Shown here one piece after another: positions 1-64,000 of a stretch of 64,000 nt of DNA. The stretch comes from Streptomyces antibioticus. GTDB lineage: Bacteria; Actinomycetota; Actinomycetes; Streptomycetales; Streptomycetaceae. Where the stretch lies: positions 484,474 to 548,473 of the forward strand of contig NZ_KQ948427.1 of NCBI RefSeq assembly GCF_001514065.1. Reading direction: 5' to 3'. Position numbers and translations under genes: made by a program. How positions within the stretch are numbered: position 1 is the stretch's first letter; every line of letters starts with the position of its first letter. The notes beneath the pieces were generated by a model. The model did not search any database. It saw only the letters and a list, made by a program, of their open reading frames with translations, and was not told the DNA's origin.

Positions 1-69
1 CAGGGCCAGGTGCTCGATGCCGAGCGCGCAGGCGATCAGCAGCGGGGCCGGGGCGGGCGGGGTGCTCAT
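1..69 (-). CDS. hpnG: HpnG-like nucleosidase/phosphorylase, N-terminus only
   Basis: Only the first 23 codons lie in the window; the gene continues past base 1. The peptide starts MSTPPAPAPLLIACALGIEH, and the LLIACALGIE segment resembles the first strand of purine-nucleoside-phosphorylase-like proteins. In hopanoid clusters this place is taken by HpnG, which releases adenine from adenosylhopane. The ATG begins one base after the shc stop, so the two are probably translated from one mRNA. The assignment rests on position and a short peptide. Confidence 0.6.
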   Translation of the reverse strand, partial: MSTPPAPAPLLIACALGIEHLAL

Positions 70-70
70 C

Positions 71-2062
71 TCATCCCTCCCCCGCCGGTGCGAACGGCTC
101 TCCGTGGACGTACCGGCCGAGTGCCGTGAGCGGGAAGACCTGCCGGTAGAGGTGGTAGTTGATGGAGAAGTCCCAGGGGAAGCCGGTCCCGGTGAAGTAG
201 GGCTCGTCCCAGGAGCCGTCCTCGCGCTGGGTGGCGGCGAGCCACTCGACGCCCCGCTCGACGGCCTTGGAGTCCTTCTCGCCGGCGGCCAGCAGGGCCA
301 TCAGCGCCCAGGCCGTCTGCGAGGCGGTGGAGGCGCCGCGGCCGCTCCACTCCTTGGAGTCCCGGTAGGAGCGCAGGTCCTCGCCCCAGCCGCCGTCGTC
401 GTTCTGGACGGACTCCAGCCAGATCACGGCCCGGCGGATCGCCGGGTGCGCGGCGGGGATGCCGGCAGCGACGAGAGCGGGGACCACCGACCCCGTCCCG
501 TAGATGTAGTTGACGCCCCAGCGTCCGAACCACGAGCCGTTCGGCTCCTGTTCGGCGAGCAGCCACTCGATGCCGCGCCGGGTGCGCGGGTCGTGGGCCA
601 GTCCCTCGACGGCCAGCATCTCCACCACATGGGCGGTGACGTCGGCGGACGGCGGGTCGATGACCTCGCCGAAGTCGCAGAACGGCAGCCGGTTGGGGAA
701 GGGGCTGGTGTTGTCGACGTCGAAGGCGCCCCAGGCCCCGTTCCTGGACTGCATGCCGAGGTTCCAGCGCACCCCGCGCCCGATGGCGTTCTCCACCCGC
801 TCCGGGTCGTGGTGCCGGACCCGGCGCAGCGCGAGGACCACCTCGGCGGTGTCGTCGATGTCGGGGTAGTTGTCGTTGTGGAACTCGAACGCCCAGCCGC
901 CCGGCGGCAGTTGGGGACGCTTCACGGACCAGTCGCCGGGCCGGACGATCTCCTCGCCCAGCATCCAGTCCGCGGCCTTGACGAGCTGCGGATGATCGGG
1001 GGCCACGCCGGCGTCGACGAGGGCGATGGTCGCGAGGCAGGTGTCCCACACCGGCGACTGACAGGCCTCGATCATCCGGGCCCCGTCCTCGCGCCAGACG
1101 GCGAAGCGGTCCAGGGACGCCAGCCCCTCGCGCATCACGGGGTGTTCGAGGTCGTAGCCGAGCAGGTGCAGGGCGATGACCGAGTACACGGCCGGCGGCT
1201 GGATACCGCCCCAGCAGCCGTCGTTCTCCTGCCGCTCGATGATCCAGCGGGCGGCCGTGTTCATGGCCGCCCTCCGCAGTCTGCGCGGGGCGACCTTGCG
1301 CAGCTGGTGCAGCGCCTTGTCGAGCCGCTGGAAGGCCCCGTCCCAACTCGCCACCGGAGCAAGCGGCTTGGCCGGGTTGGGATCGTTCGGATCGGTGTGC
1401 AGCTCGTCCAGCGGGAAGGGCGCGGGCCGCACCGGCCGCTTGGCGGAGACGATCGTCAGCGGGACGATGGTCTGCCGGGCCCAGCAGCCGAAGTCGTAGA
1501 TGTTGAGCGGCATCCACTTCGGGAAGTAGATGAGCTCGGGCGGGAGTTCGGGCAGGTCCTCCCACTTCCACCAGCCGAACAGGGCGAGCCAGATCCGGGT
1601 GAAGACCCGCGCCGAGGCGATGCCGCCCCGCTCACGGATCCATGCCGACGCCTTCGCCATGTGCGGCGCGTCGGGGGCGTCCCCGGCCAGCCGCAGGGCG
1701 ACGTACGCCTCGATGGTGGTGGACAGTTCACCGGGTCCGCCGTAGAAGGAGGCCCAGGTGCCGTCCTCGCGCTGCTCGCCGCGGATGAAGAGTCCGGCGG
1801 CGCGGGTGGTCGACTCGTCGCGGATGCCCAGGAACTGACGGAGCAGCAGGTCCTCGGCGTCCATCGTGACGTTGGTCTCGAGGGTGCCCTTCCACCAGCC
1901 TTCGGCGTCCTGCCGCGCCAGCAGGTGGTCGGTGGCGCGCCGGACGGCGGACGCGGCGGCTTCGCGCACCCCGGCCGCCACGGGGGTGTTGATGTCGGTT
2001 TCGCTGGCCGCGGCAGCGCGGGGCGGCAGTGCCCCGGTGCTTCCGTCGGTCGTCGCTGTCAT
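71..2062 (-). CDS. shc: squalene-hopene cyclase
   Basis: A 663-residue protein of normal length for squalene-hopene cyclases, which cyclise squalene to hopene/hopanol at the membrane. Several QW-type repeats are visible (for example QDAEGWW near residue 51 and QREDGTW near 97). The catalytic acid motif DXDD is present as DIDD at residues 401-404. It follows the polyprenyl synthase gene after about 120 bp and runs straight into hpnG, so it is part of the hopanoid operon. The ATG is supported by the absence of a better upstream start. Confidence 0.97.
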   Translation of the reverse strand: MTATTDGSTGALPPRAAAASETDINTPVAAGVREAAASAVRRATDHLLARQDAEGWWKGTLETNVTMDAEDLLLRQFLGIRDESTTRAAGLFIRGEQREDGTWASFYGGPGELSTTIEAYVALRLAGDAPDAPHMAKASAWIRERGGIASARVFTRIWLALFGWWKWEDLPELPPELIYFPKWMPLNIYDFGCWARQTIVPLTIVSAKRPVRPAPFPLDELHTDPNDPNPAKPLAPVASWDGAFQRLDKALHQLRKVAPRRLRRAAMNTAARWIIERQENDGCWGGIQPPAVYSVIALHLLGYDLEHPVMREGLASLDRFAVWREDGARMIEACQSPVWDTCLATIALVDAGVAPDHPQLVKAADWMLGEEIVRPGDWSVKRPQLPPGGWAFEFHNDNYPDIDDTAEVVLALRRVRHHDPERVENAIGRGVRWNLGMQSRNGAWGAFDVDNTSPFPNRLPFCDFGEVIDPPSADVTAHVVEMLAVEGLAHDPRTRRGIEWLLAEQEPNGSWFGRWGVNYIYGTGSVVPALVAAGIPAAHPAIRRAVIWLESVQNDDGGWGEDLRSYRDSKEWSGRGASTASQTAWALMALLAAGEKDSKAVERGVEWLAATQREDGSWDEPYFTGTGFPWDFSINYHLYRQVFPLTALGRYVHGEPFAPAGEG

Positions 2063-2181
2063 GGCTTCCCCTTCGTGCAGTGTGCAAGTGGTGCTCTGCT
2101 GTGGGTCCGCCGTCGGCCGGTGCCCAGTGGTGCCTTCGGCACCGGCCGGCGACTACGCGAGGGCTATTCGACCGATAGTGA

Positions 2182-3312
2182 TCATCTCTTTCGGACGACG
2201 ACGAAGTCGGCGAGGGCCGTGAACTGCGCCCGTACCCGGTCGGGCATGTCGACGGCGTCCAGGGCCTCGACGGCGATGGTGTGCTGACGGCGTGCTTCCT
2301 GGGCCGTCCAGTCCCGGCCGCCCGCCTCCTCGATGAGGGCGGCGCGGGCCGCGAACTCCTCCTCGGAGAAGTTCTCGAAGTCGCTGCTCTTGGCGTCGGC
2401 GGCGAGGATCTCGCCGAGCCGCTCGGCGGCCGGACCGTCCGCCGCGAGCGCGGCCACCACCGGCAGGGACTTCTTGCGCTGGCGCAGGTCGCTCCAGGTC
2501 TGCTTGCCGGTGGAGACCGGGTCGCCCCAGATGCCGAGGAGGTCGTCCACGGCCTGGAAGGCGAGGCCCAGGTGGTAGCCGTACTTCTCCAGGGTGTCGG
2601 CGGTGCGGTCGTCCGCGCCGCCGAGCACGGCGCCGATGGAGCTGGCGCAGGCCAGCAGGGCGCCGGTCTTGTTGCCCTCCATCTCCAGGCACTCCTCGAC
2701 GCTGACGCGGTCGCGGTGCTCGTAGGAGATGTCCTGGGCCTGGCCGTCGATGAGGGCGCGGGTGGCGGCGGTCAGGCGGCGGGTGGCGCGGCCGGCCTCG
2801 ACGGTGCCGAGTTCGAGGAGGACCTCGTTGGCGAGCGCGAAGAGGGCGTCGCCGACGAGGATCGCCTGGGCGGGGCCGTGCACCTTCCACACGGTGTCGC
2901 GGTGGCGGCGCTGCTCGTCGCCGTCCATCAGGTCGTCGTGCAGCAGCGAGAAGTTGTGGACCAGCTCCACGGCGACGGCACCGGGGATGCCGACCTCGGG
3001 CTCGGCGCCGGTGACCTCGGCGGAGAGCACGGCGAGCGCGGGACGCACGGCCTTGCCGCCGTCGCCGGCCGTGGGGTTGCCCTCGGCGTCGATCCAGCCG
3101 AAGTGGTAGGCGGAAACGGTGTCCATGGGAGCGGCCAGGCGATCGATCGCCGCCCGCAGTACCGGTGTGGCCAGGGTCCGGCCGCGCTCCAGGAGCGCGG
3201 TCACGTCCACCGCGTCGGCAGCCTTCGAGGCCGGGGGCACAGTGGGCACAGTCTCTCCTCTTGTTGCGGTACCGGGGGTGCGGGGGCCTGCCGGATGCTG
3301 ATCGAGCATCAT
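2182..3312 (-). CDS. polyprenyl (farnesyl-type) diphosphate synthase of the hopanoid operon
   Basis: A trans-isoprenyl diphosphate synthase of 376 residues that condenses IPP with allylic diphosphates, here probably to supply farnesyl diphosphate for squalene. The first Asp-rich motif is DDLMD (in LLHDDLMDGD). The second is VDDLLGIWGD, with Gly at the fifth motif position. The ATG overlaps the hpnE stop as ATGA and is preceded by a GGAGG. The first 35 or so residues are Pro/Thr-rich and lie outside the fold, so a start further in is possible. The reading frame stays open upstream into hpnE, but that extension is not coding. Confidence 0.9.
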   Translation of the reverse strand: MMLDQHPAGPRTPGTATRGETVPTVPPASKAADAVDVTALLERGRTLATPVLRAAIDRLAAPMDTVSAYHFGWIDAEGNPTAGDGGKAVRPALAVLSAEVTGAEPEVGIPGAVAVELVHNFSLLHDDLMDGDEQRRHRDTVWKVHGPAQAILVGDALFALANEVLLELGTVEAGRATRRLTAATRALIDGQAQDISYEHRDRVSVEECLEMEGNKTGALLACASSIGAVLGGADDRTADTLEKYGYHLGLAFQAVDDLLGIWGDPVSTGKQTWSDLRQRKKSLPVVAALAADGPAAERLGEILAADAKSSDFENFSEEEFAARAALIEEAGGRDWTAQEARRQHTIAVEALDAVDMPDRVRAQFTALADFVVVRKR

Positions 3313-4703
3313 GCCGCCTCCTCTACGTCGAAGAGGTGACTCGGGCGGGGCCGGCCCAGGGCGCTCAGCGCGGCGTCCGCCGCACTCACGCCACTGCGGA
3401 CCGCACTCTCCATGGTCGCGGGCCACCCAGTGGCGGTCCACGCTCCGGCCAGGTAGAGGCCGGGGGCTCTGGTACGGGCGCCGGGCCGCAGCCGCCCGAC
3501 GCCGGGGGCGGGATCGAACGTCGCCGTCCGCTCCCTGGTCACGAAGAAGTCCGTCACCTCGGCACCCCGGGTGCCGGGCAGCAGTCGCTCCAGCTCCGGG
3601 AGGTAGCGCTCGCGCAGCACGGCGACGGGCTCGTCGATCTCGTCCTGCGCGGCCGACTGCGACAGCGCGAGGTACTGGCCCTCCCGCAGCCCGGAGGCGT
3701 CGGTGCGGTCGAAGACCCACTGCACCGGGGTGCCGAGGGCCGCGAAGAAAGGCTTTTCCAGCACCTTGCGGTCATAGACGACGTGCACGTTGAGGATCGG
3801 CGCGGTCCCGATCCGCAGAAGATTTTCCGGAGCGTCCAGCGCACCCTCGGGCAGCAGGTCATGGGCCTCGCGCTGGGGTACGGCGAGGACGACGGCGTCC
3901 GCCCGCAGCGTCTCGCCGGGAACCTGGACCGTCCAAGCCCCGTTCTCGTCAGTGGAGATGGAGGTGACGCGTGTACGGACCTCGGTACGCACGCCCGCTG
4001 AGTCGAGCGCCTTGCGGGCGAGCCGGTCATGCAGTTCGCCCAGCGGGACGTGCGCCCATCCGATGTCGGCGGCGCCCGGGTCGGACAGCAGACCGGTCTT
4101 GAACACCATCGCGGCGAGCCCCAGCGAGGCGTCGCCCGCGACCGCGTTGAGGGTGGCGACCCCGACCAGGTCCCACAGGGCCTCGACGGCACGCGCCGAC
4201 TGACCGTGCGCGGTCAGCCAGCTGCCGAAGTCCTGCGAGTCCAGGTCCGGATCGGCGAGGTCGAGCCCCTTGAGCGCGAGCGCGGCCCGGCCCACCTTGG
4301 CGCGGTCGGCGAGCGAGAGATGCGGGTACGTGGCGAGGCTGCGCCCCAGATGCAGGGGCACCGGCAGCGCGTCCCGCCGCAGCCTGCCGAGCCGCCGTCC
4401 CTCGGGCTTGTCGACGTCGACGACGGGCACGTCGAGACGATCCTGCAGCGGCGCCAGCGCGGTGCCCTCGATGCGGTCGAGGAACCAGCGGTAGGCGGTG
4501 CAGCAGCGCAGATAGACGTGCTGTCCGTTGTCGACGGTCAGTTGGCCGCGCTGGAAGGAGAAGGCGAGGCCGCCGAGGCGGGGCCGGCCTTCGAGCAGGG
4601 TGACGCGGACACCCGCGTCGGCCAGGGCGAGCGCGGCGGTGATGCCGGCGAGCCCGCCGCCGATCACGACGGCGTCCCGCCCGGACTGATGGCCGTCGGT
4701 CAT
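3309..4703 (-). CDS. hpnE: hydroxysqualene dehydroxylase HpnE
   Basis: A 464-residue FAD-dependent amine-oxidase/phytoene-desaturase-fold protein. The Rossmann motif VIGGGLAGITAALALADAG lies at about residues 10-30, followed by LEGRPRLGGLAFSF. With HpnC and HpnD it forms the three-step route from farnesyl diphosphate through hydroxysqualene to squalene. The ATG follows a GGGAGGG and overlaps the stop of the 46-residue ORF as ATGA. Its own stop overlaps the polyprenyl synthase start. The C-terminus (LYLAGAWTATGWPATMESAVRSG) is the usual FAD-closing motif. Confidence 0.93.
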   Translation of the reverse strand: MTDGHQSGRDAVVIGGGLAGITAALALADAGVRVTLLEGRPRLGGLAFSFQRGQLTVDNGQHVYLRCCTAYRWFLDRIEGTALAPLQDRLDVPVVDVDKPEGRRLGRLRRDALPVPLHLGRSLATYPHLSLADRAKVGRAALALKGLDLADPDLDSQDFGSWLTAHGQSARAVEALWDLVGVATLNAVAGDASLGLAAMVFKTGLLSDPGAADIGWAHVPLGELHDRLARKALDSAGVRTEVRTRVTSISTDENGAWTVQVPGETLRADAVVLAVPQREAHDLLPEGALDAPENLLRIGTAPILNVHVVYDRKVLEKPFFAALGTPVQWVFDRTDASGLREGQYLALSQSAAQDEIDEPVAVLRERYLPELERLLPGTRGAEVTDFFVTRERTATFDPAPGVGRLRPGARTRAPGLYLAGAWTATGWPATMESAVRSGVSAADAALSALGRPRPSHLFDVEEAA

Positions 4704-4840
4704 CGTGCACCCTCCCCTGCGCGGCCGCCGCGGTGGTTGATCGGTGCGCGGCCGGCCGTTGCAGTCAGGGACGCCGTGCCCTGCCGGAGGGTTGCCTGCC
4801 ACTTTTCTTCGGTGTCATCACCTTGGGCCGTTTTGTCCAT
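4700..4840 (-). CDS. 46-residue conserved-looking protein within the hopanoid operon
   Basis: A short ORF beginning MDKTAQGDDTEEKWQATLRQ and ending GGRAGEGAR. Its ATG overlaps the hpnD stop (TGATG) and its TGA overlaps the hpnE start (ATGA), so it fills the whole space between the two genes. The peptide is charged, has no membrane segment and no recognisable domain. From memory it resembles a short uncharacterised protein family seen at this place in Streptomyces hopanoid operons (possibly DUF6380), but this was not searched. The exact fit between both neighbours is the main evidence that it is translated. No function can be assigned. Confidence 0.7.
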   Translation of the reverse strand: MDKTAQGDDTEEKWQATLRQGTASLTATAGRAPINHRGGRAGEGAR

Positions 4841-5790
4841 CAGGCGCGCCTCCTGACGGCTCTGCGGGTCACATGCCGGGCGTCCAGTCCGGACAGCCCG
4901 CGCACGGCGACGTACGCCTTCTCCCGGCCGGGCAGCGAGACCCGGCCGCGCAGCACGGCCTCGGGGTCGCGCTCGATGCGGTCCAGGAGGCGGCGGTAGA
5001 TGCCGGCCATGGCGGCGACACAGGCGCCGCTGCGCCGGTCGAGCATGGGGAGCAGCCGGTAGCCCTCGGCGAAAAGGGCGCGGGCCCGTCGCACTTCGAA
5101 GTGGACGAGGCCCGCGAAGTCGGAGCCCTCCGGTGGGGTCGGCCCGCTGAACCCGGCCGAGCAGCCGAACTTCGCGAGGTCGTCGGCCGGGAGATAGGTG
5201 CGCCCGTCCCCGGCGTCCTCACGGACGTCCCTGAGGATGTTGGTGAGCTGGAGCGCGAGCCCGAGCGTGTCGGCATACTCCGGCGCGCGCTCGACGCCGC
5301 GCGCCCCCGGTTCGGTACCGAAGACGCCGAGCGAGAGCCGCCCGATGGCGCCCGCGACACAGCGGCAGTAGACCTTCAGGTCGTCCCAGGTCTCGTAGGT
5401 CTCGCCGCGGACGTCCATCAGGACGCCGTCGATCAGCTCGTCCAGGCCGCCGAGCGGGATCGGGAACGCCGTCGCGGCATGGGCGAGGGCGACCGCGACC
5501 GGGTCGGTGTCGTCCTCGTCGACCGCGCCCTCGCGCACCCGGGCCAGCATCGCCCGGGTGTCCTCGAGTCTCGCGGCCTTCACGTCGGGCGCCAGCGAGC
5601 CGTCGCCGATGTCGTCGACGCGGCGCGAGAAGGCGTACAACGCCGACATCGCGCGGCGCCTGGACAACGGCAGCAGCCTGATGCCGTACGCGAAGTTCCG
5701 TGCCTGCTGTCCGGTGACGGCCTCGCAGTAGCTGTAGGCGGCGAGTACCGGTGCGGACACGTGTGGTTCGGCCTCCACGGTCCGGATCAC
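4840..5790 (-). CDS. hpnD: presqualene diphosphate synthase HpnD
   Basis: A 316-residue trans-isoprenyl diphosphate synthase of the squalene/phytoene synthase family. It joins two farnesyl diphosphates to presqualene diphosphate. The Asp-rich motif DDIGD is at residues 59-63. The second motif is in LTNILRDVREDAGDGRTYLP, typical of HpnD. The GTG start overlaps the hpnC stop as GTGA, which shows translational coupling. HpnC next door is a paralogue, but its second motif differs (EHLQDVTEDLGRDRIYLP). Confidence 0.93.
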   Translation of the reverse strand: MIRTVEAEPHVSAPVLAAYSYCEAVTGQQARNFAYGIRLLPLSRRRAMSALYAFSRRVDDIGDGSLAPDVKAARLEDTRAMLARVREGAVDEDDTDPVAVALAHAATAFPIPLGGLDELIDGVLMDVRGETYETWDDLKVYCRCVAGAIGRLSLGVFGTEPGARGVERAPEYADTLGLALQLTNILRDVREDAGDGRTYLPADDLAKFGCSAGFSGPTPPEGSDFAGLVHFEVRRARALFAEGYRLLPMLDRRSGACVAAMAGIYRRLLDRIERDPEAVLRGRVSLPGREKAYVAVRGLSGLDARHVTRRAVRRRA

Positions 5791-6689
5791 CCCTCTCCTC
5801 GCAGAGTCACGCCCACCTCGCGCAGCAGCTGGAGCTTGCCGGGCTTGGGCGGGCCGGGAAGTACGTCGTATTCGGCGGCGGCGATCGCTCGGATCGCCGC
5901 CCTTCCCCCCGCCACGAACCCCGCGAGCAGCAGCTTCAACCTGCCGTGGACGCTACCCACCAGAGGGGCGCCTTCATTCAGGAGACTGCGGGCGTGTTCT
6001 GCTTCGTACGCAACCAGTGCGCGCACCGATGCGCCTGCGGTCCCCGTGGCGAGATCCGCCTCCTGGACATGGAAACGCTTCATGTCCGCGGCGGGCAGAT
6101 AGATGCGGTCGCGGCCGAGGTCCTCGGTCACGTCCTGGAGGTGTTCGACGATCTGCAGCGCCGTGCAGATCGCGTCGGAGAGGCGGACCCGCTCCGGGGT
6201 CGAGGTGCCGGTGACGGCGAGGACCAGGCGGCCGACGGGATTGGCCGACAGTTCGCAGTACGCGAGCAGGTCGTCGTAGGTCTCGTACCGCGCGACCAAC
6301 TGGTCCTGGCGGTTGGCGGCGATCAGGCCGAGAAAGGGTTCTGGGGTGAGCGCGCGGCGGCGGACCGTGGGCTGGAGGCGGCGCAGCAGGGGGTGGCGGG
6401 GTTCGCCGGTGAAGACCCGGTCGAGGTCGGCCTCGAAGGCGTCCAGCATCACCAGACGGTCGTCGGCCTCCTCCGGGGAGACACCGAGGAGCCGGGCGTC
6501 GGCGCCGCCGGGGGCGAGGTCGCCGTCGCCGATGTCGTCGACGAGGCGGGCGAAGCCGTAGACGGCCATGAGGTCGGCGCGCCAGGCGCGGGGCAGGAAG
6601 AAGGGAGCCACGGGGAAGTTCTCACCCGCGGCCTTGTCCAGCGTGCCGCGCTCCGGATCCGAGGCGCGGGCCCTGTCGGTCCCCGTCAC
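5787..6689 (-). CDS. hpnC: hydroxysqualene synthase HpnC
   Basis: A squalene/phytoene synthase family protein, 300 residues from the GTG at 6689. Motifs are VDDIGDGD near the N-terminus and VEHLQDVTEDLGRDRIYLP. In the HpnCDE route it converts presqualene diphosphate to hydroxysqualene. I chose the GTG (VTGTDRARAS) over an ATG ten codons upstream because the ATG-encoded extension (MCRPRPGQSA) is unlike the fold. The GTG also overlaps the stop of a 20-codon upstream ORF as GTGA. It is the first gene of the minus-strand hopanoid operon. Confidence 0.9.
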   Translation of the reverse strand: MTGTDRARASDPERGTLDKAAGENFPVAPFFLPRAWRADLMAVYGFARLVDDIGDGDLAPGGADARLLGVSPEEADDRLVMLDAFEADLDRVFTGEPRHPLLRRLQPTVRRRALTPEPFLGLIAANRQDQLVARYETYDDLLAYCELSANPVGRLVLAVTGTSTPERVRLSDAICTALQIVEHLQDVTEDLGRDRIYLPAADMKRFHVQEADLATGTAGASVRALVAYEAEHARSLLNEGAPLVGSVHGRLKLLLAGFVAGGRAAIRAIAAAEYDVLPGPPKPGKLQLLREVGVTLRGEG

Positions 6690-6748
6690 CGCCGACTGCC
6701 CAGGGCGCGGACGGCACATGCGTTGAGCTGGGGAGTTTCCGTAGCCAT
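6686..6748 (-). CDS. possible 20-codon leader ORF in front of hpnC
   Basis: An ATG-started ORF encoding MATETPQLNACAVRALGSRR. Its TGA overlaps the GTG chosen for hpnC. A GGGAG lies 11 bases before the ATG, a little further than usual. If translated it would couple initiation of hpnC to its own translation and could act as a leader. The only support is the GTGA overlap and the weak ribosome site; chance is a real alternative. Confidence 0.3.
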   Translation of the reverse strand: MATETPQLNACAVRALGSRR

Positions 6749-7072
6749 AGCCGTCACATCTCCCGTTCTACACCGCCGACCCAATACACACTATTTCGGA
6801 CACGCCGCCCAGCCTTCCGCGCGGCGGCCCTGACTGAGGGTGTGGGGCATTATCGCCCCACTTGCCGCGATTCGGGACCGGTACAGCTTACGTTGTACAG
6901 CTCCGCATGGATCGTCGGGGTGTCCTGCACATCACAACAACACACCGATTGACTTCAAGATTCCTTCGGGGTACCGAAGTTGACGTTTCCTTTGCAGACG
7001 CGGGGCCCCGCCGGAGCAGTTCCGCGGGGCCCCGCCAAGCGTCATGACCCGGTTCGTCCACGCCCGCGTGGA
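6749..7072. other. 324-bp intergenic region between the hopanoid operon and the ABC exporter operon
   Basis: This must hold the promoter of the minus-strand hopanoid operon. A TAGAAC (minus strand, 6770-6765) could be a -10 box, but I see no convincing -35 at the right distance. The region also holds a direct repeat of GTACAGCT at 6881-6888 and 6895-6902, a small hairpin CTTCGG/CCGAAG at 6964-6979, and the terminator-like palindrome at 7000-7036. No further coding sequence is evident. Confidence 0.5.
7000..7036 (-). terminator. GC-rich hairpin after the TagH-like gene
   Basis: The sequence GCGGGGCCCCGC occurs twice, separated by CGGAGCAGTTCC. The two arms can pair over about 14 bp with one bulge. 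It lies some 35 bp downstream of the stop of the ABC ATPase gene on the minus strand and probably ends the exporter operon. There is no T-run, as is usual in Streptomyces. Confidence 0.6.
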
Positions 7073-7864
7073 CTACTTGCCCGTGAACTTCTCGTACTCC
7101 TTGAGGACCTCTTCGGTCGGGCCGTCCATGCGCAGCTCGCCGCGCTCCAGCCACAGGACACGGTTGCAGGTGTCACGGATCGACTTGTTGTTGTGACTGA
7201 CGAGAAACACCGTGCCGGCCTCCTTGCGCAGTTCCCGGATGCGCGCCTCGGAGCGCTTCTGGAACTTGCGGTCGCCGGTGGCCAGCGCCTCGTCGATCAT
7301 CAGGACGTCGTGGTCCTTGGCCGCGGCGATGGAGAACCGCAGACGGGCCGCCATACCGGAGGAGTAGGTGCGCATCGGCAGGGTGATGAAGTCGCCCTTC
7401 TCGTTGATGCCGGAGAAGTCGACGATCTCCTGGTAGCGCTCCTTGATCTGCTCCCGGGACATGCCCATGGCGAGCCCGCCCAATATGACGTTCCGCTCGC
7501 CGGTGAGGTCGTTCATCAGGGCCGCGTTGACGCCGAGCAGCGAGGGCTGGCCGTCGGTGTAGACCCGGCCGCTCTCGGCGGGCAGCAGACCGGCGATGGC
7601 GCGCAGCAGCGTCGACTTGCCGGAGCCGTTGGAGCCGATGAGGCCGATGGCCTCGCCGCGGTAGGCGACGAAGGAGACACCGCGCACCGCGTGCACCTTG
7701 CGCACCCCGCGCTCCTCGCCGCGCTTGACGATGCGGCTGAGGGCGGCGGTGGCGCTGCCCTTGCCGGACTTGGCGCCGTTGACGCGGTAGACGATGTGCA
7801 GGTCGTCCGCGATGACGGTGGGGCGGGGGTCCTGGGGGACCGCCTTCTGCTCGGTGTCAGCCAC
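7073..7864 (-). CDS. polysaccharide/teichoic-acid-type ABC exporter, ATP-binding subunit (TagH-like)
   Basis: A 263-residue ABC ATPase. Walker A is GSNGSGKST, the signature is YSSGM, and Walker B is VLMIDEALATGD, the form common in TagH/KpsT/RfbE-type exporters. The family uses ATP to flip lipid-linked glycopolymers outward. There is no extra C-terminal carbohydrate-binding domain, so it is the short form. The GTG start overlaps the permease gene by 8 bp and follows an AGAGAGG. Its location behind glycosyltransferase and CDP-alcohol transferase genes suggests it exports their product. Confidence 0.9.
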   Translation of the reverse strand: MADTEQKAVPQDPRPTVIADDLHIVYRVNGAKSGKGSATAALSRIVKRGEERGVRKVHAVRGVSFVAYRGEAIGLIGSNGSGKSTLLRAIAGLLPAESGRVYTDGQPSLLGVNAALMNDLTGERNVILGGLAMGMSREQIKERYQEIVDFSGINEKGDFITLPMRTYSSGMAARLRFSIAAAKDHDVLMIDEALATGDRKFQKRSEARIRELRKEAGTVFLVSHNNKSIRDTCNRVLWLERGELRMDGPTEEVLKEYEKFTGK

Positions 7865-8792
7865 GGCCGTACCTCTCTTCCGCCTTCCAGAAGTAGACGA
7901 ACCCGAACGCGCCGGCGAGCACCGCCCAGCCGAGGGCGAAGAGCCACACGTGCGGGGGCAGGTACTCGGAGCCGTAGCCGTCGATCAGGGCGAAGCGGAC
8001 CAGGTCCATGTAGATCGCGGCCGGGTTCCACTGCAGCACCTCGGTGACCCAGCCCGGAACGTCCTTGTCGGCGAGCATGGCCGGGATGCTGAACATGACG
8101 CCCGACGCGTACATCCACGTACGCAGCACGAACGGCATCAGCTGGGCGAGGTCGGGGGTCTTGCTGCCCATGCGGGCGAAGATCAGGGCGAGGCCGGTGT
8201 TGAACACGAACTGCAGGACCAGGGCCGGGACGACCAGCAGCCAGGACAGGCCCGGGTAGCTGCCGAACGCCACCATGATCATGACCAGCACGATCAGCGC
8301 GTAGAGCAGCTGCTGGAGCTGCTGGAGGGCGAACGAGATCGGCAGGGACGCCCGCGGGAAGTGCAGGGCCCGCACCAGGCCCAGGTTGCCGGAGATCGCG
8401 CGCACGCCCGCGAGGACCGAGCTCTGGGTGAAGGTGAAGACGAACACCCCGGTCACCAGGAACGGCACATAGATGTCGTGCGGGATGCCCTTCCGGGCGC
8501 CCAGCAGCAGACCGAAGATGAAGAAGTAGACCAGTGCGTTCAGCAGCGGGGTGGCCACCTGCCACAGCTGGCCGAGCTTGGCCTGGCTGTACTGGGCGGT
8601 CAGCTTCGCCCGCGAGAACGCGAGGATGAAGTGGCGCCGGTCCCAGAGCTGGCGGACGTAGTCGGCGAGCGAGGGGCGGGCACCGCTCACGGACAGCCCG
8701 TACTTGGCGGCGAGCTCGGCCGCCGTGAGGCCCTCGTCGGGCGACGGAGGCGCGGTCACCGCGACTCCGCCGTCATGCGTTGTCTCACTCAC
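7857..8792 (-). CDS. ABC-2 type exporter permease (TagG-like)
   Basis: A 311-residue membrane protein with six predicted hydrophobic segments. The first begins after LGQLWQVATPLLNALVYFF and the last is VWLFALGWAVLAGAFGFVYF. A cytoplasmic N-terminus of about 60 residues precedes the membrane part. It belongs to the ABC-2 family that partners TagH/RfbE-type ATPases. The GTG start has only a weak ribosome site. A 96-bp gap with a hairpin separates it from the glycosyltransferase gene upstream, yet it is probably still in the same transcript. Confidence 0.9.
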   Translation of the reverse strand: MSETTHDGGVAVTAPPSPDEGLTAAELAAKYGLSVSGARPSLADYVRQLWDRRHFILAFSRAKLTAQYSQAKLGQLWQVATPLLNALVYFFIFGLLLGARKGIPHDIYVPFLVTGVFVFTFTQSSVLAGVRAISGNLGLVRALHFPRASLPISFALQQLQQLLYALIVLVMIMVAFGSYPGLSWLLVVPALVLQFVFNTGLALIFARMGSKTPDLAQLMPFVLRTWMYASGVMFSIPAMLADKDVPGWVTEVLQWNPAAIYMDLVRFALIDGYGSEYLPPHVWLFALGWAVLAGAFGFVYFWKAEERYGRG

Positions 8793-8849
8793 TGGTGGAA
8801 ACTTTCGTCTTCGAGATGCGCAGCCTGTGCGGGCTTGGGCATGAGCCAG

Positions 8850-8869
8850 GGCCGGGTGCCGACCCGGCC
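8850..8869 (-). terminator. perfect 8-bp hairpin between glycosyltransferase and permease genes
   Basis: GGCCGGGT-GCCG-ACCCGGCC is a perfect inverted repeat in the only sizeable gap inside the exporter operon. It could attenuate transcription into the transporter genes or stabilise a processed mRNA. No T-run follows. Confidence 0.4.
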
Positions 8870-8888
8870 GCTCTCTGGTTCGAGCTTG

Positions 8889-9785
8889 TCAGATGACCGG
8901 GGGCCGGCCCAGTCGGGTCAGCCGCCACACGGTACGCCACTTCATGGGCTTGCGTGGGCCGCACGCAGTCGTCCAGCCTTCCCGGAATCCGCCGAACCAT
9001 GCCTTGAGCGCGGGCCGCGAGGGGCGGCGCAGCAGGGTGAGCAGCATCCAGACCCCGAGGTAGACGGGGACCAGGAGGGCGGGGAGGTTGCGGCGGGCGA
9101 GCCAGACGCGGTTGCGGGCGACCATGCGGTGGTAGACCGCGTGCCGCGAGGGCGCGGTCGTCGGGTGGTACAGCACCATGTCGGACCGGTAGTCGATCAT
9201 CCAGCCCGCGTCGAGGGCCCGCCATGCCAGGTCGGTTTCCTCGTGCGCGTAGAAGAATTCGTCCGGGAGGCCGCCGACTTCGGCGAAGACCTGGGTGCGG
9301 ACGGCGTTGGCGCCGCCGAGGAAGGTGGTCACGCGCGAGGAGCGCATCGGGTCCGCGGCGCGCAGTCGCGGGACGTGGCGGCGCTGGGTGACGCCGGTGT
9401 CCGGGTCGGCGATGCGGAAGCTGATGATGCCGAGCTTCGGATCCTCGGCGAACGCGGTGCGGCACAGCTCGGCGGTGTCGTGGTTCGCCAGAAGGCCGTC
9501 GTCGTCGAGGAAGAGCAATATGTCGACATCACGGCCGCTGGGGCCGAAGGCCTCGATGCCGACGTTGCGGCCGCCGGGGATGCCGAGGTTCTCGGGCAGC
9601 TCGATGGTGCGGACGCCCGCGGGGACGTCCGGGACGGGTGAGCCGTTGCCGACGACGACCACCTCGACGCGGTCACCGTCCTGCTTGGCGACCGAGTCGA
9701 GCAGGGCGCGGAGTTCCTCGGGCCGGTTGCCCATCGTGATGATGACGGCGCCCACCTTCAGGGGCGCGCTGGCGGGGGCGCTCAC
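8889..9785 (-). CDS. family 2 glycosyltransferase
   Basis: A 298-residue GT-A fold protein. After VGAVIITMGNRPEELRALLDS come VVVGNGSP, the GGRNVGIEAFG loop and the metal/nucleotide site LLFLDDDG. HEETDLAWRALDAGW is the ED-type catalytic region. A hydrophobic stretch near residue 240 (LLVPVYLGVWMLLTLL) suggests membrane association. It resembles rhamnosyl- and other sugar transferases acting on lipid carriers; the sugar cannot be told. The GTG overlaps the stop of the CDP-alcohol transferase as GTGA. The frame stays open upstream, but that part belongs to the other gene. Confidence 0.88.
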   Translation of the reverse strand: MSAPASAPLKVGAVIITMGNRPEELRALLDSVAKQDGDRVEVVVVGNGSPVPDVPAGVRTIELPENLGIPGGRNVGIEAFGPSGRDVDILLFLDDDGLLANHDTAELCRTAFAEDPKLGIISFRIADPDTGVTQRRHVPRLRAADPMRSSRVTTFLGGANAVRTQVFAEVGGLPDEFFYAHEETDLAWRALDAGWMIDYRSDMVLYHPTTAPSRHAVYHRMVARNRVWLARRNLPALLVPVYLGVWMLLTLLRRPSRPALKAWFGGFREGWTTACGPRKPMKWRTVWRLTRLGRPPVI

Positions 9786-10561
9786 TTCAGCCTGCTCGAC
9801 GCGAGGATCGACACCAGGTGCAGCAGGGTCTGGAGCAGCGCGATGCCGGCCAGGACCGCGACCCCGAGACGGGACCAGAACAGGTCGCCGCGCATCTGGT
9901 CGGCGACCGCCAGGACCAGGATCAGCAGGGACGCCTCGATGCCGAGGATGAGGCGGTGGAACTTCAGCAGGGACGCGGCCTTGCGGGCCAGCGCCATGCC
10001 GGAGGAGCGCATCTCGGCCGCCGACTCCTGCACGGGCGGCTTGCCGGTCTGGTGCCGGGCGACGCCGACGAGGTCGGTCTCCGCCTTGATCAGGATGGCG
10101 CCGAGCGCGGCGAGCGTGCCGAGGAACGCCCACAGCCAGTCGATACGGCCGCTGCCGAACAGGTCGGCCGAGCGCAGCCCGAAGCCGACGAGGACGGCGG
10201 CGTCGGTCAGATAGGCGCCGACCCGGTCGAGGTAGACGCCGTTGAGCGAGTACTGCTTCTTCCAGCGGGCGATCTCGCCGTCGACGCAGTCCAGCAGCAG
10301 ATACATCTGCACGCAGACCACACCGAGGACGGCCCCCGGAATCCCCGGCACGATCAGTGCCGGGGCCGCGAGGACGCCGAAGACGGTCATCAGGTACGTG
10401 AGCTGGTTGGGCGTGACCCTGGTGTTCACCAGGTAGCGGTCCACCCGCAGGGACACCTCGCGCATGTAGAGGCGCCCCATCCAGTGCTCACCGCTGCGCC
10501 GGTCCTTCACCCCTGCGGGGTGCACGACCGGACGGAGTTCAGCTACCGATGGTCTTGACAT
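9782..10561 (-). CDS. CDP-alcohol phosphotransferase family membrane protein (divergent motif)
   Basis: A 259-residue integral membrane protein. The family motif DCVDGEIARW...G...D is present, but the final Asp of D-x2-DG-x2-AR-x8-G-x3-D-x3-D is Ala (sequence LDRVGAYLTD). The family moves a phosphoalcohol from a CDP-alcohol onto an acceptor. The ATG (MSRPSVAELRP) overlaps the 3' end of the dehydrogenase gene by 23 bp. The stop overlaps the glycosyltransferase start. With the second, canonical copy at 12337-14130, this operon has two such enzymes, so they probably act on different substrates. The acceptor is unknown. Confidence 0.85.
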   Translation of the reverse strand: MSRPSVAELRPVVHPAGVKDRRSGEHWMGRLYMREVSLRVDRYLVNTRVTPNQLTYLMTVFGVLAAPALIVPGIPGAVLGVVCVQMYLLLDCVDGEIARWKKQYSLNGVYLDRVGAYLTDAAVLVGFGLRSADLFGSGRIDWLWAFLGTLAALGAILIKAETDLVGVARHQTGKPPVQESAAEMRSSGMALARKAASLLKFHRLILGIEASLLILVLAVADQMRGDLFWSRLGVAVLAGIALLQTLLHLVSILASSRLK

Positions 10562-11600
10562 AGTCGACGTAGAGATCCTTGATCTGGTCGGTCTTGAGGT
10601 CGAGGTGTTCGAGGATCGTGTACCGGCCGGGCCGGGTCTCGGGGGCGAACTCCACGGCGCGGACGAACTCGTCCACGCTGAAGCCGATCTCCTCCGGGAG
10701 CACCGGCAGGCCGTGCCGGCGCAGTACCGAGGCCATGTACGCCGACTCCTCGTGCGCGCCTCGCAGGAACATCGCGAAGGTGGCGCCGAGGCCGCACTGC
10801 TCGCCATGGGCGGCGGCCCGCTTGGGGAAGAGCAGGTCGAAGGCGTGGTTGATCTCGTGGCAGGCGCCGGAGGACGGGCGGGAGTCGCCCGAGACCGACA
10901 TCGCGATGCCGCTGAGCACGAGCGCCTCGGCGAGCACCTGGAGGAAGTCGGTGTCCCCTATGCCGCCGGGGTGCCTGAGCACGGCCTCGCCTGCCTGGCG
11001 GGCGATCGAGGCGGCGAGGCCGTCGATCTTCTCGCCCTTGACCCGGTTGGCCAGCTCCCAGTCCGCGATCGCGGAGATGTTGGAGACGGCGTCGCCGATC
11101 CCGGCGCGCACGAAGCGGGCCGGAGCCTCGTGGATGACGTCGAGGTCGATGACGACCGCGATCGGGTTCGGCACACCGTAGGAGCCGCGGCCCGCATCGT
11201 TGTCGAGGGTCGCGACCGGCGAGCACAGGCCGTCGTGCGCGAGGTTCGTCGGCACGGCGACCAGCGGCAGGCCGACCCGCGCCGCGGCGAACTTGGCGCA
11301 GTCGATGATCTTGCCGCCGCCGAGGCCCACGACCGCGTCGTAGTGGCCGGCCTTTATGTCACTGGCCAGCCGGACGGCGTCGTCGAGGGTGCCGCCGCCG
11401 ACCTCGTACCAGGTGGCGCCGGGCAGTGAGGGCTCCAGCCGCTTGCGCAGCCGGGCGCCGGAACCGCCGCTGACGGCGACGGCGAGCCTGCCGGAGTGCG
11501 AGATGCGCTCGTCGGCGAGGACGCCGACCAGGTCGTCGAGGGCACCCGGGCGGATGTCGACGACGACCGGCGCGGGGATGAGCCGGGTCAGTAGAGGCAC
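10539..11600 (-). CDS. glycerol-1-phosphate dehydrogenase-like (iron-containing ADH family) protein
   Basis: A 353-residue protein. The NAD-site motif GLGGGKIIDCAK is near residue 93. VPTNLAHDGLCSPVATL (about 117-132) closely resembles the PT..SHDG..SP.AS segment of archaeal and AraM-type sn-glycerol-1-phosphate dehydrogenases. Candidate metal ligands are D170, H248 (SGACHEINH) and H265 (AAHGE). These enzymes reduce dihydroxyacetone phosphate. The GTG at 11600 follows GGGAG and overlaps the nucleotidyltransferase stop by 13 bp. A related cyclitol-forming or other ADH-fold activity remains possible. Confidence 0.75.
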   Translation of the reverse strand: MPLLTRLIPAPVVVDIRPGALDDLVGVLADERISHSGRLAVAVSGGSGARLRKRLEPSLPGATWYEVGGGTLDDAVRLASDIKAGHYDAVVGLGGGKIIDCAKFAAARVGLPLVAVPTNLAHDGLCSPVATLDNDAGRGSYGVPNPIAVVIDLDVIHEAPARFVRAGIGDAVSNISAIADWELANRVKGEKIDGLAASIARQAGEAVLRHPGGIGDTDFLQVLAEALVLSGIAMSVSGDSRPSSGACHEINHAFDLLFPKRAAAHGEQCGLGATFAMFLRGAHEESAYMASVLRRHGLPVLPEEIGFSVDEFVRAVEFAPETRPGRYTILEHLDLKTDQIKDLYVDYVKTIGS

Positions 11601-12340
11601 GCGATCTCCCGTCCGCGGGCGAGATCGTCGTGGTTGTCGATCTCCACCCACTGAACGTCACCGATCGGCGCGACGTCGATCCGGAAGCCACGGTTCACCA
11701 GTTCCTGGTACCCGTGCTCGTAGAACTGCTGCGGGTCGGTCTCCCAGACCGTCTTCAGCGCGTCGGCCAGCTCGGGGGCGGCGTCGCCCTCGATCAGCGT
11801 GACACCGATGTACTCGCCGGTGGCCTCGGCGGGGTCCATCAGCTTGGTGATCTTCTGGACGCCCTTGGCGGGGTCCACGACGACCTTCATCTCCTCGTCC
11901 GCAAGGGACTTCACGGCGTCGAGGGCGAGGATGATCTTCTTGTCCTCGCCACGGGCGGCGAGCAGCGTCTTCTCGACCGAGACCGGGTGCACGGTGTCGC
12001 CGTTGGCGAGGATCACGCCGTCCTTGAGGGCGTCACGGCCGCACCACAGGGAGTAGGCGTTGTTCCACTCCTCGGCCTTGTCGTTGTCGATGAGGGTGAG
12101 CTTGAGGCCGTACTTGGCCTCCAGCGCCTCCTTGCGCGCGTACACGGCTTCCTTGCGGTAGCCGACGATGATCGCGACCTCGGTCAGCCCGATCTCCGCG
12201 AAGTTGCCGAGAGTGAGGTCGAGAACCGTGGGTTCGCCCTCTATGCCCGCGGGGCCCACCGGCACCAGAGCCTTGGGAAGGCTGTCGGTGTAGGGGCGCA
12301 GACGCCGTCCGGCGCCGGCCGCCAGCACGAGGCCGATCAT
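11588..12340 (-). CDS. sugar/alcohol-phosphate nucleotidyltransferase
   Basis: A 250-residue GT-A-like nucleotidyltransferase. The start MIGLVLAAGAGRRLRPYTDS followed by LPKALVPVG is the NTP-binding loop, and LANGDTVH is the metal site. It activates a phosphorylated substrate as an NDP or CDP derivative. Between a glycerol-1-phosphate-dehydrogenase-like gene and two CDP-alcohol transferases, a CTP-using enzyme (glycerol- or inositol-phosphate cytidylyltransferase type) is the most economical guess. The nucleotide cannot be read from sequence. The ATG overlaps the upstream stop as ATGA. Confidence 0.85.
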   Translation of the reverse strand: MIGLVLAAGAGRRLRPYTDSLPKALVPVGPAGIEGEPTVLDLTLGNFAEIGLTEVAIIVGYRKEAVYARKEALEAKYGLKLTLIDNDKAEEWNNAYSLWCGRDALKDGVILANGDTVHPVSVEKTLLAARGEDKKIILALDAVKSLADEEMKVVVDPAKGVQKITKLMDPAEATGEYIGVTLIEGDAAPELADALKTVWETDPQQFYEHGYQELVNRGFRIDVAPIGDVQWVEIDNHDDLARGREIACLY

Positions 12341-14130
12341 GCGGGTTCTCCTTCATCGTGTACGGCGGGCGCCCCGGAGGACACCCAGAAGCGGATGCTC
12401 TCGAAGAGCACCACCAGGGCCACGGCCACGGCGAGAGCCGTGAGCGCGACCGTGAACTGCGAGGCGGTGAGCGCGGCGGCCAGGACGGTGACGAGCAGCG
12501 TCCGCCCTTCGTGCCCCCCGATGGCGCGCACCAGCCAGGCCGGGGACGCGCCGGCGTTGCCGCGGATGCGGTACACCGTGTCGTAGTGATGGTAGGCGAC
12601 CGCGGCCACCAGCCCGAAAGCCGCAGGAAGGGCTCCGTTCACGTCCGCTTTGGCCGCGAGGATGAGGACGGTGCCGTACTCGGCGGCGCGGAAGAAGGGC
12701 GGGACGAGCCAGTCGAGGGCGCCCTTGAGGGGGTGGTCGACGGCTTCGGCGGCCAGGATGACGTACAGACCGGCCGCCGCGACGACCTGCCAGCCGGGCC
12801 CGAACACGGCGGCCGTAGCCGCCAGGAGCGCCCCGCCGAAGCCCGCGCTCAGCGGCGCCAGGCTGTGGGCCTTGGTGCGCAGCCCCCGGGTGAGCAGTTC
12901 GGCCAGCGGCCCGCTGTCCGCCAGGTCCGCCAGCGCCTGGGCCGCCCGGTCCGTCCGCTTGGCCTTGCGGGTCAGCGAGCGCAGCACCCGGCCCGCCGTG
13001 GTGTACGTCGCCGCGAAGGCGCAGCCGATGAGCAGCGCGTAGAAGGTGATGCGCGGGGTGGTCAGCGCCGTGAGGACCGCGATCATCGCCCAGCGTTCAC
13101 CGATCGGCAGCACGATCATGCGGCGTATCCACACCGTCCAGCCGACGCTGTCGAGCTTGTCGGACAGAGCCGCCGTAGGACTCGTGTTGGCGGTGGCGTC
13201 GTGGTTGGCCTCGTTGAAGGAGAAGTCGACGACGTGCCGGCAGGTCTGCAGGATCATCGCGCCGAGCGCGAGCGCCCATACGTCGTCGCCGCCGCGGGCC
13301 GCTCCCAGCGCGAGGCCCGCGTAGTAGGCGTACTCCTTGGCTCGGTCGAAGGTGGCGTCCAGCCAGGCGCCGAGCGTGGAGTACTGGAGGGAGTAGCGGG
13401 CGAGCTGGCCGTCGGTGCAGTCGAGGACGAAGGAGGCGATCAGCAGGACGCCCGCCGCGACGAAGCCGCCGCGGGTGCCGGTGGCCGCGCAGGCCGCGGC
13501 GATGAGGGCGGTGATCAGCGAGGCGGTGGTGACCTGGTTCGGGGTCAGGCCCCGGCGGGCGCACCAGCGGGCGATGTAGCGGGAGTACGGGCTGATGCAG
13601 TACGTGGTGAAGAAGCCGTCGCGGGACTTCACGGCCGACTTCAGGCGTACGGCTTCGTCGTCGACGGCGGCGACGGCCTGCCGTGCCTCGTTGCGGGCCT
13701 GCGGGTCGGCCGGGACGACGGCGACGAGGCTGCCGAGCTCGGGGTGGTGGACGCCGGCGTCGTCCGCGTCCAGCGCGGCGACGACGCGGTCGGCGAGGTG
13801 GTCGACGGCGACCGCCGTGCCGCCGCCCGCGCTGTTCTCCCGGGCCATCGCGCGGGTCAGGGCCTGACGGCCGGCCGGTTGGGCGGTGACGGCGCCGGGG
13901 ATCGCGGCGAGCGGGAAGCGCGGGTCGGTGAGGCCGAGGCGCAGGGCGTGCAGGTGGCCGACGAAGCCGGCGTCGACGACGGCGACGCGTTGGTCACCCG
14001 GCACCTGGGCGAGGAGCGTCTCGGTCTCGGCGGCGTCGGCGGCGGTGCGGACGTCGAAGCCGAGGGACCGCAGATCGCCCTCGATCGACGATCCGGGGAC
14101 CGGCTGACCGGTGAGGATGGCGGTCGACAA
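12337..14130 (-). CDS. two-domain CDP-alcohol phosphotransferase
   Basis: A 597-residue protein. Residues 1-160 are soluble (MSTAILTGQPVPGSSIEGDL, RVAVVDAGFVGHLHALRLGL) with no family I can name. The membrane part carries the complete CDP-alcohol motif DCTDGQLARY...LGAWLDATFD, followed by many hydrophobic segments. The architecture recalls inositol-phosphate-transferring enzymes that carry an extra N-terminal domain, but that is inference. The TTG start follows GGGAG at 9-base spacing. It is the first gene of the operon that ends with the ABC exporter. Confidence 0.82.
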   Translation of the reverse strand: MSTAILTGQPVPGSSIEGDLRSLGFDVRTAADAAETETLLAQVPGDQRVAVVDAGFVGHLHALRLGLTDPRFPLAAIPGAVTAQPAGRQALTRAMARENSAGGGTAVAVDHLADRVVAALDADDAGVHHPELGSLVAVVPADPQARNEARQAVAAVDDEAVRLKSAVKSRDGFFTTYCISPYSRYIARWCARRGLTPNQVTTASLITALIAAACAATGTRGGFVAAGVLLIASFVLDCTDGQLARYSLQYSTLGAWLDATFDRAKEYAYYAGLALGAARGGDDVWALALGAMILQTCRHVVDFSFNEANHDATANTSPTAALSDKLDSVGWTVWIRRMIVLPIGERWAMIAVLTALTTPRITFYALLIGCAFAATYTTAGRVLRSLTRKAKRTDRAAQALADLADSGPLAELLTRGLRTKAHSLAPLSAGFGGALLAATAAVFGPGWQVVAAAGLYVILAAEAVDHPLKGALDWLVPPFFRAAEYGTVLILAAKADVNGALPAAFGLVAAVAYHHYDTVYRIRGNAGASPAWLVRAIGGHEGRTLLVTVLAAALTASQFTVALTALAVAVALVVLFESIRFWVSSGAPAVHDEGEPA

Positions 14131-14393
14131 CCGAACTCACTCCCTGGGTGCCGACGTCTGCACGCCGGCGAGTACACGGTGGGGGCGCCCCTTGCCGGTG
14201 ACGGCCGGGCGGCATGTCGGCAGAGGCTATCGGATGCCGGGAAGCCCGCGTTCACCGCCCGTTCACGGGCCGATCGACGGCGGCTCCCCCGGCCTTTGCC
14301 GCGATCATCATGGGCGATCACGGGCCCCGCCCACAAACCGCCTAACGCAGGATCGGGCATCTGGGACATAGCGTCGGCCGTCGGGCCTCGGCA

Positions 14394-14399
14394 TAGGGT
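14394..14399 (+). promoter_or_regulatory. -10 box TAGGGT placed for a leaderless epimerase transcript
   Basis: TAGGGT ends 8 bases before the ATG of the epimerase gene, and no ribosome site is visible between them. A transcript starting 6-7 bases after this box would begin at or next to the ATG. Leaderless mRNAs are common in Streptomyces. No clear -35 is seen. Confidence 0.45.
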
Positions 14400-14407
14400 G
14401 GGCGACC

Positions 14408-15373
14408 ATGACATGGCTGATCACAGGCGGAGCGGGATACATAGGGGCCCATGTGGCGCGGGCCATGACGGAGGCCGGTGAGCGCGTCCTCGCGCTGGAC
14501 GACCTCTCGGCCGGGGTTCCCGCGCGGCTTCCGGCGGACGTGCCGCTGGTACGGGGTTCGTCGCTCGACGCCGGGCTGCTGAAGCGGGTCCTCGCCGAGC
14601 ACGAGGTGACCGGGGTGGTGCACCTGGCCGCGCGCAAGCAGGTCGCCGAGTCGGTGGCGCAGCCGACGCGCTATTACCAGGAGAACGTCGGCGGTCTGGC
14701 GACGCTCCTGGAGGCGGTCGCCGAGGCCGGGGTGGGCCGGTTCGTGTTCTCCTCGTCGGCGGCCGTGTACGGCAATCCGGACGTGGGGCTCATCACGGAG
14801 GACACCCCGTGCGCCCCCGTGAACCCGTACGGCGAGACGAAGCTCACCGGGGAGTGGCTGGTGCGGGCCGCCGGGCAGGCGCACGGGATCTCCACCGTAT
14901 GTCTGCGCTACTTCAACGTGGCGGGGGCCGCGGCGCCCGAGCTGGCCGACACGGGCGTCTTCAACATCGTGCCGATGGTCTTCGACCGGCTCACCCGGGA
15001 CGACGCCCCGCGGATCTTCGGCGACGACTATCCGACGCCGGACGGCACCTGCGTCCGCGACTACATCCATGTCGCCGACCTGGCCGAGGCGCATCTCGCG
15101 GCCGCGCGACGGGTCGGGGACCGCGCCGGTGACCTGACCGTCAACATCGGGCGCGGCGAAGGTGTCTCCGTTCGGGAGCTGGTCACCGTCATCGGCGAGG
15201 TCACCGGCGACCGGCGGGAAGCGGTCGTCGAACCCCGGCGCCCCGGTGACGCGCCGGTCTCGATCGCCGCGGCCGAGCTGGCCGCCCGGGAGCTCGGCTG
15301 GAGTGCCCGGCGCGGGGTGCGCGAGATGATCGAGTCGGCCTGGGCCGGCTGGCAGCTGCATCACGGCAAGTGA
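14408..15373 (+). CDS. galE: NAD-dependent nucleotide-sugar epimerase (GalE family)
   Basis: A 321-residue extended SDR. TGGAGYIGAHVARAM binds NAD, followed by the ALDDLSAG loop. The catalytic region is FSSSAAVYGNP, then NPYGETKLTGEWL with the YxxxK pair. RYFNVAGAAAPE and the VRDYIHVADLAEAH block are typical of UDP-glucose 4-epimerases. It diverges from the glycoconjugate operon and could supply it with a sugar nucleotide. GalE itself is the best guess, but other 4-epimerases look alike. A strong terminator follows. Confidence 0.85.
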   Translation: MTWLITGGAGYIGAHVARAMTEAGERVLALDDLSAGVPARLPADVPLVRGSSLDAGLLKRVLAEHEVTGVVHLAARKQVAESVAQPTRYYQENVGGLATLLEAVAEAGVGRFVFSSSAAVYGNPDVGLITEDTPCAPVNPYGETKLTGEWLVRAAGQAHGISTVCLRYFNVAGAAAPELADTGVFNIVPMVFDRLTRDDAPRIFGDDYPTPDGTCVRDYIHVADLAEAHLAAARRVGDRAGDLTVNIGRGEGVSVRELVTVIGEVTGDRREAVVEPRRPGDAPVSIAAAELAARELGWSARRGVREMIESAWAGWQLHHGK

Positions 15374-15381
15374 ACTGAGGG

Positions 15382-15418
15382 TGCCCTGACCTGCGATTCG
15401 TTTGCGCAGGTCAGGGCA
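15382..15418 (+). terminator. rho-independent-type terminator after the epimerase gene
   Basis: A perfect 14-bp stem, TGCCCTGACCTGCG paired with CGCAGGTCAGGGCA, around a 9-base loop, 8 bp after the epimerase stop. It lacks a T-run, as is common in this genus. Confidence 0.85.
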
Positions 15419-15508
15419 CATGACAACGGTGTTCAGTGCCGCGTTGCCCGATACCCCCCACCCGTAGTTCACTGTGAAGCCAGGCGGAGATCACAGGAGG
15501 CGGCTTCC

Positions 15509-16450
15509 ATGGGGGCAGGGCACGATCACGGGCACGCGCACTCGCATGCGCCGGCCGGCGGTACGGCGACCGCGGCGTACCGCGGCAGGCTGCGGGTGGC
15601 CCTGTCGATCACGCTCACCGTCATGGTGGTCGAGATCGTCGGCGGCATCATGGCGGACTCCCTCGCGCTGGTCGCGGACGCGGCGCACATGGCGACGGAC
15701 GGACTGGGCCTCGGCATGGCGCTGATGGCGATCCACTTCGCGAGTCTGCCGCCCAGCGGGAAGCGCACCTTCGGGTACGCCCGCGCCGAGATCCTCGCAG
15801 CGCTCGCCAACTGTCTGCTGCTGCTCTGCGTCGGCGGGTACGTCCTGTACGAGGCGATCCAGCGGTTCATCACACCCGCCGGCACCGAGGGCGGGCTGAC
15901 CATCGTGTTCGGCGCGATCGGTCTGGTCGCGAACATGATCTCGCTGTCCCTGCTGATGCGCGGCCAGCAGGACAGCCTGAACGTCCGGGGCGCGTTCCTC
16001 GAGGTCGCGGCGGACGCGCTCGGCTCGCTGGCGGTGATCATCTCGGCGGTGGTGATCCTGACCACGGGCTGGCAGGCCGCCGACCCGATCGCCTCCCTCG
16101 TCATCGGCCTGATGATCGTGCCCCGCACCTGGAAGCTGCTGCGCGAGACCCTCGACGTGCTCCTGGAGGCGGCCCCCAAGGACGTCGACATGGACGAGGT
16201 GCGGGCGCACGTCCTGGCCCTGGACGGCGTCGAGGACATCCACGACCTGCACGCCTGGACCATCACCTCCGGGATGCCGGTGCTCTCCGCGCACGTGGTG
16301 GTGCGCTCCGACGTCCTGAACGCGATCGGCCACGAGAAGATGCTCCACGAGCTCCAGGGCTGTCTCGGCGACCACTTCGACGTGGAGCACTGCACCTTCC
16401 AGCTGGAGCCCGGCGGGCACGCGGAGCACGAGGCCCGGCTGTGCCACTGA
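15509..16450 (+). CDS. cation diffusion facilitator (zinc/divalent metal efflux)
   Basis: A 313-residue membrane protein of the CDF family, which exports Zn2+ or similar ions by proton antiport. The N-terminus is His-rich (HDHGHAHSHAPAGG). The metal site of helix 2 is ALVADAAHMATDGLGL, and the helix 5 equivalent is FLEVAADALGSLAVI. The C-terminal cytoplasmic domain (about 215-313) carries further His residues and ends in HAEHEARLCH. An AGGAGGC precedes the ATG. A monocistronic unit is likely. Confidence 0.93.
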   Translation: MGAGHDHGHAHSHAPAGGTATAAYRGRLRVALSITLTVMVVEIVGGIMADSLALVADAAHMATDGLGLGMALMAIHFASLPPSGKRTFGYARAEILAALANCLLLLCVGGYVLYEAIQRFITPAGTEGGLTIVFGAIGLVANMISLSLLMRGQQDSLNVRGAFLEVAADALGSLAVIISAVVILTTGWQAADPIASLVIGLMIVPRTWKLLRETLDVLLEAAPKDVDMDEVRAHVLALDGVEDIHDLHAWTITSGMPVLSAHVVVRSDVLNAIGHEKMLHELQGCLGDHFDVEHCTFQLEPGGHAEHEARLCH

Positions 16451-16638
16451 ACGTCCGGTAAGTCCGCCTACATCCCGTGGTGGACGGAATGCAGCGATCC
16501 GGTGCACGGTTGCGTCCTTGACCTCACAGCGCCGCTGCGGACGGTTCCCCGTCCGCCGCGCCGGGCACGATCAACGGCCGGGAGTGTCGTATCCGTACGG
16601 CACACTTGGGGCGCGTAGGACCGATGCGAAGGATGGGT

Positions 16639-17232
16639 ATGCCGATCACACCTGCCACCGCGACGCACAGTTCGTCGAACGGCACCGCTGACCCGATTCT
16701 GCTGGAACTGGTCGACGAGGACGGCGTCACGATCGGCACCGCGGAGAAGCTCGCCGCCCATCAGCCACCCGGGCAGCTGCACCGCGCCTTCTCCGTGTTC
16801 CTCTTCGACGAGCAGGGCCGGCTGCTGCTCCAGCAGCGGGCGCTGGGCAAGTACCACTCCCCCGGCGTGTGGTCCAACACCTGCTGCGGCCACCCCTACC
16901 CGGGCGAGGCCCCGTTCGCTGCGGCGGCCCGGCGGACGTACGAAGAGCTGGGCGCCTCCCCGTCGCTGCTCGCGGAGGCGGGCACGGTGCGCTACAACCA
17001 CCCGGACCCGGAATCCGGCCTGGTGGAGCAGGAGTTCAACCACCTCTTCGTCGGCATGGTGCAGGCGCCGCTGCGTCCCGACCCGGAGGAGATCGGCGCG
17101 ACGGCCTTCGTGACCCCGGCCGAGCTGGCCGAGCGGCACGCGAAGGACACCTTCTCGGCCTGGTTCATGACGGTCCTGGACGCGGCCCGGCCCGCGGTGC
17201 GGGAGCTGACCGGCCCGAACGTGGGCTGGTAG
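16639..17232 (+). CDS. idi: isopentenyl-diphosphate delta-isomerase, type I
   Basis: A 197-residue Nudix-fold isomerase that interconverts IPP and DMAPP. The catalytic Cys is in SNTCCGHPYPGE, and the metal/catalytic Glu region is RRTYEELGA and EQEFNHLFVG. I start at MPITPATATH because AAGGA lies 6-9 bases before it; ATGs 4 and 11 codons upstream are possible. From memory the orthologue in S. coelicolor lies near the hopanoid cluster. It would feed the isoprenoid pathway encoded at the start of the window. Confidence 0.95.
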   Translation: MPITPATATHSSSNGTADPILLELVDEDGVTIGTAEKLAAHQPPGQLHRAFSVFLFDEQGRLLLQQRALGKYHSPGVWSNTCCGHPYPGEAPFAAAARRTYEELGASPSLLAEAGTVRYNHPDPESGLVEQEFNHLFVGMVQAPLRPDPEEIGATAFVTPAELAERHAKDTFSAWFMTVLDAARPAVRELTGPNVGW

Positions 17233-17238
17233 CCGCGC

Positions 17239-17727
17239 CTACGGGACCCGCACGGACGCGAGCGGCAGGGCGGCCCAGATCACCTTGCCGCCGTTCGCCG
17301 TGTGCTCCACGTCGCACACCCCGCCCGCCTCGCGCGTGACCTCGCGCACCAGCAGCAGCCCCCGCCCGCCCTCGCCGCTGTGGTCGGTCTCCAGGGCGGT
17401 CGGGCGGTAGGGGTGGTTGTCCTCGACGGACACCCGCACCCACTCGGCGCCCACGGCCACCTCGACGGCGAGCATCGGCGACAGCAGGGCCGCGTGCCGC
17501 ACCGCGTTGGTGACCAGCTCGGAGACGATCAGCAGGAGCCCCTCCACGAGCTCGTCCGAGACGGGCACCCCCTGCCGCAGCAGCAGATCCCGTACCGCGT
17601 GCCGCGCCTGCGGCACCGAGGCGTCCACGGCGGGGGCGGTGAACCGCCAGACGCCCTCGTAAGGCAGCGGGTGCGGGTCCGCGCCGCCTGGTGGGCGCGG
17701 GCCTGACCCGCGCCCGTGGTTCTCCAT
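17239..17727 (-). CDS. anti-sigma-factor-type ATP-binding protein (HATPase_c)
   Basis: A 162-residue GHKL ATPase. The N-box is ELVTNAVRHA, the G1 region is VSVEDNHPYRP, and G2 is GEGGRGLLLVREV. Proteins of this kind are very numerous in Streptomyces and resemble SpoIIAB/RsbW kinases, though most have no known partner. No sigma-factor gene lies beside it. The start is uncertain: MENHGRGSG is used here, but a GTG 22 codons upstream (VEHCVTNTRR) keeps the frame open. It converges on idi with 6 bp between stops. Confidence 0.85.
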   Translation of the reverse strand: MENHGRGSGPRPPGGADPHPLPYEGVWRFTAPAVDASVPQARHAVRDLLLRQGVPVSDELVEGLLLIVSELVTNAVRHAALLSPMLAVEVAVGAEWVRVSVEDNHPYRPTALETDHSGEGGRGLLLVREVTREAGGVCDVEHTANGGKVIWAALPLASVRVP

Positions 17728-17868
17728 CGTCCGGTCGCCACCCTCGCGCTCGATTGTCACCACACGTCGAGTGTTGGTAACACAGTGCTCCACCCCGGAT
17801 GACTGAACAGAAGTCAGCGGATATCGAGCGTTTCTGATCGCCCACGCAGGATCCGAGCACGTACGGGA

Positions 17869-18459
17869 TCACTCCTGTCCGGGTTGTGCCGCGTTCGAGA
17901 CCATTCCGACGATGCGCCGGCCGCCGTAGCCGGTGGCGATCAGGCCGAGGCCGTCGAAGAGAAGCGCGAGGGAGAAGAAGCAGCCGATGACGTACTTGCT
18001 GCTGCTCGGCCAGGAGGCCAGCACCAGGATGCCGAGGAGCAGCCCGAAGGCGCCCTGCACCAGCGTCCAGCCGAACTGCGGTCCCCTCACGACCAGGCTG
18101 CCGACCAGCCGGAACACCCCGCCGGTCAGGAAGAGCAGCGCGGCGAACATGGTCAGCGCCGCGGCCGCCGCGTCGGGCCTGCTGATGACGACCACGCCGG
18201 CCGCGATGTTCAGGGCGGCGACGACCACGCCGAGCCAGAAGAAGTTGCTGCCGCGCGCCTGGATCGCGTGCAGCAGGCCCACGATGCCGCCGATGAGCAG
18301 CAGCCAGCCGAACAGGAGCATCGAGGTGAGGGTGGCCACGCCGGTGTAGACGAGGCCGACGAGACCGGCGAGGACCAGGATCACGCCGAGCGCGGCGATC
18401 CAGCCGAACTCCCGGCGCAGTTTCGCGGTCTCGCTCGTGCCCTTGCCGCCGCTCGCCAT
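17869..18459 (-). CDS. HdeD-family membrane protein
   Basis: A 196-residue protein with six hydrophobic segments in three helical hairpins, beginning FGWIAALGVILVLAGLVGLVY. It fits the HdeD/DUF308 family of small membrane proteins, which in enterobacteria are linked to acid resistance; the role here is unknown. The ATG follows GAGGAGG at good spacing. It is transcribed divergently from the crotonase-family gene, with about 65 bp between starts. Confidence 0.85.
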   Translation of the reverse strand: MASGGKGTSETAKLRREFGWIAALGVILVLAGLVGLVYTGVATLTSMLLFGWLLLIGGIVGLLHAIQARGSNFFWLGVVVAALNIAAGVVVISRPDAAAAALTMFAALLFLTGGVFRLVGSLVVRGPQFGWTLVQGAFGLLLGILVLASWPSSSKYVIGCFFSLALLFDGLGLIATGYGGRRIVGMVSNAAQPGQE

Positions 18460-18525
18460 CGACGCCTCCTCGCACCGGGGCCCCTCCCCGATCGTACGGT
18501 CGGGGGGTGCGGTTAGCATCCGGCC

Positions 18526-19275
18526 ATGGAGCCCCAGCTGCAGCACGGCGTGTCCGACTCGGTCGCCACCGTCGTCATCCACCACCCGGAAAAGCGCAAT
18601 GCCATGACGGCCGCGATGTGGCGGTCGCTGCCGCCGCTGCTGGACACGCTGGCCGCCGATCCGGACGTGCGGGCGCTGGTGCTGACCGGTGCGGGCGGGA
18701 CGTTCTGCGCGGGGGCCGACATCTCCACGCTGCGGGAGTCGCCGGAGGTCGCGCAGGGGCTGGCGGTCGCGGCCGAGGAGGCGCTCGCGGCGTTCCCGAA
18801 GCCGACGTTGGCGGCGATCCGGGGGCACTGCGTGGGCGGCGGTGCGCAGCTCGCGGCGGCCTGTGATCTGCGGTTCGCGGAGGAGGGCGCGCTCTTCGGG
18901 GTGACGCCGGCGAAGCTGGGGATCGTGTATCCGGCGTCCTCCACGCGGCGGTTGGTGGCGCTGGTGGGGCCGTCCGCTGCCAAGTATCTGTTGTTCTCGG
19001 GCGAGTTGATCGACGGGGGGCGGGCGCTGCGCACCGGGCTCGTCGACGAGGTGCTGCCGGAGGGTGAACTGGACAAGCGGGTCGCCGAGTTCACCCGCAT
19101 CCTGGTGTCCCGCTCGCAGTTGACGCAGGCGGCGGCGAAGGAGTTCGCGGACGGGCTGACGGACCGGGACGGTCACTGGGTGGAGCAGGCGCGCGGCAGC
19201 GGCGACACCGCGGAGGGCGTCGCCGCGTTCCTGGAGCGCAGGCAGCCGCGCTTCACCTGGACGACGTCCGGTTGA
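18526..19275 (+). CDS. crotonase-fold protein lacking the hydratase glutamates
   Basis: A 249-residue enoyl-CoA hydratase/isomerase superfamily protein. The oxyanion-hole region GGTFCAGADISTL and the GHCVGGGAQLAAACDLRF helix are clear. Aligned by eye to rat enoyl-CoA hydratase, the Glu of GGGxEL is Gln (GGGAQL). The second catalytic Glu, normally in FxxPE, falls on Pro (FGVTPAKLGIVY). It may be a decarboxylase, thioesterase or other crotonase-fold enzyme and not a hydratase. No other fatty-acid gene is adjacent. It converges on the DJ-1-like gene with only 3 bp between stops. Confidence 0.88.
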   Translation: MEPQLQHGVSDSVATVVIHHPEKRNAMTAAMWRSLPPLLDTLAADPDVRALVLTGAGGTFCAGADISTLRESPEVAQGLAVAAEEALAAFPKPTLAAIRGHCVGGGAQLAAACDLRFAEEGALFGVTPAKLGIVYPASSTRRLVALVGPSAAKYLLFSGELIDGGRALRTGLVDEVLPEGELDKRVAEFTRILVSRSQLTQAAAKEFADGLTDRDGHWVEQARGSGDTAEGVAAFLERRQPRFTWTTSG

Positions 19276-19278
19276 GAG

Positions 19279-19920
19279 CTACGACAGGATGAAGCGGCTC
19301 TTGGTGCGGAACTCCTCGACGAGATGGGCCGGGGCCTTCTGAGGTGAGCCGGCGTCGTAGGGCGGCTGCGGGTCGTACTCGGTCAACAGCTGGACGGCCT
19401 GGGCGTGTTCGTCGCCGGCGATCCTGCCGAGCAGCGTGAGGCCCATGTCGATGCCGGAGGAGACGCCGGCCGCGGTGACGTACTTGCCGTCGAGGACGAC
19501 CCGCTCCCCCGTGGGCTCGGCGCCGAACTGCTTCAGGAAGTCCAGGGCGAGCCAGTGCGAGGTCGCGCGACGCCCCTCCAGCAGTCCGGCGGCGGCCAAT
19601 AGCAGGGAGCCGGTGCACACGGACGTCGTCCAGGTGCTGCCGGCGTCCGCGGCCCGCAGCCAGTCGAGCAGCACCGGGTTCTTCATCTGCGGGGTCTGCC
19701 CCGGCCCGCCGGGGACGACGACGATGTCGGGGTGCGGCACCTCGGCGAGGGACTTGTCGGCGGTGATGGCGAGGTTCCCGGTGTCGGTGCGGACCGGTCC
19801 GGGGTGCTCGGCGACGAAGACGGTCTCCGCGTCAGGGAGCCGGCCGAGGGTCTCGTAGGGGCCGACGGCGTCCAGTGCGGTGAAGCGGTCGAAGAGGACG
19901 ATGGCGATCTGCGTGGTGAT
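19279..19920 (-). CDS. DJ-1/PfpI family protein without a standard start codon
   Basis: The protein IAIVLFDRFTALDAVGPYET through LVEEFRTKSRFILS is a complete DJ-1/PfpI domain of about 213 residues. The nucleophile elbow is SVCTGSLLLAAAGLL. In related proteins the first residues are of the form MTTQIAIVLFD; here the codon in that place is ATC, and no ATG, GTG or TTG occurs in frame near it. A GAAGGG ribosome site sits just before it, over the stop of the GlxA-type gene. Longer starts exist (a GTG at 20061) but lie inside the upstream gene. I therefore mark the ATC as start. Confidence 0.75.
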   Translation of the reverse strand: MTTQIAIVLFDRFTALDAVGPYETLGRLPDAETVFVAEHPGPVRTDTGNLAITADKSLAEVPHPDIVVVPGGPGQTPQMKNPVLLDWLRAADAGSTWTTSVCTGSLLLAAAGLLEGRRATSHWLALDFLKQFGAEPTGERVVLDGKYVTAAGVSSGIDMGLTLLGRIAGDEHAQAVQLLTEYDPQPPYDAGSPQKAPAHLVEEFRTKSRFILS

Positions 19921-19933
19921 GGCGGTGATCCCT

Positions 19934-20893
19934 TCAGTGGGCCGGAACCGGGTGGAACCGGCGGCGGTACTCGGCCGGTGACGCGCCGAGCGTTCTGACG
20001 AAGGCGCGGCGCATGGCCTCGGGGGTGCCGTAGCCGCTGGCTCGGGAGATCTCCTCGACACCGTCGGTGGTGTCCTCCAGCAGGCGCCGTGCGTGTTCGA
20101 GGCGGACCCGGTCGACATAGCGGCCGGGCGTCGTGCCGGTCTCGGTCTGGAAGGCGCGGGCGAAGTGGCGCGGCGAGAGCCGGGCGCGGGCGGCGAGGGA
20201 CTCGACGCTCAGATCGCCGTCCGGATGCTCGGTGATCCACTGCTGGACCTCGCGCAGCGGCTCGCGCCGCGCAGTCTGGGTGGCCAACTGGGCGCTGAAC
20301 TGGGCCTGGTTGCCGGGGCGGCGGAGGAAGACGACCAGGTGGCGGGCGATCGTCAGGGCGACGTCCCGGTCCAGGTCCTCCTCGACGAGGGCGAGGGCCA
20401 GGTCGATGCCGGCGGTGACTCCGGCGGAGGTGGCGACGCGGCCGTCCCGGATGTAGATCGGGTCGGGTTCGACGTCGACGGCCGGATGGTCGCGGGCGAG
20501 GGTGTCGCTGTACGCCCAGTGGGTGGTGACGCGGTGACCGTCCAGGAGGCCCGCGGCGGCGAGCAGGATCGCGCCGGTGCACACCGAGACGAGGCGCTCG
20601 GCACGCGGGCCGTTCACCCGCAGCCAGTCGGTCAGGCGCGGGTCGGGCCGGCGGGTGCCCTGTCCGCCGGGGACGAGCAGGGTGTGCGGGGTGGGCGCGT
20701 CGGGCAGGGCCAGATCCGGTACGACGGTCAGCCCGCTGGAGGTGCGCACGGCGGCGCCGTCCAGGGAGGCGGTACGGATGCGGTAGGTGCCCGGCGTGTG
20801 GAGCTCGGCCCCGGCGAACACCTCCAGGGGGCCGGTGACGTCGAGGCTCTGCACGTCGTCGAAGAGGACGGCGAGGACGGTTCGCTGCGTCAT
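19934..20893 (-). CDS. GlxA-type transcriptional regulator (DJ-1 domain plus AraC HTH)
   Basis: A 319-residue protein. Residues 1-190 are a DJ-1/PfpI-like domain (VLAVLFDDVQSLDVTGPLEVF, SVCTGAILLAAAGLLDGHRVTTHW). The C-terminal 100 residues form an AraC-type double HTH (LAARARLSPRHFARAFQTETG, EISRASGYGTPEAMRRAFVRTLG). Such regulators often control the neighbouring DJ-1 or isonitrile-hydratase-type gene. Here it is directly upstream of one in the same operon, with 13 bp between its stop and the inferred start. Confidence 0.92.
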   Translation of the reverse strand: MTQRTVLAVLFDDVQSLDVTGPLEVFAGAELHTPGTYRIRTASLDGAAVRTSSGLTVVPDLALPDAPTPHTLLVPGGQGTRRPDPRLTDWLRVNGPRAERLVSVCTGAILLAAAGLLDGHRVTTHWAYSDTLARDHPAVDVEPDPIYIRDGRVATSAGVTAGIDLALALVEEDLDRDVALTIARHLVVFLRRPGNQAQFSAQLATQTARREPLREVQQWITEHPDGDLSVESLAARARLSPRHFARAFQTETGTTPGRYVDRVRLEHARRLLEDTTDGVEEISRASGYGTPEAMRRAFVRTLGASPAEYRRRFHPVPAH

Positions 20894-21007
20894 GCCGTCG
20901 ATTCTTGGCGGGGTACGGGATGGCCGCAAGGACGAGCACCCCACCTTTCCTGCCATGGTCCGCCGGGGCCGTGGGCGACGTACCAAGCGGTTGGTAACCT
21001 GCCGGGC

Positions 21008-21877
21008 ATGACTTCTGCCGCCCTTGCGTCGCGGTCCGGCCGCCGCTGTCACAACGTGCTCAATTCCCTGCACGCCACGTCCTACTTCGCGCCCGAGACG
21101 GAGGCGGAACTGGCGGGGATCGGGATCACCCACCCCCGGGCCGTCAACTTCGCGGTGCGGGCCGCCGCGATGGGACCGGTGGGGGCCGGAGTGGTGACGG
21201 CGGCCTTCTACAACTACAAGTACGAGCTGGTGGCCAGGCATGTCCCGGCGGTGTGGTCGATCGCCTCGCCGGAGGCCGTGCTGGCGGCACGCGCGCGTGC
21301 CGTGGACGCGTCCCTGAGGCGGCTGCTGGGCGAGGAGGCGGTGACGTCACCGGAGATCGCGGAGGCCGCGGAGCTGGCGCTTCGGGCCGCCGAGGCCTGT
21401 TCGGGCAGTGCCCGCCCGCTGTACGCGGCCCACGCCGACCTGCCGGTGCCCGAGCAGCCGCACCTGGCGTACTTCCACGCCACGACCCTGCTGCGCGAGC
21501 ACCGGGGCGACGGCCATCTCGCCGCGCTGCTGGCAGCGGGGCTGGACGGCCTGGAGGCCCTGGTCACGCACACCGCGACCGGCCGGGGCATGACCCCGAA
21601 GTGGATCTTCACGACCCGTGGCTGGACCCAGGAGGAGTGGGACGCGGCGCGCGGCCGGCTCCGGGACCGAGGGCTGCTCGACGAGGCGGGCGAGCTGACC
21701 GAGCGGGGCGTGGCGCTCCGCGAGGAGATCGAGGGCATGACGGACCGCCTGGACCGGGCACCGTACGAACACCTGGGCGCGCAGGGCGTGGCACGCCTGA
21801 CGGAACTCGGGACCGGGTTCGCGCGGGCGGCCGTGGCGGCGGGGGCTTATCCGGCGGACCTGATCGGGAAAGGCTGA
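21008..21877 (+). CDS. SCO6745-family protein (SalK/HTH-like)
   Basis: A 289-residue soluble protein. Typical segments are RCHNVLNSLHATSYFAPET near the N-terminus, ALLAAGLDGLEALVTHTATG, and a helix-turn-helix-like C-terminal part (WTQEEWDAARGRLRDRGLLDE, LTERGVALREEIEGMTD). The family name comes from the S. coelicolor locus I believe to be its orthologue. No biochemical role is established. It diverges from the GlxA-type gene. The 3' end, including the stop, lies in the first copy of a 23-bp duplication. Confidence 0.8.
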   Translation: MTSAALASRSGRRCHNVLNSLHATSYFAPETEAELAGIGITHPRAVNFAVRAAAMGPVGAGVVTAAFYNYKYELVARHVPAVWSIASPEAVLAARARAVDASLRRLLGEEAVTSPEIAEAAELALRAAEACSGSARPLYAAHADLPVPEQPHLAYFHATTLLREHRGDGHLAALLAAGLDGLEALVTHTATGRGMTPKWIFTTRGWTQEEWDAARGRLRDRGLLDEAGELTERGVALREEIEGMTDRLDRAPYEHLGAQGVARLTELGTGFARAAVAAGAYPADLIGKG

Positions 21878-21905
21878 GGCTCGGATCTGATCGGGAAGGG
21901 CGGAG
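21856..21905 (+). repeat. two copies of a 23-bp direct repeat at the end of the SCO6745-type gene
   Basis: GGACCTGATCGGGAAAGGCT at 21856 and GGATCTGATCGGGAAGGGCG at 21883 are the same unit, 27 bp apart. The first copy encodes the last residues (DLIGKG) and the stop; the second lies just behind it. The core TGATCGGGAAGGG recurs in the repeats at 37577-37645. Confidence 0.8.
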
Positions 21906-21981
21906 ACCGGGAATGGCGTGGCACGGGTGAGGTACCCGGGGCCTGTCCGGTCACCGTGGCCGGACGGGAAAGGAGACTTCC

Positions 21982-22113
21982 GTGTTCCGTGCCATCGCTG
22001 ACGTACTGCGCCAGATCGGCGGCGCCGTCGCCACCGTCGTGACGCTGCCTTTCCGCGCCCTGGCCCGGCTCTTCGGCGGAGCCTCTGGTTCCACTCGGAG
22101 CCGCCGCGCCTGA
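21982..22113 (+). CDS. LPFR-motif small protein
   Basis: A 43-residue ORF with a GTG start and a clear AAAGGAG. The peptide begins MFRAIADVLRQIGGAVATVV, continues LPFRALARLFGG, and ends in a basic tail. It matches a family of tiny Streptomyces proteins named after the LPFR motif. A hydrophobic or amphipathic helix followed by a basic tail suggests membrane contact. Function is unknown. It precedes tex on the same strand by 80 bp. Confidence 0.8.
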   Translation: MFRAIADVLRQIGGAVATVVTLPFRALARLFGGASGSTRSRRA

Positions 22114-22193
22114 CGGCCGCGCCCTGATCCCCGAGTGTCCGTGCCACCTGCCACAATTGCCGCGCAACCTCTGTGAGAAGGCGGTACGGGATC

Positions 22194-24554
22194 GTGACGA
22201 CACGCACCCCCATCGGCGTTGGATCCATCGAAGAAAGGATCGCCGAGGAGCTCGGCGTAAGGGAGCGGCAGGTCAAGGCCGCCGTGGAGCTGCTCGACGG
22301 CGGTTCGACGGTGCCCTTCATCGCTCGCTACCGCAAGGAAGCGACCGAGATGCTCGACGACGCGCAGCTGCGCACGATCGAGGAGCGGCTGCGTTATCTG
22401 CGGGAGCTGGAGGAGCGGCGGACGGCGATCCTCGAGTCGGTGCGGGAGCAGGGCAAGCTCACCGAGGAGCTGGAGGCGCAGATCCGCGGCGCCGAGACCA
22501 AGGCGCGGCTCGAGGACATCTACCTGCCCTTCAAGCCCAAGCGGCGCACCAAGGCGCAGATCGCGCGCGAGGCCGGGCTCGAACCGCTCGCGGAGGGCCT
22601 GCTCGGCGACCCGACGGTCGACCCGCTCGCCGCGGCCGCCGCGTTCGTCGACGCCGACAAGGGCGTCGCCGACCCGCAGGCCGCCCTGGACGGCGCCCGC
22701 GCGATCCTCACGGAGCGCTTCTCCGAGGACGCCGACCTGATCGGTGAACTGCGCGAGCGCATGTGGGTGCGCGGGCGCCTGGCCGCGAAGGTGAAGGACG
22801 GCAAGGAGGAGGCGGGCGCCAAGTTCGCCGACTACTTCGACTTCTCCGAGCCGTTCAAGGAGCTTCCGTCGCACCGCGTGCTGGCGATGCTGCGCGGCGA
22901 GAAGGAGGACGTCCTCGACCTCGTCCTGGAGCCCGAGGAGCCCACGGACGGTCCTTCGTCGTACGAGGGGATCGTCGCCCACAAGTTCGGCATCGCCGAC
23001 CGCGGCCGCCCCGGCGACAAGTGGCTCAAGGACACCGTCCGTTGGGCCTGGCGCACCCGCATCCTCGTGCACCTCGGCATCGATCTGCGGCTGCGGCTGC
23101 GGACGGCCGCCGAGGACGAGGCGGTCGACGTGTTCGCGAAGAACCTCCGCGACCTGCTGCTCGCCGCCCCGGCCGGCACCCGCGCCACGCTGGGCCTCGA
23201 CCCGGGCTTCCGCACGGGTGTGAAGGTCGCCGTGGTCGACGCCACCGGCAAGGTGGTGGCCACGGACGTCATCTACCCGCACGTCCCGGCCAACAAGTGG
23301 GACGAGGCGCTCGCCAAGCTGGCCGTGCTCGCCGCCCGGCACTCGGTCGAGCTGATCGCGATCGGCAACGGCACGGCGTCCCGCGAGACCGACAAGCTGG
23401 CCGGTGAACTCATCACCAAGCACCCGGAGTTGAAGCTCACCAAGGTGATGGTGTCCGAGGCGGGCGCGTCCGTGTACTCGGCCTCCGCGTTCGCCTCGCA
23501 GGAGCTGCCCGACATGGACGTGTCGCTGCGCGGCGCGGTCTCCATCGCGCGCCGGCTCCAGGACCCGCTGGCCGAGCTGGTGAAGATCGACCCGAAGTCG
23601 ATCGGCGTCGGCCAGTACCAGCACGACCTGTCCGAGGTGAAGCTGTCGCGTTCGCTGGACGCGGTGGTGGAGGACTGTGTGAACGGCGTCGGCGTGGACG
23701 TGAACACCGCGTCCGCCCCGCTGCTCGCCCGCGTCTCCGGCATCACTTCCGGGCTCGCCGAGAACATCGTCTCCCACCGCGACGCCAACGGGCCGTTCAC
23801 CTCCCGAACGGAGCTCAAGAAGGTGGCCCGGCTCGGCCCCAAGGCCTACGAGCAGTGCGCGGGCTTCCTCCGCATCCGCGACGGTGTCGACCCGCTGGAC
23901 GCGTCCAGCGTGCACCCGGAGGCCTACCCGGTCGTCCGGCGCATGGTGAAGACCTCCGGGCAGGAGGTCGCGTCCCTGATCGGCAACACGGGTGTGCTGC
24001 GCTCGCTGCGGCCGCAGGAGTTCGTGGACGAGACGTTCGGTCTGCCGACCGTGACGGACATCCTCAAGGAGCTGGAGAAGCCGGGGCGTGACCCTCGGCC
24101 CGCGTTCAAGACGGCCACCTTCAAGGAGGGCGTCGAGAAGATCGGCGACCTGACTCCCGGGATGATCCTGGAGGGCGTCGTGACGAACGTGGCGGCGTTC
24201 GGGGCGTTCATCGACGTCGGTGTCCACCAGGACGGGCTGGCGCATGTGTCGGCGCTGTCGAAGACGTTCGTGAAGGACCCGCGGGACGTGGTCAAGCCGG
24301 GTGACATCGTCAAGGTGAAGGTGCTGGACGTCGACATTCCGCGCAAGCGGATCTCGTTGACGCTGCGGCTCGACGACGAGAAGGCTCCGCAGGGGCAGCA
24401 GGGCCACGGTGGCGGGGGTGAGCGTCGCCAGCGTGGTGGGCGGCCGCCTCAGCAGCGGCAGCAACAGCGGCAGGCTCCGCCTCCGGCCAACAGTGCGATG
24501 GCCGATGCTCTGCGCAAGGCCGGGTTGCTGGATTCGAAGAAAAAGGGGCGGTAG
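22194..24554 (+). CDS. tex: Tex-family transcription accessory / RNA-binding protein
   Basis: A 786-residue protein of the Tex/Spt6-like family. Domain order: helical N-terminus with [17 protein letters not shown], YqgF-like RNase fold ([19 protein letters not shown]), helix-hairpin-helix region ([20 protein letters not shown]), and a C-terminal S1 domain ([31 protein letters not shown]). A Gly/Gln/Arg-rich linker and a short helix end the chain. The family binds RNA and affects transcription. The start is the GTG of [11 protein letters not shown]. The palindromic repeat behind it probably terminates it. Confidence 0.95.
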
Positions 24555-24560
24555 CGGCTT

Positions 24561-24610
24561 GTGGGGAACTGCGGGCCGGCTGTGGCTGGTCGCGCAGTTC
24601 CCCACGCCCC
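24561..24610 (+). terminator. dispersed Streptomyces palindromic repeat acting as bidirectional terminator
   Basis: GTGGGGAACTGCG (24561-24573) pairs with CGCAGTTCCCCAC (24593-24605), a 13-bp stem between the convergent tex and ABC-F genes. The right part, 24582-24610, is nearly identical to 33841-33869. The hairpin ends right at the stop of the ABC-F gene on the other strand. Confidence 0.8.
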
Positions 24611-26253
24611 TAGGGGGTTTCGGTCACCTTGCCCGCTGAGACCTCCAAACGGCGGGTCACCCTCACCGCGTCCAGCATTCTGCGGTCATGCGTGACCAGC
24701 AGCAGCGTGCCCTCGTAGGCGTCCAGGGCCTGTTCCAGCTGTTCGATGGCCGGTAGGTCGAGGTGGTTGGTCGGCTCGTCCAGGACCAGGAGGTTGACGC
24801 CTCTGCCCTGGAGCAGCGCCAGCGCGGCGCGGGTGCGCTCGCCCGGTGACAGGGTCGCCGCCGAGCGCAGTACGTGGTCCGCCTTGAGGCCGAACTTGGC
24901 CAGCAGGGTGCGGACTTCGGCCGGTTCCGTGTCGGGGACGGCCGCGCCGAAGGCGTCCAGCAGGGTCTCCTCGCCGTGGAACAGCTTGCGGGCCTGGTCG
25001 ACCTCGCCGATCAGGACGCCGGAGCCGAGGGAGGCCTGCCCGGCGGTCACCGGCACCCGGCCCAGCAGGGCCGCCAGCAGGGTCGACTTGCCGGCGCCGT
25101 TCGCGCCCGTCACCGCCACCCGGTCCGCCCAGTCGATCTGGAGCGAGACCGGGCCCAGTGTGAAGTCGCCGCGCCGCACCTCCGCGTCCCGCAGGGTCGC
25201 CACGACCGACCCCGAGCGCGGGGCCGACGCGATCTCCATGCGCAGTTCCCACTCCTTGCGGGGTTCCTCGACCACGTCGAGGCGTTCGATCATGCGCTGG
25301 GTCTGGCGGGCCTTCGCCGCCTGCTTCTCGCTGGCCTCGCTGCGGAACTTACGGCCGATCTTGTCGTTGTCGTTGCTCGCCTTGCGGCGCGCGTTCTTGA
25401 CACCCTTGTCCATCCAGGAGCGCTGCATCTGGGCCCGGTCCTGGAGGGCCGACCTCTTGTCGGCGTACTCCTCGTAGTCGTCGCGGGCGTGCCGGCGGGC
25501 CACCTCCCGCTCCTCCAGGTAGGCCTCGTAGCCACCGCCGTAGAGGTTGATCTGTCCCTGGGCGAGGTCGAGTTCGAGGACCTTGGTGACCGTGCGGGTG
25601 AGGAACTCGCGGTCGTGGCTGACGACGACGGTCCCGGCGCGCAGGCCGCTGACGAAGCGCTCCAGGCGCTCCAGACCGTCGAGGTCGAGGTCGTTGGTGG
25701 GCTCGTCGAGGAGGAAGACGTCGTAGCGGGACAGGAGCAGGGAGGCGAGGCCCGCGCGGGCCGCCTGGCCGCCGGACAGGGAGGTCATCGGCTGGTCGAG
25801 GTCCACGGCCAGGCCGAGGGAGTCGGCGATCTCCTCGGCGCGTTCGTCGAGGTCCGCGCCGCCGAGGTCGAGCCAGCGCTCCAGGCTGGTGGCGTAGGCG
25901 TCGTCCGCGCCGGGGGCGCCGTCGACGAGGGCCTGGGTCGCCTCGTCCATGAGCCGCTGGGCCTCGGCCACGCCGGTGCGGCGGGCCAGGAAGGCGCGGA
26001 TCGTCTCGCCGGGGCGGCGCTCCGGTTCCTGCGGGAGGTGGCCGACGGTCGCGGTCGGCGGGGAGAGCCGGAGCTCGCCCTCCTCCGGTGCGGTGAGCCC
26101 GGCGAGCAGCCTGAGCAGCGTGGACTTGCCCGCGCCGTTGGCGCCGACCAGCCCGATGACGTCACCGGGCGCGACGACGAGGTCGAGCCCGGTGAACAGG
26201 GAGCGGTCGCCGTGGCCGGCGGCGAGGTTCTTGGCGACGAGGGTGGCAGTCAT
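24610..26253 (-). CDS. ABC-F family ATPase
   Basis: A 547-residue protein with two ABC domains and no membrane segment. Walker A motifs are GANGAGKST in both halves. Signatures are LSGGQAARAGLASLLL and LSPGERTRAALALL. Walker B motifs are VFLLDEPTNDLDL and LLVLDEPTNHLDL. The linker holds the coiled, basic ABC-F arm (HARDDYEEYADKRSALQD). The family acts on ribosomes, in translation or antibiotic resistance. It converges on tex. A second ABC-F gene lies at 51968-53590. Confidence 0.93.
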   Translation of the reverse strand: MTATLVAKNLAAGHGDRSLFTGLDLVVAPGDVIGLVGANGAGKSTLLRLLAGLTAPEEGELRLSPPTATVGHLPQEPERRPGETIRAFLARRTGVAEAQRLMDEATQALVDGAPGADDAYATSLERWLDLGGADLDERAEEIADSLGLAVDLDQPMTSLSGGQAARAGLASLLLSRYDVFLLDEPTNDLDLDGLERLERFVSGLRAGTVVVSHDREFLTRTVTKVLELDLAQGQINLYGGGYEAYLEEREVARRHARDDYEEYADKRSALQDRAQMQRSWMDKGVKNARRKASNDNDKIGRKFRSEASEKQAAKARQTQRMIERLDVVEEPRKEWELRMEIASAPRSGSVVATLRDAEVRRGDFTLGPVSLQIDWADRVAVTGANGAGKSTLLAALLGRVPVTAGQASLGSGVLIGEVDQARKLFHGEETLLDAFGAAVPDTEPAEVRTLLAKFGLKADHVLRSAATLSPGERTRAALALLQGRGVNLLVLDEPTNHLDLPAIEQLEQALDAYEGTLLLVTHDRRMLDAVRVTRRLEVSAGKVTETP

Positions 26254-26304
26254 CAGGGGATCGATTTTAGCGAGGGCGGCCGGTCCGTCCGCTCCGGCTC
26301 CCGG

Positions 26305-27327
26305 TCAGTGCGCCATCGCCTCCACCAGCACGCTCCCGGACGTCCGCGCCACCACGAACGCCTCCCCCTTCACCGCCCTGGCGTCCAGGGGGATCCGGTG
26401 CCGGCCCGCCTCCAGGACCCCGTCGAAGACCTCCTGGGCGTGGGTGCGGTAGAGCCGGTCGAGGCGGTACGCGGTGAGGTGTACCCGGCAGGGCGAGGTG
26501 ACCTCGACGCCCGCCTCGCCGTCGGCGGCGACCAGGCGGGTCAGCCTGCGCTGTTCCTCGGGGCTGCGGTCGAGGGCGTGTTCGATCTGGGCGACGAGGA
26601 GGGGGACGATCGGGGCGAGTCCGTTCACGTACGTCACGTCCACGCCCGCGCGGTCGAAGGCGCGGCGCACGGAGGCACGTTGCTCCTCGCCGATCGCCCG
26701 GCCGAAGGCGACGGCTCCGTAGCCGCGCAGTTCGTCGGCGGGGACGCCGTCGGCGTCGTGGGCGATGTCGGCGCCGATGCCGATGGTGCGCAGGGCGGCG
26801 GCGAGTTTGGCGAGGAGGGCTACGCGGGCGCCGATCAGCAGGACGCGGCGGCGTGGGCTCGCGGTGCCGGAGGTGAGCAGGGAGTCGAGGGCGGCGCGGT
26901 AGTCGGTGCCGTGGAACCGGAAGGGTCCGATGCCGTGGTAGCCGTTGAGCTCCAGGTCGGCCCGTTCGTCGGTCTGCCAGGCGAAGTCCCGCCAGATGTA
27001 GTCGGTGCCCTCCTTCTCGATGACGGCGGTGACGGCACCACAGGCGAGGTCCTCGCACTCGGGGCAGCCGTAGATGACATAGCGCCCGCCCGGAAGCGGA
27101 GCGTCCGTCTCCAGCAGGAGGCTGCGGACCTGCGCGGTGAAGATCGAGGGTGGTACGTCCGAGGCGAGTGGGGAGACGGCGTCGAGGTCGGAGAGCTGGA
27201 AGAGCAACGGTCGTCCGTCGACGATGAAGTCCACGAAGTCGCGGTGGACTTGGTAGTCACCGTTGACGAGGACGCCACCGGCACGCATCGCCGGTGCCAG
27301 GCCGAAGGTCGCGTACTCGGCAGACAT
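26305..27327 (-). CDS. hypothetical protein, oxidoreductase-like, CPECED motif
   Basis: A 340-residue soluble protein of no family I can name. It begins MSAEYATFGLAPAMRAGGVL. A Cys pair in GCPECEDLACGAV near residue 100 suggests a metal or redox site, and VLLIGARVALLAKLAAAL could be a nucleotide-binding strand-turn-helix. The middle part contains many aromatic residues (YIWRDFAWQTDE). It diverges from the FAD oxidase gene with about 65 bp between starts, so the two may share regulation. The start is the ATG at 27327; the ribosome site is weak. Confidence 0.65.
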   Translation of the reverse strand: MSAEYATFGLAPAMRAGGVLVNGDYQVHRDFVDFIVDGRPLLFQLSDLDAVSPLASDVPPSIFTAQVRSLLLETDAPLPGGRYVIYGCPECEDLACGAVTAVIEKEGTDYIWRDFAWQTDERADLELNGYHGIGPFRFHGTDYRAALDSLLTSGTASPRRRVLLIGARVALLAKLAAALRTIGIGADIAHDADGVPADELRGYGAVAFGRAIGEEQRASVRRAFDRAGVDVTYVNGLAPIVPLLVAQIEHALDRSPEEQRRLTRLVAADGEAGVEVTSPCRVHLTAYRLDRLYRTHAQEVFDGVLEAGRHRIPLDARAVKGEAFVVARTSGSVLVEAMAH

Positions 27328-27393
27328 GCTGTGAGTATTCCCGCAGGAAGCGCCCTCTGAGCACGGCATGACACATTCCGCTACGTTTCGGTC

Positions 27394-28344
27394 GTGGACG
27401 GTGAGCTGAGCAGTGACGTCGTGGTGGTCGGCGGGGGCGTGATCGGGCTGACGACGGCCGTGGTGCTGGCCGAGCGCGGGCGCCGGGTGCGGGTGTGGAC
27501 GCGGGACCCCGTCGAGCGGACCACCTCGGCGGTTGCCGGGGCGCTGTGGTGGCCGTACCGGATCCGGCCGGTCGCGGCGGCGCGAGCATGGGCGCTGCGC
27601 TCGCTGGACGTGTACGAGGAGCTGGCGGCGGACCCGGACGGTACCGGCGTACGCATGGCCGAAGGGGTACTGGGCGAGGAGGAGCTGGACGACGGGTTCG
27701 ACTGGCTGGCCACCCGGCTGCCCGGGCTGCGGGCGGTCACCGCCGAGGAGTACGCCGGGACCGGGCTGTGGGCGCGGTTGCCGCTGGTCGACATGGCGGT
27801 CCATCTGCCGTGGCTGCGGCGGCGGTTCGTGGCGGCGGGCGGGGTGGTCGAGACGCGTACGGTGTCCGATCTGGCGGAGGTCGAGGCGCCCGTGGTGGTC
27901 AACTGCACGGGGCTCGGGGCGGCCGAACTGGTGCCGGACCCGTCGATGGTGCCGGTGCGGGGGCAGTTGGTCGTGGTGGAGAACCCGGGCATCCGGACGT
28001 GGGTGGTGTCGACGGGCGCCGACGGGGAGATGGCGTACTTCTTCCCGCAGCCGGGCCGGCTGCTGCTGGGCGGCACCGCGGTCGAGGGCGAGTGGTCGAC
28101 GGAGCCGGATCCGGCCGTGGCCGAGGCGATCGTACGGCGGTGTGCGGCGCTGCGGCCGGAGCTCGCGGGGGCGCGGGTGCTGGGGCATCGGGTGGGGCTG
28201 CGGCCGGCGCGGGACGCGGTCCGGCTGGAGCGTGAACTCCTGCCCGGCGGGCGGGTGTTGGTGCACAACTACGGGCACGGCGGGGCGGGTGTGACGGTGG
28301 CGTGGGGGTGTGCGGAGGAGGCGGCAAGGCTGGCCTCCTCCTGA
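27394..28344 (+). CDS. D-amino-acid-oxidase family FAD protein
   Basis: A 316-residue protein. The FAD dinucleotide fold is VVVVGGGVIGLTTAVVLAER. The DAO-type TTSAVAGALWWPYR, the substrate-binding GLRPARDAVRLE and the terminal HNYGHGGAGVTVAWGCAEE are all present. The family oxidises D-amino acids (or a related amine) with oxygen. Length and motifs are normal. The GTG start gives MDGELSSDVVVV. No transporter or racemase is adjacent, so the substrate is open. Confidence 0.9.
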   Translation: MDGELSSDVVVVGGGVIGLTTAVVLAERGRRVRVWTRDPVERTTSAVAGALWWPYRIRPVAAARAWALRSLDVYEELAADPDGTGVRMAEGVLGEEELDDGFDWLATRLPGLRAVTAEEYAGTGLWARLPLVDMAVHLPWLRRRFVAAGGVVETRTVSDLAEVEAPVVVNCTGLGAAELVPDPSMVPVRGQLVVVENPGIRTWVVSTGADGEMAYFFPQPGRLLLGGTAVEGEWSTEPDPAVAEAIVRRCAALRPELAGARVLGHRVGLRPARDAVRLERELLPGGRVLVHNYGHGGAGVTVAWGCAEEAARLASS

Positions 28345-28354
28345 ACTGCCCTGC

Positions 28355-30058
28355 TCAGCCGTGGTCGTGGCCCAGCGGGTCGCCCTCCGTCTCCGTGCCC
28401 GGGCCCGGACCGACCTTGATCTCGAAGTCGCCGTCGTACTTCTTGTGCCCTTCGATCACGGCGAGTTCGACCGCCTCGGAACCCATCTCGCCGCGCACGA
28501 TGACCGGATCGCGGCGCAGATCGCGCATGAGGGCGACGCACATGCCGATCATCACGAGCACGAAGGGCGCGGCGGCGAGGATCGTGAGGTTCTGCAAGCC
28601 GGTCAGGGCGTCGCCCTGGCCGCTGCCGACGAGCAGCATGATCGCGGCCACGGCGCCGGTGACGACGCCCCAGAACACCACGACGAACCGGCCGGGTTCG
28701 AGGGCACCCTTCTGGGAGAGCGTGCCCATCACGATGGAGGCGGCGTCGGCGCCCGAGACGAAGAAGATGCCGACCAGGATCATGACGAGCAGGCTGGTGG
28801 CGGTGGCGATGGGGAACTCCTGGAGCACGCCGAAGAGTTGACCCTCGGGAGTGTCCTCACCGGCGAGCGCGCCGCCCTCCTTCAGCTTCATCGCCGTACC
28901 GCCGAAGACGGCGAACCAGATCAGGCTGACCGTGCTGGGGACGAGGATGACGCCGCCGACGAACTGGCGGATGGTGCGGCCGCGGCTGATGCGGGCGATG
29001 AACATGCCGACGAACGGCGTCCAGGAGATCCACCAGGCCCAGTAGAAGACGGTCCAGCTGCCGAGCCAGTCGGCGACGCCCTTGCCGCCGCTCGCCTCGG
29101 TGCGGCCGGCGAGCTGGGGCAGGTCGCCGAGGTAGGAGAAGACCGAGGTGGGCAGCAGGTCGAGGACGATGATCGTGGGCCCGGCGACGAACACGAACAC
29201 GGCGAGGATCAGGGCGAGCACCATGTTGGTGTTGGACAGCCACTGGATGCCCCGCTCGACGCCCGAGACCGCCGAGGCGACGAAGGCCAGGGTGAGGACG
29301 GCGATGATCGCAACGAGCAGCCCGGTGCTGACGTCGTCCATCCAGTCCAACTCCTGGAACCCGGAGCCGATCTGGAGCGCGCCGAGGCCGAGGGAGGCCG
29401 CGGAGCCGAAGACGGTGGCGATGATCGCGAGGATGTCGATGACCCGGCCGACGCCGCCCTCGGCGTGCCGCTCCCCGATGAGCGGGGTGAACACGGCGCT
29501 GATGGTCTGGCGGCGGCGCTTGCGGAAGGTGCTGTAGGCGATACCGAGGCCGACCACCGCGTAGATCGCCCAGGGGTGCAGCGTCCAGTGGAAGAGGGTG
29601 GTCGCCATCGCCGTCTCCATGCGGTCACCGGAGTCGGCGGGGTCCGTGCCTGGGGGCGGGGTCGTGTAGTGGGCGAGGGGTTCGCTCACGCCGTAGAACA
29701 TCAGACCGATGCCCATGCCCGCGCTGAACATCATCGCGACCCACGACACCGTCCGGAACTCGGGCTCCTCGCCCTCGGCACCGAGGTGGATGCGGCCGTA
29801 GCGGCTGACCGCGAGCCACAGCGCGAAGACCACGAAGCAGGAGGCGGCCAGCATGAAGGCCCAACCGCCGTTCTTGATCAGACCGTTGAGCATCTTCGTG
29901 GAGACGCTCTCCAGCGAGTCCGTCGCCGTGGAGCCCCAGATCACGAAGGCCACGGTGATGACGGCGGTGACACCGAACACCACGCGGTCGGTGGTGTGGT
30001 GGCGGGGAAGGCCCGACGTGCCTTCCCCGCCACCCCTTTTCTTCACGTCTTCCGTCAT
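28355..30058 (-). CDS. BCCT-family betaine/carnitine/choline transporter
   Basis: A 567-residue membrane protein with about twelve hydrophobic segments. Family marks are FSAGMGIGLMFYGVSEPLAHY and the tryptophan-rich block TVFYWAWWISWTPFVGMFIA with RISRGRTIR. The family imports quaternary ammonium compounds, often with Na+, as osmoprotectants. The cytoplasmic tail (about 60 residues, ending in GDPLGHDHG) is acidic and His-containing. The start chosen is MTEDVKKRG; a longer frame upstream is not supported. Confidence 0.93.
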   Translation of the reverse strand: MTEDVKKRGGGEGTSGLPRHHTTDRVVFGVTAVITVAFVIWGSTATDSLESVSTKMLNGLIKNGGWAFMLAASCFVVFALWLAVSRYGRIHLGAEGEEPEFRTVSWVAMMFSAGMGIGLMFYGVSEPLAHYTTPPPGTDPADSGDRMETAMATTLFHWTLHPWAIYAVVGLGIAYSTFRKRRRQTISAVFTPLIGERHAEGGVGRVIDILAIIATVFGSAASLGLGALQIGSGFQELDWMDDVSTGLLVAIIAVLTLAFVASAVSGVERGIQWLSNTNMVLALILAVFVFVAGPTIIVLDLLPTSVFSYLGDLPQLAGRTEASGGKGVADWLGSWTVFYWAWWISWTPFVGMFIARISRGRTIRQFVGGVILVPSTVSLIWFAVFGGTAMKLKEGGALAGEDTPEGQLFGVLQEFPIATATSLLVMILVGIFFVSGADAASIVMGTLSQKGALEPGRFVVVFWGVVTGAVAAIMLLVGSGQGDALTGLQNLTILAAAPFVLVMIGMCVALMRDLRRDPVIVRGEMGSEAVELAVIEGHKKYDGDFEIKVGPGPGTETEGDPLGHDHG

Positions 30059-30141
30059 TTGCGGCACCTTCTCCGGAAACCCATGGATACGGCCTACCAC
30101 AGGTACCGCAGATGACTCGGTCTTCAACTGTTGATGTCGGA

Positions 30142-32088
30142 TTACTCCGGGATGCGCTGGACGGACCGCGGCGCCTGGACGCCGTCGAGTTCCGTCGCCT
30201 TCGGTACGGCGGTGGCGACGCCGTGGGTGGCACGGGCGAAGGCCGGGGCGCCGCCGACCAGCGGGACGCTCGCCCTCGTGCGGGAGAGGTCCAGCGTGAG
30301 GGTGGGTGTGGTGGACGGCGGGTCGATCAGGTCCTTGTCCGTGCCCGCGACGATCAGGGCGAGCCGGTGGCCGGCCGGGACGACGTGGTCGGTGGCGGCC
30401 AGGTCGAGGGTGATCGTGTACGCCTTGCCCGGGGTGAGCGGGACACCCTTGCCAGGGTTGGCGTAGGTGCCGAGGTCGGCCCAGCCGCGGCTGACGACCT
30501 CGTGGTCGACGTCGGCGGTCTTCGCCTGGGTGACCTTGAAGCAGGCGCTGTCACCTGCGGTGCTGACGCCCCAGCAGGTGCGGTCGGTCAGGGTGCTGAT
30601 GCCCTCGCCGCTCGCCGCGTAGTCCCGGATGGTGTTGGGGCCGAGGTCCACGAGGACGGCGGAGAGGTGGGCCGTCGAGGTGGTGGGCGTGGCGGTGACG
30701 GTGACCTTGGAGGAGCCGGAGATGCGCAGGTCCTTGGTGAGCGTGCCGGTGGTGAAGCCCGCCTTGTCGGGGGTGGCGGTGTCGATCTGCGCGGCCCAGT
30801 CGGTCTCGCTCAGCGCCGGGTTGTCGGTGAAGGTCTCGGTGCCGGTGGCCTTGGTGAGGCCGAGGGTGCCGACGCCGGGCTGGGCGCCCTGGGCGGGGCG
30901 CAGGGTGGTGGCGCTGGTGCCGCGCGGGGGCCAGACCTTCGACGTCACCCACTGGTCGGGGTGGCGTTCGATGTCGGCCATCGGCTCGCGGTCGATGCCG
31001 TTGTCGTAGCCGAGGAGTTCGTGGTCGAACCAGCGGTGCAGGGTGTCGACCCAGGTGGCGCGGCGGAAGTCGAAGGGATCGACGTGACCGGTCTGGGAGA
31101 GCCAGATCTTGCGCTCGACACGGTTCTTGGCGAGGGCGTCCCACCACTGGCCGAGGTGCTTCATGCGGACGTTGAGGTCCTGCTGGCCGTGGATGGCGAA
31201 GACGCTGGCCTTCACCTTGGCCGCGTCCTTGACGTAGTCGCGCTCGGTCCAGAAGCCGGTCCAGTCGCCGGTGCGCGGGGCGCCGTCGACGATCTTCTGC
31301 TGGACGGCGGCGCACTTGACGCGGGCGTCGGGGCTGTCGACGTAGTCGGAGAGCCAGTCGGGTCCGGAGTCGTAGAGCGGGGCGCCCTGCTGGAAGTAGT
31401 AGTCGTACCAGGAGGAGATGGCGCTGATCGGGACGATGGTCTTCAGGCCCTTGACGCCCGTCGCGGCGACGCCGTTGGCTATGGTGCCGTCCCAGCTCTT
31501 GCCGATCATGCCGGTTCTGCCGTTGGTCCAGGTGGCCTTGGCCGTCGTGGTGCCCGTACGGCTGGTGTACGCCTTGGCGCGGCCGTTCAGCCAGTCGACG
31601 ACGGCCTTCGCGGAGAGGATGTCCGAGCGGCCGCCGACGTCCACGCAGCCGTCGGAGCGGTTGGTGCCGGCGAGGTCGACGCCGACGAAGGCGTAGCCGC
31701 GGGGCACGAAGTAGTTGTCGTAGAACAGCGGCATCTGGACGACGTCGCCCTGGGCGTCGTACGTCTTCTTCTGGCTCTCGTTGCCGCGCCCGCAGCAGGA
31801 GTAGTACGGGCTGGCGTCCATGATGACCGGAACCTTGCGGCCCTGTTGGGCGAGTTCGCGGGGGCGGACGATGTCGACGGCCACGCGGTCCTTCTTGCCG
31901 TCGCCGTCCCCGTCGAGGCCGGTGTCCACCCAGACGGCCTCGCGTACGGCGTTCTGGTAGGAGTAGACGGGTTGGCTCTCCCGAGGCTTGGCCTGTGCGG
32001 CGGCCGGGGTGAGGAACGTGGCCAGCAGGGCGGCGGTGGCCGCCGTCGCGAGCGGTCTCCAGATCGTGAAGCGCGTGCGTATCGGCAT
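30142..32088 (-). CDS. secreted Xaa-Pro dipeptidyl-peptidase (S15/CocE family)
   Basis: A 648-residue exported protein. The signal peptide MPIRTRFTIWRPLATAATAA...FLTPAAAQA is cut near residue 33. The catalytic domain holds the nucleophile GMIGKSWDGTIANG, and a His is in SQTGHVDPFDF. The C-terminal third is the beta-sandwich X-Pro domain (SAVLVDLGPNTIRDYA). The family removes Xaa-Pro dipeptides or hydrolyses related amides. The start is the ATG at 32088, which is the one that gives a good signal peptide. It diverges from the M1 peptidase, so both exported peptidases may share a control region. Confidence 0.9.
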   Translation of the reverse strand: MPIRTRFTIWRPLATAATAALLATFLTPAAAQAKPRESQPVYSYQNAVREAVWVDTGLDGDGDGKKDRVAVDIVRPRELAQQGRKVPVIMDASPYYSCCGRGNESQKKTYDAQGDVVQMPLFYDNYFVPRGYAFVGVDLAGTNRSDGCVDVGGRSDILSAKAVVDWLNGRAKAYTSRTGTTTAKATWTNGRTGMIGKSWDGTIANGVAATGVKGLKTIVPISAISSWYDYYFQQGAPLYDSGPDWLSDYVDSPDARVKCAAVQQKIVDGAPRTGDWTGFWTERDYVKDAAKVKASVFAIHGQQDLNVRMKHLGQWWDALAKNRVERKIWLSQTGHVDPFDFRRATWVDTLHRWFDHELLGYDNGIDREPMADIERHPDQWVTSKVWPPRGTSATTLRPAQGAQPGVGTLGLTKATGTETFTDNPALSETDWAAQIDTATPDKAGFTTGTLTKDLRISGSSKVTVTATPTTSTAHLSAVLVDLGPNTIRDYAASGEGISTLTDRTCWGVSTAGDSACFKVTQAKTADVDHEVVSRGWADLGTYANPGKGVPLTPGKAYTITLDLAATDHVVPAGHRLALIVAGTDKDLIDPPSTTPTLTLDLSRTRASVPLVGGAPAFARATHGVATAVPKATELDGVQAPRSVQRIPE

Positions 32089-32271
32089 GGCGCGGACGGT
32101 ACAGGGGTCAACTCCGGTGGAAAAGGGGGCCGTTCGACGCGTGAGTGGCGTGCGGCCGCTCATGACGGCCGAATGGCGATCGTGTGACAGGAGTGGGCGT
32201 GGACACGCCCGGGTCCACAGGTGATGAATAGGCTTCGAGAAGACTTCGTGCCCCTACGACTTGGAGCTTTC

Positions 32272-33789
32272 GTGCACCGCAGAATCATCGCGCCGGGCGC
32301 ACTCGCTGCCGCGTCCGTCCTGCTGGCGATCCCGGCATCGGCCGCGAGCTACTCCCCTGGCGCCCCGGGCATCGGCGACCCCTACTACCCGGCCTACGGC
32401 AACGGCGGATACGACGTCTCCCACTACGACCTGCGGCTGAAGTACCGGCCCGCGACGGACGAGTTGGAGGGCACGGCGACCCTTCTGGCCCGCACCACAC
32501 AGGACTTGTCCCGCTTCAATCTGGACTTCCTGCTTGAGGTCTCCGAGGTGCGGGTCAACGGCGCGAAGGCGTCGTTCACCACGTCCGGCGAGCACGAGCT
32601 GGAGATCACCCCCAAGTCGCCGTTGCCGAAGGGGACTTCGGTGACGGTCGTGGTGCGGTACAGCGGGGTGCCGTCGTCGAAGCAGGCGTACGGCTTCACC
32701 AGCTGGCACCGCACTCCGGACGGCGGGGTGGGCGCCAACGAGCCCGAGTCGGCCTGGTGGTGGTTCCCGAGCAATGACCACCCGCTCGACAAGGCCACCT
32801 ACGACGTGTCCGTGCTCGTGCCGGACGGCAGCCAGGCCATCTCCAACGGCACGCTCCAGTCGACGAGTTCACGCCTCGGCTGGACCCGCTTCAACTGGCG
32901 CTCCGACAAGCCGCAGGCCACGTATCTCGCGACCCTGGCCGTCGGCAAGTTCGACATCACGACCGGGAAGACCGAGAGCGGGATTCCGGTCATCAACGCC
33001 TACAGCAAGGACCTCGGCGCCAACGACGGTGCCGCGCGGGCCAGCATCGAGCGGACCGGGGAGGTCGCCGACTGGCTGAGCGAGTACTTCGGGCCGTACC
33101 CGTACAACGCGCTCGGCGGATACGTGCCGAACACCACCACCGGGTACGCGCTGGAGACGCAGACCCGGCCGTACTACAGCCCGCGGCAGTTCGCGAACGG
33201 CTCCAACGTGTCGGTGGTCGTGCACGAGCTGGCCCACCAGTGGTACGGCGACCTGGTGTCCGTGTCCGGCTGGAAGGACATCTGGATCAACGAGGGCTTC
33301 GCGCGCTACGCGCAGTGGCTGTGGTCCGAGCACGAGGACGAGGGCACCACGCAGGAGCTCGCGGACTATGTGTACGCCTCGCACCCGGCCGACGACCCGT
33401 TCTGGACGGTGAAGCCCGGTGACCCGGGGCCGGAGAACCAGTTCGACATCGCCGTCTACGACCGGGGCGCGCTGGCGATCCAGGCGCTGCGCAACGAGAT
33501 CGGTGACGACGCGTTCTTCGCGGTCCTGAAGGGCTGGCCGCAGAAGTACGCGTACGGCAACGCCTCGGTCGCCGACTTCCAGAAGTATGCGGAGGACGTG
33601 TCCGGGCAGTCGCTGTCGGCGCTCTTCGACACGTGGCTGTTCCAGCCGACGAAGCCGGCCGCACCGGCGGCGCGGGCCGCGTCGATCGCGAGGGCTTCGG
33701 CAGCGGGGGATTCGGCAGCGGGGGCTTCGACGGCTCCGGCGCAGCCGAAGTCGTGGAAGAAGATCGCGGCGACCAACGATGTGCACTAG
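32272..33789 (+). CDS. secreted M1-family metallopeptidase
   Basis: A 505-residue exported zinc peptidase. The signal peptide is MHRRIIAPGALAAASVLLAI...ASAA. The zinc site is HELAHQW at 318-324, with the third ligand in WINEGFARY. The usual GAMEN substrate motif reads GYALETQT. A Pro/Ala-rich tail of about 45 residues ends the chain after the catalytic domain. I start at the GTG (32272) because TTGGAG precedes it and it begins exactly with the signal peptide; an ATG 17 codons upstream would place basic residues before it. Confidence 0.92.
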   Translation: MHRRIIAPGALAAASVLLAIPASAASYSPGAPGIGDPYYPAYGNGGYDVSHYDLRLKYRPATDELEGTATLLARTTQDLSRFNLDFLLEVSEVRVNGAKASFTTSGEHELEITPKSPLPKGTSVTVVVRYSGVPSSKQAYGFTSWHRTPDGGVGANEPESAWWWFPSNDHPLDKATYDVSVLVPDGSQAISNGTLQSTSSRLGWTRFNWRSDKPQATYLATLAVGKFDITTGKTESGIPVINAYSKDLGANDGAARASIERTGEVADWLSEYFGPYPYNALGGYVPNTTTGYALETQTRPYYSPRQFANGSNVSVVVHELAHQWYGDLVSVSGWKDIWINEGFARYAQWLWSEHEDEGTTQELADYVYASHPADDPFWTVKPGDPGPENQFDIAVYDRGALAIQALRNEIGDDAFFAVLKGWPQKYAYGNASVADFQKYAEDVSGQSLSALFDTWLFQPTKPAAPAARAASIARASAAGDSAAGASTAPAQPKSWKKIAATNDVH

Positions 33790-33840
33790 GCGCTCTGCAG
33801 AGAGTGCCTTGATGGGTCGTCTGTCGTGTGCGGCGCCGTA

Positions 33841-33869
33841 GTGGCTGGTCGCGCAGTTCCCCGCGCCCC
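33841..33869 (+). repeat. second copy of the dispersed GTGGCTGGTCGCGCAGTT repeat
   Basis: These 29 bases match 24582-24610 at all but one or two positions. A short hairpin CCCCTTCAGGGG lies at its end. It sits about 50 bp after the M1 peptidase gene and may terminate it. Confidence 0.75.
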
Positions 33870-34033
33870 TTCAGGGGGTTGCAGAACCGCCGAGAAAGGG
33901 GTACCCGGAGGGGTGGCGTAGGGCGCCTCGCCGGGTGTCGGCGCTGCCGCGCTCCGCGCCCTGCCGCGGTCTACGGTGGGCCCACGTCGCCGGACGCGTG
34001 GGCCGACCGGCGCCGCCTGACGAGGGAGTCGGA

Positions 34034-34921
34034 GTGCGGGACGTCGCGATCATCGAGGCACCGTCCGTGCTGGGGCTGCGGCCGACCGGCGTCGAGGAGC
34101 TGCCCCGGGCGCTGCTCGACGCCGGTCTGGCCGACGGCCTCGGCGCGGCGCCGGCCGGCAGGGTGGAACCCGGTCCGTACGACCCGGAGCGGGACCCGGA
34201 GAGCGGGGTGCTGAATCCGGCCGGGATCGCCGATCACGCCGTACGGCTGGCGGACGCGGTGGGCGCGGTGCTGGACGACGGGCGGTTCCCGGTGGTGCTG
34301 GGCGGCGATTGCAGCATTCTGCTCGGCAATCTGCTCGCGCTGCGTCGCCGAGGGCGGCACGGCCTGCTGTTCCTCGACGGCCACACCGACTTCTACCAGC
34401 CCGAGGCGGACCCGGTCGGCGAGGTCGCCTCGATGGAGCTGGCCCTGGCCACCGGGCGCGGGCCCGCGGTCCTCGCCGATCTGGAGGGGCTGGGGCCGCT
34501 GGTGCGGGACGAGGACGTCGTCGCGCTGGGCTTCCGGGACCAGGCGGAGATGGCGGTGTTCGGGGTGCAGCCGCTGCCCGAGGAACTGCACGCGTTTGAC
34601 CTCGACCGGGTGCGGGAGCTGGGGGCGGGTGAGGCGGCGCGGCGCGCGGTGGAGGCGTTGACCGGTGACGGCGGCGGCGCCGGGTACTGGGTGCATCTCG
34701 ACGTAGACGTGCTGGACGACGCGGTCATGCCCGCCGTGGACCACCGGCTGGACGGCGGGCTCAGCTGGGAGGAGCTGGAGACCGTCCTGCGCACGGCCCT
34801 GTCCGGCGCCGGCGCGGTCGGCCTCGACGTCACGATCTTCAACCCACGCCTCGATCCGGACGGGAGCATCGCGGCACGGCTGACCGAGTGCCTGCTGCGC
34901 GGCTTCGCCACCCAGGCCTGA
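34034..34921 (+). CDS. arginase/agmatinase-fold protein with one metal ligand changed
   Basis: A 295-residue ureohydrolase-fold protein. Metal-site segments are LGGDCSILLG (90-98), LDGHTDF (D115, H117, D119) and HLDVDVLDD. The His that normally stands in GGDHS is Cys93 here; the other five ligands are present. The substrate may be arginine, agmatine, guanidinobutyrate or formiminoglutamate; nothing nearby decides it. The GTG at 34034 follows GAGGGAG. It converges on the AtpF-like gene with 5 bp between stops. Confidence 0.85.
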   Translation: MRDVAIIEAPSVLGLRPTGVEELPRALLDAGLADGLGAAPAGRVEPGPYDPERDPESGVLNPAGIADHAVRLADAVGAVLDDGRFPVVLGGDCSILLGNLLALRRRGRHGLLFLDGHTDFYQPEADPVGEVASMELALATGRGPAVLADLEGLGPLVRDEDVVALGFRDQAEMAVFGVQPLPEELHAFDLDRVRELGAGEAARRAVEALTGDGGGAGYWVHLDVDVLDDAVMPAVDHRLDGGLSWEELETVLRTALSGAGAVGLDVTIFNPRLDPDGSIAARLTECLLRGFATQA

Positions 34922-34926
34922 CCTGC

Positions 34927-35415
34927 TCACACGGCGTCCGCCGCGCGCGTCGGCGCCTCCGGACCCACCGGCTCCCCCAGCACCCGGCTCGCCAGTTCCA
35001 CCGCCAACTCCGGGAGGTGGTCCTGGAGTTCGGCTCGCGCGGCGGCCAGGTCGGAGTCGATGCGGGCGGCCGCCCGGGCGAGGAGCTCGTCGCGTTCGCG
35101 TACACCCTCGGCGCGGGCCTCGGCGATGAGCGCGGCGCCCTCCGCCTCGGCCCGCTGACGGGTCCGGGCCGCCTCATGGCGGGCGTCGGCGAGCTCGGCC
35201 TCGATCTCGGCACGCTTCTCCTCGGCGAGCGCGCGCAGTTGCTCGGCCTTCGCCATGACGCCGTCCGTGGCCTGCTCGCGCGCCTCCAAAACCCGGTTGA
35301 TCCGGCGCAGCAGCGGGACCAGACAGAGGAAGCAGACGGCGAACAGCACCACCCCGACCGCCAGGTCCTGGACCTGGGGGTTCAGCGGGCCGATCTCCAC
35401 CGGGATGAGGTCCAT
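34927..35415 (-). CDS. orphan F-type ATPase subunit b-like protein
   Basis: A 162-residue protein with one N-terminal membrane segment (LAVGVVLFAVCFLCLVPLL) followed by about 110 residues of charged, heptad-like coiled coil rich in Ala, Glu and Arg. The pattern is that of AtpF, but no other ATP synthase gene is near. It may be a paralogue acting elsewhere, or only a membrane-anchored coiled coil. The ATG at 35415 follows GGAGG; a further ATG ten codons upstream is in frame. A macro-domain gene ends 19 bp before it. Confidence 0.75.
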   Translation of the reverse strand: MDLIPVEIGPLNPQVQDLAVGVVLFAVCFLCLVPLLRRINRVLEAREQATDGVMAKAEQLRALAEEKRAEIEAELADARHEAARTRQRAEAEGAALIAEARAEGVRERDELLARAAARIDSDLAAARAELQDHLPELAVELASRVLGEPVGPEAPTRAADAV

Positions 35416-35434
35416 GCCGCCTCCTGCCGTGCCG

Positions 35435-35914
35435 TCAGTCGCCATGGTCGTAGACCGTGACGGCGATCCCCCGGCGTACGAGCCGCTCGATGATCAGCGG
35501 TTCGACGCGGGACCACTTGCCCCCGGCCAACCCGCACCCTATCCGGGGCAGGTGGACCGAGGCCCCGAGTTCCACGGCCTTGTCGGCGAGCCGTCCGAGG
35601 GCCGCGTCGATCGCCTCGTACCGGACGGGGACGCCCTTGCTGCCCGTACGGGTGCCGCGCTGACCGACCAGATTGGCCACCCAGACGTAGGGCTCGACCT
35701 GGACGAACTGGGCCGCGCCCAGCCCGAAGTCGTTGCCGGACCGGCCGCGGTGCCAGGCGCGGTACGCCGCCTCCGGCTCCGGCCAGCGGCGCGACAGCGC
35801 CAGCACGAAGCCCTTTCCCCATCCCCCGATGTCGTTGCAGACATGGGCGATCACCTTGACGCCCTTCACCGACGGAACGGTGGCGTCACCCCGGACATAC
35901 GTGATCCCCGACAT
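35435..35914 (-). CDS. macro-domain protein (TARG1/ADP-ribose-binding type)
   Basis: A 159-residue single-domain protein. MSGITYVRGDATVPS and VIAHVCNDIGGWGKGFVLAL are the ADP-ribose-binding strands and loop, and HLPRIGCGLAGGKWSRVEPLI is the second binding loop. The overall form is closest to TARG1/OARD1 and DarG-type macro domains. From memory, TARG1 has Asp where this protein has Ala (GCGLA), and its catalytic Lys region reads NLVGQRG here. It may bind or hydrolyse O-acetyl-ADP-ribose or ADP-ribosylated targets. It is possibly cotranscribed with the AtpF-like gene. Confidence 0.88.
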   Translation of the reverse strand: MSGITYVRGDATVPSVKGVKVIAHVCNDIGGWGKGFVLALSRRWPEPEAAYRAWHRGRSGNDFGLGAAQFVQVEPYVWVANLVGQRGTRTGSKGVPVRYEAIDAALGRLADKAVELGASVHLPRIGCGLAGGKWSRVEPLIIERLVRRGIAVTVYDHGD

Positions 35915-35954
35915 GACGCCACGGTAGAGGCCGCCACTGACAGCGGCGCCTGAA

Positions 35955-37412
35955 TTACTCGGTGAGCCCGGTCAGTTCCCGCTCCGTCGTCCGCGCCACC
36001 CGGCGCCGGACCGCGTACCAGCCGCCTACCAGCATCGCCGCGATCACCGGGATCAGCAGCAGGGTCTTGCGGCCGACCTCGGGGTCGTTCGCCATCATGC
36101 CGAGGCAGGCCAGCAGGAAGACGATCGTGGCGATCTCCGTGACCGGGCTGAACGGCAGCCGGAAGGACGGGCGGGTGACCAGGCCGGCCCGAGCACGGCG
36201 GACGAAGACCAGATGGCAGACCATGATGATCACCCAGGTGCTGATGATGCCGAGGGAGGCGACGTTCAGCACGATCTCGAAGGCCTGGCTCGGCATGAGG
36301 TAGTTGAGGCCGACGCCGAGCACGCACACCGCGCAGGTGAGCAGGATGCCGCCGTAGGGGACCTGGCTGCGGTTCATGCGGGCGGTGAACCTCGGGGCCG
36401 AGCCCGCCGTCGCCATCGAGCGCAGGATGCGGCCCGTGGAGTAGAGGCCGGAGTTGAGGGACGACATCGCGGCGGTGAGGACCACCAGGTTCATCACGTC
36501 GCCCGCGCCCTCGACACCGATCTTCGACAGCACCGTGACGAAGGGGCTCTCGTCGGCCGAGTAGACCGAGCCGGGGAGCAGGAGGGCGAGCAGGACGACC
36601 GAGCCGACGTAGAACAGGCCCACCCGCCACATGATCGAGTTCACCGCGCGCGGGACGACCTTCTCCGGCTCGGCGGTCTCCCCCGCGGCGACGCCGACCA
36701 GCTCCAGGGCGGCGTACGCGAAGATCACGCCCTGCATGACGAGGACGACCGGCATCAGGCCGTGCGGGAAGACGCCGCCGTTGTCGGTGATCACGTGCAT
36801 GCCGGGGGTCGTACCGCCCACCTCGTGCTGGGTGGCCAGCAGGAAGATGCCGACGAGCATGAAGCCGACCAGGGTGGCGACCTTGATGATCGCGAACCAG
36901 AACTCCATCTCGCCGAAGATCTTCACCGAGATCAGGTTCACGGCGAGGACCACCGCGAGGGCGATCAGGGCCAGCGTCCACTGCGGGATGTCGGTGAACA
37001 GGCTCCAGTAGTGCGTGTAGAGCGCGATCGCGGTGATGTCGGCGATGCCGGTCGTCGACCAGTTCAGGAAGTACATCCAGCCGGCGACGTACGCGCCCTT
37101 CTCGCCGAGGAACTCGCGCGCGTACGACACGAAGGAACCGGAGGACGGGCGGTAGAGGACGAGTTCACCGAGCGCCCGGACGACGAAGAAGGCGAAGATC
37201 CCGCAGACCAGGTAGGCGATCGCGAGCGCCGGGCCGGCGTTGTGGAGGCGTCCTCCGGCGCCGAGGAAGAGGCCGGTGCCGATCGCGCCGCCGATGGCGA
37301 TCATGTTGACGTGGCGCGCCTTGAGGTCCTTGCTGTAGCCGGCGTCACCCGCGTCCGCGGGCGTCCGGGCCACCTCGGTGGCTGTTGCCGTGTCCACGGC
37401 GTCCTTGCTCAC
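35955..37412 (-). CDS. APC-family amino-acid permease (AnsP/GABA-permease type)
   Basis: A 485-residue protein with twelve hydrophobic segments. It opens with [24 protein letters not shown], the consensus of amino-acid permeases, and contains [22 protein letters not shown] and [21 protein letters not shown]. Sequence style is nearest L-asparagine or GABA permeases; the substrate cannot be fixed. The GTG ([10 protein letters not shown]) has a poor ribosome site. The upstream region carries the three tandem repeats described below, transcribed away from them. Confidence 0.9.
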
Positions 37413-37576
37413 AGGGGGTACCACTCTCTGGTGCGGGGGCGCCCGGGCGGGTCGCGCTCGGGTGTCCTGACGTACGTATGGCCTGTGCGCTCGGTGGCGG
37501 CACAGACCAAGGGGCCACCTTCCCCGAACCCCGGGGGTCACGCGGTGGCGGACCTCACACAGCGGGGCATGTCACA

Positions 37577-37645
37577 TGATCGGGAAGGGTGCGCGCGAGT
37601 GATCGGGAAGGGGGCGCACGTGTGATCGGGAAGGGTGCGTGCGAG
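37577..37645 (+). repeat. three perfect-period 23-bp tandem repeats upstream of the MerR gene
   Basis: Copies start at 37577, 37600 and 37623. The consensus begins TGATCGGGAAGGGTGCG. Copies 1 and 3 differ at one base; copy 2 is more diverged in its second half. The array ends 37 bp before the MerR-type ATG, so it overlaps or adjoins that gene's promoter. It may be a regulator-binding array or a minisatellite. Confidence 0.9.
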
Positions 37646-37682
37646 GTTTCACAGCACTGGTGAGACAGCGATACTGCTGCAC

Positions 37683-38381
37683 ATGACGACCGACACCGGG
37701 AAGCCGACCCTCACCGTCGATGAGCTGGCGGCGCGTGCGGGCGTCACGGTCCGCACCGTGCGCTTCTACAGCACCAAGGGTCTGCTGCCGCCGCCGGTGA
37801 TCGGCCCGCGCCGCGTGGGCCACTACGGCAGGGAGCACCTGGCCCGGCTGGAGCTCATCGAGGAGCTTCAGCACCAGGGGATGACGCTGGCCGCGATCGA
37901 GCGGTATCTGCGGCAGCTGCCGCCCGACCTGAGCCCGCACGACCTCGCGATCCACCGCGCGGTCGTCGCCTCCTGGGCGCCCGACACCGTGGAGACGGCC
38001 GACCGGCGGGAGCTGGAGGAGCGGGCCGGCCGGCGGCTGACCGAGGAGGACATCGAGCGGCTCGCGGCGATGGGCGTCGTACAGCCCGACGGCGACGGCT
38101 TCCGCTTCGACTCGGGGCTGCTGCGGCTCGGCGTCCGTCTGCTCGACGTACCGCTGTCCCAGGAGTCGATCCTCGCCGCGCGGAACGTGCTCGTGGAGCA
38201 CGCACGCGTGGCGGCGCACGAACTGGCGGAGCTGTTCCGCGGCGAGGTGTCGGAGCGGGACACCGAGGACGTGCGGTCGCTGTCGGCCCATATGCACCCG
38301 ATCGTGGTGCAGGCGCTGCTGACGACGTTCCAGCGGTCGCTCAAGGAGGAGCTGAGCGGGTGGGGCGGCACGTCACAGTGA
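37683..38381 (+). CDS. MerR-family transcriptional regulator
   Basis: A 232-residue protein. Residues 10-80 are a MerR winged HTH (LTVDELAARAGVTVRTVRFY, IGPRRVGHYGREHLARLELI). The remaining 150 residues form a helical sensing domain with no Cys cluster, so a metal sensor is unlikely. It lies between the permease operon and the acyl-CoA operon, convergent with the latter. From position it could control fatty-acid or permease genes, but that is only a guess. The ATG follows ATACTGCTGCAC without a strong ribosome site. Confidence 0.9.
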   Translation: MTTDTGKPTLTVDELAARAGVTVRTVRFYSTKGLLPPPVIGPRRVGHYGREHLARLELIEELQHQGMTLAAIERYLRQLPPDLSPHDLAIHRAVVASWAPDTVETADRRELEERAGRRLTEEDIERLAAMGVVQPDGDGFRFDSGLLRLGVRLLDVPLSQESILAARNVLVEHARVAAHELAELFRGEVSERDTEDVRSLSAHMHPIVVQALLTTFQRSLKEELSGWGGTSQ

Positions 38382-38480
38382 CCCGTCGTGGTGCTCATCG
38401 GTGGGGACGGGGCCGGGTCGCGGGTCAGCGTCGGCACCGTCCCCCCGAGGGGCCGGCGGGTCGTGTCGCTCAGCGGTACG

Positions 38481-40661
38481 TCACCGTGCGTCCGTGAACG
38501 TCTCCCCCTTCTCGGCCTTCTCCACCAGCAGCGCCGACGGCGTGAACCGGTCCCCGTACCGCTCGGCCAGCTCGCGCGCGCGGGCCACGAAGCCGGGGAG
38601 GCCGCCCTCGTAGCCGTTGATGTACTGGAGCACGCCGCCGGTCCAGCCGGGGAAGCCGATACCGAAGATGGAGCCGATGTTGGCGTCGGCGACCGACGTG
38701 AGGACGCCTTCCTCCAGGAGCTTCACGGTGTCGAGGGCCTCGGAGAAGAGCATGCGTTCCTGCATGTCCCGGAAGGGGATCTCGGCGCCCTCGCGGGTGA
38801 AGTGCTCGCGCAGGCCCGGCCACAGGCCGACGCGCTTGCCGCTGTCGTCGTAGTCGTAGAAGCCGGCGCCGCCGCTGCGGCCCGTACGCCCGAACTCGTC
38901 GACCATGCGGTCGATGACGGCTTCCGCGGGGTGCGTCGGCCAGGTGCCGCCCGCCTCCTCGACGGCCCGCTTGGACTCGTTGCGGATCTTGCGCGGGAGG
39001 GTGAGCGTCAGCTCGTCCATCAAGGCGAGGACCTTGGCGGGGTAGCCCGCCTGGGCCGCCGCCTGTTCGACCGACGCGGGCTCGATGCCCTCGCCGACCA
39101 TCGCGACACCCTCGTTGATGAAGTGGCCGATCACGCGCGAGGTGAAGAAGCCGCGCGAGTCGTTGACGACGATCGGCGTCTTGTTGATCTGCCGGACCAG
39201 GTCGAAGGCGCGGGCCAGCGCCTCCTCCCCCGTCCGCTCGCCCCTGATGATCTCGACGAGCGGCATCTTGTCGACCGGCGAGAAGAAGTGCAGCCCGATG
39301 AAGTCGGTCTGGCGCTCCACGCCCTCGGCCAGGGCGGTGATCGGGAGGGTGGAGGTGTTGGAGCACAGCAGGGCGTCCGGGGCGACGATCTGCTGGATCT
39401 CCTGGAAGACCTTGTGCTTGAGCTCGGGGTTCTCGAAGACCGCCTCGATCACCGCGTCGCAGCCCGCCACGTCCTGCGGGTCGGCCGTGGGCGTGATGCG
39501 GGCCAGCAGCGCGTCGGCCTTCTCCTGGGTCGTACGGCCCCTGCCGACCGCCTTCGCGCAGAGCTTCTCGGAGTAGGCCTTGCCCTTGGCAGCCGCCTCC
39601 GCCGACACGTCCTTCAGGACGACGTCGATGCCCGCGCGGGCGCACGAGTACGCGATGCCCGCACCCATCATCCCGGCCCCCAGGACGGCGACCTTGGTCA
39701 CCTTGCGCGGCTCGATGCCCTTGGGGCGATTCGCGCCGGAGTTGACGGCCTGGAGGTCGAAGAAGAACGCCTGGATCATGTTCTTCGAGGTCTGGCCTGC
39801 GGCCAGTTCGACGAAGTAGCGGGCCTCGATGACCTGCGCGGTCTCGAAGTCGACCTGGGCGCCCTCCACCGCCGCGGCGAGGATGTTGCGCGGGGCCGGG
39901 TAGGGCGCGCCGCCGGTCTGCTTGCGCAGGCTGGCCGGGAAGGCGGGCAGGTTGGCCGCGAACTTGGGGTGGGCGGGGGTGCCGCCGGGGATGCGGTAGC
40001 CGGGCTTGTCCCAGGGCTGCTGCGAGGCGGGGTTGGCCTCGATGAAGGCGCGCGCCTTGGCGAGCATCTCCTCCTGGGTGGCGGCCACTTCGTGGACCAG
40101 GCCGTTGTCCAGGGCGCGCTGCGGGCTGTACTGGGTGCCCTGGAGCAGCACCTTCAGCAGGGCGTCGGTGATGCCGAGGAGGCGGACCGTGCGGGCCACA
40201 CCGCCGCCGCCGGGCAGCAGGCCGAGGGTGACTTCGGGGCAGCCGATCTTGGAGCCCGGCGCGTCGAGCGCGACGCGGTGGTGGCAGGCCAGCGCGATCT
40301 CGAAGCCGCCGCCGAGGGCCGCGCCGTTCATCGCCGCGACGACCGGCTTGCCGAGGGTCTCGATGCGGCGCAGGTTGCGCTTGATGGCGAGGCCGCCGTC
40401 GAAGAGGTCCTGTGCGGTCTCCGGGGTGACCCGGATGAGGTCGCGCAGGTCGCCGCCGGCGAAGAAGGTCTTCTTGGCGGAGGTGATGATGATGCCGCGG
40501 ATGGAGTCCTTCTCGGCCTCCAGACGGTCGGTGACGTGCGCGAGGGAGTCGCGGAACGCCTGGTTCATGGTGTTCGCGGACTGGTCGGGGTCGTCCAGGA
40601 CGAGCGTGACGACGCCGTCGCGGTCCTGCTCCCAGCGGATGGTCGTGGACTGAGTGCTCAT
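38481..40661 (-). CDS. fadB: FadB-type enoyl-CoA hydratase / 3-hydroxyacyl-CoA dehydrogenase
   Basis: A 726-residue multifunctional beta-oxidation enzyme. The N-terminal crotonase domain has AGGDLRDLIR and the helix GAALGGGFEIALACHHRV, with both catalytic Glu present (GGGFE and CPEVTLGLLPGGGG). The dehydrogenase domain begins VTKVAVLGAGMMGAGIAYSCARAG, with the His in IGLHFFSPVDKMPLVEII. Two C-terminal helical domains complete it. It is the last gene of the acyl-CoA operon. The ATG is preceded by GGAGCACCTCCAC. The frame stays open upstream into the neighbouring genes by chance. Confidence 0.95.
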   Translation of the reverse strand: MSTQSTTIRWEQDRDGVVTLVLDDPDQSANTMNQAFRDSLAHVTDRLEAEKDSIRGIIITSAKKTFFAGGDLRDLIRVTPETAQDLFDGGLAIKRNLRRIETLGKPVVAAMNGAALGGGFEIALACHHRVALDAPGSKIGCPEVTLGLLPGGGGVARTVRLLGITDALLKVLLQGTQYSPQRALDNGLVHEVAATQEEMLAKARAFIEANPASQQPWDKPGYRIPGGTPAHPKFAANLPAFPASLRKQTGGAPYPAPRNILAAAVEGAQVDFETAQVIEARYFVELAAGQTSKNMIQAFFFDLQAVNSGANRPKGIEPRKVTKVAVLGAGMMGAGIAYSCARAGIDVVLKDVSAEAAAKGKAYSEKLCAKAVGRGRTTQEKADALLARITPTADPQDVAGCDAVIEAVFENPELKHKVFQEIQQIVAPDALLCSNTSTLPITALAEGVERQTDFIGLHFFSPVDKMPLVEIIRGERTGEEALARAFDLVRQINKTPIVVNDSRGFFTSRVIGHFINEGVAMVGEGIEPASVEQAAAQAGYPAKVLALMDELTLTLPRKIRNESKRAVEEAGGTWPTHPAEAVIDRMVDEFGRTGRSGGAGFYDYDDSGKRVGLWPGLREHFTREGAEIPFRDMQERMLFSEALDTVKLLEEGVLTSVADANIGSIFGIGFPGWTGGVLQYINGYEGGLPGFVARARELAERYGDRFTPSALLVEKAEKGETFTDAR

Positions 40662-40705
40662 GTGGAGGTGCTCCGTGTGATCCGTCGTGTCCGTCGGGAG
40701 GGGGG

Positions 40706-41920
40706 TCAGATGCGCTCGACGATGGTGGCGATGCCCATGCCGCCGCCCACGCACAGGGTGGCGAGGCCGTACCGCTTGTCCTGGCGCTCGAGCTCGTCGA
40801 TGAGCGAGCCGAGGATCATGGCGCCGGTGGCGCCGAGCGGGTGGCCCAGCGCGATGGCACCGCCGTTGACGTTGACCTTGTCCAGGGACAGGCCCATGTC
40901 CTTCACGAAGCGGAGCACGACGGCCGCGAAGGCCTCGTTGATCTCGACGAGGTCGATGTCGTCGATGGTCAGCCCCGCCTTGGCGAGGGCCTTGCGGGTC
41001 GCCGGGGCGGGGCCGGTGAGCATGATGGTCGGCTCGGAGCCGGAGACCGCCGCGGAGATGATCCTCGCCCGCGGGGTGAGGCCGTAGCGCTCGCCGACCT
41101 CCCTGGAGCCGATGGCGACCAGGGACGCGCCGTCGACGATGCCGGAGGAGTTGCCCGCGTGGTGGACGTGGTCGATCTTCTCCACCCAGTGGTACTTCTG
41201 GAGGGCCACCGCGTCGAAACCGCCCAGCTCGCCGATGTCCGCGAAGGACGGCTTCAGCTTGGCGAGGGAGTCTGCGGTGGTGCCGGGCCGCAGGTGCTCG
41301 TCGTGGTCCAGGACGGTCAGCCCCGCGCGGTCCTTGACCGGGACGACGGACCGGTCGAAGCGGCCCTCCTTCCATGCCGTCGCCGCGCGCTCCTGCGACA
41401 GCGCCGCGTACTCGTCGACGGCCCGGCGGGAGAAGCCCTCGATGGTGGCGATGAGGTCGGCGCCGATGCCCTGCGGCACGAAGTTCACGGCGAGGTTGGT
41501 CATCGGGTCGTTGAACCAGGCGCCGCCGTCGGAGGCCATCGGCACCCGGGACATGGACTCGACGCCGCCCGCGAGGACGAGGTCCTCCCAGCCGGAGCGG
41601 ACCTTGGCGGCGGCCAGGTTGACGGCCTCCAGGCCCGAGGCACAGAAGCGGTTCTCCTGCACGCCCGCGACCGTGTCCGGCAGTCCGGCGGCGATCGCGG
41701 CGATGCGCGCGATGTCGGAGCCCTGGTCGCCGACCGGGCCGACCACGCCGAGCACGATGTCGTCGATCGCGGCCGGATCCAGGCCCGGGAAGCGGGCACG
41801 GATCTCGTGGATGAGCCCGACGACCAGGTCGATGGGCTTGGTGCCGTGCAGGGCGCCGTTCGCCTTGCCGCGACCGCGCGGAGTGCGGATCGCGTCGTAC
41901 ACGTACGCTTCGGTGCTCAC
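40706..41920 (-). CDS. fadA: thiolase (acetyl-CoA C-acyltransferase, FadA type)
   Basis: A 404-residue thiolase. The acylated Cys is in [19 protein letters not shown]. The second site is [28 protein letters not shown] carries the catalytic His, and [14 protein letters not shown] the last Cys. It releases acetyl-CoA at the end of each beta-oxidation turn. With FadB it forms the usual trifunctional pair. The GTG start follows an AGGCCTCCC region. The gene order CaiB, acyl-CoA dehydrogenase, thiolase, FadB is a complete fatty-acid or branched-acid degradation set. Confidence 0.95.
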
Positions 41921-41980
41921 AGGGAGGCCTTTCGAGGGTGGGTCGAGGGTGAGGGTCAGCCCAGCGGGTCAGCCAGTGGG

Positions 41981-43123
41981 TCAGCTCAGCAGGGAACGTC
42001 CGATGATCTCCTTCATGATCTCGGTCGTGCCGCCGTAGATGGTCTGGATGCGGCCGTCGGTGAAGGCCCGGGCGACCGGATATTCGCTCATGTAGCCGTA
42101 GCCGCCGTGCAGTTGCAGGCAGCGGTCGGCGACGCGCTTCTGCAGTTCGGTCGCCCACCACTTGGCCATGGAGGCGTGGACCGCGTCGAGCTCCCCGTTC
42201 GAGTGATCCTCGATGCAGCGGTCGAGAAACGTGCGGGTGACGGCGCATTCGGTGGCCATCTCGGCCACCTCGAACCGGATGTGCTGCTTGGTGGCGAGCG
42301 GCCGGCCGAAGGCTTCGCGTTCCTTGACGTACTCCGTGGTGATCTCCAGGAGGTGCTCGGCGGCGGCGATCGCGGAGACGGCGATGCTGAGGCGCTCCTG
42401 GGCGAGGTTGGTCATCAGGTGGAGGAACGCGCCGTTGAGCTCGCCGAGGAGGTTCTCCTTGGGCACACGCACGTCGTGGAAGAACAGCTCGGCCGTGTCC
42501 TGCGCCTTCTGGCCGATCTTGTCGAGGTTGCGGCCTCGCTCGAAGCCGGCCGTGCCGCGCTCGACGACCAGCAGCGACAGGCCGTGGGCGCCGCCCTCCG
42601 GGGTGGTCCTCGCGACGACGATCACCAGGTCGGCGAGGATGCCGTTGGAGATGAAGGTCTTGGAGCCGTTGAGCACCCAGTGGTCGCCGCGGTCCTCCGC
42701 GTGGGTGCGGATGCCCTGGAGGTCGGAGCCCGCGCCGGGTTCGGTCATGGCGATGGCGGTGATCAGCGAACCGTCGCAGAATCCGGGCAGCCAGCGGCGG
42801 CGCTGCTCCTCGGTGGCCAGGCCGGTCAGGTACGGGCCGATGATGTCGTTGTGCAGGCCCAGGGCGAGTCCGGGGGCGCCCGCGCGCGTGAACTCCTCGG
42901 CGAGCACGGCGGCGTAACGGAAGTCGGGGGTGCCGCCACCGCCGTACTCCTCGGGCACGGCGAGTCCGAGCAGGCCCTGCTTGCCCGCCGCGCGCCAGGC
43001 CTCGCGGGAGACGATGCCGTCCTTCTCCCACTGCGCGTAGTGCGGCAGCACCTCCCGGTCGAGGAAGGCGCGCACGGTGTCGCGGAACGCGTCGTGCTCG
43101 GGGGCGAAGATCTGCCGTTTCAT
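41981..43123 (-). CDS. acyl-CoA dehydrogenase
   Basis: A 380-residue FAD-dependent enzyme for the first step of beta-oxidation. ITAIAMTEPGAGSDLQGI and ERLSIAVSAIAAAEHLL are the family signatures. The C-terminal YGGTTEIMKEIIGRSLL contains the catalytic-base region, with Glu in the TTEI position. The ATG overlaps the stop of the 43-residue ORF as ATGA. The bases at its start (ATGAAACGG) resemble the repeats inside that ORF. Confidence 0.95.
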   Translation of the reverse strand: MKRQIFAPEHDAFRDTVRAFLDREVLPHYAQWEKDGIVSREAWRAAGKQGLLGLAVPEEYGGGGTPDFRYAAVLAEEFTRAGAPGLALGLHNDIIGPYLTGLATEEQRRRWLPGFCDGSLITAIAMTEPGAGSDLQGIRTHAEDRGDHWVLNGSKTFISNGILADLVIVVARTTPEGGAHGLSLLVVERGTAGFERGRNLDKIGQKAQDTAELFFHDVRVPKENLLGELNGAFLHLMTNLAQERLSIAVSAIAAAEHLLEITTEYVKEREAFGRPLATKQHIRFEVAEMATECAVTRTFLDRCIEDHSNGELDAVHASMAKWWATELQKRVADRCLQLHGGYGYMSEYPVARAFTDGRIQTIYGGTTEIMKEIIGRSLLS

Positions 43124-43251
43124 TCCGTGTCGGGGCCTTTCATGGATTCCTGGCCGTTCATGGGCTTCTGCACCTTCATCGGATGCCGGGACCCGATCGG
43201 TTCGCGGCCTTTCACCGGATGCCGAGACCGGATCAGTTCGTGGCCGTTCAC
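43120..43251 (-). CDS. 43-residue repeat-containing ORF bridging two operon genes
   Basis: A GTG-started ORF whose GTG overlaps the CaiB-gene stop (GTGA) and whose TGA overlaps the acyl-CoA dehydrogenase start (ATGA). It is built of degenerate 18-bp or 36-bp units, each beginning GTGAA or ATGAA. The peptide reads VNGHELIRSRHP, VKGREPIGSRHP, then MKVQKP, MNGQES and MKGPDTE. No domain is recognisable. Either it is a short translated bridge that keeps coupling, or a repeat expansion that happened to keep frame. Translation is inferred from the overlaps only. Confidence 0.45.
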   Translation of the reverse strand: MNGHELIRSRHPVKGREPIGSRHPMKVQKPMNGQESMKGPDTE

Positions 43252-44387
43252 CGGCTCTGGTCCTTGGTCAGGTCCGGTACGTCCCAGTCGCGGGCCACGT
43301 CCGCCGTGTCGGCGCCGGGCCTCGCCGGGCCGGTCCGTACCGCCGTCGGGGTCGCGGAGAAGCGCGGTGCGGGGGCGGGCTGGGTGATGCCGCCGTGGTC
43401 GGTGAAGGTGGCGCGGGCGGCGAGGTGCGGGTGGTGCGGGGCCTCGGCCAGCGACAGGACGGGCGCCACGCAGGCGTCGGTGCCGTCGAAGGCGGTCGTC
43501 CACTCGTCCCGGGTGCGGGACCTGAAGCGGGCGGCGACGGCCTCGCGCAGTTCGCCCCAGCGGGTCCAGTCCTTGCGGGCGTCGGCGTGCTCGGGGATGC
43601 CGAGGACGCGGACGAACTCGTCGTAGAACTGCGGCTCCAGGGCGCCGACGGCCATGTACCGGCCGTCGGCGGTCTCGTAGGTGCCGTAGTACGGGCAGCC
43701 GCCGTCGAGGAGGTTGGCGCCGCGCCGGTCCTGCCAGCCGCCGGCCGCGACCATGCCGTGGATCATCGCGGCGAGGTGGGAGGTGCCGTCCACGATGGCG
43801 GCGTCCACGACCTGGCCGACGCCGGTCACGCGCGCGTGATGGAGGGCGGCGAGGACGCCGACGACGAGGTAGAGGGAGCCGCCCGCGTAGTCGCCGAGGA
43901 GGTTGGCGGGGACGGCCGGGGGCGCGCCCGGGTCGCCGATCATGCCGAGGGTTCCGGTGAGGGCGATGTACGCGATGTCGTGCCCGGCGCGCTGGGAGAG
44001 GGGGCCGTCCTGGCCCCAGCCGGTCATCCGGCCGTAGACGAGCCCGGGGTTGCGGGCGTGACAGGCCTCCGGGCCGACACCGAGGCGCTCGGCGACGCCG
44101 GGGCGGTAGCCCTCGACGAGGATGTCGGCGTGCGCGGCGAGGTCGAGGACGCGGGCGGCGCCGTCCGGAGCCTTGAGGTCGACGATCACCGAGCGCTTGT
44201 TGCGGTTGGTGACGTCGTACGCCGGGTCGATCGCGAGGCCGGGTCCGCCGGGCCGGTCGACGCGCACGACGTCGGCGCCGAGGTCGGCGAGGAGCATGGC
44301 GGCGAACGGGCCCGGCCCGATGCCGGCGAGCTCGAGTACGCGCACGCCGGTCAGCGGGCCCTGCCCTGGCGTCGTTGCCGTGGTCAT
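43248..44387 (-). CDS. CaiB/BaiF-family CoA-transferase (alpha-methylacyl-CoA racemase type)
   Basis: A 379-residue protein. LTGVRVLELAGIGPGPFAAM and LLADLGADVVRVDRPGG are the family start. HDIAYIALTGTLGMIG and the YAGGSLYLVVGVLAAL region contain the expected Asp and Gly residues. Sequence style (PGPFAAMLLADLGADVVRVDRP) is that of alpha-methylacyl-CoA racemases, which epimerise 2-methyl-branched acyl-CoAs before beta-oxidation. It is the first gene of the acyl-CoA operon. This suggests that branched-chain or sterol-side-chain acids are substrates. Confidence 0.9.
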   Translation of the reverse strand: MTTATTPGQGPLTGVRVLELAGIGPGPFAAMLLADLGADVVRVDRPGGPGLAIDPAYDVTNRNKRSVIVDLKAPDGAARVLDLAAHADILVEGYRPGVAERLGVGPEACHARNPGLVYGRMTGWGQDGPLSQRAGHDIAYIALTGTLGMIGDPGAPPAVPANLLGDYAGGSLYLVVGVLAALHHARVTGVGQVVDAAIVDGTSHLAAMIHGMVAAGGWQDRRGANLLDGGCPYYGTYETADGRYMAVGALEPQFYDEFVRVLGIPEHADARKDWTRWGELREAVAARFRSRTRDEWTTAFDGTDACVAPVLSLAEAPHHPHLAARATFTDHGGITQPAPAPRFSATPTAVRTGPARPGADTADVARDWDVPDLTKDQSR

Positions 44388-44483
44388 CCAGCCCCCATGC
44401 GGTCCAGCCCTGCTGGGCGTGACACAACTGATGTAACACCAGTGATGCTAAGAAGCCGCTCGACAGGACACAAGACCCGAACG

Positions 44484-44497
44484 AGCAAGCGCTTAGC
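44484..44497. promoter_or_regulatory. AAGCGCTT-centred site, possible TetR-type operator
   Basis: GAGCAAGCGCTTAGC contains a perfect 8-bp palindrome AAGCGCTT at 44487-44494, between the acyl-CoA operon and the divergent reductase gene. CAAGCGCTTG-type palindromes are typical operators of actinobacterial TetR regulators of acyl-CoA genes. The right half is imperfect (TAGC), so it is a weak prediction. Confidence 0.35.
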
Positions 44498-44586
44498 CAA
44501 TTTACCGATGGGTCACCGTCCGTGCTCTTCTGCTGTCACGCTAGCCTCGGCCACCGACAACGGCGTGCCGGCGGACGAGAGGTGTC

Positions 44587-45764
44587 ATGAGCAGGCTGAA
44601 CAGAACGGACCGTCCGTACGACATCGTGCTCTTCGGAGCGACCGGTTTCGTGGGAACGCTCACCGCGGAGTACCTCGCCGCGCACGCGCCGGAGGGGCTG
44701 CGCTGGGCGATCGCGGGCCGCAGCGAGGAGAAGCTCAAGGCGCTGCGGGAGCGGCTGCCGGGCAGCGCGGAGATCGGGGTGCTGCAAGCCGATGTGGCCG
44801 ATCCGGCCTCGCTGCGGGCGCTCGCCGAGCACGCGCGCGTGGTGGCCTCGACGGTGGGCCCCTACGTGACGTACGGCGAGGAGCTGGTCGCCGCCTGCGC
44901 GGAGACGGGTGCGGACTATCTCGACCTCACCGGTGAGCCGGAGTTCGTGGACCTGATGTACGTCCGCCATGACGCACGCGCGCGGGAGACCGGGCGCGGC
45001 TGGTGCACGCGTGCGGTTTCGACTCGGTGCCGCACGACCTCGGCGCGTACTTCACGGTGCGGCAGCTGCCGGAGGGGGTGCCGCTGCGGGTGGACGGGTT
45101 CGTGCAGGCCGACGCGATGTTCTCGGGCGGTACGTTCGCCTCGGCGCTGAACCAGTTCGCGCGCGGCCGGCAGATGCTGGCCGCCGCGCGGGACCGGGGA
45201 CGCCACGAGCCGCGCCTGGTGGGGCGCCGGGCCACGACGCCGAACGGCGCGCCGCGGTTCGCCGGGGAGATCGGCGCCTGGGCGCTGCCGTTGCCGACGA
45301 TCGACGCGCAGATCGTGGGCCGGTCGGCCAGGGCGCTGGAGCGTTACGGTCCCGACTTCCGCTACCGCCACTACGCGGCCGTCCGCCGGCTGCCGATGGC
45401 GGTGGGCGGGGTCGCCGCGGTCGGCGCGCTGTTCGCGGCGGCCCAGGTGCCGCCCGCGCGGCGCTGGCTGTCGGGCCGGGTCAGGCCCGGGGACGGGCCG
45501 AGCGCGGAGAAGCGGGCGAAGAGCTGGTTCTCGGTGCGTTTCGTGGGCGAGGGCGGCGGCCGGCAGGTGTTCACGGAGGTCGCGGGCGGCGACCCCGGGT
45601 ACGACGAGACGGCGAAGATGTTCGCCGAGGCGGCCCTCTGCCTCGCCTTCGACGACCTTCCGGCGACGGCCGGGCAGGTCACGACGGCCGTCGCGATGGG
45701 CGACGCGCTGATCGAGCGGCTGCGGGCGGCGGGGATCGTGTTCCGGGTGGCGAAGAGCAGATAG
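44587..45764 (+). pseudogene. saccharopine-dehydrogenase-family enoyl reductase, broken by one frameshift
   Basis: The N-terminal part (YDIVLFGATGFVGTLTAEYL through VDLMYVRHDARARET) and the C-terminal part (HACGFDSVPHDLGAYFTVRQ through VFRVAKSR) are in different frames. They join near 44991, where ACCGGGCGC would read ETGARLVHACG if one G were added to the GGG run. The complete protein, about 392 residues, is of the trans-acting enoyl reductase/saccharopine dehydrogenase type with a Rossmann N-terminus. A sequencing error in a G-run is as likely as a real mutation. The 3' end is duplicated (see the repeat at 45750). Confidence 0.88.
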
Positions 45765-45822
45765 CGGCGGCTCAGCCCGGAATCAAGCGAAGAGCCGGTA
45801 GCGGCGGCTCAGCCGAGAATCA
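45750..45822 (+). repeat. 36-bp tandem duplication at the convergent gene ends
   Basis: GCGAAGAGC...AGCGGCGGCTCAGCC...GAATCA occurs at 45750-45785 and again at 45787-45822 with five or so differences. Copy 1 holds the stop of the reductase (AKSR-stop), and copy 2 still reads AKSR-stop. Copy 2 also contains the 3' end of the opposite maleylpyruvate-isomerase-type gene. Confidence 0.85.
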
Positions 45823-46465
45823 GCGGCAGCTTCTTGTCCAGCTCGCCCAGCTCGGCCCGTTCCGCGTCCGTCGGCGGGCGGCGTCCGGTGCCGACGAGCA
45901 GGGCGTCCGCGTCGCTGAACGAGGCGGGGAACGCGGCGCCGGCGATCTGCTCCAGCAGCGCGCGGGACCGGGCCAGTCCCGCGCTCGGCGGTGCCGCCGC
46001 GTCCGGGAGGTGGGCGATGAGGTCGAGATGGTGCAGCGTCCACTCCAGGACGTAGGCGCCGAGATAGTCCCCCGCAGTGAGGACCATGTCCTGGGTGCTC
46101 ACCAGGGCGGCGGGGTCGGCGAGTTGGGCCGCGCGCCCGGCGGCGGAACCGACGTCGTCGAGGTGGAACTTGAGCAGGTGGGGTTCCTCGTAGGCGGCCG
46201 CGAGCCGGACGATGAGCGCGTCCAGCGGGTCGTCCCCCGTGGGCGCCTCGTCGGCGACGTGCCAGTAGGTCACGGCGTCGGCGGTGGGCTCGGTGTCGGC
46301 GGGGGTGACGAGGGTGATCAGGACGTCCTGCGCGTCGATCACCAGATGGCACACGAGGTCCCGCACCAGCCACCCGGCACAGCCGGACGGCTTCTCGAAG
46401 TCCTGGTCCGGCAGTTCCGCGACGGCCTTGCGCAGCGCCGCCCACGTCTGCGAGAAGAGATCCAC
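45809..46465 (-). CDS. maleylpyruvate-isomerase/DinB-fold (mycothiol-dependent type) protein
   Basis: A 218-residue protein with the four-helix MDMPI N-terminal metal-binding fold. Candidate ligands are His in RDLVCHLVIDAQDVL and Glu/His in YVLEWTLHHLDLIAHL. The usual opening (ALRKAVAELPDQDFEKPSGCAGWLVRD) is present. These proteins use mycothiol or another low-molecular thiol; the substrate here is unknown. The start is uncertain: GTG at 46465 (VDLFSQTW) is used, with GAGG directly before it. The last codons lie in the second copy of the tandem duplication. Confidence 0.82.
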   Translation of the reverse strand: MDLFSQTWAALRKAVAELPDQDFEKPSGCAGWLVRDLVCHLVIDAQDVLITLVTPADTEPTADAVTYWHVADEAPTGDDPLDALIVRLAAAYEEPHLLKFHLDDVGSAAGRAAQLADPAALVSTQDMVLTAGDYLGAYVLEWTLHHLDLIAHLPDAAAPPSAGLARSRALLEQIAGAAFPASFSDADALLVGTGRRPPTDAERAELGELDKKLPLILG

Positions 46466-46521
46466 CCTCGGCAAGCTAGTGCGCCGCCGAAGCGCCCCAC
46501 AACCGAATTGCCGGGCGCGCC

Positions 46522-46683
46522 CTACAGCGGCCAGGTGGCGACCGTGTAGATCATCCCGCAGATCCAGGCGAGCCCCGCGAGCACGGCCAGGACGAGCGCG
46601 GCCATCACGGCCCGCTCGACGGGCCGGTTGGGGTCGGCGAGGGGCTTCGGGGAGCGCCGGCGGGGCATACGGTGCGTCGTCAT
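46522..46683 (-). CDS. 53-residue single-span membrane protein
   Basis: It starts MTTHRMPRRRSPKPLADPN, a basic N-terminus, followed by VMAALVLAVLAGLAWICGMIYT, one membrane helix, and a short tail. The basic side should face the cytoplasm. No domain or known family. It lies alone between the maleylpyruvate-isomerase-type gene and the endonuclease V gene. Codon use is like its neighbours. Confidence 0.65.
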   Translation of the reverse strand: MTTHRMPRRRSPKPLADPNRPVERAVMAALVLAVLAGLAWICGMIYTVATWPL

Positions 46684-46744
46684 GCGGCACAGCCTGCCGA
46701 TCATGCCGACGCGCCACATCCGTACAGATACTCAGTTCACGTAC

Positions 46745-47857
46745 TCAGGAGCCGAGTACGGCCTCCACGCGCGCGTGCGTCGCGGGATCGTCGGCGGCGA
46801 TCAGCCGAGCAAGGGGGCCGATCTGCCAACCCGCGTGGTAGTCGAAGTACGGAGACGGTCCGGCCGCGTTGTGGGCGACCTTGGCGACGACTTCGGCGAG
46901 GCGGAACACGGCCTGCTCCTTCGGCGTGAGCCCCTCGCACGGGGTGCCGACTCGGACCCGCTCGAAGAACTCACGGCCTCGGTGCCACTCTTCGCGATCG
47001 CCCGCCATCCGCAGCACCGCCTCGATCTCCGGCGTCCGATGCGCTCCACGTGCCACCGCCTCCAGCACCCGGCCGGCCCAGCTCACCGGGTCGGCCTGGC
47101 GTTCGTAGACGGTACGGCCCCAGCTTCGCTCCGGATCGGCCGCCGCCCGTTCGGCCTGCGGGTTCCCTACCTGTGTCGCCTCCTTCAGCGCCCTCCGGCA
47201 CAAGGCGTCCGCGCGCCGTGTCGTCTCCGGGAGGCGGTACTCCGGGGTCAGGGACAGGGTGTGGGCGCAGGCGTTGTCGAGGGTGACGCGGTGGCCGACG
47301 GAGACGAAGACCGGCTTGACGGAGTCGCGGGTGCGGACGGCTCGGCCGACCTCCTCGGTGTCCGCCAGGAGGGGGGTGGTGCTGCCGCGCGGGGCGGCGG
47401 GGTCGTCGTACGTGAAGGTGAAGGGGTTCTTCGCCACGCCGATCGTGGGGAGGTCCGTGAGGACGCCCAGGTGGCTGGCGAGGCCGAAGCGGCGGGGGTG
47501 GGCGAGGCCGTAGCCGTCGCAGACGATCAGGCCCGGCGGGCAGGGGAGGGCTTCCAGGGCGGCCAGGACCGTGGGGATCTCGCGGAAGGCGAGCAGGCCG
47601 GGGACGTACGGGAAGGAGACGCGGCCGACCGCCGTGGCCTCCGCGACGACCTCCAGGGTCGCCGCGTCCAGGACGACCGCCGCGGCCGCCACGACGTCCC
47701 GCTCGTCGTCGTAGGCCACGTCGACGCCGGTCACCCGGCCGGTCCCGGGTGGTGGACCGGGGTCGTCGAGCACCACTTTCGTCCGCAACTCGTCCTGCAC
47801 GGCGCGGGCTTCGTCCTCGGTGGCGGGCCAGCCCGCGGGAATGCGTACGGTCGTCAT
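46745..47857 (-). CDS. nfi: endonuclease V with an extra C-terminal domain
   Basis: A 370-residue protein. Residues 1-224 are endonuclease V, which cleaves DNA or RNA near deaminated bases (inosine). Catalytic residues are D46 in VTGVDVAYD, E93 in LLAFREIPT, and D114 in VCDGYGLAHPRRFG; GVAKNPF and DNACAHTLSL follow. Ordinary endonuclease V ends at about 225 residues (LPETTRRADALCRRAL). Here 145 further residues continue in frame (SWGRTVYERQADPVSWAGRV, TPKEQAVFRLAEVVAKVAHN), of no family I can name. The junction has no stop or start. The ATG at 47857 is used. Confidence 0.9.
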   Translation of the reverse strand: MTTVRIPAGWPATEDEARAVQDELRTKVVLDDPGPPPGTGRVTGVDVAYDDERDVVAAAAVVLDAATLEVVAEATAVGRVSFPYVPGLLAFREIPTVLAALEALPCPPGLIVCDGYGLAHPRRFGLASHLGVLTDLPTIGVAKNPFTFTYDDPAAPRGSTTPLLADTEEVGRAVRTRDSVKPVFVSVGHRVTLDNACAHTLSLTPEYRLPETTRRADALCRRALKEATQVGNPQAERAAADPERSWGRTVYERQADPVSWAGRVLEAVARGAHRTPEIEAVLRMAGDREEWHRGREFFERVRVGTPCEGLTPKEQAVFRLAEVVAKVAHNAAGPSPYFDYHAGWQIGPLARLIAADDPATHARVEAVLGS

Positions 47858-47895
47858 GATGCCGACGAGCGTACGCACTCCCCTGCGGGCTCCGG

Positions 47896-48225
47896 TCAGC
47901 CTTTTCGGCCCAGCGCCTGCTTCAGCTGGGTCTTGTTCATGTCCGACCGGCCGCTGATGTTGCGCCGCTTGGCCTCCTCGTAGAGCTGGTCGTAGGTCGG
48001 GCCCTGCGCACCCTTGCCGGACCGCTGGCCGCCCCGCTTGCCGGACGACATGTCCTGCGTGGAGGTGCGGCTCGCGGTCTTGGACTCGCCGGAGCGGGCG
48101 CGTTCCTTGTTGACCGTGCGCGCGGCGATCTCCTCGGCCCGTCCGGTGCTCTCACCCCGGTCCTGGGCGCTCTTCTTGATGTGCTCGTACTGGCGTTCCC
48201 TCTTCGGGCTCGAACCGCGTGGCAT
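47896..48225 (-). CDS. small basic protein with a Rho-N/SAP-like C-terminus
   Basis: A 109-residue protein rich in Lys, Arg, Ser and Gly. The first 70 residues are low-complexity and probably disordered (MPRGSSPKRERQYEHIKKSA). The C-terminal YDQLYEEAKRRNISGRSDMN followed by KTQLKQALGRKG fits a helix-turn-helix of the Rho N-terminal or SAP kind, which contacts nucleic acid. Similar Streptomyces proteins are often labelled plasmid stabilisation protein, without experimental support known to me. An AAAGGAGAG precedes the ATG. Confidence 0.8.
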   Translation of the reverse strand: MPRGSSPKRERQYEHIKKSAQDRGESTGRAEEIAARTVNKERARSGESKTASRTSTQDMSSGKRGGQRSGKGAQGPTYDQLYEEAKRRNISGRSDMNKTQLKQALGRKG

Positions 48226-48271
48226 GGGGGCTCTCCTTTCGCGCTCGGCGACCGGGTACCCCCATCCGCGC

Positions 48272-49393
48272 TCAGCTCTCCAGCCGGGCCACCCGCCCCT
48301 TCTCGCCGGCCGCCCAGCAGCCCAGGTCGGGGGTGCAGTCCACGGTGTCGTAGGAGCCCGTGTCGACCGTGCGCCAGGTGCGGCCGCCGTCGGTCGTGAG
48401 GTCGGTGCCGGTGGGGCCGACGGCGAGGGCCGCGGTGCGGCTGCGCGGGAGCCAGGCGACGCCGGAGCGGTAGGCGGGCGGGGGTGTGGCGGCGGGCTGC
48501 CAGCTGCGGCCGCCGTCGCCCGTCACCGCGCCCGCCTGTGGCGAGGCCTGGTCCGCTCGGTAGTCGCCGCCGACCGCGAGACCGTGCGTACGGTCGCGGA
48601 AGGCGAGGGCGAAGACGCCCTTGGCGGGGTCTCCGGCCGGGATCGGGGTGTCGGTGGCCGTCCAGGTCAGGCCGCGGTCGGAGGAGTGGAGCACGCGCGC
48701 GCGTGCCGCGCCTCCGGTGGCGAGCCAGACGTCCTTCGGACCGGAGGAGACCAGGCACTGGCCGCTCGCCGCGAACCCGGCCTCGCCCTCCAGCGCGGCC
48801 GGCATGCCGTCGCTCGGGAGCACGTTCCAGGAGCGGCCCCCGTCGTTCGTCGACAGGATGCGGAACTTCCCGTCCACTGGGTCGCTCATCGCCAGCCCGT
48901 GCTTGCGGTCGAGGAAGGTGAGGCAGTCGTAGAAGGCCCGCGCGTCGGTGTTGCGGAAGGACTCGGTCCAGGTGGCCCCGCCGTCCTCGGTGCGATACAC
49001 CCGGGACGCCTCGCCCTCGCCGATCGCCAGGACAACGGCCCGCCGTGCGTCGAAGGCCTCGATGTCCCGGAACTGCAGTTCCTGCGCCCCGGGCGGCGAT
49101 ACGTTCCGCCAGGTCGCGCCGCCGTCCGTGGTGCGCAGCACGGTCCCCTGGGTGCCGGACACCCAGGCGGTCGTCCGGCTCACGGCGGACAGGCCCCGGA
49201 ACCGTACGTCCGGAGTGCCGCTGTCCTTGAGCTCCCAGTGCGGCACCCGGTGCTCCGGTCCGTGCGCCTGCGCGGGTACGGCGGTCAGCGCGGCCAGCGC
49301 CGCCGCACAGGCCACCCCCGCGGCCATCCGGGTACCGGCTCGCATCGTGCGGCTCGTACGTCTCGTCCGTCGCGTGATTCCCAAGCGCCTCAT
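48272..49393 (-). CDS. secreted BNR/YCF48-like beta-propeller protein
   Basis: A 373-residue protein with a twin-Arg-containing signal peptide (RRTRRTSRTMRAGTRMAAGV...AVPAQA). The mature part is built of repeats with the Asp-box pattern, such as TTDGGATWRNV, TEDGGATWTES, TNDGGRSWNVL, SSDRGLTWTAT, GDGGRSWQPA and TTDGGRTWRTV, giving a six- or seven-bladed propeller. Proteins of this kind include sialidase-like and photosystem-assembly-like folds; no catalytic residues can be identified. Labelled oxidoreductase in many genomes, without evidence in the sequence. The ATG at 49393 begins the signal peptide. Confidence 0.85.
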   Translation of the reverse strand: MRRLGITRRTRRTSRTMRAGTRMAAGVACAAALAALTAVPAQAHGPEHRVPHWELKDSGTPDVRFRGLSAVSRTTAWVSGTQGTVLRTTDGGATWRNVSPPGAQELQFRDIEAFDARRAVVLAIGEGEASRVYRTEDGGATWTESFRNTDARAFYDCLTFLDRKHGLAMSDPVDGKFRILSTNDGGRSWNVLPSDGMPAALEGEAGFAASGQCLVSSGPKDVWLATGGAARARVLHSSDRGLTWTATDTPIPAGDPAKGVFALAFRDRTHGLAVGGDYRADQASPQAGAVTGDGGRSWQPAATPPPAYRSGVAWLPRSRTAALAVGPTGTDLTTDGGRTWRTVDTGSYDTVDCTPDLGCWAAGEKGRVARLES

Positions 49394-49653
49394 GGCGGGC
49401 GAAGCTAGCCCACGCGCGCGTGAGGCGTCCAGATGGGGTCCTGGGCGTCGCAACTGCCCTTCGCGGCACGGCAGGTCGGCTGCGTCACTCCCGTGCATGA
49501 AACGCGGTGACCGAGGTCACTCGATTCCGGTGTGCACGGATGGGCCCGTTCCGACGTCTCTTCCATTGTCCGGGCCCGAACGCCCGGAGGTCGGTCCAGC
49601 CGTCTCAGCCGTCCGTCCAGCCGTCCGTTCAGTCGTCACAAGGGAGCAAGGCG

Positions 49654-50070
49654 TTGTCCACCGTCATCGAGCAGCCCGTAGAGGCCCGCCTCGTCGCCGC
49701 CGCGCCGCGGATGCCGAGCATTCCCGCCACCCTGCACTACGACCGGCGCGACCCGTTCGCCGTCCGGATGACCTTCCCGGCCCCGGCCACCCTGGAGGGC
49801 GTGGACGTCTGCTGGACGTTCTCGCGCGAACTCCTCACCGCGGGCATGACGGCCCCCGAGGGCCATGGCGACGTACGCGTGCGGCCGTACGGGTACGACC
49901 GCACCGTGCTGGAGTTCCACGCCCCCGAGGGCACCGCCGTCGTGCACGTCCGCTCGGGCGAGCTGCGACGTTTCCTGGAGGCCACGGCCGAGCTGGTGCC
50001 CGTCGGTCTGGAGCATCTCCAGCTCGACCTGGACCAGCAGCTGGCCGAACTGATGCGGGACGCCTGCTGA
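49654..50070 (+). CDS. ssgD: SsgA-like sporulation/cell-division protein
   Basis: A 138-residue SALP-family protein. Features are YDRRDPFAVRMTFPAPATLEG, VCWTFSRELLTAG, HGDVRVRPYGYDRTVLEFHA and VHVRSGELRRFLEATAELVP. SALPs guide peptidoglycan synthesis and septation in Streptomyces. From memory SsgD maps to this part of the S. coelicolor chromosome, and the sequence matches it best; the paralogue assignment is inferred. The start is a TTG (LSTVIEQPV) after AAGGGAG. Upstream the frame is open but consists of short repeats. An ATG is lacking. Confidence 0.85.
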   Translation: MSTVIEQPVEARLVAAAPRMPSIPATLHYDRRDPFAVRMTFPAPATLEGVDVCWTFSRELLTAGMTAPEGHGDVRVRPYGYDRTVLEFHAPEGTAVVHVRSGELRRFLEATAELVPVGLEHLQLDLDQQLAELMRDAC

Positions 50071-50071
50071 C

Positions 50072-50914
50072 CTACCGCTGACGGCCCCCGCCCAGCAGCG
50101 CGTTGAGCTCGCCGTAGTCGAATCCACCGGCCAGCGACTCGTACGTGCCCGCGTCCAGCAGCTCCCGCGCGGCGCGGTGCACGAGGGCGTGCACGGCCAT
50201 GGGGATGCTCGCGCCCGCGCTCACGCGCGCGACGCCGAGCGCCGCCAGGTCCGCGACCGGTGGGGCGCCGGGACCCACCATGATGTTCACAGGGCCGTCG
50301 ACGCCGTCGACGAGCTCCTTCACGATCCCCGGGTCGACGGCCCCGGGGACGAAGATCCCGTCGGCGCCCGCGGCCCGGAAGGCGGCGGCCCGCTCCAGGG
50401 TGAGGTCCACTCCCCCGGCCCCGCGCAGGAACGTGTCGATCCGGGCGTTGACGAACAGCGGCACGTCCGCCGCGTCGGCGGCGGCGCGGGCGGCGGCGAT
50501 CCGCTCGGCCTGCTCGGCGACGTCCCGCAGCGCTCCGGCGCCATCCCCGTACAGCGCGTCCTCGATGTTCACGCCGACCGCGCCCGCCGCGAGAACCGCG
50601 CGGATGGTCTCGGCGACTCCTTCCGGTTCCTCGGCGTAGCCGCTTTCGACGTCCGCGCTGACGGGGACGTCCACGGCGGCGGCGATGTCCGCGACGACAC
50701 CCAGGGCCCGGTCCCGGTCCACCCGGTCGCCGTCCGCCGCACCGAGGCCCCACGCGAGCCCGGCGCTGGTCGTGGCGACGGCCGCGGCCCCGGCGTGCGC
50801 GACGATCCGGGCGCTCGCGGTGTCCCAGGCGTTGGGCAGGATCAGCGGGCGTCCGGGGACGTGCAGGGCGTGGAAGGCGAGGGCGCGGTCGCGGAGCGAG
50901 GTCTGCTTGGTCAT
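50072..50914 (-). CDS. isocitrate lyase/PEP mutase superfamily protein
   Basis: A 280-residue TIM-barrel protein. LPNAWDTASARIVAHAGA, ADGDRVDRD and SADVESGYAEEPEGV carry the metal site, and VNIEDALYGDG the second acidic pair. The Cys-containing loop (KKCGH) of true isocitrate lyases is absent, so it is more like PEP mutase, oxaloacetate hydrolase or methylisocitrate-type lyases. The exact reaction is unknown. The ATG at 50914 is used; a TTG four codons earlier is possible. It converges on ssgD with a 1-bp gap. Confidence 0.87.
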   Translation of the reverse strand: MTKQTSLRDRALAFHALHVPGRPLILPNAWDTASARIVAHAGAAAVATTSAGLAWGLGAADGDRVDRDRALGVVADIAAAVDVPVSADVESGYAEEPEGVAETIRAVLAAGAVGVNIEDALYGDGAGALRDVAEQAERIAAARAAADAADVPLFVNARIDTFLRGAGGVDLTLERAAAFRAAGADGIFVPGAVDPGIVKELVDGVDGPVNIMVGPGAPPVADLAALGVARVSAGASIPMAVHALVHRAARELLDAGTYESLAGGFDYGELNALLGGGRQR

Positions 50915-51011
50915 GCGTTCACTCAAGCAGCGGGGGCAGGCCGGGGCTGGCAGGAAATCGACATCAACGTGACAACTGCCCGCCCCGCCCCGCCTCTGCC
51001 TGCCCCACCTC

Positions 51012-51671
51012 TCACGCTCCCGCGGGCGCGGCCGCGCGCGTCAGCGCAGCCCTCAGCTCCTCCCCCGCCTTCCGCGTCACCGGCCCCGCCGCCCCGCTCC
51101 GCTCGGCCAGTTCCGCCAGCCGCTCCTGGTAGCGACCGCGCTCGTCCCGGCTCACCAGGGTGCGCAGTTCGGCCGCGGCGGCCAGGGTGACGACGGCCGC
51201 GTCCCGGTCGGAGACCTCCGCGACCGGCACCGGGCCTTCGAGGATCCGCCGGGCCTCCGCGCGCAGCGCGTCCACGACGGCGACACGCTCCAGGGCGTAC
51301 TCGACGGTCGGGAACACCCCGAGGGCCCGCCGCTTCTCCGCGCGGAGGTAACCGTCGGCGGCCAGCTGCTCCCGTACCGCGTCGAGCGTCACGCGCGCGT
51401 GCAGCGGCACCCAGCTGTGCCAGTGGTGCGGCCGGGACTCCCGTACGAGCTCCAGGAGCCCGTCGAGGACGGCGTCCCCGGTCTCGGAGTCCAGGTCGGC
51501 CGGGGTGGCGATGCCGTCGTCGTCGAGGAGGAGCCCACGCCGGGCCAGTTCGGTGAGGGCGCCGGCCCGCACGAGGTGATCGACGTGGCCGGTGTCGGTG
51601 AGTTCGTTGCGGGTGATGTCCCAGGCCAGCAGGTAGAGCCGGGCGGGCAGGGACAGCGAGCCGTCGGGCAC
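51012..51671 (-). CDS. GPP34 (GOLPH3-like) family protein
   Basis: A 219-residue helical protein of the GPP34 family. LSLPARLYLLAWDITRNELT is the typical opening, followed by AGALTELARRGLLLDDDGIA and RALGVFPTVEYALERVAVVDAL. In eukaryotes the family binds phosphatidylinositol-4-phosphate at the Golgi. Streptomyces has many copies with no proven role, although membrane binding is likely. The GTG start follows GGAGGAGG. It diverges from the ABC-F gene. Confidence 0.85.
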   Translation of the reverse strand: MPDGSLSLPARLYLLAWDITRNELTDTGHVDHLVRAGALTELARRGLLLDDDGIATPADLDSETGDAVLDGLLELVRESRPHHWHSWVPLHARVTLDAVREQLAADGYLRAEKRRALGVFPTVEYALERVAVVDALRAEARRILEGPVPVAEVSDRDAAVVTLAAAAELRTLVSRDERGRYQERLAELAERSGAAGPVTRKAGEELRAALTRAAAPAGA

Positions 51672-51707
51672 GGGGCCTCCTCCAGATCGGGCTTCACATT
51701 AATTCGA

Positions 51708-51736
51708 TTGACGGTCTCGACGCCGCTGCCTACCGT
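51708..51736 (+). promoter_or_regulatory. vegetative-type promoter of the ABC-F gene
   Basis: TTGACG at 51708-51713 and TACCGT at 51731-51736 are separated by 17 bases, close to the HrdB consensus. Transcription from here would give a leader of about 225 nt before the ABC-F GTG/ATG region, which is long and contains the palindrome at 51804. Confidence 0.5.
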
Positions 51737-51803
51737 GGACAACGCTTCTGCTGCCGTCGATCGGAGAAGGACGTTGCTCCTCTGAGGTCATGAGACACCG
51801 CGT

Positions 51804-51822
51804 CACACACCTGAGGTGTGTG
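51804..51822 (+). promoter_or_regulatory. perfect 19-bp palindrome in the ABC-F leader
   Basis: CACACACCT-G-AGGTGTGTG is perfectly symmetric. It lies within the predicted transcribed leader of the ABC-F gene. It could form an RNA hairpin used in attenuation, or be a DNA operator. Confidence 0.5.
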
Positions 51823-51967
51823 CGCCGCGTGCGACCTCGGCGTTCGAGCCGTCCTTGGGTGCAGGGCTTTTCTCATACCCCTCTTCTGCCCGCGGAGCCT
51901 CCCTGTGGTCGCAGGTGTTCTCGATACGCGTTTGCCCCTGACCGCACCGAGCAACCGCGAGGCCTGT

Positions 51968-53590
51968 ATGTCCGCTGCCCTCACCTGTACCTCCCTTGCC
52001 TTCTCCTGGCCCGACGGCACCCCCGTCTTCGAGGACCTCGACATCGCCTTCGGCCCCGGCCGCACCGGCCTCGTCGGTGTCAACGGGTCCGGTAAATCCA
52101 CCCTGTTGAAACTGATCGCGGGTGACCTCACCCCGGCCGACGGCACCGTGCGGGTCGCCGGCGAGATCGGCCATCTGCCGCAGAACGTCACGCTCGACAC
52201 CACCCTGCGGGTCGACGAGGTGCTCGGCATCGCCGCCCAGCGGGCCGCACTGCACGCCATCGAGGCGGGCGACGTGTCCGAGGCCCACTTCGAGACCGTC
52301 GGCGACGACTGGGACGCGGAGGAACGCGCCCTGGCCACGCTCGGCGAACTCGGCCTCGGCCACATCGGGTTGGACCGCACGGTCGGCGAGGTGTCCGGCG
52401 GCGAGTCGGTGCTGCTGCGGCTGGCCGCACTGCTGCTGCGCCGCCCCGACGTACTGCTCCTGGACGAACCGACCAACAACCTCGACCTGTACGCCCGCAA
52501 GCGCCTGTACACGGCCGTCGCGTCCTGGTCCGGGGTCATGGTCATCGTCAGCCACGACCGTGAACTGCTCGAACTCGTCGACCAGATCGCCGATCTGCAC
52601 GCCGGCGAGGTCACCTGGTACGGCGGCAACTTCTCCGCCTACGAGGAGTCCCTCGCCACCGAACAGGAGGCGGCGGAGCGGATGGTGCGGGTCGCCGAGG
52701 CCGATCTGAAACGGCAGAAGCGTGAACTCGTCGAGGCCCACTCCAAGTTGGCCCAGCGCACGCGGTACGCCAACAAGATGTACGAGAACAAACGAGAGCC
52801 CAGGGCGGTGATGAAACTGAAGAGGCGCTCGGCGCAGGTCTCCGCGGGCAAGCACCGCATCATGCACGAGGGGAAGCTCGCCGATGCCAAGGAGCGGCTC
52901 GACGAGGCGGTCGAGGCCGTACGGGACGACGACGTGATCCGCGTCGACCTGCCGTACACGGCCGTGCCGCCGGGCCGTGACGTGCTGACCCTCATGGATC
53001 TGGAGCTGGCCTACGGCGCGCGCGTGAAGGGCGGTTTCGACCTGCGCGGCCCCGAGCGGGTGGCGTTGATCGGCCGCAACGGCGCGGGCAAGACGACGCT
53101 GCTGCGGACGATCGCCGGGGAGCTCGCGCCGGTGTCGGGCGAGGCGCACGCGCAGGTGCCGCTGCGGTTCCTGCCCCAGCGGCTCGACGTCCTCGACGAC
53201 GAGCTGTCGGTCGCCGAGAACGTGGCCCGGTTCGCGCCGGCCGCCACCAACAACCGGGTGCGGGCGCGACTGGCCCGCTTCCTGTTCCGGGGCTCCCGCG
53301 CCGACCAGAAGGCGGCGACGCTGTCCGGCGGCGAGCGCTTCCGGGCGGCCCTGGCGGCGCTCATGCTGGCCGAGCCGGCCCCGCAGCTGCTGATGCTGGA
53401 CGAGCCGACGAACAACCTCGACATGGCGAGCGTGCGACAGCTGACGTCCGCGCTGGAGTCGTACGAGGGAGCGCTGATCGTGGCCAGCCACGACCTGCCG
53501 TTCCTGGAGTCGATCGGCATCACGCGGTGGCTGCTGCTGGACGGCGAACTCCGGGAGACGACGGCGGAGGCCGTCGCCGAGCTCGCCTAG
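51968..53590 (+). CDS. ABC-F family ATPase (antibiotic-resistance or ribosome-protection type)
   Basis: A 540-residue protein with two ABC domains. Walker A motifs are GVNGSGKST and GRNGAGKTT. Signatures are VSGGESVLLRLAALLL and LSGGERFRAALAALML. Walker B motifs are VLLLDEPTNNLDL and LLMLDEPTNNLDM. The interdomain arm is long, basic and helical (RYANKMYENKREPRAVMKLK). Such proteins act on the ribosomal E site; several confer resistance to macrolides, lincosamides or streptogramins. The long leader with a palindrome fits drug-induced attenuation, but nothing proves a drug. Distinct in sequence from the ABC-F at 24610. Confidence 0.93.
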   Translation: MSAALTCTSLAFSWPDGTPVFEDLDIAFGPGRTGLVGVNGSGKSTLLKLIAGDLTPADGTVRVAGEIGHLPQNVTLDTTLRVDEVLGIAAQRAALHAIEAGDVSEAHFETVGDDWDAEERALATLGELGLGHIGLDRTVGEVSGGESVLLRLAALLLRRPDVLLLDEPTNNLDLYARKRLYTAVASWSGVMVIVSHDRELLELVDQIADLHAGEVTWYGGNFSAYEESLATEQEAAERMVRVAEADLKRQKRELVEAHSKLAQRTRYANKMYENKREPRAVMKLKRRSAQVSAGKHRIMHEGKLADAKERLDEAVEAVRDDDVIRVDLPYTAVPPGRDVLTLMDLELAYGARVKGGFDLRGPERVALIGRNGAGKTTLLRTIAGELAPVSGEAHAQVPLRFLPQRLDVLDDELSVAENVARFAPAATNNRVRARLARFLFRGSRADQKAATLSGGERFRAALAALMLAEPAPQLLMLDEPTNNLDMASVRQLTSALESYEGALIVASHDLPFLESIGITRWLLLDGELRETTAEAVAELA

Positions 53591-53598
53591 GCAGAACC

Positions 53599-53640
53599 CG
53601 GCGCCGGCGGCCCCCACGGAGGTGGAGGTCGCCGGCGCCG
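53599..53640 (+). terminator. hairpin terminator after the ABC-F gene
   Basis: CGGCGCCGGCG pairs with CGCCGGCGCCG over 11 bp, with a 20-base loop that can itself pair (CCAC/GTGG). It lies 9 bp after the stop. Confidence 0.75.
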
Positions 53641-53776
53641 TGGTTACTGCCGCGTATCTCAGGAGGGCCACAGCCTGGCAACGGGGGTTTTGTGTGCGCG
53701 GGCCCGCCCTGCATGATGGCGGACCGGCGCCGCTTTTTTCGGGGCGCCGCCACCTGCCGCCGTTACGGAGTTCCTC

Positions 53777-54553
53777 GTGCCCAGCAAGAAGGCCCTCATC
53801 CGCCGCCCCAGCCCGCGCCTCGCCGAAGGCCTGGTGACGCACATCGAGCGCGAGAAGGTCGACGTCGACCTGGCGGTCGAGCAGTGGGAGGCGTACGCCG
53901 AGGCCCTGCGCGCGCACGGCTGGGAGACGGTCGAGGTGGACCCGGCCGACGACTGCCCGGACTCCGTGTTCGTCGAGGACACGGTCGTCATGTACAAGAA
54001 CGTCGCCCTGATCACCCGGCCCGGCGCCGAGTCGCGGCGCGACGAGACCGCCGGGGTCGAGGAGGCCGTGGCCTCGCTGGGCTGCTCGGTGAACTGGATC
54101 TGGGAGCCGGGCACCCTGGACGGCGGTGACGTCCTCAAGGTCGGCGACACCATCTACGTCGGCCGTGGCGGCCGTACCAACGCGGCGGGCGTGCAGCAGC
54201 TGCGGGCCGCCTTCGAACCGCTCGGCGCGCAGGTGGTCGCCGTACCGGTGAGCAAGGTGCTGCACCTGAAGTCGGCGGTCACGGCGCTGCCCGACGGCAC
54301 GGTCATCGGAAACATCCCCAAGGTCGACCGCCCCTCCCTCTTCCCGCGCTTCCTGTCGGTGCCGGAGGAGGCCGGCGGTCACGTCGTGCTGCTCGGCGGT
54401 CACAAGCTGCTGATCTCGGCGAGCGCGCCCAAGACCATCGAGCTGCTGGCCGACCTCGGCCACGACCCGGTCGTGGTCGACATCAGCGAGTTCGAGAAGC
54501 TCGAGGGGTGTGTGACATGCCTCTCGGTCCGCGTGCGGGAGCTGTACGCCTGA
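53777..54553 (+). CDS. ddaH: dimethylarginine dimethylaminohydrolase (DDAH)
   Basis: A 258-residue guanidine-modifying enzyme that splits N-methylated arginines to citrulline and methylamines. The substrate Asp is in CPDSVFVEDTVV, the catalytic His is H163 in VLHLKSAVT, and the Cys is C248 in GCVTCLSVR. Length and motif order agree with bacterial DDAH. The GTG start follows GGAG at six bases. It is alone on its transcript. An arginine or agmatine deiminase of the same fold is less likely because of size. Confidence 0.92.
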   Translation: MPSKKALIRRPSPRLAEGLVTHIEREKVDVDLAVEQWEAYAEALRAHGWETVEVDPADDCPDSVFVEDTVVMYKNVALITRPGAESRRDETAGVEEAVASLGCSVNWIWEPGTLDGGDVLKVGDTIYVGRGGRTNAAGVQQLRAAFEPLGAQVVAVPVSKVLHLKSAVTALPDGTVIGNIPKVDRPSLFPRFLSVPEEAGGHVVLLGGHKLLISASAPKTIELLADLGHDPVVVDISEFEKLEGCVTCLSVRVRELYA

Positions 54554-54668
54554 CGCGTGACCGGATCATCCGTTCAGCCCCGGGACCTGCGGTCCTGGGG
54601 CTTGCGCATATGCCCCGAAACACATTGGGAACACAGGCTGATCAGGGATCTTTACGTCACGCTTAACC

Positions 54669-54712
54669 TACGGCTTCGTAACCTACGGATTCGTAGCCTA
54701 CGCTCTCGTAGG
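54669..54712 (+). promoter_or_regulatory. three phased palindromes upstream of the acyl-ACP desaturase
   Basis: TACGgcttCGTA (54669-54680), CTACGgattCGTAG (54683-54696) and CCTACGctctCGTAGG (54697-54712) share the form CCTACG-N4-CGTAGG. Their centres are exactly 15 bp apart, about 1.5 helical turns. The array lies 67 bp before the desaturase start. It resembles operators of TetR-type lipid regulators. Confidence 0.8.
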
Positions 54713-54778
54713 TTCCGGTATCCGCTCGCCGGTTACCCGACTCTCCCCGGCTCTGTTATGCGTCCCCCTGGAGTTCCC

Positions 54779-55753
54779 GTGACGATCACTTCCCCTCACC
54801 TCGGCAGCCCCGCCGTCTGGACCGACGCCAAGCTGCTGTACGCGCTGGAGGAAGTCGTCGAGACCGAGCTCAACCGGCACCTGAAGGTCGCCAAGGACTG
54901 GATGCCGCACGAGTACGTGCCGTGGAGCGACGCCCGCAACTTCCCCGGCTTCTTCGAGGACGGCCAGGCCTGGGACAAGGAGCAGTCCAAGGTCACCGAG
55001 ATCGGCCGCATCGCGCTCGTGGTGAACCTCCTCACCGAGGACAACCTCCCCAGCTACCACCACGAGATCGCCTCCCTGTTCGGCCGCGACGGCGCCTGGG
55101 GCACCTGGGTGCACCGCTGGACCGCCGAGGAGGGCCGGCACGGCATCGTGATGCGCGACTACCTGCTCGCCTCGCGCGCGGTGGACCCGGACAAGCTGGA
55201 AGCGTTCCGCATGCAGCACATGTCGGAGGGCTTCGAGTCCGACAACCGCCACTCCATGCTGCACTCGGTCGCCTACGTCGCCTTCCAGGAACTCGCGACC
55301 CGCATCTCGCACCGCAACACCGGTCACCAGTCCGGCGACCCCGTCTGCGACCGCATGCTGGCGCGCATCGCGACCGACGAGAACCTCCACATGGTCTTCT
55401 ACCGCAACCTCCTGAAGGCAGCGTTCGAGCTCGCGCCCGACCTGACCATGCAGGCGGTCCGGGACGTGGTCGTGAACTTCCGGATGCCCGGCCACGGCAT
55501 GCCCGGCTTCGAGCGCTTCGCCGCGCAGATGGCCATCGGCGAGGTCTACAACATGCGCATCCACCACGACGACGTCCTCCAGCCGGTCCTGCGCCACCTG
55601 AAGGTCATGGAGATCGACGGCCTCGGCCCCGAGGGCCAGCAGGCCCAGGACGAGCTCGGCATGTTCATGGGCGGCCTGGACGCGGAGGCCCTGAAGTTCG
55701 ACGAGAAGCTGGCGGCCCGCAAGGCGCGCATGGCGGCACGCGCGGCGGGCTGA
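54779..55753 (+). CDS. acyl-ACP desaturase (stearoyl-ACP delta-9 type, soluble diiron)
   Basis: A 324-residue ferritin-like diiron enzyme that introduces a double bond into acyl-ACP or acyl-CoA. Diiron ligands are in WTAEEGRHGIVMRDYL (EExxH) and RIATDENLHMVFYRNL (DExxH), with further Glu in ALEEVVETELNRHLK. The family is FA_desaturase_2. The GTG start (VTITSPHLG) follows GGAG at good spacing. The three palindromes before it point to tight control, probably by membrane lipid state. No redox partner is adjacent. Confidence 0.93.
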   Translation: MTITSPHLGSPAVWTDAKLLYALEEVVETELNRHLKVAKDWMPHEYVPWSDARNFPGFFEDGQAWDKEQSKVTEIGRIALVVNLLTEDNLPSYHHEIASLFGRDGAWGTWVHRWTAEEGRHGIVMRDYLLASRAVDPDKLEAFRMQHMSEGFESDNRHSMLHSVAYVAFQELATRISHRNTGHQSGDPVCDRMLARIATDENLHMVFYRNLLKAAFELAPDLTMQAVRDVVVNFRMPGHGMPGFERFAAQMAIGEVYNMRIHHDDVLQPVLRHLKVMEIDGLGPEGQQAQDELGMFMGGLDAEALKFDEKLAARKARMAARAAG

Positions 55754-55818
55754 CCCCCAGCCGGGGTCCTGCCGATTTTCCGGTGCGGTCCGGCCCCGAC
55801 CAGCGGCATCATGCCGCC

Positions 55819-56658
55819 ATGCGAGAGAACACCAGGACGGAGCGGGCGGTCGGGTTCCTGCTCGGCCTCGTCGACGAGAAGATCGCCGTACGGGTCCGGG
55901 CCCGGACCGGCCTGCCGGAGCCCGAGAGCCCCGCGCAGGCCCGGGGCCGCCTCACGCGCGCGTGGAGCTGGGCCGGGAACCTGGAGGCCTCCGTCGCGCT
56001 GTGGATCATGGAGAACGACGACCCGCGGCTCAACGCCGTGGTGTGGCGGTACATCCCGACCGACGCGGGCCTGCGCCGCGCCATCGCGCGCGGGGTGCCG
56101 TTCGCACCCGGTCGCGTCGGTCCGATACCGGTCGACGCGACCTTGCCCGGGCAGGAGCCCGAGGTTCCCGAGGTCTACGTCCGTCTCGGCCTCGTCGGCG
56201 CCCTGCGCGAGGTCGGCAATTGGAGCGAGGGGCGCGCCGCCGCGTCCATGGTGCTCACCCGCGCGGACTGGGAGACGGTCGGTGCGGCGGACCGCGAACG
56301 CCCGCTGCCCGGTTACGCCCGCTGGGCGCTCGCCGTCCGCCCGGACTGCCCGCCCTCGGTGCGGGCCGGCTTCGGCGCGCACGCGAAGTTCACCCACCGG
56401 CTGCGCCAGGCGGGCGTGTTCGAGAACCCCGCCGACTACGTCGCCTCCGACGGCCCGGCGCTGCGTGTCCTCGAAGTGCTGTCCCTGGGGCAACTCCTGT
56501 TCCCGGCACGGCTGAAGGAGGCCGAGGACGCCCTGCGGCCCCTCGTCCAGGAGCACTTGGGCGACCGCGAGGACGCGTGGGCGGTGCTGGCGCAGCTGAC
56601 GGAGACGTTCCACGGGAACGCCCCGGAACTGATCGTCACGGCGGGCGCCATCGCATAG
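55819..56658 (+). CDS. hypothetical protein of unknown function
   Basis: A 279-residue soluble protein without a domain I can recognise. It starts MRENTRTERAVGFLLGLVDE. Trp-rich segments (RAWSWAGNLEASVALWIMEN, NAVVWRYIPTDAGLRRAI) and helical stretches near the C-terminus suggest an all-alpha repeat fold. It is on the same strand as the desaturase with 65 bp between. It ends just before the CCA-anticodon tRNA gene of the opposite strand. Whether it belongs to the desaturase unit or the tRNA-linked locus is unclear. Confidence 0.65.
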   Translation: MRENTRTERAVGFLLGLVDEKIAVRVRARTGLPEPESPAQARGRLTRAWSWAGNLEASVALWIMENDDPRLNAVVWRYIPTDAGLRRAIARGVPFAPGRVGPIPVDATLPGQEPEVPEVYVRLGLVGALREVGNWSEGRAAASMVLTRADWETVGAADRERPLPGYARWALAVRPDCPPSVRAGFGAHAKFTHRLRQAGVFENPADYVASDGPALRVLEVLSLGQLLFPARLKEAEDALRPLVQEHLGDREDAWAVLAQLTETFHGNAPELIVTAGAIA

Positions 56659-56669
56659 TGGGGGGAGGG

Positions 56670-56746
56670 GGCGGGGCGGCTGGATTCGAACCAGCGTGCT
56701 TCAGTTTTGGAGACCGATGCGCCTGCCTCTGCGCTACGACCCCGCC
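56670..56746 (-). tRNA. tRNA-Trp-like gene, anticodon CCA, irregular acceptor stem
   Basis: On the minus strand the T-arm is GCTGG-TTCGAAT-CCAGC, the anticodon arm TCGGT-CTCCAAA-ACTGA (anticodon CCA at 56708-56710), and the D-arm GCGC-AGAGGCAG-GCGC. The acceptor is odd. With the usual two bases (TA) before the D-stem it has two mismatches; otherwise it is nine pairs (GGCGGGG plus CG) with one bulged T. No CCA tail is encoded. Its D-arm is identical to that of the GCA tRNA at 62676 and nearly so to that at 62593. It may be a specialised or decaying tRNA. Confidence 0.75.
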
Positions 56747-56835
56747 CTTGGCGCCCGATCGTAATGCCTTGGCCCGATGTCAGTGGGTCCTGGTACCAAT
56801 GAGCCACGGGGGAAACGCATTTCGGGGGGCAGGAC

Positions 56836-58239
56836 ATGGCGTACGGGGAGCGGGGGCGGCGTCCCCCTGTGGTCGACCTGGCCGACCGGCGGGCGCTGGA
56901 GGCGTACCGTCCGGCCGATCCGGAGGTCGTGGCTGAGGCGCGGCGGCTCAAGGAGGCCGCGCTGCTGGACTTCGGGCTGACGGAGTCCGCCGTGGCGTCC
57001 TGGCTGTACGCGAAGTGCCATCACCAGATCCCGACGACCGCGATCGACACGGCGGCCGTGGTGGCGTCCGGCGACGGCAGCTGTCTGCTGCTCTACAACC
57101 CGGGCTTCTTCACCGGCCTCGGCCTGGACGGCGTCAAGTTCGTCCTGTTCCACGAGGCACGCCATCTGGTGCACCGCCATCTGTTCGCCGACGAGGAGCT
57201 CCGGGACGACCCGGTCTTCGAGCTGGCCGCCGAGGTGTCCATCAACCATGTGGCGCTGATCCGGCTCGGCAGGACCGAACTCCCGCTGCTGGACGGCCGG
57301 CCGACGGGCATCGACCCGCGCAAGGTGTACGAGCACTACTGCGCGGACCTGACGGCGCACGGCCTGGAGCCCGTCCCGTACGAGACGTTCACCGAGACGG
57401 ACATGCGGGTGTACGGCGAGCTGAAGCGCATGCACCGCCCACCGGTGCCGGAGCACCGCCTGTGCGTGCACATGCAGGGCGGCCTCGTCCCCGCCGACCA
57501 GGAGACCGTCGACGCGGTGACGTCGTCCGCGCTGCTCAACTCCCTGCTGGCGGCCCGGCGCGGGCACGCGGGCGCGGAGCGGGAGCTGCTCGACCTGATG
57601 GGCCGCACCGAGGACGGGAATGCGCGGGCCGCCCGGATCTGGGGAAACCTGGGCGCGGGCATGCTGCGCGGCGAGACCACGCGCACGCGTACGGTCGACT
57701 GGTGGCAGCGCTGGCTGGTCGACGTGCTCGGCTCCAAGCTGCGTGACGGTGAGCGGCTGGTCTACCCGAAGAAGCGGGGCGCGCTGCTCGCCGCCCTCGG
57801 CCAGGACCCGATGCTGGCGCGCCGCGGCCCGGTCCGGGACAAGGTGCTGGTCATCGCGTACGACACCTCGGGTTCGATGCCGCAGCACGTGATCGGCTGG
57901 CTCACCGAACTGGTGGGCCGCATCGACGGCGTGGAGGCGCACTGGCTGTCCTTCGACGCCGTGGTGATGCCCTTCCGGCCGGGCGAGCGGGTCTACGGCG
58001 GGGGCGGCACCAGCTTCCAGGCGGTCGCGGACTACGTGGAGGGGCGCACGGAGGTGAACGGACGTCGTTTCGACGTCAGTCCGGACGCTGTCGTGATGCT
58101 GACCGATGGATACGCGCCACCGATCACGCCCGCCGAGCCGGAGAAATGGATCTGGCTGATCACCGAGGGCGGCAGCGAGTGGCTCGAGACGCACACACCG
58201 GCGATGGACTGCCATCGCGTCACCACCGGATCGCGGTAA
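56836..58239 (+). CDS. HExxH metallopeptidase-like / VWA-domain protein (DUF2201 type)
   Basis: A 467-residue protein in two parts. Residues 40-240 contain FVLFHEARHLVHRHLF, with HEARH at 106-110 as a zincin-type HExxH, and a following ELAAEVSINH that could give the third ligand. The C-terminal part has the metal-ion-dependent adhesion motif YDTSGSMPQ (343-349), later GGGGTSFQAV and MLTDGYA. This fits putative metallopeptidases fused to VWA-like domains (DUF2201). It precedes a MoxR-type AAA ATPase by 21 bp, the pairing known for chaperone-like metal-insertion or conflict systems. Target unknown. Confidence 0.88.
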   Translation: MAYGERGRRPPVVDLADRRALEAYRPADPEVVAEARRLKEAALLDFGLTESAVASWLYAKCHHQIPTTAIDTAAVVASGDGSCLLLYNPGFFTGLGLDGVKFVLFHEARHLVHRHLFADEELRDDPVFELAAEVSINHVALIRLGRTELPLLDGRPTGIDPRKVYEHYCADLTAHGLEPVPYETFTETDMRVYGELKRMHRPPVPEHRLCVHMQGGLVPADQETVDAVTSSALLNSLLAARRGHAGAERELLDLMGRTEDGNARAARIWGNLGAGMLRGETTRTRTVDWWQRWLVDVLGSKLRDGERLVYPKKRGALLAALGQDPMLARRGPVRDKVLVIAYDTSGSMPQHVIGWLTELVGRIDGVEAHWLSFDAVVMPFRPGERVYGGGGTSFQAVADYVEGRTEVNGRRFDVSPDAVVMLTDGYAPPITPAEPEKWIWLITEGGSEWLETHTPAMDCHRVTTGSR

Positions 58240-58260
58240 AGGCCCAGGGGATCACGGCAC

Positions 58261-60057
58261 ATGACCACGGACACACAGCAGTTGACGGTCTCGCGGCTCG
58301 AGTCCTTCATCGACGCGATGATCGACATGGGGCAGACGGGCCAGATCTTCGGCGAGCACGGCATCGGCAAGACGGCGACGTTCTTCTCGCACCTCGCCCG
58401 CGCCCACCCCGGCACGAGCCTGGTGTACGTCCCGGCGGCGAACCTGACGCCGGACGACCTGCTCGTCAACGCGCCGGTGCGCGATCCGCACACCGGTGAA
58501 CTGGTGCTGCGCCAGCTGGTGATGAGCCAGTTGAAGCCGGGCACGCCGTTCGTGCTGCTCATCGACGACTCGTTGCAGGCGGGCGACACCATCCAGTCGC
58601 AGCTGATGCAGATCGCCTGCAACTGGACGCTGGGCGAGCACGATCTGCGGGCGCTCGGCTGCGTCGGCGTCTTCCTCACCGACAACGAGTCCTTGTCGGA
58701 GACCTCGTCCCGGCGCGGTGACCTGGCGCTCCTGGACCGTATGGTCACCATGCGGATCACGGCCAACGACACGTCGTGGCGCCGGCATCTGGCCGCCAAG
58801 TACCGCCCGTGGGACCTGCGTCCGGTGTTCTCGCTGTGGGCGTCCCTCTCCCCCGCCCTGCGGGAGCTGCTGTCGCCGCGCACGCTCGACCATGTCCTCG
58901 CCAACGCGAAGGAGGGCTTCCCGCTGCGCTGGGGCCTGCCGCTGGTCGACGGCGACCGGCTGCGCCTCGCCGAGCCGGGCCCGGACGGAAAGCCCGGGCA
59001 GAACCGGACACGGGAGATCCTGGACCGGATCGCCGAGGCGGTGGGCGTGGCCAACCCGTCCACGATTCCCGACCCGGTACGCCAGGTCGTGCGCGCGGCG
59101 CTGCGCAACCGCTGGACGGTGCTGCTCCAGGGCCCGCCCGGCTGCGGCAAGACGGAACTGGTGCGGGAGACGGTGCGGGCGGGCCTGGGCCGGGAGCCGC
59201 TGTACTTCTCGCTGCCGGTGACGAACGTCGAGGACCTGTGCGCGCCGATCCCGTCGGCCGACGGCACCCTCGACAACCTCCTCGCCGCGCACTTCACCGG
59301 TCCCGAGCCGAAGGCGATCGTGTGGGACGAGTACAACCGGCCCAAGGACAAGGCCGCGTTCGCCAAGCTCATGGAGATCACCCAGGAGTGGTCGCTGGCC
59401 GGGCGGCGGATCGAGAACCTGCGCGCCCAGATCGCGGTGCAGAACCCGCCGTACCACCTGGGCCGCAAGCTGCTGGTGTCGCGGAACAACATCGCGCAGG
59501 CGACGCGTTTCACGGCCTCCCTGGAGGTGGCGCCGGAGGACATCCCGGCCAACGAGTGGCTGCTGGCGCGCTACGGCGCGGACGCCGAGACGGTCCTGGA
59601 GTGGTGGAAGCACGACATCGACGACGACGGCCGCGCCTGGATCACCAAGCGCACCCTGGAGCGGCTGATCAAGCTGCACCGGCGCGGGCTGCCGCTGGAG
59701 ATGGGCACGGTCTATCTCGGTGACGGCGAGTACGCGCCGGTGCCGCTCACCGCGCTCCTCGACCGCCTCAAGGGCCGCGAGGTCACCGGGCTGCGTGAGC
59801 TCGCCCGGGACGCCGACGCCTGGGAGGCGAGGCTGCGGCGGGCCGCCGAGCAGTCCGGGGAGGGCGGCAATGACAGTGACGTGGTCCACCAGATCCTCGC
59901 CAACGCGGAGCTGTCGCAGTTGAAGAAGCACCGCGCGGTGGTGGCCCGGCTGGTGGCGCTGCTGCCGGCCAAGCTGCGGGCGACGTATCTCGTGGGGGCG
60001 TCGGAGAAGCAGCAGCGGTTCTGGACGGAGGTGTTCATGGGGATGCGGAGACGGTAG
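58261..60057 (+). CDS. MoxR-type AAA ATPase with two AAA domains
   Basis: A 598-residue protein. The first AAA module has Walker A GEHGIGKT (31-38) and a Walker-B-like VLLIDDS (98-104) where the usual Glu is Asp. The second has Walker A GPPGCGKT (291-298) and Walker B AIVWDEYN (352-359), plus sensor-1 AVQNPP. The second domain seems the active one; the first may be less so. MoxR ATPases remodel complexes with their VWA partners, here the gene directly upstream. The C-terminal 180 residues are helical and charged. It converges on the LRR gene with 3 bp between stops. Confidence 0.9.
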   Translation: MTTDTQQLTVSRLESFIDAMIDMGQTGQIFGEHGIGKTATFFSHLARAHPGTSLVYVPAANLTPDDLLVNAPVRDPHTGELVLRQLVMSQLKPGTPFVLLIDDSLQAGDTIQSQLMQIACNWTLGEHDLRALGCVGVFLTDNESLSETSSRRGDLALLDRMVTMRITANDTSWRRHLAAKYRPWDLRPVFSLWASLSPALRELLSPRTLDHVLANAKEGFPLRWGLPLVDGDRLRLAEPGPDGKPGQNRTREILDRIAEAVGVANPSTIPDPVRQVVRAALRNRWTVLLQGPPGCGKTELVRETVRAGLGREPLYFSLPVTNVEDLCAPIPSADGTLDNLLAAHFTGPEPKAIVWDEYNRPKDKAAFAKLMEITQEWSLAGRRIENLRAQIAVQNPPYHLGRKLLVSRNNIAQATRFTASLEVAPEDIPANEWLLARYGADAETVLEWWKHDIDDDGRAWITKRTLERLIKLHRRGLPLEMGTVYLGDGEYAPVPLTALLDRLKGREVTGLRELARDADAWEARLRRAAEQSGEGGNDSDVVHQILANAELSQLKKHRAVVARLVALLPAKLRATYLVGASEKQQRFWTEVFMGMRRR

Positions 60058-60060
60058 GCG

Positions 60061-61236
60061 TCAGGCCTCGGGTGGGGCCGTGCGGTGCACGCTGCGCACG
60101 GCGGCCACGTCGGCCGGGACCGCCGGGCGCGGCACGTGCGCGCTGTGCGCCTCCAGGCGCCGTTTGACGCTCGCCGCGATGCCCTGGCCCAGCACGAAGC
60201 GGGTGGCCGTGACGGCGTGGGGCGCGGTGTCGAGGAGGCGGTGGGCCTCGCGGCTGCGCATGCCGGTGTGGGTGAGGACGAGGTGGGTGAGGCGGTGCCG
60301 TTCGGCCGACAGGGTGTCGGCGATGGTGCCGGCGGCGGCCAGGTCGATGTGGTTGTCCGCCGCGCCCAGTACGGCGGCCGCGCGCACCCGGCCGAGGTCC
60401 AGCAGGGTGACCCCGGTCGCCTTGGCGGCCGTCACCAGCCGGGCGGTGGCCCGCGGTCCGATGCCGTTGCTGGCGACGGCGAGCCGGGTGAGCCGCCCGT
60501 ACGGGGCCCGCTCCAGCGCGTGGGCCAGCCGGTCGGCGCCCGTGTCGCCCAACCGGGCGGCGGACACGTACAGTTCGTCGACCGCCCCGGCGGCGACCAC
60601 CGAGCCGAGCGCTTCCGCGCCCGCCTCACCCAGCGGATTGCCTCCGACGAAGAGCCGCTCGATGCGGCGCCCGTTGTCCGCGGCGGCGAGCAGCGCGTCG
60701 GCGAGGACCAGGGCGCCCCTCGCGTCGAGGCCGGTCTGGACGAGGTCGAGGGTGCGCAACGACCGCGCCGACTCGATGAGTTCGGCCGCGGCACGGCCCC
60801 CGCCGGAGCCGAGCGGGTTGCGTTTGAGCCACACCCCGGTGACGACCTGTGGCGAGGCGCGCAGCTGGTCGGCGATCCGGCAGGCACCGCCCGCGGTGAT
60901 CCCGTTGCACCCGAGGTAGAGCGTCTCGACCTCGGCACTCGCCCCGGCCACCGCCTCGGCCCCGGTGTCACCCAGCCCGTCGGTCCCGAGCAGCAGATGC
61001 CGTACCGGAGTCGGGCCGTGGCCCAGCGCCTGGGCGACCAAGGATGCCCCCTCGGCGCCCAGTTCCTGCTTGCACAGGTCCAGGCGCCCGTCCGGCAGGG
61101 CCGTACCGGCCGGGAAGTCCAGCCGTTCGCCGGCAGGTCGCCCGGCCCTCAACCAGTCCAGCAGCGGGGCGAGTTCGGCGGCCGGGCGCGGTACGACGGA
61201 CGGCACCCCGACGAAACCGCTCGTCTCCTCCGTCAC
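60061..61236 (-). CDS. leucine-rich-repeat (ribonuclease-inhibitor-like) protein
   Basis: A 391-residue protein of tandem repeats of about 28-30 residues, such as GLGDTGAEAVAGASAEVETL, GITAGGACRIADQL, PLGEAGAEALGSVV and RLGDTGADRLAHAL. The L-x-x-N-x-L-G-x-x-G-A pattern is that of RNI-type LRRs, which usually bind proteins. No signal peptide or catalytic domain is present, so an intracellular binding or scaffold role is likely. The GTG overlaps the SDR stop as GTGA (a second GTG is one codon upstream). It is translated with the SDR. Confidence 0.88.
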   Translation of the reverse strand: MTEETSGFVGVPSVVPRPAAELAPLLDWLRAGRPAGERLDFPAGTALPDGRLDLCKQELGAEGASLVAQALGHGPTPVRHLLLGTDGLGDTGAEAVAGASAEVETLYLGCNGITAGGACRIADQLRASPQVVTGVWLKRNPLGSGGGRAAAELIESARSLRTLDLVQTGLDARGALVLADALLAAADNGRRIERLFVGGNPLGEAGAEALGSVVAAGAVDELYVSAARLGDTGADRLAHALERAPYGRLTRLAVASNGIGPRATARLVTAAKATGVTLLDLGRVRAAAVLGAADNHIDLAAAGTIADTLSAERHRLTHLVLTHTGMRSREAHRLLDTAPHAVTATRFVLGQGIAASVKRRLEAHSAHVPRPAVPADVAAVRSVHRTAPPEA

Positions 61237-62561
61237 CACTCCGCCTCCTGGTAGTCCTTGAGGAACACCCCGGCCAGGGGCTCCCCCGCCTCCCCGCGCA
61301 CGATCGGGTCGTACACCCGGGCCGCCCCGTCCACGATGTCCAGCGGCGTCCGGAACCCGGCCTCGGCCATGCGGGCCTTCTTCGGTGCCGGGTTCTCATC
61401 GGTGATCCAGCCGGTGTCGACGGCACACATGTGCACGCCCTGGTCGGCGAGTTCGGCGGCGCTGGTACGGGTGAGCATGTTGAGGGCGGCCTTGGCCATG
61501 TTGGTGTGGGGATGCCCGGCCATCTTGTTGCGGACGGCGAAGCGTCCCTCGACTGCGGTCACGTTGACCACGTACCGGCGCGGCCGCGGCGAGGCCAGCA
61601 GCAGGGGCAGCAGCCGGTCGCACAGCAGGGCCGGGGCGAGGGCGTTGACGAGCTGGGTCTCCAGCACCTCGGCCGGATCGAGTGCGCCGAGCCGGGCCGA
61701 CCAGGAGTTCTCCGGGGACGGATCGGGCAGCAGTCCGGCCTCGTCGGCCTCGCGCAGGGCGACGGGCAGGGACGCGGCACCGCTCTCCAGCATCCGCATC
61801 GGCGTGAACCCGGGTGCCTGCCGGGCCCCTTCGGGCAGGGCCTCGTACTCCCCGGCGGCGAGCAGCGCGTACGACTCCGGCGGTCTGCGGACCGTCTGGG
61901 CGGCGTTGTTGACGAGGATGTCCAACGGCCGCCCCTCCTGCCGCAACTCCTCGCACAGGCCGAGCACTTGACGGGGGTCGCGGAGGTCGACGGCGAGCAC
62001 GGTCAGCCGGTCGAGCCACTTCCCGCTGCCGGGCTCGGCCCGGAAACGGCGCAGGGTGTCGTGCGGGAAGCGGGAGGTGACCAGCAGCTCGGCGCCGTCC
62101 CGCAGCATCATCAGGGCGAGTTGGAAGCCGATCTTCACCCGGCCGCCGGTGAGCAGGGCGCGGCGGCCGGTGAGGTCGGTGCTCAGGGCGCGGCGGGCGG
62201 TGTTGTCGGCGGCGCAGGAAGGGCAGAGCCGGTGGTAGAAGGAGTCGACCTCTCGATAGGGCGACTTGCAGACATAGCAGGTGCGGGGTTTGCGGAAGAC
62301 TCCCGCGGTGCCCGGCAGGGCCAGCGGGGCGTCCTCGCGCCGCTCCGGGGCGCCCGTCGCGGTCGCGGCCATCGCCGCCGCGTCGGCGGCCGTCACCTCG
62401 GCACCCCGCGTCTTGCGGCGGCGCAGGCGTCCGTCGCGGGCGAAGGAGGCGGCGACCTGCTCGGCGCGCAGCCGCACCGGGTCGTCGACGGGCAGGGCGC
62501 GCAGCTTGCCCACGACCTGGTGGAAGGCGGCCAGTTCCGCCTCGCTGATCGCCTCGCCCAT
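61233..62561 (-). CDS. zinc-ribbon plus SDR-fold protein lacking the catalytic Tyr
   Basis: A 442-residue protein. After about 90 residues of linker comes a four-Cys zinc ribbon (C95, C98 in TCYVCKS; C113, C116 in LCPSCA). Residues 130-440 are an SDR fold with TGGRVKIG, LVNNAAQT and NVTAVEG. Where SDRs have YxxxK this one has TNMAK (353-357), in the string GHPHTNMAKAALNML. The Lys remains but Tyr is Thr, so normal dehydrogenase chemistry is doubtful. From memory a eukaryotic SDR group shares the PHTNMAKAA string. It is the first protein gene behind the two tRNA genes. Confidence 0.85.
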   Translation of the reverse strand: MGEAISEAELAAFHQVVGKLRALPVDDPVRLRAEQVAASFARDGRLRRRKTRGAEVTAADAAAMAATATGAPERREDAPLALPGTAGVFRKPRTCYVCKSPYREVDSFYHRLCPSCAADNTARRALSTDLTGRRALLTGGRVKIGFQLALMMLRDGAELLVTSRFPHDTLRRFRAEPGSGKWLDRLTVLAVDLRDPRQVLGLCEELRQEGRPLDILVNNAAQTVRRPPESYALLAAGEYEALPEGARQAPGFTPMRMLESGAASLPVALREADEAGLLPDPSPENSWSARLGALDPAEVLETQLVNALAPALLCDRLLPLLLASPRPRRYVVNVTAVEGRFAVRNKMAGHPHTNMAKAALNMLTRTSAAELADQGVHMCAVDTGWITDENPAPKKARMAEAGFRTPLDIVDGAARVYDPIVRGEAGEPLAGVFLKDYQEAEW

Positions 62562-62592
62562 GTGCCGTCCCCGCCCCGTGTTCGCCGTACCG

Positions 62593-62664
62593 CGGTCCCG
62601 ACCGGATTCGAACCGGCGTATCCGCCCTGACAAGGCGGCGAGTCTGCCTCTGCTCTACGGGACC
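62593..62664 (-). tRNA. atypical tRNA-Asp gene, anticodon GTC
   Basis: Minus strand: acceptor GGTCCCG with CGGGACC (7 pairs), D-arm GAGC-AGAGGCAG-ACTC, anticodon arm CCGCC-TTGTCAG-GGCGG (GTC at 62629-62631), T-arm GCCGG-TTCGAAT-CCGGT. The discriminator is G, as AspRS requires. No CCA is encoded. The D-arm type is shared with the other two tRNAs here and differs from the standard Streptomyces tRNA-Asp as I remember it. It ends 31 bp before the SDR start and could be cotranscribed. Confidence 0.85.
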
Positions 62665-62675
62665 CCGCGAACGCA

Positions 62676-62747
62676 CCCGGACGGCCGGATTCGAACCGGC
62701 GTGATCGCCTGTGCAGGGCGGTGCGCCTGCCTCTGCGCTACGTCCGG
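62676..62747 (-). tRNA. atypical tRNA-Cys gene, anticodon GCA
   Basis: Minus strand: acceptor CCGGACG with CGTCCGG (7 pairs), D-arm GCGC-AGAGGCAG-GCGC, anticodon arm CCGCC-CTGCACA-GGCGA (one mismatch; GCA at 62712-62714), T-arm GCCGG-TTCGAAT-CCGGC. The discriminator is G, whereas bacterial CysRS relies on U73, so charging with Cys is uncertain. No CCA is encoded. It lies 11 bp upstream of the tRNA-Asp gene on the same strand. Confidence 0.82.
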
Positions 62748-62844
62748 ATGCGCTCCCGGATCTTAGCCGCACTCCGATCGGCCGGTCGCACGGATTTACG
62801 GGACGCCCTGGCGGTGCAACGGTGCCCGCAGGGGGTGACACACC

Positions 62845-64000
62845 ATGGCTCAGACCCATGAGTGGATGTTCTACGAGGTCATGTGGCGCGGCTGGGCGGG
62901 TCGGGACCGGGTCCCGTATCCCGTGCCCTGGTGGGCGCAGCAGGCCTTCCGGCGCTGGAGCGACGACTTCGACTCCGGCACGTACGACTCGAAGGAGGCG
63001 GCCTTCGCCTCCAACGCCCTGTACCGGTACTGGCACATGGTCGGCGTGAAGGACCATCGCCAGGAGTCACTGATCGGCCAGGCGGGCGAGATCGAGCCCG
63101 TCTACGACAAGTACAGCCTCTGCTTCTTCCTGCACGACCCGGCGACGGGCTCCCTGCGGCTGCCCCAACTCCCGGACGGGGGAAGGGTGGAGCAACGGAT
63201 GGAGGCACCGCATCTTCCGGTCGTCCTGACGACGTTCCGCACGCCGGACGACGTGGAGTTCGTGCAGCGCACCTTCGCGACGACGGTCGGCACGAACCAA
63301 CGGGACCTGGTGGTCACGCGGGTGACCGTCGGCAGCCCCACGGGGCAGCCACGCGAGGGCCTGTTGTGCGCGGCCGTACTGCCGGCCGGGCCGAGCGGCT
63401 TCCAGCGGCACGACCGCAACGGCCGCCAGATCACCGACCGGCGGCTGACGTATCTGCGTCATCTGCCGGACGAACAGCGGGTGGAGACCAACACGGGCTG
63501 GGGCCCGGTCTTCGACACCGCGCCCGAGCAGTACGGGTTCTACGGCAACCCGGACTTCTCCTTCGATCCGGACGGCTACCTCACCCGCAGCCCGTTCCAC
63601 GACCTGGTCACCGGCGGCAAGCTCAACGGCGCCCTGGAGGCGCAGGACCAGGTGGCGGGGATGTGCAGCGCGGTGTTCGCCTGGCCGTTCCGGGTGGCGG
63701 AGAGCGAGGTCTTCGAGATCGACGTACGGCTGCCCGTCGACCTGTTCAGCGGCGCGGCCGACCTCGCGGAGCTGCGGGGCACACCGGTCGCCGAACTGGA
63801 GGACGCCAACCGGGAGTTCTGGACGTCGAAGATCCTCGGGCAGGGCGTGCAGCCGGGCCTGCCCCGCCCGGTGGCCCACCTCACGGACCTGTTCCGGCAG
63901 GCCCGCACCCAGCTGCTCGTCCTCTCCGACCACGGCGAGATCCACCCGGGCCCCACGGTCTACGACTCCTTCTGGATCCGGGACTCCTCCGTCGAGTCGA
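62845..64000 (+). CDS. six-hairpin glycosidase / glycogen-debranching-like protein, N-terminal part
   Basis: The frame is open from the ATG to the window end (385 codons); the gene continues beyond. It begins MAQTHEWMFYEVMWRGWAGR. About 300 residues of beta-rich domain follow, then HPGPTVYDSFWIRDSSVES, in which WIRDS resembles the substrate/active-site segment of GH15/GH63-like (alpha/alpha)6 barrels. Substrate unknown. It diverges from the tRNA genes, about 100 bp away, and may or may not belong to that locus. Confidence 0.7.
   Translation, partial: MAQTHEWMFYEVMWRGWAGRDRVPYPVPWWAQQAFRRWSDDFDSGTYDSKEAAFASNALYRYWHMVGVKDHRQESLIGQAGEIEPVYDKYSLCFFLHDPATGSLRLPQLPDGGRVEQRMEAPHLPVVLTTFRTPDDVEFVQRTFATTVGTNQRDLVVTRVTVGSPTGQPREGLLCAAVLPAGPSGFQRHDRNGRQITDRRLTYLRHLPDEQRVETNTGWGPVFDTAPEQYGFYGNPDFSFDPDGYLTRSPFHDLVTGGKLNGALEAQDQVAGMCSAVFAWPFRVAESEVFEIDVRLPVDLFSGAADLAELRGTPVAELEDANREFWTSKILGQGVQPGLPRPVAHLTDLFRQARTQLLVLSDHGEIHPGPTVYDSFWIRDSSVES

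Follow-up and report, generated by a model that had tools for sequence, protein, structure and literature searches.

A family of non-canonical tRNA genes with rapidly switching anticodons accompanies LRR, MoxR-like AAA and VWA protein genes in Streptomyces

Three tRNA genes with the anticodons CCA, GTC and GCA, found in the 64,000-nucleotide stretch of Streptomyces antibioticus DNA analysed here (the window), belong to one non-canonical family with near-identical D and T arms. The family is part of a module found in Streptomycetales and in a small number of further actinobacteria, in which one to four such tRNA genes are joined with genes for LRR, MoxR-like AAA and VWA/HExxH proteins and for partners that depend on the subtype, namely an SDR-fold protein and a fast-evolving helical protein in type A, the type of the window, and an ankyrin protein in type B. 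At the two tRNA positions before the SDR gene (P1 and P2), anticodons change between close species with little regard to how the species are related, a pattern that fits a candidate sensor or decoy role of the tRNAs.

The protein genes of the window form two pairs. On the forward strand, the VWA protein gene (56836..58239) encodes a putative HExxH metallopeptidase domain and matches PF13203 (DUF2201_N, E 2e-9); the HExxH (FHEARH) and DxSxS (YDTSGS) motifs were identified by eye, and PF09967 fell below the cut-off of the Pfam scan. It is followed by a gene for a MoxR-like double AAA protein (58261..60057; AAA_5, E 1.4e-9, with a second P-loop region). On the reverse strand, the gene of the SDR-fold protein (61233..62561; ATG at 62561, stop at 61233), which has an N-terminal four-cysteine zinc ribbon, overlaps the LRR protein gene (60061..61239; LRR_6, E 3e-6) in a GTGA that joins the LRR GTG to the SDR stop, and 3 bp separate the ends of the AAA and LRR genes. 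Re-reading of the coordinates confirmed this arrangement as described in the sequence-only reading. That reading had missed that the three flanking tRNAs have D/T arms in common despite their differing anticodons, and had missed a fifth conserved gene, that of the helical ('TPR-like') protein (55798..56658, forward strand; tentative start, in-frame ATG also at 55834), which is a neighbour of VWA and P3 in relatives.

The tRNA genes P3 (56668..56745; CCA, Trp), P2 (62592..62664; GTC, Asp) and P1 (62675..62748; GCA, Cys) all lie on the reverse strand and were recognized by ARAGORN and by Rfam RF00005 (47.8-52.8 bits); ordinary Trp, Asp and Cys tRNAs are present as well. P3 has a lengthened acceptor helix with a bulge. 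The -10-like boxes TACGAT of P3 (56758..56763, reverse strand) and TAAGAT upstream of P1 (62760..62765, reverse strand) are conserved in relatives as TAnnnT, located 17-21 bases upstream of P3 in 53 of 55 elements and 16-20 bases upstream of P1 in 58 of 59, as against one of 54 for P2. P1, P2, SDR and LRR appear to form a single transcription unit. The palindrome TGGTACCA (56791..56798), located between P3 and the VWA gene, occurs in 27 of 36 P3 loci with a VWA gene and in none of the 19 without one, and is a possible operator.

Linkage of the tRNAs to the proteins was followed across genomes. A scan of genome contigs for SDR loci, covering the best 80 of 292 relatives, revealed family tRNAs in 72 of these 80 loci, in all 54 that hold LRR, AAA, VWA or helical-protein genes and in 18 of the 26 SDR-only loci; orphan family tRNAs also occur. 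Similarly, a family tRNA lies near all of at least 62 LRR loci in 392 genus genomes, a tally joined from separate scans (55 loci, G040 and six more) and a lower bound because four candidates per genome were scored. The D/T-arm pattern matched 15 of 81 relatives and, in a looser form, at least 97 of the 392 genus genomes. A reversed-pattern control gave no match in the 81 relatives, the 392 genus genomes or a 396-genome phylum sample, which rules out a chance motif as the source of the family. In the phylum sample of 396 genomes, two had the LRR and two had the pattern, in each case genomes from within the genus; the other genera are known from the scans of relatives. The loci are partial in places and their distribution is patchy.

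The sequence-only reading had proposed that the proteins and tRNAs belong together, a claim that would suffer if the four genes rarely occurred together or if the tRNAs were absent where the proteins are present. Neither was found, and the claim survives because the tRNAs accompany 62 of 62 LRR loci and 54 of 54 SDR loci that hold any of the LRR, AAA, VWA or helical-protein genes. The set of four proteins stood in part: LRR, AAA and VWA are linked to the tRNAs, while the SDR is probably not an obligate partner, given five of five orthologues beside a desaturase gene that lack both the other genes and the tRNA, and given the type B loci read here, which have no SDR; the fifth, helical protein had been missed. 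Viral relatives came down to one contig at 37% identity without a recognized family element. Eight records of a phage collection gave short matches under annotated tRNA genes, and five of a plasmid collection matched, of which three were read and two of these three hold a family-like tRNA.

The type B cluster, seen in full at L240 only and in matching pieces at L230 and L243, combines a homologous LRR protein, an ankyrin protein, MoxR and a VWA/HExxH protein (assigned by motif reading only) with the same tRNA family. Another locus (L249) has tRNA, ankyrin and MoxR-like genes and no LRR match. The LRR proteins of the two types are clear homologues (41% identity, E 1e-53, between the window and a type B locus); the AAA and VWA proteins are weakly alike (BLASTP E 0.006 and 0.012), and the type B AAA weakly matches the bpMoxR model (E 4e-4). 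The helical protein, modelled as all-helical (AF2 pLDDT 90) and with no PDB match at E <= 0.001, is fast-evolving, with a mean identity of 0.64 against 0.90 for the AAA protein. In the SDR protein, C95, C98, C113 and C116 are invariant in 28 of 28 rows, as is Thr353, which stands at the place of the YxxxK Tyr (aligned to the SiaM Tyr). The protein thus lacks the catalytic Tyr of a classical SDR enzyme, and this loss together with the zinc ribbon suggests a binding role. PADLOC returned only weak matches to described defence proteins, all for the AAA protein and limited to the P-loop (best E 9e-8), and none for VWA, LRR or SDR. Pfam scans revealed no aminoacyl-tRNA synthetase among the neighbours in the window and in the scanned loci of relatives, and ProRSx is absent from the scanned neighbours in this window.

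In an ordinary tRNA gene the anticodon is the part that has to stay constant. In the present family, for which the single published case reports expression, no triplet changes faster. From 186 raw motif matches, 168 elements were placed in P1-P3, nine were kept as 'other' and nine were dropped (a double match at L135, non-7-base loops and second matches of one class per locus); the assignment to P1 or P2 used the start of the acceptor and the place before the SDR gene, and the sets exclude the window itself. Among closest pairs, 17 of 29 at P1 and 17 of 27 at P2 have different anticodons, and the anticodon changes at about ten times the D/T-arm rate (P1, 31/87 substitutions against 40/1015, Fisher P 3e-18; P2, 24/81 against 22/945, Fisher P 2e-16). 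On the SDR tree at least 29 switches at P1 and at least 24 at P2 are needed, close to the 34.2 and 28.3 of shuffled labels. P3 carries CCA in 54 of 55 elements. The anticodon stems remain paired, with several pair types, and neither the acceptor, the discriminator nor base 37 tracks the anticodon. Up to five anticodons occur on identical acceptor stems; this acceptor constancy is partly by construction, because the acceptor start served to tell P1 from P2, whereas the anticodon variation is not. No clear co-change of anticodon and protein divergence was observed (lowest P 0.013 in eight uncorrected tests).

In most family anticodon arms the stem is Glu/Asp-like and only the triplet has been altered. 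The match to native arms with the same anticodon is at a mean of 9.46 of 14 sites, against 7.96 with shuffled labels, and without CCA at 8.68 against 8.02, a value reached by one of 2000 shuffles. Copying of entire native anticodon arms holds only in part, as, of 80 different arms for which a native isoacceptor exists, 20 best match the native arm of the same anticodon and 10 tie.

The discriminator base is a main charging signal of a tRNA, and further identity rules are G3:U70 for Ala, a long variable arm for Ser and U73 for Gly. Most P1-P3 elements have the cloverleaf, 7-base loop and U33 of a canonical tRNA (T33 in 55 of 59 P1, 49 of 54 P2 and 54 of 55 P3 elements with 7-base anticodon loops). 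However, G3:U70 was found in none of 23 elements with Ala anticodons, a long variable arm in none of 16 with Ser anticodons and T73 in one of 24 with Gly anticodons. The P1 discriminator is G in 28, A in 19, C in 10 and T in two of 59 elements, that of P2 is also mixed, C37 occurs in 28 of 59 P1 elements, and the acceptor stems differ between P1, P2, P3 and type B. Since identical acceptors carry up to five anticodons and the Ala, Ser and Gly rules almost always fail, the family tRNAs are hardly ordinary isoacceptors. Together with the anticodon switching, the identity rules disfavour ordinary duplicated tRNAs, and likewise the earlier suggestion of a 'replacement' function in the ordinary sense, as anticodon and acceptor are uncoupled.

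Anticodon change far outpacing that of the conserved arms may hint at a bait or a weapon rather than ordinary translation. We tentatively propose, at well short of an even chance, that the family tRNAs are bait watched by the LRR-MoxR-VWA module against anticodon nucleases. The LRR or SDR protein would most likely hold the conserved D/T elbow, and the exposed anticodon loop would mimic abundant cellular tRNAs and be renewed as attackers change. Once a phage or a competitor had cut the bait with its anticodon nuclease, the LRR-MoxR-VWA complex would be switched on, and its protease or chaperone activity could then halt growth or clear the attacker. It is possible, but doubtful, that such a guard relies on decoy tRNAs renewed in an arms race and read out by an LRR and a MoxR-VWA metallopeptidase, which would make it the RNA analogue of the decoys that plant immune receptors have integrated. 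The bait model is favoured by the constant elbow with its fast anticodon and paired stem, by switch numbers near the shuffled level, by a resemblance to native arms somewhat beyond that of shuffled labels, by acceptor, discriminator and base 37 not following the anticodon, by the promoter-like boxes, and by linkage to LRR, MoxR, a VWA peptidase and a fast-evolving protein in partial, patchy loci. Against it count the constancy of P3, which bait renewal leaves unexplained, the tRNAs of SDR-only loci and orphans, the missing anticodon/protein co-change, the weak PADLOC matches and the type B member that is reported to decode GAU in a cluster-less host (PMC9262613).

The main rival to the bait model is programmed mistranslation, in which an anticodon-blind charging enzyme would insert an incorrect amino acid at codons that change and the proteins would time the miscoding or handle misfolded products. 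The uncoupled acceptor and anticodon, the expressed and translation-active type B member (PMC9262613) and, in the same bacteria, tRNA-ProX with its Ala, Asn and Thr anticodons, its ProRSx and a G21 common to this family (PMC10365949 and PMC11415595) speak for it; yet the mixed discriminators at P1 and P2, the differing acceptor stems, the C37 at P1 and the lack of a synthetase among Pfam-scanned neighbours make it unlikely. Extra tRNAs might instead speed certain codons, as proposed for tRNA-Asp-AUC. In agreement with this, tRNA-Asp-AUC was expressed and rescued a GAU reporter in S. coelicolor (PMC9262613); further points in favour are the prevalent U33 at P1 and P2 and several arms equal to native arms. 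This accessory decoding is quite improbable, as it is at odds with the Ala, Ser and Gly counts and with anticodons almost independent of species relationship, and leaves the obligate LRR company unexplained.

An RNA-protein machine, in which the elbow scaffolds VWA or SDR much as Y RNA does Ro60, or an aminoacyl donor for peptide modification could account for the constant elbow, the binding suggested by a zinc-ribbon SDR-fold protein without the Tyr, the long-loop tRNA variants in f3 genomes and the unusual P3 acceptor. A scaffold would not need a renewed anticodon, however, and the window gave no TROVE domain or Rfam Y RNA match; we give this reading little credence. Finally, the tRNA genes may be remnants carried by an old integrative element, as Chen et al. 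suggested for the type B cluster (PMC9262613) and as the patchy distribution and the plasmid tRNAs would allow. This is very unlikely, as remnants would not keep compensated paired stems, promoter-like boxes and a fixed place with the fastest anticodon. The bait reading, if true, would add a new principle of bacterial immunity, and the mistranslation reading, if true, a retargetable rewriting of the code.

Among known systems, Ro60-Y RNA likewise pairs a tRNA-like RNA with a protein that has a VWA domain. The family differs from Y RNA in its true cloverleaf and, in most members, a 7-base anticodon loop. The gene cluster resembles bacterial conflict systems and is found in many Streptomyces. 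As in the MoxR-vWA ternary (VMAP) conflict systems (Kaur et al. 2020, PMC7159879), a MoxR-type AAA ATPase and a VWA protein are accompanied by variable partners; no VMAP-type Pfam match was found among the type A proteins scanned, and the text of PMC7159879 mentions neither DUF2201, SDR nor leucine-rich proteins, and tRNA only in a reference title. The tRNA-ProX/ProRSx pair (Vargas-Rodriguez 2021; Schuntermann 2023, via PMC10365949 and PMC11415595, where the G3:U70 Ala rule also appears), occurs in the same bacteria and likewise has a single backbone that carries anticodons which do not match it, with G21 and, as in P1, C1:G72. In contrast to its A33, A34 and A15-A48, the present tRNAs have G15 (nearly always in type A), mostly U33, and G34 or C34, with A34 once at P2, and their partners are LRR, MoxR and VWA proteins.

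The closest described relative is tRNA-Asp-AUC of Streptomyces violaceusniger SPC6, which lies in a four-gene cluster, occurs in 32 of 4649 genomes, is reported to be expressed and to decode GAU, and raises antibiotic yields (Chen et al. 2022, PMC9262613). A 32-base stretch of its anticodon arm, taken from the printed primers, is unchanged in a type B locus (L254) with an adjacent LRR gene, and its neighbours by description, a GALA-type LRR and a MoxR ATPase, are those of type B. By homologous sequence and neighbours it thus belongs to type B, to which type A, with its homologous LRR, is a sister type. PMC9262613 treats one tRNA, without the family of other anticodons, the switching or the type A SDR loci, and the VWA/HExxH and ankyrin assignments are made here. 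Whether the bait or the mistranslation reading holds, tRNA-Asp-AUC no longer stands alone but belongs to a large family.

The locus occupies 55.8-62.8 kb of the window, in a host genome of 10.1 Mb. Its genes encode, in order, a helical protein, a minus-strand tRNA with anticodon CCA, a VWA/HExxH protein and a double-AAA protein; LRR, SDR, a GTC tRNA and a GCA tRNA follow on the minus strand. The gene limits and the GTGA overlap proposed in the sequence-only reading were recovered unchanged. On their own strands, the three tRNAs have in common the D arm TAG[C/A]GCAGAGGCAG[G/A]C[G/T]C and a near-identical T arm; their anticodon arms and acceptors differ. Ordinary Trp-CCA, Asp-GTC and Cys-GCA genes, with D arms unlike those of this family, were among the tRNAs identified in 50 fetched stretches of the host genome. 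Thus, the three window tRNAs are extras. An Rfam match to the ASdes sRNA (RF01781, 69.5 bits; 55130-55197, minus strand) lies antisense within the fatty acid desaturase gene at 54557-55753.

The SDR-fold protein, whose nearest named relatives are from Streptomyces, keeps a four-cysteine zinc ribbon and, in all 28 aligned rows, has Thr at the position of the catalytic Tyr, which speaks for a role in binding. The helical protein evolves fastest by far: among 141 pairs with AAA identity above 85%, its mean identity was 0.64 (AAA, 0.90; SDR, 0.89; VWA, 0.86; LRR, 0.82), and over all 276 pairs it was 0.56 (0.85, 0.83, 0.81 and 0.76, respectively). It had no PDB match at E <= 0.001.

The tRNAs and proteins of this locus type (type A) travel together. 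VWA relatives were present in 13 of 81 relative genomes, and in the loci fetched from these a family tRNA directly preceded the SDR gene in all nine SDR-bearing loci, the window counted. Two fetched loci with VWA and AAA only lacked a family tRNA; another (L049) has VWA, AAA and tRNA, with SDR absent from its contig. A scan of genome contigs gave 292 SDR relatives. Among the best 80 of these, chiefly from Streptomyces and also from Kitasatospora, Actinacidiphila, Allokutzneria and Kibdelosporangium, 72 loci carried at least one family tRNA and two carried non-family tRNAs. All 54 loci with LRR, AAA, VWA or helical protein (coverage >= 60%) had a family tRNA, and the eight without one were all among the 26 SDR-only loci. 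Five further SDR orthologues, adjoining a desaturase gene with the other genes absent, had no tRNA. A second SDR paralogue, 47-52% identical, is widespread in the genus (e.g. G000:C6:268038-268865, in L224); seven of its loci examined held no family tRNA.

A looser D/T-arm pattern matched in 97 of 392 genus genomes, and the reversed control pattern in none. Beyond type A, it revealed elements whose anticodon arm is identical to that of the published tRNA-Asp-AUC. These type B elements precede an LRR gene homologous to that of the window (41%, E 1e-53), after which L240, one such locus, encodes a protein with ankyrin repeats, a MoxR-like AAA protein and a VWA protein with HExxH, the last assigned by motif reading. 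Type B anticodons, in 18 distinct stretches among those listed, were ATC (9), TGC (3), AGC (3), TTC (2) and GTC (1). With the window LRR as query, at least 62 loci were found in 61 of the 392 genomes, and all 62 had a family tRNA nearby (55 within 1.7 kb, one in genome G040 and six examined later, the farthest about 3.5 kb from the LRR). By genome, a family tRNA occurred in 61/61 LRR-positive versus 36/331 LRR-negative genomes. In a phylum sample, the pattern and the LRR each matched 2/396 genomes, both of the genus. LRR, MoxR, VWA-peptidase and tRNA therefore look like a shared core, with SDR and helical protein (type A) or ankyrin protein (type B) looking like subtype partners. One exception, L249, has tRNA, ankyrin and AAA with no LRR match.

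Type A elements were sorted by acceptor start and position: P1 and P2 before the SDR gene (GCA and GTC in the window) and P3 beside the VWA gene. Anticodons were GCC 19, GCT 15, GGC 11, CTC 5, GCA 5, CGC 3 and CCG 1 at P1 (n=59); GTC 21, CTC 17, GGC 6, GCC 3, TGC 2 and five singles at P2 (n=54); and CCA 54 and GCA 1 at P3 (n=55). Within disjoint closest pairs, chosen by SDR sequence, the anticodon differed in 17/29 (P1), 17/27 (P2) and 0/27 (P3). Substitutions per site in these pairs were 31/87 (P1) and 24/81 (P2) in the anticodon versus 40/1015 and 22/945 in the D and T arms (Fisher P 3e-18 and 2e-16). Bases 32, 33, 37 and 38 were likewise fast (41/116 and 25/108), and the anticodon stem was slower than these (50/290 and 24/270). 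The SDR tree requires at least 29, 24 and 1 anticodon changes at P1, P2 and P3; shuffled labels give means of 34.2 (P1) and 28.3 (P2), so the anticodon state at P1 and P2 is almost independent of species relationship. The arms still fold, with anticodon-stem pairing of 251/270 (P1) and 209/210 (P2) where column composition expects 0.79 and 0.90.

The family tRNAs do not look like ordinary isoacceptors. Alanine identity depends on G3:U70, serine identity on a long variable arm and glycine identity on U73. G3:U70 occurred in 0/23 Ala-anticodon elements, a long variable arm in 0/16 Ser-anticodon elements and T73 in 1/24 Gly-anticodon elements; the first of these rules is described in PMC11415595. 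A single acceptor strand may accompany several anticodons (five for CCGGGCG, four for GGTCCCG), elements differ in their discriminator base, C37 occurs in 28/59 P1 elements, and the P3 acceptor helix is GC, lengthened and bulged. Base 73 of the window GCA element is T by ARAGORN's ends and G when positions are numbered as for the P1 set. In genomes of group f3, of the same order, the loop of the anticodon arm is some 19 bases long (by eye) and comes in few variants; these long-loop tRNAs, in place of 7-base ones, lie between the AAA and SDR genes in L047, L048, L050-L052, L212 and L214.

The family tRNAs are probably transcribed, to judge from a TAnnnT box 16-20 bases upstream of P1 (58/59 elements) and 17-21 bases upstream of P3 (53/55). 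Since P2 has the box in only 1/54 elements and follows P1 by 6-16 bases in 41/47 loci, P1, P2, SDR and LRR seem to form a single unit, with P3 a separate one. A published study reports that, in Streptomyces coelicolor, the type B tRNA is expressed at a level equal to that of tRNA-Asp-GUC and improves GAU decoding (PMC9262613).

Family tRNAs were also seen in other settings. Arrays with anticodons CAC, CGC, TCG and stop-reading TCA (L209:8143-8296, L210:8449-8741, L211:2603-2756) are flanked by an uncharacterised protein of about 405 aa and an MFS transporter, with no SDR, LRR or VWA matches. Orphan CCA elements occur in L231, L234, L236, L241 and L244, adjoining an ordinary tRNA-Ser (TGA) gene in L234 and L241. 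Linear Streptomyces plasmids carry family-like tRNAs (GGC, GCT; L261:7002-7077, L262:5145-5222) with no partner genes within the annotated stretch. In Allokutzneria (L138:7309-9981), three family tRNAs are interleaved with small related proteins that had no Pfam match.

With the family, its association with these proteins, the anticodon switching, the folding constraint and the promoter-like boxes established by computation, we prefer a reading in which the tRNAs would be bait for anticodon nucleases, watched by the LRR-MoxR-VWA module. We infer that a protein of the system may hold the conserved elbow (the D/T-arm part), that the anticodon loop would be offered to the nucleases, and that tRNA damage would turn on the MoxR-VWA peptidase. 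The main rival is mistranslation by the family tRNAs, for which tRNA-ProX is a precedent (commentary PMC10365949; review PMC11415595) and the reported decoding by the type B tRNA also speaks (PMC9262613). Bait fits better than decoding because the elbow is constant, the anticodon loop is renewed and acceptor identity is loose, and because the partners are LRR, MoxR, a peptidase and a fast-evolving protein at loci that are patchy and often partial. In its present form, the bait reading accounts neither for P3 being fixed as CCA nor for the presence of family tRNAs at 18 of the 26 SDR-only loci.

No description of the family as such was found in the titles and abstract starts searched, a coverage outside which subscription papers and preprints mostly fall. 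To our knowledge, no known kind of system joins diversifying-anticodon tRNAs to an LRR-MoxR-VWA-like module. Among known systems, the MoxR-vWA ternary systems (PMC7159879) likewise combine a MoxR-like ATPase with a VWA protein and variable partners. One tRNA and its gene neighbours have already been published (PMC9262613).
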